A program made the translations under genes and the position numbers. The notes beneath the pieces were generated by a model, which saw only the letters and a program-made list of their open reading frames with translations, did no database searches and was not told where the DNA came from. DNA of 20,005 bases from a virus. This document shows positions 1 to 20,005 of the stretch, in pieces (position 1 is the first letter of the stretch; the number at the start of each line of letters is the position of its first letter). The DNA lies in the IMG/VR virus record IMGVR_UViG_3300042350_001272, positions 1 through 20,005 of that record; one strand, written 5' to 3'.

Positions 1-741
1 CAACAATCAGCACCTAATGTAAACATTAGTGTTACTGGAAACAGCATGGCAGATATTATGAGAGCTTTAGCAAACATTGAATCAGGGTCGCCTACTATGG
101 CAATGTCTATGGATAGTATGGAAGCCGAAGAAGAAGCGTTTGAAGACTGGGCAAACGAACCAGACGAAGAATACCAAGATCATGAATATATGACTAAAAC
201 CATATCAGGCGGACTAAATCGCGAAAAGAAAATGTATAAACCGGCAGCAGCAGGCGATAACCCAATGGCAATCGAAAGTATCAAAGATCGTCTTTATCGT
301 GCATTGAACGAAAAGAAAGCAAAACCAGACTTCCTTGATATGGACAAAGATGGCGACAAAAAAGAGCCAATGAAAAAAGCTGTTGCTGATAAGAAAAAAG
401 CACCTGTTAAAGAAGGCGCAGATATCAGTCCTAAATATATTAAACATCTACAGTTGGCATTAAGAAACTGGGGGCCAGTGTTATCTCGCAGTGAAGCACG
501 CCAACTTCAAGACATACTAGATAAACAAAGTATTGCTAATATTAAAACTCTTATGAATGCGGACATTCCGCATTTAAGTCAAATGGCTAAACTTTACCTA
601 AGAAACAAAACTCCAGGTGGTATGGTAAATTACAATGAAGCGGCAAAACCAGACTTCCTTGATATGGACAAAGATGGCAATAAAAAAGAGCCAATGAAAA
701 AAGCAGTTGCTGATAAGAAAAAAGCGCCTTTTAAAAAGTAA
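1..741 (+). CDS. Repeat-bearing acidic protein of marine T4-like phages, 5' end outside window
   Basis: The reading frame is open from the first base, and the 15 codons before the ATG at 46 read as plausible protein (NVNISVTGNS), so the gene most likely starts upstream and only its C-terminal part of about 246 residues is visible. Numbering from ATG 46, residues 25-50 are very acidic. Residues 93-120 and 201-228 are near-identical copies of a block with the core DMDKDGDKKEP, followed by a Lys/Ala-rich tail. The DxDxDG pattern looks like a calcium-binding (EF-hand-type) loop, but no full EF-hand is evident. The 'YMTKTISGGLNREKK' and 'GDKKEPMKK' blocks resemble those in proteins of marine T4-like phages, often annotated as structural or hypothetical. 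The gene ends 14 bases before a strong terminator and just upstream of the terminase. Function is unknown; a virion or assembly role is a guess from position. Confidence 0.75.
   Translation, partial: QQSAPNVNISVTGNSMADIMRALANIESGSPTMAMSMDSMEAEEEAFEDWANEPDEEYQDHEYMTKTISGGLNREKKMYKPAAAGDNPMAIESIKDRLYRALNEKKAKPDFLDMDKDGDKKEPMKKAVADKKKAPVKEGADISPKYIKHLQLALRNWGPVLSRSEARQLQDILDKQSIANIKTLMNADIPHLSQMAKLYLRNKTPGGMVNYNEAAKPDFLDMDKDGNKKEPMKKAVADKKKAPFKK
322..405 (+). repeat. In-gene direct repeat, copy A
   Basis: This 84-base unit encodes a 28-residue block beginning KPDFLDMDKDGDKKEP. Copy B at 646-729 differs at only four bases (GAC to AAT, GCT to GCA, GCA to GCG). Such nucleotide-level identity suggests a recent duplication or gene conversion. 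Confidence 0.9.
646..729 (+). repeat. In-gene direct repeat, copy B
   Basis: Second copy of the 84-base unit at 322-405. It forms the C-terminus of the protein, ending three codons before the stop. One residue differs: the second Asp after Gly in DKDGD becomes Asn (DKDGN). Confidence 0.9.
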
Positions 742-754
742 AATTTTAAATATC

Positions 755-778
755 AAATAGCGCCTTCGGGCGCTATTT
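755..778 (+). terminator. Intrinsic terminator with UUCG tetraloop
   Basis: A perfect 10-bp stem (755-764 with 769-778, AAATAGCGCC/GGCGCTATTT) closes a TTCG loop at 765-768 with the stabilising C(UUCG)G arrangement. The 3' arm ends in TTT. It lies between the stop at 741 and the terminase start at 797, so it would separate the upstream structural transcript from the terminase. Confidence 0.85.
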
Positions 779-783
779 TCTTG

Positions 784-791
784 ACTAAATA
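784..791 (+). promoter_or_regulatory. T4-type late promoter-like octamer before terminase
   Basis: ACTAAATA matches the core of the T4-like late promoter (TATAAATA in T4, NATAAATA or CTAAATA variants in marine relatives). It lies directly after the terminator. Only five bases separate it from the ATG at 797, so a start site about six bases downstream would give a nearly leaderless message. No transcript data; AT-rich DNA makes chance matches possible. Confidence 0.5.
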
Positions 792-796
792 TTGTC

Positions 797-2380
797 ATGG
801 GAAAAAGTTTAGACGGCGTTATAACTAAAAAAGCAAATCAAAAAGAAACATACTCGGAAGAGCAGATTCAAGATTTGTTACAGTGTATGGATCCTAATGA
901 TGGATATCTGTACTTTGCAAAACATTTTGCACATATACAGCATCCTGTAAAAGGAAAATTGTTATTTGATCCATATGAATATCAATTAAGATTATTACAC
1001 AGTTATCACAACTACCGTTTTAATATCAACATGATGCCTCGACAAACAGGCAAAACAACCTGTGCAGCAATTTATCTTTGCTGGTATGCAATGTTTCATC
1101 CAGACCAAACAATTCTTATTGCTGCACACAAATATACTGGTGCACAAGAAATTATGGCAAGAGTTCGATATGTATACGAAACTTGCCCAGATTACATTAG
1201 AGCAGGTGTTACAAGCTATAATAAAGGATCTATTGAATTTGAAAACGGGTCTCGTATTGTAAGTCAAACAACTACCGGAAACACAGGACGTGGTATGAGT
1301 ATTTCATTATTATACTGCGACGAGTTTGCCTTTGTGCAGCCTAACATCGCAGAAGAATTTTGGACTTCAATTTCTCCTACTCTAGCAACCGGTGGTCGTG
1401 CTGTTATTACCAGCACACCAAACTCAGACGAAGATACATTTGCTACTATTTGGAAACAAGCAGAAAACAAGTTTGACGAATACGGAAATGAACAAGATGT
1501 AGGTATTAATGGCTTTCATGCATTTCGTGCTGATTGGTGGGAACATCCTGACAGAGACGAAGAATGGAAATCTGCTGAAATCGGTCGTATTGGCGAAGAA
1601 AAGTTCCGTCGTGAATATGGATGCGAATTCTTAGTTTACGACGAAACGTTAATAAATTCTATTAAGTTGGCTGTAATGGAAGGAAACTCACCTGTATTAA
1701 ACATGGGGCAAACTCGCTGGTATAAAAAGCCAAATGCAAAGTACAGTTATGTTGTTGCACTTGATCCTAGTATGGGCACAGGCGGCGACAACGCTGCAAT
1801 ACAAATTGTAGAAATTCCTACTTACGAACAAGTTGGCGAATGGCAACACAACACAACTAGCATACCTGGGCAAATTAGGGTATTAAAAGATGTTTGCAAA
1901 TACATATCTGATGAGTGCAAAAGCGGCGGCAGTAATATATACTGGAGTGTAGAAAACAACGGCTTAGGCGAAGCTGCATTGCTTGTTATAAATGATTTCG
2001 GCGAAGAAAACATTCCAGGACTGTTTACCAGCGAACCTATGCGAAAAGGGCATGTAAGAAAATTCAGAAAAGGATTTAATACAACACACAGTAGTAAAAT
2101 TACTGCATGTTCGAGATTAAAAACAATGATTGAAAACGATCAGCTTAATATAAAAAGTAAACCGTTCATAAGCGAATTAAAAACCTTTATTGCAACCGGT
2201 AGCAGTTTTCAAGCAAAGTCTGGGCAAAGCGACGACTTAATAAGTTCAATGTTACTTGCATTAAGAATAATAAGCGTTATGAAAGACTGGGATCCAAGTG
2301 TTTACAATACCTTTAGTCAAATGCAATCAGATGAAGACTTTGAATTGCCCATGCCAATCTTTGTAAGTTCAAATTATTGA
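797..2380 (+). CDS. 17: Terminase large subunit (gp17-like), ATPase and nuclease
   Basis: This is the motor that packages DNA into the prohead and cuts the concatemer. At 527 residues it is somewhat shorter than T4 gp17 (610). The N-terminal ATPase domain has Walker A at residues 81-88 (PRQTGKTT), Walker B at 171-177 (LLYCDEF, catalytic Glu176) and a coupling motif at 205-209 (TSTPN). The C-terminal RNase H-like nuclease shows its acidic residues in VVALDPSMGTGG (Asp323), WSVENNG (Glu386) and GQSDDLISS (Asp479/480). No clear Shine-Dalgarno sequence precedes the ATG, but a late-promoter-like octamer ends five bases upstream. No small terminase subunit was recognised; it could lie outside the window. 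Confidence 0.97.
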   Translation: MGKSLDGVITKKANQKETYSEEQIQDLLQCMDPNDGYLYFAKHFAHIQHPVKGKLLFDPYEYQLRLLHSYHNYRFNINMMPRQTGKTTCAAIYLCWYAMFHPDQTILIAAHKYTGAQEIMARVRYVYETCPDYIRAGVTSYNKGSIEFENGSRIVSQTTTGNTGRGMSISLLYCDEFAFVQPNIAEEFWTSISPTLATGGRAVITSTPNSDEDTFATIWKQAENKFDEYGNEQDVGINGFHAFRADWWEHPDRDEEWKSAEIGRIGEEKFRREYGCEFLVYDETLINSIKLAVMEGNSPVLNMGQTRWYKKPNAKYSYVVALDPSMGTGGDNAAIQIVEIPTYEQVGEWQHNTTSIPGQIRVLKDVCKYISDECKSGGSNIYWSVENNGLGEAALLVINDFGEENIPGLFTSEPMRKGHVRKFRKGFNTTHSSKITACSRLKTMIENDQLNIKSKPFISELKTFIATGSSFQAKSGQSDDLISSMLLALRIISVMKDWDPSVYNTFSQMQSDEDFELPMPIFVSSNY

Positions 2381-2386
2381 TAAATA
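2379..2386 (+). promoter_or_regulatory. T4-type late promoter-like octamer before the 680-residue gene
   Basis: GATAAATA overlaps the terminase stop codon and ends four bases before the ATG at 2391. The close match to NATAAATA and the repeat of the same spacing seen before the terminase support it. As there, a typical start site would leave little or no leader. Confidence 0.55.
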
Positions 2387-2390
2387 CTTT

Positions 2391-4433
2391 ATGAAAAATT
2401 TAAGTTATGTAGCAAATAATCTTTTTAATAAAATCAGAGGACGTTTTTCAGACGTTACTATCGGCGACGAAGACGGTACTGTAACCAACATACCCGAAGA
2501 AGCAAGATATTTTGATTTTAGCTACATGATAGATGGAGTGGACTTAGGCAAAGTTAGTGTTAATATCAGTGAAGATACTGGGTTAACAGTAATCATGTCG
2601 CAAGACTTTGCATCAGGACAAACTGACGATATACAAAATAACTGGTATAGCTTTTTAAAAGAATTAAGACTATTTGCCAAAAAAAATATGATGAACTTTG
2701 ATGTTAGAGATATCAACAAAAATAACTTAACAAAACGAGACTACTCGTTCTTAGCAAACAAAACTTCCGGAGATGAACCCATGGCCGAATCTAAAATGTA
2801 TGGCACAAATAAAACAAGTTATCAGCGTATTGGAAATGCTAGACTAGCTATTAAACATATTGCACCTATAAATGTAGAAAGTGCTACAGGAAGAACACAA
2901 AAAATAAATGCAATCTATATCGAGTCGCCAACTGGTGAGCGTTTTAAATATCCATATAAACATCTAAGCGGTGCAAGAGCAATGGCAATGCATGTTAGTG
3001 AAGGCGGCAATGCATACGACGATTTCGGAAAATACATCTCCGGTCTTTCAGAAGAAATTTCAAAACTACGCAAGTTTAGCCAATACATAAATCGCAGTAG
3101 TGTAGTAGCCGAAGGATTGGCAGATTATGTAGGCATTGTAAAAGAGCGTGTTGCAACTATTAAAAAAGAAATTCAAAATCTACAAAAACCATCATATTAT
3201 TCAGAAGCAGTATCAAGTTATACAGTACCAGTTGTAGAAGATGTTCCAGATGACGTTTCCGAAAATTGGATAGACCAGCTTACTATCAAACAATTCAACG
3301 AAGAACTCAAGGACGTATTTCCATACATTTATAAACTAGTAGGCGAAGCAACAAAAGCCAAGGAACTGTCATTTGACGATGTTGTGGCGGAAGCAAATGC
3401 AATGAAGGGCGAAGACCCTTGCTGGAAAGACTACAAGATGGTAGGCACTAAGAAAAAAGGCGGGCGCGAAGTTCCTAACTGTGTACCAGAAGAAATGGCA
3501 CTAGAAGCAGCATTTGAAAAATCAATGGGTCAGTTTAGCGAAGCATATATTAATACAAGCAAAGACGCTATGGCAGTACTAGGAAATCTACGCAAAATAG
3601 GCAAGTCGATCGAGTTAGGCCAAGGTGCATACGACGGTAATCTTGCGGGCGAATATGTTAACGATGTTTATGATGTTATTTCATGGCTAGAAGCCAATGC
3701 CGACACAAGTGATCCTAAATTCCAACAAGTTATCAGACCTGTAATAGAATTGCGTAAGAAAGCTAAAAGTATGGAGCGTGAACCAGGCAGTGGCAAAAAC
3801 GCAGCGTTTGGTAACGAGATTGTAAACACATTATATCCGCTAATGCAGTGGATTGAAATGAATGCACAAGCAGGCCGCGAATCAGATGTTGGTGAAGGTT
3901 TCAAAAGCAAATTAGCAATGCTTGCACTGTTGGGACTAACCGGTTATGGCGCAATGAAGATGACTGATCCAACAAATACACCGTTAGGTCAAGCACTACA
4001 ACAAGCAGCACAACAAGGCGACGAAGAAGCAGCATATCACTTAAAAAAATTAGGCGCATACATCGATGCAGGCGATTCGGGAACATTAAAACAATTAAAC
4101 TTCCAATATATAGATGAGCCAGATTCGATGAAAGATAACGCAGATACCCCATCTAGCACCATAACAGCACCGATGAGCATGTCTCAAGAAAAGCCAAAGA
4201 CACCACTTGGAGAGTTCATTCTGTCTTACTTTGACAGAGAAAACGGAACATTTCCAAAAGGCCCAACAGCAGTTCTCACTATGGTAGAAAAAGATTACGG
4301 TACACAATATGTAAAGCCGGCTGCTAAATTTATTCAAAAAGTTGAGGCAACTGTTGCTAAACGTAACGCACAAGAAACATTAAATTCTCGTTATCCACAA
4401 ACAGAAATTATAAAACAGTTAGCGGGTCTATGA
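2391..4433 (+). CDS. Conserved marine-phage protein of unknown function, possibly virion-associated
   Basis: The 680-residue product has no catalytic motif I can name. Residues about 135-230 contain a block with 'IESPTGERFKYPYKHLSGARAMAMHVSEGG' character (shown in part) that resembles conserved proteins of marine T4-like phages. Residues about 362-388 hold a short block beginning DPCWKDYKMVGTKKKGG and ending EVPNCVPEE, a motif I have seen in several otherwise unrelated marine phage proteins. The N-terminal third looks like a mixed alpha/beta domain; the middle is helical and acidic. Residues about 505-520 (LAMLALLGLTGYGAM) are hydrophobic but flanked by charged helices, so a membrane segment is uncertain. 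It follows the terminase by ten bases and probably shares late expression. A structural or internal-head role is inference only. Confidence 0.8.
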   Translation: MKNLSYVANNLFNKIRGRFSDVTIGDEDGTVTNIPEEARYFDFSYMIDGVDLGKVSVNISEDTGLTVIMSQDFASGQTDDIQNNWYSFLKELRLFAKKNMMNFDVRDINKNNLTKRDYSFLANKTSGDEPMAESKMYGTNKTSYQRIGNARLAIKHIAPINVESATGRTQKINAIYIESPTGERFKYPYKHLSGARAMAMHVSEGGNAYDDFGKYISGLSEEISKLRKFSQYINRSSVVAEGLADYVGIVKERVATIKKEIQNLQKPSYYSEAVSSYTVPVVEDVPDDVSENWIDQLTIKQFNEELKDVFPYIYKLVGEATKAKELSFDDVVAEANAMKGEDPCWKDYKMVGTKKKGGREVPNCVPEEMALEAAFEKSMGQFSEAYINTSKDAMAVLGNLRKIGKSIELGQGAYDGNLAGEYVNDVYDVISWLEANADTSDPKFQQVIRPVIELRKKAKSMEREPGSGKNAAFGNEIVNTLYPLMQWIEMNAQAGRESDVGEGFKSKLAMLALLGLTGYGAMKMTDPTNTPLGQALQQAAQQGDEEAAYHLKKLGAYIDAGDSGTLKQLNFQYIDEPDSMKDNADTPSSTITAPMSMSQEKPKTPLGEFILSYFDRENGTFPKGPTAVLTMVEKDYGTQYVKPAAKFIQKVEATVAKRNAQETLNSRYPQTEIIKQLAGL

Positions 4434-4474
4434 TTCGCTAACACCTTAATAATATTAAAAAAAATACTTGACAA

Positions 4475-4482
4475 GATAAATA
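4475..4482 (+). promoter_or_regulatory. Late promoter-like octamer upstream of gene 32
   Basis: GATAAATA sits 73 bases before the gp32 start. A start site about six bases downstream falls at 4488, exactly where the leader hairpin begins. A sigma70-like -35 hexamer, TTGACA, overlaps just upstream at 4468-4473, but the matching -10 position 17 bases away (TAGTTT, 4491-4496) is poor, so the late reading is preferred. Confidence 0.5.
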
Positions 4483-4486
4483 ATAT

Positions 4487-4524
4487 TGTGTAGTTTAGTA
4501 ACTGTGCTACACATTAAAGGCACA
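4487..4524 (+). promoter_or_regulatory. Candidate pseudoknot in the gene 32 leader RNA
   Basis: A 7-bp stem TGTGTAG/CTACACA (4487-4493 with 4507-4513) closes a 13-base loop. The last four loop bases TGTG (4503-4506) can pair with CACA at 4521-4524, giving an H-type pseudoknot. The next 30 bases to the Shine-Dalgarno site are A-rich and look unstructured. In T4, gene 32 mRNA is translationally autoregulated by gp32 loading from a 5' pseudoknot about 40-70 bases before the start codon; this element lies 32-69 bases before ATG 4556. A competing 5-bp hairpin TGTGC/GCACA (4503-4507 with 4520-4524) is also possible. Confidence 0.5.
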
Positions 4525-4541
4525 AATGCATAGGCAATAAC

Positions 4542-4548
4542 AAGGAGG
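4542..4548 (+). promoter_or_regulatory. Strong ribosome binding site of gene 32
   Basis: AAGGAGG, a full anti-16S match, lies seven bases before the ATG at 4556. It is the strongest site in the window, fitting a protein made in large stoichiometric amounts. Confidence 0.9.
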
Positions 4549-4555
4549 CAATACT

Positions 4556-5539
4556 ATGGCATCATTAGCAGAAATCCGCGCGAAACTTAAAGAACAGGAA
4601 ACACGTTCTAGCGGTAATAATCAAAACACCGGCGGCGACAACGCAATTTATCCATTCTGGAACATGGCAGAAGGCCAAACTGCAACCATTCGTTTTCTTC
4701 CAGATGGCAATACTTCAAACGACTTCTTTTGGGTAGAACGTGCAATGATTAAACTTCCTTTTGCAGGAGTAAAAGGAGAAACCGAGTCACGTCCTGTTCA
4801 AGTACAAGTTCCGTGCATGGAAATGTATGGTGAATCTTGCCCAATTCTTACCGAAGTTCGTCCGTGGTTTAAAGATCCTACTCTTGAAGATCTAGGACGC
4901 AAGTATTGGAAAAAGCGTAGTTACCTCTTCCAAGGATTTGTATCTGATAATCCGATCAAAGAAGATACTACGCCGGATAATCCGATTCGACGTTTTATCA
5001 TCGGTCCTCAAATCTTCCAGCTTATTAAAGCAGCACTTATGGATCCTGACATGGAAGAACTACCAACAGATTACACTGCTGGTGTTGACTTCCGTCTTAA
5101 CAAAGGGTCTAAAGGTGGCTATGCAGACTATGGTGCAAGTAACTGGGCTCGTCGTGACCGTCCGTTGTCGGATTCGGAAATGAAAGCAATTAACGAGTTT
5201 GGACTGTATAACCTCGGTGACTTCCTTCCTAAGAAGCCCACAGATGTTGAGCTTAAAGTCATTAAAGAAATGTTTGAAGCTTCAGTTGACGGTGAAGCAT
5301 ACGATGCAGATCGTTGGAGCCAATATTTCCGTCCTAGCGGCATGGCAGCTCGTACTGGAGATCCTGTTGCATCGTCTAAAACCATTGTAAATGACGAAGA
5401 TGATGACATTGGTTTTAAATCAAATGAAGAAGCAGCTAGAGCCGCAGCATCTGTGTCTAAACCTGCACCTGTAACTAATACAGCATCTACTGGCGCACAA
5501 GATATTCTTGCAAAGATTCGTGCTCGTCAGAACGGGTAA
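4556..5539 (+). CDS. 32: gp32-like single-stranded DNA-binding protein
   Basis: This coats single-stranded DNA cooperatively in replication, recombination and repair. It is 327 residues, against 301 for T4 gp32. The N-terminal basic segment (SLAEIRAKLKEQ, residues 3-14) is the place of the T4 B domain that drives cooperativity. The core begins near residue 30 with FWNMAEGQTATIRFLPDG, typical of the family in marine phages. An acidic patch (NDEDDD, about residues 282-287) corresponds to the T4 C-terminal protein-interaction region. The zinc-ligand set of T4 gp32 (His64, Cys77, Cys87, Cys90) is not reproduced: only Cys87 and Cys95 are seen. After the acidic patch there is an Ala/Ser-rich linker and a basic tail, AQDILAKIRARQNG, that echoes the N-terminal segment. 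Confidence 0.93.
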   Translation: MASLAEIRAKLKEQETRSSGNNQNTGGDNAIYPFWNMAEGQTATIRFLPDGNTSNDFFWVERAMIKLPFAGVKGETESRPVQVQVPCMEMYGESCPILTEVRPWFKDPTLEDLGRKYWKKRSYLFQGFVSDNPIKEDTTPDNPIRRFIIGPQIFQLIKAALMDPDMEELPTDYTAGVDFRLNKGSKGGYADYGASNWARRDRPLSDSEMKAINEFGLYNLGDFLPKKPTDVELKVIKEMFEASVDGEAYDADRWSQYFRPSGMAARTGDPVASSKTIVNDEDDDIGFKSNEEAARAAASVSKPAPVTNTASTGAQDILAKIRARQNG

Positions 5540-5548
5540 AAACAATAT

Positions 5549-5575
5549 TATAGGCGTGTTCAAAGCACGCCTATA
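5549..5575 (+). terminator. Hairpin after gene 32, probable terminator or mRNA-stabilising stem
   Basis: A perfect 10-bp stem TATAGGCGTG/CACGCCTATA (5549-5558 with 5566-5575) has a 7-base loop, and begins ten bases after the gp32 stop. No T-run follows directly; the next T-rich stretch is at 5586-5591. It may therefore terminate inefficiently or protect the 3' end of the gene 32 message. Confidence 0.65.
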
Positions 5576-5609
5576 ACCGTTATTGCTTTTTATATTAGGA
5601 GATAAACAA

Positions 5610-5798
5610 ATGGCAAAAATTAACAAGCTAGTTAAAGTAAATGATAACATCTCTGTTAACCGTTACGATAACGGATGGATGGTAGAAATCAACGGTCGTG
5701 ATAAAAAAGATGACTGGAAATCAGTAAAAGTGATGTGTGCGTCAGAAGACGAACTGTTTGCACTCATTAAAGAATACAATGGAATGGAGCTCGAATAA
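5610..5798 (+). CDS. Small conserved-looking protein between gp32 and UvsX
   Basis: The 62-residue product begins MAKINKLVKVNDNISVN and contains alternating hydrophobic segments suggesting a small beta-rich fold with a C-terminal helix (ASEDELFALIKEYNGMELE). I do not recognise a family. An in-frame ATG at 5583 would add nine residues, but AGGAGA at 5597-5602 lies seven bases before ATG 5610, which decides the start. The stop is two bases before the uvsX start, so the two genes are probably translated from one message. Context suggests a replication or recombination accessory role, which is inference. Confidence 0.78.
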   Translation: MAKINKLVKVNDNISVNRYDNGWMVEINGRDKKDDWKSVKVMCASEDELFALIKEYNGMELE

Positions 5799-5800
5799 GC

Positions 5801-6874
5801 ATGGCAACAAAGGCATTTGATCCAAGCAAATTCCGAAACTCGCTAACAAAGAGTATCAAAGGAATGAGTGCAGGGTTCCACGACCCAACTGATTGGATCA
5901 GCACTGGTAACTATGCTCTTAATTACTTGCTTAGTGGCGACTTTAAAAAAGGTATTCCGTTGGGCAAAGTAAGTGTGTTTGCTGGAGAATCAGGCGCAGG
6001 TAAATCTTATATTGTGTCTGGTAACATTGTAAAACATGCACAAGAACAAGGTATTTTTGTTGTTCTTATTGATACTGAAAACGCTCTTGACGAAACTTGG
6101 TTACAAGCACTAGGTGTTGACACTAACGAAGACAGATTGCTTAAACTTAACATGGCAATGATCGATGACGTTGCTAAAACTATCTCAACATTTATGGACG
6201 ATTACCGTAGCATGAATGAAGCAGATCGTCCTAAGGTATTGTTTGTTATTGACAGTCTTGGTATGCTTATGACTCCTACCGAAGTTAACCAGTTTGAAGC
6301 AGGTGACATGAAGGGTGACATGGGTCGTAAGGCTAAAGCACTTAAAGCACTTGTGACTAACTGTGTTAACATGTTTGGTTCATACAACGTAGGTATGGTT
6401 GTTACTAATCACACTTATGCATCTCAAGATATGTTTGATCCTGATGATAAAATTTCAGGAGGTTCGGGTTTTGTGTATGCATCGTCAATGGTAGTAGCAA
6501 TGAAGAAGTTGAAGCTTAAAGAAGACGAAGATGGCAACAAAACATCTGAAGTAAACGGCATTCGTGCTGCATGTAAAGTGATGAAAACACGTTATGCAAA
6601 ACCGTTTGAAGGTGTACAAGTAAAAATTCCATATGAAACTGGCATGGATCCTTACAGTGGATTGTTTGACATGTTTGAAAAATGGGGTGTTCTTGAAAAG
6701 CAAGGAAACCGTTACAAGTACGTCGATATCGAGGGTGTTGAAACTTTAGAGTATCGTAAAAACTGGACAGGAGAACTACTCGAAATGGTGATGTCCGATT
6801 TGCCCAATAAAAAGCAAGTTGAGGTAAATATCGAGAACACAAACGAAGAAGTTGTGGATACCATTGAGGAGTAA
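5801..6874 (+). CDS. uvsX: UvsX, RecA-like recombinase
   Basis: UvsX forms a filament on single-stranded DNA and performs strand exchange for recombination-dependent replication and repair. At 357 residues it is near T4 UvsX (391). The RecA-type ATPase core shows Walker A at residues 62-69 (GESGAGKS), the catalytic Glu in DTENA (91-95) and Walker B at 146-152 (VLFVIDS). A glycine-rich segment, KISGGSGFVYASS (about 217-229), matches the region after the L2 loop. The C-terminus is acidic (NTNEEVVDTIEE). It follows the 62-residue gene by two bases and is followed by the 73-residue gene and uvsY, giving a compact recombination operon. Confidence 0.96.
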   Translation: MATKAFDPSKFRNSLTKSIKGMSAGFHDPTDWISTGNYALNYLLSGDFKKGIPLGKVSVFAGESGAGKSYIVSGNIVKHAQEQGIFVVLIDTENALDETWLQALGVDTNEDRLLKLNMAMIDDVAKTISTFMDDYRSMNEADRPKVLFVIDSLGMLMTPTEVNQFEAGDMKGDMGRKAKALKALVTNCVNMFGSYNVGMVVTNHTYASQDMFDPDDKISGGSGFVYASSMVVAMKKLKLKEDEDGNKTSEVNGIRAACKVMKTRYAKPFEGVQVKIPYETGMDPYSGLFDMFEKWGVLEKQGNRYKYVDIEGVETLEYRKNWTGELLEMVMSDLPNKKQVEVNIENTNEEVVDTIEE

Positions 6875-6879
6875 TTGTA

Positions 6880-7101
6880 ATGGACGAAAGCCAGATTGCA
6901 GACATTTGGAATCTTTTTAAAGAGTACTTGGACAAAAAACATGTCGAACTAGCAGCAGAAAAGTTTGTTGACTTGCTAGCAGATTATGGTGTAGACGATA
7001 TTACATTTAAAGAAGTATCGGGTACAGACAAATATCTCGATAATGCTATCAATTATTATTTAGATTTAGATTCTGAGTATAACGACGAAGAGGACGACTA
7101 A
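6880..7101 (+). CDS. 73-residue acidic protein between uvsX and uvsY
   Basis: The product is strongly acidic, with a C-terminus DSEYNDEEDD. Residues 5-35 look like two amphipathic helices (IADIWNLFKEYLDKKHVELAAEKF). No family was recognised. GAGGAG at 6866-6871, overlapping the uvsX end, is eight bases before the start and supports it. Its stop overlaps the uvsY start by one base (TAATG), so translation is coupled to both recombination genes. A DNA-mimic or UvsX/UvsY partner role is possible but unsupported beyond position and charge. Confidence 0.82.
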   Translation: MDESQIADIWNLFKEYLDKKHVELAAEKFVDLLADYGVDDITFKEVSGTDKYLDNAINYYLDLDSEYNDEEDD

Positions 7102-7556
7102 TGGGATGGTATAGTAGAGTATCAAGAGATATCTCTCAAATTCCGGAAGCAATACAATACTTTCAAGACGAACTTGTGTCAGCTCGTAACGAAGTACAAA
7201 TTAGCGGCAGCATTGAAAAAGCTGCCGCTAATATGCCTGGTATCGTAGAACACCGATTTAATCAACTGCAAGAGTTAGAAGCTATTCTTGAGTATTTGAA
7301 TATCGAATTGCGCAGATTACGCAGCGGCTTTTTTAAAAAATATCTTGAAAATTATCAACGTGCATTAAGCAGTCGCGATGTTGAAAAATATGTAGACGGC
7401 GAAGCAGATGTAGTTGACTATGAAAAAATTATTAATGAATTTGCATTGGTACGCAATAAATGGCTAGGCGTTCTTAAAGCATTAGATCAAAAACAATGGC
7501 AATTAACCAACATCGTAAAGTTACGAGTTGCCGGTATGGAGGACGCTTCGATATGA
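7101..7556 (+). CDS. uvsY: UvsY, recombination mediator protein
   Basis: UvsY helps UvsX displace gp32 from single-stranded DNA and stabilises the filament. The 151-residue product is close to T4 UvsY (137). The sequence from residue 70 to 105 (RRLRSGFFKKYLENYQ, then RALSSRDVEKYVDGE) and the C-terminal KQWQLTNIVKLRVAGM match UvsY proteins of marine T4-like phages as I know them. Helical heptad-like segments fit its oligomeric, helical nature. The start overlaps the preceding stop by one base; its TGA overlaps the next ATG (ATGA), so the first sugar-block gene is directly coupled to the recombination operon. Confidence 0.9.
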   Translation: MGWYSRVSRDISQIPEAIQYFQDELVSARNEVQISGSIEKAAANMPGIVEHRFNQLQELEAILEYLNIELRRLRSGFFKKYLENYQRALSSRDVEKYVDGEADVVDYEKIINEFALVRNKWLGVLKALDQKQWQLTNIVKLRVAGMEDASI

Positions 7557-8173
7557 AAAAAGTTTACGACTATTGGATGCCAGACACTGACAGCCATTTT
7601 GAAAGACTGATTGCTAAACGTGTTAAAAACGGCGGACCTCCTGAATATCAAGATGATGTTAGAGACGAAGCATACAAGTATGTAACTGATTTTAATATAG
7701 TAGTCGATGTGGGCGCCAATGTCGGACTATGGTCACGACCTTTAACAAAAGTGTTTAATCACGTTATTGCGTTTGAGCCATTGGAGCAAGTATATAGCTG
7801 TTTAGAGCGTAATGTTGAAGGTCTAAACATTGAAATACACAAACATGCGCTGGGCAACATAACCAATAAAGTAGAAATGATTTACGATGCAGAAAACACT
7901 GGTAGTAGTTATGTTAGCGAAACAGGCTATGGGTCTATCGATATAAAACGTTTAGATGACTTAAATTTACCCAAGTTTGGCCTTCTTAAAATTGATTGCG
8001 AACGATACGAATTAGAAGTATTAAAAGGCGGCATTGAAACTATTTTAAAATACAAACCTGTTATTATTGTTGAGCAGCATCCTGATACAGAGTATTGTGC
8101 AGGCACTTATTTAAAAAGCCATGGCGCAAAAGAAATTACCAATGTCAGAAAAGACTACATATTCAGTTGGTAA
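7553..8173 (+). CDS. FkbM-type SAM-dependent methyltransferase
   Basis: Members of this family methylate small molecules or sugars, usually on oxygen. The 206-residue product has the SAM-binding motif at residues 50-58 (VVDVGANVG), an acidic loop FEP at 74-76, and the family signature LLKIDCERYELEVLKGG at 144-160. I chose ATG 7553 over an upstream in-frame ATG at 7496 because GGAGG at 7538-7542 precedes it and it overlaps the uvsY stop as ATGA; the longer form would run 57 bases into uvsY. The substrate is unknown; the neighbouring glycosyltransferases suggest a sugar residue on a surface glycan. Confidence 0.88.
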   Translation: MKKVYDYWMPDTDSHFERLIAKRVKNGGPPEYQDDVRDEAYKYVTDFNIVVDVGANVGLWSRPLTKVFNHVIAFEPLEQVYSCLERNVEGLNIEIHKHALGNITNKVEMIYDAENTGSSYVSETGYGSIDIKRLDDLNLPKFGLLKIDCERYELEVLKGGIETILKYKPVIIVEQHPDTEYCAGTYLKSHGAKEITNVRKDYIFSW

Positions 8174-8175
8174 CT

Positions 8176-8183
8176 ATTAAATA
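8176..8183 (+). promoter_or_regulatory. Late promoter-like octamer before the nucleotidyltransferase-cupin gene
   Basis: ATTAAATA ends five bases before ATG 8189, the same spacing as the octamer before the terminase. It lies in the short gap after the methyltransferase stop. The first base pair departs from the usual motif, so confidence is moderate. Confidence 0.4.
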
Positions 8184-8188
8184 ACTTT

Positions 8189-8959
8189 ATGAAAACAATA
8201 GTATTAGTAACTGGAGGATTTGATCCTATTCACAGTGGACACATTGCCTACTTTAATGAAGCCAAAAAACTTGGCGATGAATTGTGGGTTGGTGTAAACA
8301 GCGACAACTGGCTTGTTAATAAAAAAGGCAGGCCGTTTATGTCATTTAACGAACGTACTACAATAGTTAAAAATCTACACATGGTAGATAATGTTATTGG
8401 TTTTGAAGACGACGAAATAGGCAGCAGTAATAAATGTATCGAATACATTCTAAATACCGTACCTGACGCTAACTTAATTGTTGCAAACGGCGGCGACCGA
8501 AATGCTGGAAATATACCCGAAGTTATTAAATATGGATCGCATCCCAGAGTAGAGTTTGCTTGGGCTATTGGCGGCGATGATAAAAAAAATTCAAGCAGTT
8601 GGATTTTAAAAAATTGGGAAAAGCCTAAGACTGAAAGATTTTGGGGATCTTACAAAGTACTTGATAGCAACGGCGAATGGCAAGTAAAAGAATTAAGTTT
8701 TCAAAAAGGAAAAGCGTTAAGCGATCAACGACATTTTAAACGGTCCGAACACTGGCATGTTGTTAGCGGAGTAATTGTAATGGTACTCGAAGACAGAGAA
8801 GGTAGAAAAACGCAAAGAACTCTAATCCCAGGAGATAGTATAGACATACCGACTGCATACTGGCACAAGGCTATAAATATCGGAAACGAAACTGCCAAAG
8901 TAATTGAAGTGTGGCTAGGTAAAGAATTAACGGAGAATGACATTGAACGACGAGATTAA
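8189..8959 (+). CDS. Fusion of HldE/RfaE-like nucleotidyltransferase and ManC-type cupin
   Basis: Residues 1 to about 140 form a cytidylyl/adenylyl-transferase domain: GGFDPIHSGH at 9-18 carries the HxGH nucleotide-binding motif, with GVNSDNWLVNKKGRP (35-49) and FNERTTIV after it, closest in feel to the sugar-1-phosphate adenylyltransferase part of HldE. Residues about 148-256 form a cupin like the C-terminal phosphomannose isomerase domain of ManC/AlgA: ERFWGSYKVL, VKELSFQKGKALSDQRH, then RSEHWHVVSG at 185-194 and PGDSIDIPTAYWHKAINIGN. Such a protein might both handle and activate a sugar phosphate. Which sugar is unknown, and whether the cupin is catalytic cannot be told. The gene's end overlaps the next coding region. 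Confidence 0.88.
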   Translation: MKTIVLVTGGFDPIHSGHIAYFNEAKKLGDELWVGVNSDNWLVNKKGRPFMSFNERTTIVKNLHMVDNVIGFEDDEIGSSNKCIEYILNTVPDANLIVANGGDRNAGNIPEVIKYGSHPRVEFAWAIGGDDKKNSSSWILKNWEKPKTERFWGSYKVLDSNGEWQVKELSFQKGKALSDQRHFKRSEHWHVVSGVIVMVLEDREGRKTQRTLIPGDSIDIPTAYWHKAINIGNETAKVIEVWLGKELTENDIERRD

Positions 8960-9683
8960 ACCATTAAAGATCTATATTGGATGGGATAGTAGAGAAGACA
9001 TTGCATACCAAGTTGCAAAGTTAAGTATTGAACAACATGCATCGGTGCCCGTTGAAATAATTCCGATAGAACAACGGAAACTTAGAAAACAAGGCGTTTA
9101 CACTCGTCCAGTTGACAAACTTGCAAGCACAGAGTTTACGTTTACAAGATTTCTTATTCCGTATCTCAATAACTACACAGGCTGGGCACTGTTTATAGAT
9201 TGCGACTTTTTAGCAGTTGCAGACATAAAAGATTTATTTGATCAAATCGACAACAATTATGCTATCATGTGTGCTCAACATAACTATATACCAAAAGAAG
9301 TTACAAAAATGGACGGGCAGCGACAAACGTTGTATCCAAGAAAAAACTGGTCAAGTATGATGTTAATCAACTGCGAACATCCTAGTAATAAGTTATTGAC
9401 TCCTACACTTGTTAATAACGAGGCAAAGACGGGTGCGTATTTTCACAGATTTAGTTGGGTGCATGACAAACATATAGGCAAGATAAGCCACGAATGGAAC
9501 TGGTTAGTAGGATGGTACAAAGAGCCCGAGGATGGTAAGCCAAAACTTATTCACTATACCGAAGGCGGTCCTTGGTTTGATGATTACAAAAGTTGCGAAT
9601 ACTCAAGTGATTGGTATCAAGTTGAAAGAGCATACTTACAAAATAATTTAGAAGTTCAAAAAAAAACCTCGCAAGAGAAATAG
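8937..9683 (+). CDS. GT-A glycosyltransferase (GT8-like), zero-frame product
   Basis: The 248-residue product has a Rossmann-like start (LKIYIGWDSREDIAYQVAKLS), the TRFLIPYL segment and the metal-binding DxD motif IDCDF (Asp88, Asp90), then HYTEGGPWF near the C-terminus, which recalls the GT8 family. It should transfer a sugar from a nucleotide donor. GGAG at 8932-8935 is only one base before ATG 8937 but seven before the in-frame TTG 8943, so TTG may be the real start. The zero frame ends soon after a run of nine A (9658-9666); a -1 shift there continues into the next gene and would make a 565-residue two-domain enzyme (see the separate slippery-site entry). Confidence 0.85.
   Translation: MTLNDEIKPLKIYIGWDSREDIAYQVAKLSIEQHASVPVEIIPIEQRKLRKQGVYTRPVDKLASTEFTFTRFLIPYLNNYTGWALFIDCDFLAVADIKDLFDQIDNNYAIMCAQHNYIPKEVTKMDGQRQTLYPRKNWSSMMLINCEHPSNKLLTPTLVNNEAKTGAYFHRFSWVHDKHIGKISHEWNWLVGWYKEPEDGKPKLIHYTEGGPWFDDYKSCEYSSDWYQVERAYLQNNLEVQKKTSQEK
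9658..9666 (+). other. A9 run: candidate -1 frameshift or transcriptional slippage site
   Basis: In the zero frame the codons are CAA AAA AAA ACC, giving the classical slippery form A AAA AAA at 9659-9665. Slipping one base back continues AAC CTC GCA and enters the frame of the following gene, which is open from 9647 with no ATG, GTG or TTG before ATG 9821. The zero-frame stop TAG is at 9681-9683. A tiny hairpin, CTC GCAA GAG at 9668-9677, follows, too weak to count much. A missing A from homopolymer sequencing error would look the same. Confidence 0.6.
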
Positions 9684-9820
9684 AACGACCCAAAACAATT
9701 GACGATTTACCGTTTACAAAGAATGTAAAATCTATATTAAAGCTATACTTAAATACATTAGTCGATCCTGAACATAGGATCTATGACGACACAGAATTAA
9801 AGAAAGAAGTTAGTACATTC
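9665..9820 (+). other. Start-less coding stretch linking two glycosyltransferase frames
   Basis: These 52 codons are in frame with the gene at 9821 and read as normal protein: NLAREIERPKTIDDLPF, then KNVKSILKLYLNTLVDPEH and a charged helix leading to FMGIKIAA. No standard start codon is present. The coding character argues that ATG 9821 is an internal methionine and that this stretch links the GT-A domain to the downstream domain. Confidence 0.65.
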
Positions 9821-10633
9821 ATGGGAATAAAAATTGCAGCAATTGCATCCGACGGATTTAACTATGAAGCCAAAGGATTAAAATACGATCCTTACTTGCA
9901 ATCATTTATAATGGGTTCTGGTGGAAGCATAAGTGACTTTGTGTTAAAAAACGGCACTACTGACACTCTAGTAATTCGAGGATTAGGTGGCGGCGGACAA
10001 AAAGCCATAAAATATTGTTTAAGAAATAAAATAGATTTTTATGCTATCGACTCTGGATATATTCAGCCCGGTACAAAAAAAGACTATCATCGTATTACTA
10101 AAAATGCACTGCAAAATTTAGGACCAATAAAAGACAGAGGCCTTGATAGATTAAAAAAATTAAATTGGCAATACAAAAACAGAAACGGTCAAACAGGCAA
10201 TAAAATTTTAATATGTCCGCCATCTGACAAAGTAATGAAGTTTTATGAAAAAGATTTAGATACTTGGTTAGCTGAAACTATTGATGAGATCAAAACATAT
10301 ACCAATCGACCAATTGAAGTAAGACTCAAACCAAATCGTTCCGAACGGGTTACAACTAATACAATTTGGGATGCGTTAGATGATGCATACTGTTTGGTTA
10401 CATTTAACAGCATTGCAGCTACAGAAGCGTTGCTTTACAGTGTACCAGCTATCACACTAGCACCAAATGCTGCCTCTGTTTTGTGCAACACTGCTCTTAA
10501 AGACATTAACAATTTATATTTGCCTACCAAGCAAGAGATTGTCAGATTTGCAGCACACTTATCTTATTGTCAGTTTAATTCTAATGAAATGCTAAACGGA
10601 TTTGCATGGAGCATATTAAATGAAGGTAGTTAG
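9821..10633 (+). CDS. GT-B-like putative glycosyl- or glycerophosphotransferase, probably the C-terminal half of a fusion
   Basis: From ATG 9821 the product is 270 residues, but the frame is open and protein-like back to 9647, so this is probably the downstream part of a frameshift fusion with the glycosyltransferase at 8937. There is no Shine-Dalgarno site before ATG 9821. The region has a glycine-rich loop RGLGGGGQKA, then an IEVRLKPN strand and VTFNSIAATEALLYSVPAITLAP, the pattern of the donor-binding half in capsule-type GT-B enzymes and CDP-glycerol glycerophosphotransferases (position equivalent to an RPHP motif and a conserved Ser). The C-terminal pattern, aromatic residues then 'NGFAW', is shared with the genes at 10620 and 12402. 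Substrate unknown. Confidence 0.72.
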   Translation: MGIKIAAIASDGFNYEAKGLKYDPYLQSFIMGSGGSISDFVLKNGTTDTLVIRGLGGGGQKAIKYCLRNKIDFYAIDSGYIQPGTKKDYHRITKNALQNLGPIKDRGLDRLKKLNWQYKNRNGQTGNKILICPPSDKVMKFYEKDLDTWLAETIDEIKTYTNRPIEVRLKPNRSERVTTNTIWDALDDAYCLVTFNSIAATEALLYSVPAITLAPNAASVLCNTALKDINNLYLPTKQEIVRFAAHLSYCQFNSNEMLNGFAWSILNEGS

Positions 10634-11549
10634 TTATTTAAAAACTGTTCCGGCAAAAAATAACAACAAACAAAAAACCGATTTGCTTTTTAAATTTATT
10701 AAAGGTGTAGATAAGGCCGGCGATGTTGGAAAAATCAATAACACAGATCAAATTGAAGATTCTGAAGTTGCAGTGATACAAGGCTGGGTGCATAACGATG
10801 TAAGTTCTGCACATCTAAAACTAAGAAACAATATAATACATACACAAGTTTCAAACGGAAAACATGTTGTGTGCGCAGATGCAAATTTATTTTTATATAA
10901 TGATAAAATAAATCCTCACGGTTATTTAAGATATAGTTTTAATGGAATCTTTCCAAGCACAGGTATCTATTGTGATCAAGACGTTGACCCGACTCGATGG
11001 CAGCAGATTAGTAGAGATACAAGAATTGTATTGGAAGATAACAAGACACACGGATCTCATATTTTACTAATGCTTCAACGCAATGGCGGATGGAGCATGT
11101 CAGGAATGGATGTGCAACAATGGGCGTTGGAAACAATTAATAAAATAAGATATAACAGTGACAGACCTATTGTAATAAGAGCTCATCCAGGAGACAAAAA
11201 CGCAACAAAGTATTTGCATCCTAAATTTACTAAAATTAAAAATTTTAAAAACGTAACAATAAGTGCATTCGACAAACCATTAGAACAAGATCTAGATAAT
11301 GCGTGGTGTGTTGTTAATCACAACAGCAGTGCAGTAGTTGGTCCGATAATAAAAGGTTATAATTGTTTTTTAACTGACCCACAAAAAAGTCAGTGTAAAG
11401 AAGTTTCAAATGATGATTTTAAATATATAGAATCACCTGTTACATTTGACAGACAACGTTGGCTTGAACGAATCAGCATGTTTCACTGGAAGTTTAGTGA
11501 ATTAGAAGACGGTAGCTGCTGGCGCCATATGAGAAACTATTGCCAATAG
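10620..11549 (+). CDS. GT-B-like putative glycosyltransferase, second paralogue
   Basis: The 309-residue product carries IVIRAHPGD at residues 184-192 and WCVVNHNSSAVVGPIIKGYNCF (229 onward, in part), the same RxHP-plus-Ser arrangement as the proteins at 9821 and 12402 and as capsule/teichoic-type transferases. Its C-terminus (RQRWLERISMFHWKFSELEDGSCW, in part) also aligns with theirs. The start overlaps the preceding gene by 14 bases and is preceded by GGAG about nine bases upstream, so coupling is likely. Its last 13 bases overlap the end of the convergent gene on the minus strand. Function as a sugar or sugar-phosphate transferase is inferred from motifs. Confidence 0.75.
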   Translation: MKVVSYLKTVPAKNNNKQKTDLLFKFIKGVDKAGDVGKINNTDQIEDSEVAVIQGWVHNDVSSAHLKLRNNIIHTQVSNGKHVVCADANLFLYNDKINPHGYLRYSFNGIFPSTGIYCDQDVDPTRWQQISRDTRIVLEDNKTHGSHILLMLQRNGGWSMSGMDVQQWALETINKIRYNSDRPIVIRAHPGDKNATKYLHPKFTKIKNFKNVTISAFDKPLEQDLDNAWCVVNHNSSAVVGPIIKGYNCFLTDPQKSQCKEVSNDDFKYIESPVTFDRQRWLERISMFHWKFSELEDGSCWRHMRNYCQ

Positions 11550-12361
11550 TTTTCAGTTCTCTTTACAATTAAATCTTTAGGTTTGTTACTTTTTCCGGTA
11601 GTTTTTCTGTCACCTTTTAAGTGATCAAAATATTTTCCTAGGTCGCTATTAATCATAGGATGCCCTTCGCCGTTAACTAAATTGCCGCTTATATTATAAA
11701 CTGACGAGCTTGGAAATTGTTTTTGCATTTTCTTTAAAACTTCAAAAAATACAAAACTGTCATGCCACTCTTCCATTTTAAATATACCGTTTTCGGCATC
11801 TTCGTATACCCGTTCAAACTCTTTTAAAAATTCTTGACCTTCTGCACTCTTTAAATTGATTCCGTAAAATCCACATTCAGGCCATTTTTTTCCTCTACCC
11901 AAATAACTTAACCAATTGTTAGTAGGAGTAAACTGTTCTAGATTTTCGTTAGTTACGTGTGAATGTACATATGTATCTGCATCTAACCAAATCAGCCAGT
12001 CGCTGTTACAACGCTGTGCAGCATCAAACACTGCATAAGTTTTATTTGCAAATCGTACTGCATCCCATTTAAATTCTTTATTCCAATCTTTAGGTCTACG
12101 TACTTTAATTTCCGGTGGACAGGTTCCGTTGGCTTTAGGAACATTTTTCCAACGTTCTTTAAATGCAACTAGTTTAGGAAGTTCTTTTTTCTGGTCTAGT
12201 ACAAATACACGAGCGTCGTTGACTACAGGGGTGCAATCTTCTGCATACAAGAACAGTTCGATCTTTGGATCTATATTTTTACTAAAGCTGTCTAAAAAAC
12301 GTTGTCCATACAATTCTAGAACAGGTTTATGAAATGTTGATACTACAGAAATTTTTACCAC
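11537..12361 (-). CDS. GT-A glycosyltransferase, inverted gene
   Basis: This is the only convincing minus-strand gene. The 274-residue product has a GT-A core with WLIWLDADTYV (DAD at 127-129) preceded by FKWDAVRFANKTYAVFDAA, and ends with FDHLKGDRK. These match the plus-strand product at 16789 (FLKDAIRFSHKSY, LIWLDADTEI, CHYKGDRK), so they are paralogues. The start is GTG at 12361-12359: GAGG (complement of 12370-12373) lies eight bases upstream and no ATG is near. Its 3' end overlaps the convergent neighbour by 13 bases. A shared 40-base region with the divergent gene at 12402 holds a candidate double promoter. Confidence 0.88.
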   Translation of the reverse strand: MVKISVVSTFHKPVLELYGQRFLDSFSKNIDPKIELFLYAEDCTPVVNDARVFVLDQKKELPKLVAFKERWKNVPKANGTCPPEIKVRRPKDWNKEFKWDAVRFANKTYAVFDAAQRCNSDWLIWLDADTYVHSHVTNENLEQFTPTNNWLSYLGRGKKWPECGFYGINLKSAEGQEFLKEFERVYEDAENGIFKMEEWHDSFVFFEVLKKMQKQFPSSSVYNISGNLVNGEGHPMINSDLGKYFDHLKGDRKTTGKSNKPKDLIVKRTENYWQ

Positions 12362-12373
12362 GTGTAAGTCCTC

Positions 12374-12400
12374 GTTAAATATATTATAGGAATATTTAAC
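12374..12400. promoter_or_regulatory. Inverted repeat with two facing late promoter-like octamers
   Basis: GTTAAATAT (12374-12382) and its exact complement ATATTTAAC (12392-12400) form a 9-bp inverted repeat around a 9-base centre. Each arm contains GTTAAATA, read rightward at 12374-12381 and leftward at 12400-12393. Start sites six bases past each octamer would coincide near 12387. The rightward transcript would carry AGGA (12388-12391) before ATG 12402, and the leftward one GAGG before GTG 12361. Alternatively it is an operator or a chance AT-rich palindrome. Confidence 0.42.
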
Positions 12401-12401
12401 A

Positions 12402-13247
12402 ATGAAGTTTAGTTTATGGACACAATATGGAGCACTTAACTCGTCTCCTGTATTCGATGCATTTAGAAAAGGTGCTCAATCGTTAGGATTCACATGCACA
12501 GATAATACTACTGATAGCGATGTAGATGTTATATGGAGCGTATTATTTCATGGCAGAATGGCTCCGAACAGAGGCATTTGGGAGAAAAACAAAATAACCG
12601 GAAAGCCGACTGTTGTGTTAGAAGTCGGTGGCATCAAGCGTGGAACAACATGGAAGGTAGGGTTAAATGGAATTAATAGGAATGCTTATTTTGGGCCTAG
12701 TGGTATGGATGATCTACGCAGTCGCAAATTAGGATTGGAATTAAAACCCTGGCGGCAAGATGGTGAGTATATTTTAATTTGTGGACAACATGATAAAAGT
12801 TTACAGTGGCAAGGCATGCCGCCTATGAGCAAGTGGGTAATGGATACAATTGAACAGTTGCAAATGCATTACAACTATCCTATTATATTTCGTCCGCATC
12901 CGAGATGCAGACTTCCAGACATTGAACGTCAATATAAGAACGTTTATAGGCAAGAACCAAAGCAGATATCAGGAACATACGACGACTTTGATATGAACTT
13001 TGCTAATGTAAAATACACTGTAAGCTGGAGTAGTAATCCGGGAATACACAGTGTTATCAATGGTGTACCTGCGTTTGTTAGTCCATATAGTTTAGCGTTC
13101 GATGTAGCATGTCCGCATTTGTTAATGGTAGACAATCCTCATTTGCCAGATAGGCAACAATGGTTAAATGATTACGCATATACAGAATGGACAATTGCGG
13201 AAATTTCTCAAGGTATCCCGTTGAAATACTTGACTTTAAAATTGTAA
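12402..13247 (+). CDS. GT-B-like putative glycosyltransferase, third paralogue
   Basis: The 281-residue product has the clearest version of the motif: IIFRPHPRC at residues 161-169 and SWSSNPGIHSVINGVPAFVS from 208, typical of GT-B enzymes of capsule and CDP-glycerol transferase type. The N-terminal half (KFSLWTQYGALNSSPVFDAF, then a VLEVGG segment) would form the acceptor side. The C-terminal WLNDYAYTEWTIAEISQGIP aligns by eye with those at 10620 and 9821. AGGA about ten bases upstream supports ATG 12402. The next gene starts 18 bases downstream. Confidence 0.77.
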   Translation: MKFSLWTQYGALNSSPVFDAFRKGAQSLGFTCTDNTTDSDVDVIWSVLFHGRMAPNRGIWEKNKITGKPTVVLEVGGIKRGTTWKVGLNGINRNAYFGPSGMDDLRSRKLGLELKPWRQDGEYILICGQHDKSLQWQGMPPMSKWVMDTIEQLQMHYNYPIIFRPHPRCRLPDIERQYKNVYRQEPKQISGTYDDFDMNFANVKYTVSWSSNPGIHSVINGVPAFVSPYSLAFDVACPHLLMVDNPHLPDRQQWLNDYAYTEWTIAEISQGIPLKYLTLKL

Positions 13248-13265
13248 TATGTTATTAATATAACT

Positions 13266-14465
13266 ATGAAAACAATCGAAGATTTGCTAGAGTATGTAAT
13301 GCACGTAGACAAAAGTGCAGCACTACCTCACTTTACTGTTAACACAGAAGATAAAGATATACTGTCTAGTATTTCTAGACAAGTGTATAGAGGTATAGCG
13401 TTAACTGATAGACAACATGCACTATGTAAAGAAAAGTTAAAAAACTATGCCAACGAGTTTGAACAAATCAACGTAAGTGTTGATCAAGTAGTAGAACATC
13501 TACGTTCTCCAATAAGAGAAATAAATCGTGAGCAGTATGTTAAAATCTCACTAGATAAAAAATTTATAGAAGTAAGATTTCCATTTAGTAAAAAGAATAT
13601 TGTTACAATTGAAAAAATTGCTAACAAGTTTAGATCTATTTACTCTCATGCCAAAGGCACACATGTTCACCAGTTCAAACTAACAGAGCCGGTAGTTAAA
13701 GAAGTTGTAGAGTCTTTTATTAATAAACAGTTTGTTATCGATAACGAGCTGCTAGAGTATTATAACGAAATTATGATTTGTTCGTCTAACAAGTACGATT
13801 ACATTCCGACTTACAAAAATCAAAATTTTATTAATATTTCGGATCATGCAATTACAAGCATTGTTGATAACTTAAACAACTGCGTAACTGATTTAAAACT
13901 GTTTGACAGAAGAAAACGATTTGGGTTAGTACTTGACAACATAGAAATTCCTGATGTGTCAAATTATAGACTTTTGCACAACGTGGTACACAGACCTTCG
14001 GCGGAAATAGCAATACCGCCTAATCAGTATAGCATAAATGATGTTGTTCTATGTTTGTCAGATCTAGACAGATTTCCATTACTTGTATTGCTAGATGAAG
14101 TTAACTGTCTTGATCAGTTGACAGTTTTTCACAATGCTGTAAAAGAAATTGTGCCCAGTGAAAATCAAACTGTATTGTTTAGAGTTGAAGGTAATTCTTC
14201 TCAAAACGAATTCAACGAGTTTGTTAGAGAAAAAAAGTTAAACAATTGGCTCGACGACAATACACAGATAGTGTATATTAAAAAAGCAAAATTGCCTAAG
14301 TTGTTGTTGAAAACTGCATGGCGTCCTATAACTGCGTTAGGACTAACCAGTTATCGTTCCAATACTACAGTAAACATATATATTAAAGATTATTGTGATC
14401 TAATTATGTATCATGACAAAGAATTAAGTTTGATGAAGGACGCATCGTACTATGGCAACTTGTAA
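13266..14465 (+). CDS. Unknown protein coupled to uvsW, possibly a degenerate helicase-like protein
   Basis: I do not recognise this 399-residue protein with confidence. Residues about 93-140 (VKISLDKKFIEVRFPFSKKN, then a conserved-looking FKLTEPVVKEVV) recall HARP/SMARCAL1-type N-terminal modules that occur before SF2 helicase domains. Near residues 277-285, PLLVLLDEVN looks like a Walker B or DExH-like strand, and later strands (TVLFRVEG, TQIVYIKKAKL) could belong to a RecA-like fold, but there is no Walker A, so ATPase activity is unlikely. It overlaps the uvsW start by 14 bases, so the two are probably made together. A DNA-binding partner or decayed helicase paralogue of UvsW is a hypothesis. 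Confidence 0.8.
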   Translation: MKTIEDLLEYVMHVDKSAALPHFTVNTEDKDILSSISRQVYRGIALTDRQHALCKEKLKNYANEFEQINVSVDQVVEHLRSPIREINREQYVKISLDKKFIEVRFPFSKKNIVTIEKIANKFRSIYSHAKGTHVHQFKLTEPVVKEVVESFINKQFVIDNELLEYYNEIMICSSNKYDYIPTYKNQNFINISDHAITSIVDNLNNCVTDLKLFDRRKRFGLVLDNIEIPDVSNYRLLHNVVHRPSAEIAIPPNQYSINDVVLCLSDLDRFPLLVLLDEVNCLDQLTVFHNAVKEIVPSENQTVLFRVEGNSSQNEFNEFVREKKLNNWLDDNTQIVYIKKAKLPKLLLKTAWRPITALGLTSYRSNTTVNIYIKDYCDLIMYHDKELSLMKDASYYGNL

Positions 14466-15921
14466 GCTGATAATTGAAGACGAAGTAAACATCAAATTTG
14501 AAGGGCTAGATGTCGACGTAAGACGCAAGCTATCGAACGCACTTAAATTCGAGATACCTTACGCAAAGCACATGCCTCAGTATCAACTGGGTAGATGGGA
14601 TGGCAAAGTTGCATTTTTTGGAATCGGCGGCACAGGATACATTAATCACTTAGATATTATTTCTGACATTTTACAAAAGAACAACGTTCATATCACTGAC
14701 ATTGAAGACCGTCGTGTACCGGTACAAATAAACTTCTCTCCAGTTACAGAAACCTATTGGGCTGATCAAGGTGTACGTTGGCCTAAAGGGCACCCTTTTG
14801 AAGGCGAACTTATTATGCTTCGTGACTATCAAGTCGAAGCAATCAACAACTTTATTGCCAATCCACAAAGCCTACAACAAATTGCTACCGGCGCAGGTAA
14901 AACTATTACCACAGCAACACTAAGTCATATTAGCGAACCATATGGTCGCAGTCTTGTCATTGTACCTAACAAGAGCTTGGTTGAACAAACCGAAGAGGAT
15001 TATATTAACTGCGGACTCGACGTAGGTGTTTATTTCGGTGACAGAAAACAACTAGGAAAAACACACACTATTTGCACTTGGCAAAGTTTAAACATTCTTG
15101 ACAAGCGTCATAAGGATGGCGCAGCAGTACTAAGTCTTGCTGAGTTTTTAGAGGGTGTAAACACCATTATTGTTGACGAAGTACACCAAGCAAAAGCAGA
15201 AGTTCTTAAAAATCTACTTACACGCAATCTTCGTAACGCTCCTATTCGTTGGGGACTAACTGGTACAGTTCCTAAAGAAAAGTTTGAGTTTGAAAGTATT
15301 CATGCAAGTCTTGGTCCAGTTATTGGACAGATTACGGCCAAGGAATTACAAGACAAAGGTGTGTTAGCAGAATGTCATGTTAATGTTGTACAACTTATTG
15401 ACACTGTAGCACACAGAGGTTATCAAGATGAATTAAAGTATCTAGTCACAAACAAAGAACGATTAGAATATATAGGCAAACTACTAAACACAGTAAAACA
15501 ATCAGGCAATACTCTAATACTTGTAGATAGAATATCAGCAGGTGAAGAGCTACAAAAACTCATACCAAACAGTACCTTTGTCAGTGGTGCTGTTAAAGTA
15601 AAAGACAGAAAAGAAACATACGACACAATTCGCGAAGGCACAAACGAAGTAATTATTGCTACGTATGGTGTTGCTGCGGTCGGACTTAACATTCCACGCA
15701 TTTTTAATCTCGTGTTGCTTGAACCTGGTAAAAGTTTTGTAAGAGTAATTCAATCAATCGGTAGAGGCGTTAGAAAGGCAAAAGACAAAGACTTCGTACA
15801 AATATGGGACTTGACATCAACGTGCAAGTATGCGAAGCGGCACCTTACCGAGCGTAAGAAATTTTACAAAGAGGCGCAGTACCCGTTTACATTAGAAAAG
15901 GTTGACTGGAATGAAAAATGA
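14452..15921 (+). CDS. uvsW: UvsW, SF2 DNA/RNA helicase
   Basis: UvsW unwinds branched DNA and R-loops, drives branch migration and helps switch T4 replication from origin to recombination mode. The 489 residues match T4 UvsW (503). The N-terminal domain includes YQLGRWDGKVAFF (44-56), as in the family. Motifs: RDYQ (124-127), motif I ATGAGKT (145-151), DEVH (242-245), LTGT (269-272) and QSIGRGVRK (434-442). The start lies inside the end of the previous gene, and its TGA overlaps the next ATG. It is separated from uvsX-uvsY by about 7 kb of mostly sugar genes. Confidence 0.95.
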   Translation: MATCKLIIEDEVNIKFEGLDVDVRRKLSNALKFEIPYAKHMPQYQLGRWDGKVAFFGIGGTGYINHLDIISDILQKNNVHITDIEDRRVPVQINFSPVTETYWADQGVRWPKGHPFEGELIMLRDYQVEAINNFIANPQSLQQIATGAGKTITTATLSHISEPYGRSLVIVPNKSLVEQTEEDYINCGLDVGVYFGDRKQLGKTHTICTWQSLNILDKRHKDGAAVLSLAEFLEGVNTIIVDEVHQAKAEVLKNLLTRNLRNAPIRWGLTGTVPKEKFEFESIHASLGPVIGQITAKELQDKGVLAECHVNVVQLIDTVAHRGYQDELKYLVTNKERLEYIGKLLNTVKQSGNTLILVDRISAGEELQKLIPNSTFVSGAVKVKDRKETYDTIREGTNEVIIATYGVAAVGLNIPRIFNLVLLEPGKSFVRVIQSIGRGVRKAKDKDFVQIWDLTSTCKYAKRHLTERKKFYKEAQYPFTLEKVDWNEK

Positions 15922-16424
15922 AAATATTAACACTAGAAAATAATTCTTACTCTCTAAATTCTTTACCCGATAGCGTAGAAGAACCTGTTAGATTTGCTGT
16001 ATTAGATAATAGTAATCCGGTAGATCCTGATTTCTTTTTTAATCCTTTAATTTTTTTAGAATCTTTTAATAGCCCGGCAATTGTTTTATCAATTAACAAC
16101 CGAGAGATTACAATGCCTTTAGACTGGTGCATTGCTGTAGGATGCAGCGATGCTGGCAGCGATCTAGAAGTATTACCACTTACAAGTTTAAACGATCGTG
16201 GGTTTGAAGCATTTCTTTTTAATCCGCTAACAGGATCGTTACCAAAATTTAGCACAATAGAAATTATAAATTTTTACAACGATGTTAAATGGTATTTTCC
16301 TAAGATGCGCAACGGACAGTTACTTGCTGTACCGTTAGAAGACAAACACAATCCGCTATGTGCATATTTTGTAAAAGATATAAACAGACAAAGCGAAATT
16401 ATAGATTTTGGTAAATTATTATAA
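15918..16424 (+). CDS. Conserved phage protein of unknown function downstream of uvsW
   Basis: The 168-residue product contains the stretch FNPLTGSLPKFSTIEIINFY and later VKWYFPKMRNGQLLAVPL and CAYFVKDINRQSEI, which I believe recur in proteins of marine T4-like phages next to uvsW, though no function is known to me. It looks like a compact soluble alpha/beta domain without signal peptide or membrane segment. The start overlaps the uvsW stop by four bases (ATGA), so it is translated with uvsW. A role in DNA metabolism is suggested by position alone. Confidence 0.82.
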   Translation: MKILTLENNSYSLNSLPDSVEEPVRFAVLDNSNPVDPDFFFNPLIFLESFNSPAIVLSINNREITMPLDWCIAVGCSDAGSDLEVLPLTSLNDRGFEAFLFNPLTGSLPKFSTIEIINFYNDVKWYFPKMRNGQLLAVPLEDKHNPLCAYFVKDINRQSEIIDFGKLL

Positions 16425-16435
16425 GGAGAAAAACA

Positions 16436-16792
16436 ATGTCAATAAGAGCAGGAAAAGTTTGGGGTACTACAGATTTTATTTTTGGAAACGGTGCATTAGA
16501 GTTTCATCGCATTGCATTTAATGCAGGATACAAATGCAGCGAGCACCATCACAAGTACAAATGGAACGGATTTTATGTAGAACACGGAAAGATGTTAATT
16601 CGTGTTTGGCAAGATGAGGATCAAAACGGATTAGTTGACGAAACAATTCTTCACGGTGGACAATTTGCAATGGTCAAGCCAGGCAAGGTACATCAGTTTG
16701 AAGGACTTGAAGATGGCGTAGCATTTGAACTTTACTGGGCTGAATTTAATCATGACGATATCGTTAGAAGGTCAATTGGTAGTAAGACATGA
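16436..16792 (+). CDS. Single-domain cupin protein
   Basis: The 118-residue product is a small cupin: motif 1 is GYKCSEHHHKYKWNGFYVEHG (start at residue 31, His37-39 likely metal ligands) and motif 2 is PGKVHQFEG with His86. AAGGAG just upstream, overlapping the previous stop region, gives a good ribosome site. Cupins of this size act as sugar isomerases or epimerases, dioxygenases, or binding proteins; which one cannot be said. It opens the second sugar block and overlaps the next start by four bases. Confidence 0.85.
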   Translation: MSIRAGKVWGTTDFIFGNGALEFHRIAFNAGYKCSEHHHKYKWNGFYVEHGKMLIRVWQDEDQNGLVDETILHGGQFAMVKPGKVHQFEGLEDGVAFELYWAEFNHDDIVRRSIGSKT

Positions 16793-17535
16793 GTACAACA
16801 CTAATAACAACCTTTAGCGATACTGGTTACAATACATATGCAAAATATTTTTTAGATAGTTTAGTAGAACACATCGACGACAATGTTAAAGTTGTAATTT
16901 ATACTGATAGTCCTAAGTTTGAACCAAACGGAAACTGGTTCAACTTAAATCTTGCAGAACATGCACCAGGTCTTTTAGAATTTAAAAAACGTAATAGTCA
17001 TCGTGTTGTTCCTGAAGGTACAAAAGGTTTTCTAAAAGACGCAATAAGATTCAGTCATAAAAGTTACTGCATAGTACATGCTGCTAGAAACTGTACAACG
17101 GATCAATTGATTTGGTTAGATGCTGACACTGAAATTATCAAACCGTTAACAGAAAAATACTTGCGCAGTCATTTACCAGCAGGTAAGTTTGTAAGCTATC
17201 TAGGACGCCCTGACAGATACACCGAAACAGGATGGTTAAGTTTTGATATGACAAACCCTTATCAAAAAGAGTTTTTTGATTTGTGGGAGTGGTATTACAG
17301 CACAGACGAAATCTATAATCTGTCAGCACAATTAGACTGTCATGTGTTTGATGCTTGTCGAGAAAAATTAGAAGCTGAAGGAAAAATAGTAGGCGAAAAC
17401 ATAAGTCCTAAAGATCTAAACAAAGCACACTTTGATACAAGATTTGCTGGATACATGTGCCACTACAAAGGCGACAGAAAAGAAAACAGAAATCAGTTTT
17501 TTGCAAAAGCATTGGCAAGGAAAACTAAAAAATGA
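16789..17535 (+). CDS. GT-A glycosyltransferase, paralogue of the inverted gene
   Basis: The 248-residue product has the DxD metal motif in LIWLDADTEI (DAD at residues 111-113), preceded by FLKDAIRFSHKSYCIVHAAR and followed by VSYLGRPDRY and CHYKGDRK. The same blocks occur in the minus-strand protein at 11537-12361, although the insert between them is shorter here. It would transfer a sugar from a nucleotide donor to a glycan. Both ends overlap neighbours by four bases (ATGA), placing it in a tightly coupled operon with the cupin and the epimerase. Confidence 0.88.
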   Translation: MSTTLITTFSDTGYNTYAKYFLDSLVEHIDDNVKVVIYTDSPKFEPNGNWFNLNLAEHAPGLLEFKKRNSHRVVPEGTKGFLKDAIRFSHKSYCIVHAARNCTTDQLIWLDADTEIIKPLTEKYLRSHLPAGKFVSYLGRPDRYTETGWLSFDMTNPYQKEFFDLWEWYYSTDEIYNLSAQLDCHVFDACREKLEAEGKIVGENISPKDLNKAHFDTRFAGYMCHYKGDRKENRNQFFAKALARKTKK

Positions 17536-18395
17536 AAATCGTGCTAACTGGACACAAAGGATTCATTGGCAGTCATTATTTAGAATATGCAAACAATGAT
17601 CCTGACGTTTCGGTTATAAAAACGTTTGATAAGCGGTCTGGTGAAGATTTATGCAACCCTAGGGTTGCATACAACAGTCCTGATTGTGACGTACTAATAC
17701 ACATGGCTGCAACAAACGGGACACGATTGTTTTATGAACAACCTACAGAGGTTGCAACAAATAATACTCTACCGACATTTAATCTAGTACATAGATACCA
17801 GAACACAGATACTAAAATTGTGTTTACAAGCACTTGTGAAATTTTTAATGGAACAATAGATGCCGGTTACTATCCAGTTCCTACTGACGAGCAAGTGCCT
17901 GTTATGTTTAATGACATTACAAATCCACGATGGAGTTATAGCATTCCAAAGGCACTGGGCGAAAACTTGATTGCCAACTGCGGTGCACCGTGGTTGATTA
18001 TACGGTATTTTAACATATATGGACCGAGGCAGCACGATCATTTTATTAGTGAGTTTGTAGATAGAGTCAAGAATGGCGAGTATTACATCAAAGGCGATGA
18101 TACTAGAAGTTTTTGTTATATTGATGACGCAATTACTATGACACATAATCTTATAAAAAATCATAGTGGACACATTGTCAACGTTGGCAGACAAGAAGAA
18201 ATAAAAATAAGTACAGTAGCAAAAGTTATTATGAAGTTAATGGATGTTGATCCTAACCGACTTGAAATAATGGATGCACCCAAAGGCAGTGCAAAACGTA
18301 GATGTCCTGACACTACACTAGTAAAACAATTAACAGGATTCAACAATTATACTCCTTTGGAAATTGGGTTAAAGAAAACAATAGAAAGTTTATAA
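17532..18395 (+). CDS. NAD-dependent epimerase/dehydratase (extended SDR family)
   Basis: This enzyme probably modifies a nucleotide sugar. The 287 residues show the NAD-binding TGHKGFIG (6-13), HMAA (57-60), the catalytic segment FTSTCEIF (98-105) and YSIPK (136-140, Tyr136 and Lys140), and RYFNIYGPRQ (158-167), typical of UDP-sugar epimerases and dehydratases. The exact reaction (4-epimerase, 4,6-dehydratase or decarboxylase) cannot be read from sequence. Its stop overlaps the next start by one base (TAATG); with the UDP-sugar dehydrogenase following, a uronic-acid-type sugar route is possible. Confidence 0.9.
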   Translation: MKIVLTGHKGFIGSHYLEYANNDPDVSVIKTFDKRSGEDLCNPRVAYNSPDCDVLIHMAATNGTRLFYEQPTEVATNNTLPTFNLVHRYQNTDTKIVFTSTCEIFNGTIDAGYYPVPTDEQVPVMFNDITNPRWSYSIPKALGENLIANCGAPWLIIRYFNIYGPRQHDHFISEFVDRVKNGEYYIKGDDTRSFCYIDDAITMTHNLIKNHSGHIVNVGRQEEIKISTVAKVIMKLMDVDPNRLEIMDAPKGSAKRRCPDTTLVKQLTGFNNYTPLEIGLKKTIESL

Positions 18396-19189
18396 TGAGA
18401 ATAGGTATAGTAGGACTAGGTGCAGTTGGCACAGCAAACAAGCAAGGTTTTGAACATTTAAACCACGAAGTAATCGGACATGACATCAAGCATAATACAA
18501 AAATACAAGATGTTATAAACAGCGAAATTGTATTTGTTTGTGTTCCTACTCCGCAGTCTGCAGATGGCAGTTGCGATACAAGCGTAATCGAAAGTGTAAT
18601 TGCAGAACTCGACACCCACGAGTATAAAGGTATTATTGCAATACGCAGCACAGTTGAGCCAGGATTTACACAGCACATGATAGACAAATTTAAAAGTTTG
18701 ACTATTTGCTTTGTTCCAGAGTTTTTAAGAGAACGTTGTGCAACAGATGATTTTATTCATAATCACAAACTACTTGCAGTAGGCACACACGACATTTGGG
18801 TATATAGAAAAGTTGTTCGGGCGCACGGAGACTTACCTCAGCATACAGAACACTTAACTCCTAGTGAAGCAGAAGTGCTAAAATATTACAACAACGTATA
18901 TGCAGCATTGCGTGTTACGTTTGCCAATGTAATGTATGAAATATGTGATAAATTAAATTGTGACTATACAACTATCAAAAATGCTTATATTAAAACCGGA
19001 AAAGCAACAGACATGTATTTAGATGTAAATCCAAGTTTGCGAGGGTACGGTGGCATGTGTTTACCTAAAGATACACAAGCTATAGCTGCATTGCTAGATA
19101 AACTAGAGCTTGACTTTGATCTGATCAAAAGTATAAATCACGACAACAGCAAATTAAAAAGAACAGTGTTCAATGGTATGAGAGAATGA
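18395..19189 (+). CDS. UDP-glucose/GDP-mannose dehydrogenase family, short form
   Basis: These enzymes oxidise a nucleotide sugar twice with NAD to the uronate. The 264-residue product has GIVGLGAVG (4-12), PTPQSADG (51-58), PEFLRE (108-113) and the catalytic cysteine block GYGGMCLPKD with Cys222. Usual members have 390-440 residues; here the C-terminal domain that completes the substrate pocket is missing, and the frame ends at GMRE with a normal overlap (ATGA) into the next gene, so this seems the natural end rather than a recent frameshift. Activity on nucleotide sugars is therefore uncertain; it may have another substrate or partner. Confidence 0.87.
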   Translation: MRIGIVGLGAVGTANKQGFEHLNHEVIGHDIKHNTKIQDVINSEIVFVCVPTPQSADGSCDTSVIESVIAELDTHEYKGIIAIRSTVEPGFTQHMIDKFKSLTICFVPEFLRERCATDDFIHNHKLLAVGTHDIWVYRKVVRAHGDLPQHTEHLTPSEAEVLKYYNNVYAALRVTFANVMYEICDKLNCDYTTIKNAYIKTGKATDMYLDVNPSLRGYGGMCLPKDTQAIAALLDKLELDFDLIKSINHDNSKLKRTVFNGMRE

Positions 19190-19788
19190 AAAAAAATCCT
19201 TTACGCGGAAAGTCCGAAGCACAAGCAGGACAAGATTTGTTTGCATTAGAAGTTTGCAAAAATAAAACCTATATCGAAATTGGTGGCAGCCATCCGAGAC
19301 GCATCAATAACACATTCAATCTAGATTCCAATCACGGATGGAAAGGATTTAGTATTGAACTAAACGACAAGTGGAACAATGCATGGGACACGTCATCAAG
19401 AAACAATCCTTGTTATTTTAAAAACGCACTTACATTTGATTACCTTGCAGCAATTCGCGAACAAGGAATGAACACTAAAGTTGGATATTTGAGTTGTGAT
19501 ATTGAACCACCTAATAACACATATGCAGCATTGCAGCGTGTAATCAATCAAGGCGTTGAGTTTGAATGTATTACATTTGAACACGATTGGTATAATTTTC
19601 CTGATACAACCTTTAACGAACAAGCAACCGACTTTTTAAAGAAGCACGGATATAAAGTTGCTGTTAAAGATGTGTTTTGTAAAAAGTCTTGGCTACCATA
19701 CGAAACATGGTACGTTCGTGAAGACGCTGACTTTAACGAAATTGACTTCCAAGAATGGCGAGCACAAGCAGTAAAAAGTTTAGAATGA
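19186..19788 (+). CDS. FkbM-like methyltransferase, second copy
   Basis: The 200-residue product has QAGQDLFALEV, then YIEIGGSHP (residues 29-37, SAM-binding loop), NHGWKGFSIEL (49-59, acidic ribose-binding Glu) and YLSCDIEP (101-108). This order fits FkbM-type methyltransferases, though it is diverged from the copy at 7553 and has IGGS in place of the usual GANxG. It overlaps the dehydrogenase stop by four bases. Likely methylates a sugar of the same glycan; the target is unknown. Confidence 0.78.
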   Translation: MKKNPLRGKSEAQAGQDLFALEVCKNKTYIEIGGSHPRRINNTFNLDSNHGWKGFSIELNDKWNNAWDTSSRNNPCYFKNALTFDYLAAIREQGMNTKVGYLSCDIEPPNNTYAALQRVINQGVEFECITFEHDWYNFPDTTFNEQATDFLKKHGYKVAVKDVFCKKSWLPYETWYVREDADFNEIDFQEWRAQAVKSLE

Positions 19789-19808
19789 CTGCCGACCTTA
19801 TAAACAAC

Positions 19809-19837
19809 TTGACAACAAACTATACTCGTATTACATT
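19809..19837 (+). promoter_or_regulatory. Sigma70-like promoter before kdsA
   Basis: TTGACA (19809-19814) is a perfect -35 and is followed after 17 bases by TACATT (19832-19837, four of six to TATAAT). The expected start site is about 19844, next to ATG 19845. An overlapping alternative is TTATAA (19798-19803) with TATACT (19821-19826). This suggests expression by host polymerase early in infection, separate from the coupled upstream block. Confidence 0.55.
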
Positions 19838-19844
19838 ATAAACA

Positions 19845-20005
19845 ATGGAAAATAAAATGAAAATTATAGCAGGACCTTGCCAGCACGAGAGCTTGGAGCA
19901 AAGCAAAGAAATTGCACTTGAGTGCAAACGTGTTTGCGATCAATACGGATTTGAATATTATTTCAAAGCATCATTTGATAAAGCTAATCGCACAAGCATT
20001 AATGG
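19845..20005 (+). CDS. kdsA: Kdo-8-phosphate synthase (KdsA), 3' end outside window
   Basis: KdsA condenses arabinose-5-phosphate with phosphoenolpyruvate to 3-deoxy-manno-octulosonate-8-phosphate, the precursor of Kdo in lipopolysaccharide and some capsules. Only about 53 residues are visible, but IAGPCQHES (8-16) and the hallmark KASFDKANR (41-49) identify it well against the related DAHP synthases. Two starts are possible: ATG 19845 or ATG 19857, the second leaving a homology start at MKIIAGPC; GGAA lies just before the second. It has its own sigma70-like promoter, unlike the coupled genes upstream. Confidence 0.88.
   Translation, partial: MENKMKIIAGPCQHESLEQSKEIALECKRVCDQYGFEYYFKASFDKANRTSIN

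Follow-up and report, generated by a model that had tools for sequence, protein, structure and literature searches.

Frame change on A runs in described systems

Productive slippage has been described in a limited number of cellular genes, in viruses and in IS elements, and A runs are an established site of it. The closest functional parallel to the phage locus described here is that of tssM1 of Citrobacter rodentium and tssM3 of Yersinia pseudotuberculosis, for which transcriptional frameshifting is reported as proven, with a major product that differs between the two genes (PMC4256274). As in the phage locus, a poly-A run (A11 in tssM1) lies shortly before a stop codon, and short and full-length products are described, which for the phage are proposed; both forms of tssM1 are reported to be needed (PMC4256274). 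The tssM genes differ in that they concern one secretion protein and a measured level of 15-25% (PMC4256274), whereas the phage case concerns two enzymatic domains and is known from sequence only. In the phage family, unlike in tssM, the run is found at three places of a linker.

The dnaX gene is reported to use transcriptional slippage on A9 in Thermus thermophilus and ribosomal frameshifting in E. coli. It resembles the phage family in its coding run of A9-A10, in the nearby stops in both other frames and in the roles of long and short product, which can be reversed by one nucleotide (PMC5009743, PMC1088944, PMC3711429). It differs in encoding a cellular polymerase subunit, as opposed to phage glycosyltransferases. 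For dnaX, a ribosome site inside the gene that would serve the C-terminal portion is not known. The transposases of IS elements are similar in that two overlapping ORFs are joined via slippage on 9A, as reported in PMC1088944. That case differs in serving the regulation of a mobile element, and the phage halves also exist as separate genes in relatives. Campylobacter phage CPt10 is a T4-like phage. Its methyltransferase gene contains a poly-adenosine tract for which the authors suggested slippage, but this is a suggestion for a single gene, and the passage on the tract mentions neither a conserved family nor a two-domain linker (PMC2853527). For the tail assembly chaperone of tailed phages, a short form and one lengthened by a frameshift are described as well, but it is a chaperone and its shift is ribosomal; some T4-like phages are reported to carry separate short and fused chaperone copies instead (PMC10885494).

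Layout of the locus

The DNA analysed here, hereafter the window, is a stretch of 20,005 bases from an IMG/VR virus record. From the translations of its terminase-, UvsX-, UvsW- and gp32-like ORFs, the phage is putatively T4-like. A glycosyltransferase gene of the window runs over nine A shortly before its stop codon, and a second domain follows in the -1 frame. The features are as follows:

8937 to 9683, + strand: zero-frame ORF of a GT8/LgtC-like GT-A glycosyltransferase, the default product (248 aa; Pfam Glyco_transf_8, and Foldseek with a fused relative)
9658 to 9666, + strand: putative slippage site of nine A, including the in-frame heptamer A_AAA_AAA at 9659-9665 (at least nine A in 14 of the 14 listed shifted clusters)
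9681 to 9683, + strand: zero-frame stop TAG ending the short product (ORF translation)
9665 to 9820, + strand: -1-frame linker, in the window entered only via a frame change (no earlier start; purifying selection in the -1 frame)
9821 to 10633, + strand: -1-frame C-terminal domain of 270 aa with a predicted KpsC-like GT-B fold (predicted fold, KpsC Z 11.3; start-codon tests)

Over the run, the zero frame reads CAA AAA AAA ACC TCG CAA GAG AAA TAG. From 9647 onwards the -1 frame stays open until its stop at 10631-10633, and the first ATG, GTG or TTG in it is ATG 9821, at +141 from the last sense base. The initial annotation of this DNA had placed the run, the heptamer and the stop at these positions, which are base-exact in the window sequence, and had described the -1 frame as open from 9647 to 10633 without a standard start before ATG 9821, which the sequence confirms. 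It had also proposed that a GT-A domain and a GT-B-like domain are linked through a change of frame at the A run; this is supported, and the sizes given for the two products, 248 residues for the short one and 565 for the fusion (243 zero-frame codons plus 322 -1-frame codons), are right. Directly upstream, and overlapping the start of the glycosyltransferase gene, a single ORF (8189-8959) combines cytidylyltransferase-like and MannoseP_isomer/cupin domains, according to Pfam.

Both domains resemble sugar transferases

The N-terminal domain matched the Pfam family Glyco_transf_8 with 31.4 bits (cut-off 24.3). A Foldseek search with a fused relative gave GlyE and LgtC as top matches, together with other GT8 structures, and the fold of the domain is like that of these two GT8 enzymes (1g9r, 5gvv). 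An AlphaFold2 model of the fused relative L023 (pLDDT 89, pTM 0.66) contains a helix behind the GT domain, at residues 214-240, which includes the lysine codons of the run.

The predicted structure of the -1-frame part of the window (pLDDT 86, pTM 0.78) matched KpsC best (8fux_A, VIA-align: Z 11.3 over 226 residues, rmsd 4.8), followed by WbbB and KrkA. The C-terminal domain is, on this model, a KpsC-like GT-B fold, alike in fold to the retaining Kdo transferases KpsC, WbbB and KrkA (PDB 8fux, 6mgb, 5fa1, 9yfx). The domains share about 9-16% identity with KpsC/WbbB/KrkA and LgtC/GlyE, to which they are likened by fold. In Pfam the C-terminal domain found only DUF6716, below cut-off (16.3 versus 27 bits), and no PHROG was assigned; sequence searches of the PDB returned nothing useful, with one match at E 0.34 for query A7 and none at 0.01 for query A2. 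The list of structure matches includes multidomain enzymes, among them the bifunctional WbbM (6u4b) and LARGE1. The fusion might perform a two-step sugar transfer.

Two more ORFs of the window (10620-11549 and 12402-13247) look GT-B-like by eye, although neither a Pfam family above cut-off nor a PHROG was matched. Loci such as L626 and L491 show additional matches to the C-domain HMM further downstream, so a tandem paralogue family may exist for the KpsC-like domain.

Arrangement of the two domains in relatives

Relatives were collected by IMG/VR scans, each giving the best 80 loci at most, and by one scan of GTDB contigs; the resulting clusters are a query-led sample, and all counts are counts among the matches listed. 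From a main set of 490 loci plus the window, 13 loci in which one domain was unmatched and 2 that gave no pair were removed, leaving 476 loci with both domains adjacent. These correspond to 174 unique sequences and to 123 clusters at 90% amino-acid identity, counted by one representative per cluster.

Four arrangements were distinguished in the 123 listed clusters: 14 are shifted by -1, 21 are fused in one frame with a linker run of at least nine A, 49 are fused without such a run, and 39 are separate gene pairs. Homologues with one unbroken fusion, which the initial annotation had suggested looking for, were thus found in 70 listed clusters. The shifted state, in which an A9 or A10 run is followed by the C-terminal part in the -1 frame, is carried by at least 45 contigs including the window. 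Its run is A9 in 11 clusters and A10 in three. Apart from the run, the shifted junctions have little in common. The window reads CAA AAA AAA ACC...TAG, L086 reads CAA AAA AAA AAT...TAG, L020 CAA AAA AAA AGG TCA GAC TAG, L034 CAA AAA AAA AGA CTA GCG CAT TAA and L120 GAT AAA AAA AAA GAA TAA, while in L220 the junction TCC AAA AAA AAA AGT TAG lies further along the linker.

A start codon for the C-domain gene is present in all 39 separate clusters, whatever their frame. In the 14 listed shifted clusters, no start in the C frame was found within 50 nt past the zero-frame stop; the first one lies at +51 to +159 from that stop, and an ATG, GTG or TTG occurs before +100 in 10 of the 14.

The scan of GTDB contigs gave 73 loci, of which 8 match both domains in different ORFs and 65 miss one domain; among these 73 no fusion in one ORF was seen, and the longest interdomain A run among the matches listed is seven. 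A later IMG/VR scan with another lead added 74 new loci with 13 further unique sequences, which stand outside all cluster counts, and no run-free shift without a start codon was found among these 13. Two loci were considered as run-free shifts and rejected, since an ATG stands at the GT stop or no more than two bases away from it. In both of them (L629, 1638-3295; L637, 1567-3301) the GT gene is followed by a linker-plus-C-domain gene with its own ATG, an additional arrangement in which the linker belongs to the C-domain gene. The loci with separate ORFs (the 8 from GTDB, L629 and L637) fit the short GT being a complete enzyme. An extra fused lineage with A9 (L626/L627) was also recovered.

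Only the window's cluster mixes fused and shifted members. Its fused member, L007 (contig IMGVR_UViG_3300008108_000310, 4001-5600), is a close relative of the window that has lost 95 nt including the A run; it was not taken as the representative. This deletion, seen in one contig, puts both domains in frame and is either a natural locked fusion or an assembly variant. In another contig (IMGVR_UViG_3300023119_000167, L039/L209) the frame changes within the C-domain, beside a run of seven A. It was rejected as a true shift because its near relative L040 is intact, which points to a probable single mutation or error; deduplication had merged it with the fused L040.

Selection on the -1 frame and phylogeny

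Between the zero-frame stop and the C-domain, the -1 frame is under purifying selection. In the window's clade dN/dS is 0.04 for the pair L003/L008 (dN 0.019, dS 0.466), 0.05 for L001/L008, 0.07 for L003/L086 and 0.08 for L008/L090, and six pairs from other clusters gave 0.20-0.29. The same stretch contains 2-10 stops in the other two frames. Only these ten chosen pairs are quoted; a comparison of all pairs over equal-length linkers was dropped because many such pairs lack positional alignment and yield values greater than 1.

The window's own cluster (variants L001, L003 and L008) has no start codon ahead of the C-domain ATG, so that its linker stretch must be reached via a frame change. As 10 of the 14 shifted clusters do have a start before +100, this translation argument is strongest for the window's cluster. 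With the purifying selection in the window's clade, it is very probable that the fusion protein is made from a locus of the window type. The initial annotation had named, as evidence against recoding, homologues that start cleanly near 9821 and have no homology to 9665-9820. Such a picture was not obtained in that form, because homologues of 9665-9820 exist and the stretch evolves under constraint in the -1 frame, but relatives do show a good SD-like site before the codon equivalent to 9821. We conclude that the feature is real and conserved, and that it is very probably in use.

A quick LG+G4 tree was built from 120 clusters, with three short rows omitted; the search was short, and the root and some joins are unsure. 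A single branch (support 94) has all separate pairs to the same side. The shifted and the fused clusters intermingle, with 7 changes between the two states, at least 4 of which are forced by starred branches, and presence and absence of the run require 12 changes. The shifted cluster L034 has the fused A10 clusters L023 and L157 as neighbours, and the shifted L256 has the fused A10 cluster L206.

Runs of at least nine A are concentrated in the linker

The longest A run in the linker of the 84 joined clusters (shifted or fused) is four in 4 clusters, five in 16, six in 13, seven in 13, eight in 3, nine in 14, ten in 18 and eleven in 3; for the 70 fused clusters alone, the corresponding numbers for four to eleven are 4, 16, 13, 13, 3, 3, 15 and 3. 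The dip at eight and the peak at nine to ten are confined to the linker, domains and flanks being without such a pattern. Among the 84 joined representatives, there are 35 runs of at least nine A in 16,786 nt of linker, none in 124,125 nt of domains and one in 404,228 nt of flanks, while runs of at least nine T are absent from linkers, domains and flanks alike. In a smaller first set, the flanks held 167 runs of A7, 20 of A8, one of A9 and none of A10, and the domains 58 runs of seven and two of eight. The sole run of at least nine A outside linkers in that first set is in the flank of L056 (ATGAAAAAAAAACTATG), possibly at a gene start.

The A runs of the linker exceed chance. When synonymous codons were resampled with the amino acids fixed, 13.5 +- 2.4 of the 70 fused clusters obtained a run of at least nine; the observed 21 were matched in 3 of 2000 resamplings. 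Since resampling already yields 13.5 of 70, a large part of the in-frame enrichment stems from the protein sequence: a lysine-rich protein motif carries much of the in-frame signal, to which codon choice contributes further.

Fused clusters of the first set have their runs at three positions of the linker: directly after the GT domain, some 50-125 nt further and before a conserved Asp-Pro, and right behind the Asp-Pro. The shifted forms use the first place in 12 clusters and the second in L220 and L256. Stops follow the in-frame runs closely. A +1-frame stop lies within one codon behind the run in 19 of 21 clusters, versus 15% of 172 other AAA-AAA codon pairs, and a -1-frame stop within four codons in 17 of 21, versus 57% of the same control; the clusters share ancestry, so these counts are not independent. 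With stops mostly close behind in both other frames, the default product of these 21 fused clusters would be reversed.

A probable internal start at the C-domain

In 64 of the 84 joined clusters, the C-domain begins with an ATG (9821 in the window). A search for the exact start Met by motif missed many clusters and was replaced by a positional test. An SD-like 4-mer precedes this ATG in 39 of 64 clusters, versus 100 of 832 other internal ATGs, and an SD-like 5-mer in 23 of 64, versus 17 of 832. Synonymous resampling gave 9.4 +- 2.5 clusters with 4-mers and 4.1 +- 1.8 with 5-mers, and the observed values were never reached in 2000 draws. Motif starts peak 9-14 nt before the ATG. Before ATG 9821 of the window itself no SD-like 4-mer was seen; its sister L086 has AAGGAGG upstream of the C-domain ATG.

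Given this excess, fused genes seem to keep an internal ribosome site, and a separate C-domain product is likely in the family. The frame shift would then not be the sole route to the C-domain in these relatives, and one locus may yield three products, the GT8-like and KpsC-like enzymes and a fusion of the two.

Probable mechanism of the frame change

We propose that two proteins, and in many relatives probably three, are made from one gene, most likely through transcriptional slippage on the linker run of at least nine A. In the window, the frame of the DNA stops at TAG 9681 and would give a free GT8-like enzyme. RNA polymerase most likely adds one A in some transcripts, turning A9 into A10, and these transcripts would be read straight through the linker and the C-domain into the 565-residue fusion. 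The -1 frame, in which the shifted class carries its C-domain, is the frame reached through one inserted nucleotide. For 21 of the 70 fused clusters the situation would be reversed, in that the DNA encodes the fusion across A9-A11 and slippage would end translation just past the run; the remaining 49 fused clusters are without a run of this type, which all 14 shifted clusters have. The difference in major product between tssM1 and tssM3 may parallel that between shifted and fused clusters (PMC4256274). We infer that the shift occurs in the RNA and not on the ribosome; the in-frame runs would be expected to slip too, at some frequency, and the products to have different jobs.

The initial annotation had favoured -1 ribosomal frameshifting on A_AAA_AAA (9659-9665) and had raised transcriptional slippage as an alternative. 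Under programmed ribosomal frameshifting, DNA and mRNA would both contain nine A. An in-frame A_AAA_AAA lies in the run of all 14 listed shifted clusters, which makes a ribosomal shift possible; the C-domain sits in the -1 frame, and in 4 of the 14 an AAGGA or AGGA precedes the run by 11-14 nt. However, none of the 14 uses A_AAA_AAG, reported to be much more shift-prone in E. coli (PMC5009743), and none has a run of just 7-8 A, although seven suffice for the ribosome. The 70 nt downstream fold to an average degree in ViennaRNA when compared with shuffled sequences (mean z 0.03 over the 14 clusters, range -2.05 to +2.13), and the A10-A11 runs of fused relatives exceed what a heptamer requires. 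A run of at least nine A in all 14 shifted clusters and the lack of a detectable local stimulatory structure in those 70 nt fit transcriptional slippage better; ribosomal shifting is not supported as the preferred mechanism and we consider it unlikely, transcriptional slippage being the probable one. Both would give the same fusion peptide (QKKNLARE), so protein data alone cannot separate them. E. coli RNA polymerase is reported not to slip detectably on runs shorter than eight A, and insertion is described as favoured over deletion; the enzyme also slipped more readily on T runs than on A runs, with hardly any signal except on T7/T8 (5-10%) (PMC6260861). In view of this weak response to A runs, A9 may be a weak site in some hosts. 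Nine is also the run length at which counter-selection is reported as evident in a large share of bacterial genomes, and a conserved 9A is described as a mark of purposeful slippage if its length is constant across all homologues (PMC1088944). The phage family shows such constancy loosely, with 9-10 A in the shifted clusters and absence from 49 fused ones.

Three further explanations do without recoding. Homopolymers are prone to sequencing error, and one A might be missing from the window through sequencing or assembly, as the initial annotation had considered; with at least 45 contigs in 14 clusters carrying the shifted state, one state per cluster, and related clusters consistently at A10 in frame, the probability of this is negligible and a missing base can be rejected for practical purposes. 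Homopolymers in glycan genes are also classic contingency loci, and replication slippage could toggle the fusion between phage generations; phase variation is discussed in PMC3711429. The adjacency of shifted and fused clusters on the tree (L034 by L023/L157, L256 by L206) would suit such a switch, but no frame-changing difference in run length was seen within any 90% cluster, and we regard phase variation as highly improbable. Finally, the shifted clusters could be decayed fusions that lost one A, the halves being separate and the C-domain translated from its own start, so that no fusion is made. Separate gene pairs are an ordinary arrangement (39 listed clusters), SD-like sites at the C-domain start are far above control family-wide and are found in 10 of 13 shifted clusters too, and the C-frame starts before +100 fit a separate C-domain. 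Decay is nevertheless improbable: purifying selection acts in the -1 frame on the linker that precedes the C-domain, the run is kept at nine A or more in all 14 shifted clusters, and the tree shows no cluster with an interrupted linker among the joined ones, although an open linker partly defines the shifted class. In the window's cluster there is moreover neither a start before ATG 9821 nor an SD-like 4-mer ahead of it.

Significance for the phage family

Slippage or frameshifting in a phage glycosyltransferase was not found described, in a search of titles and abstract openings with most subscription journals outside it, which is weak evidence that no such report exists. While productive slippage on A runs is itself known, what is likely new here is a run that changes state repeatedly, together with a likely internal start. 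As a tentative wider reading, the interdomain linker may act as an expression switch, in which a slippage run of A9-A11 has changed state about a dozen times at three linker places and an internal ribosome site is kept alongside; a single locus could then give the GT8-like enzyme, the KpsC-like enzyme and the fusion whichever frame the DNA encodes.

The phage enzyme family offers many natural replicates, with 14 shifted, 21 fused with the run, 49 fused without it and 39 separate clusters listed, across which the gain, loss, position and default frame of the run can be compared. The threshold of run length and the value of dual products thereby become directly testable. The family also warns that gene prediction programs will cut phage enzymes of this kind in two, and shows that what looks like a frameshift in phage DNA from metagenomes can be genuine.
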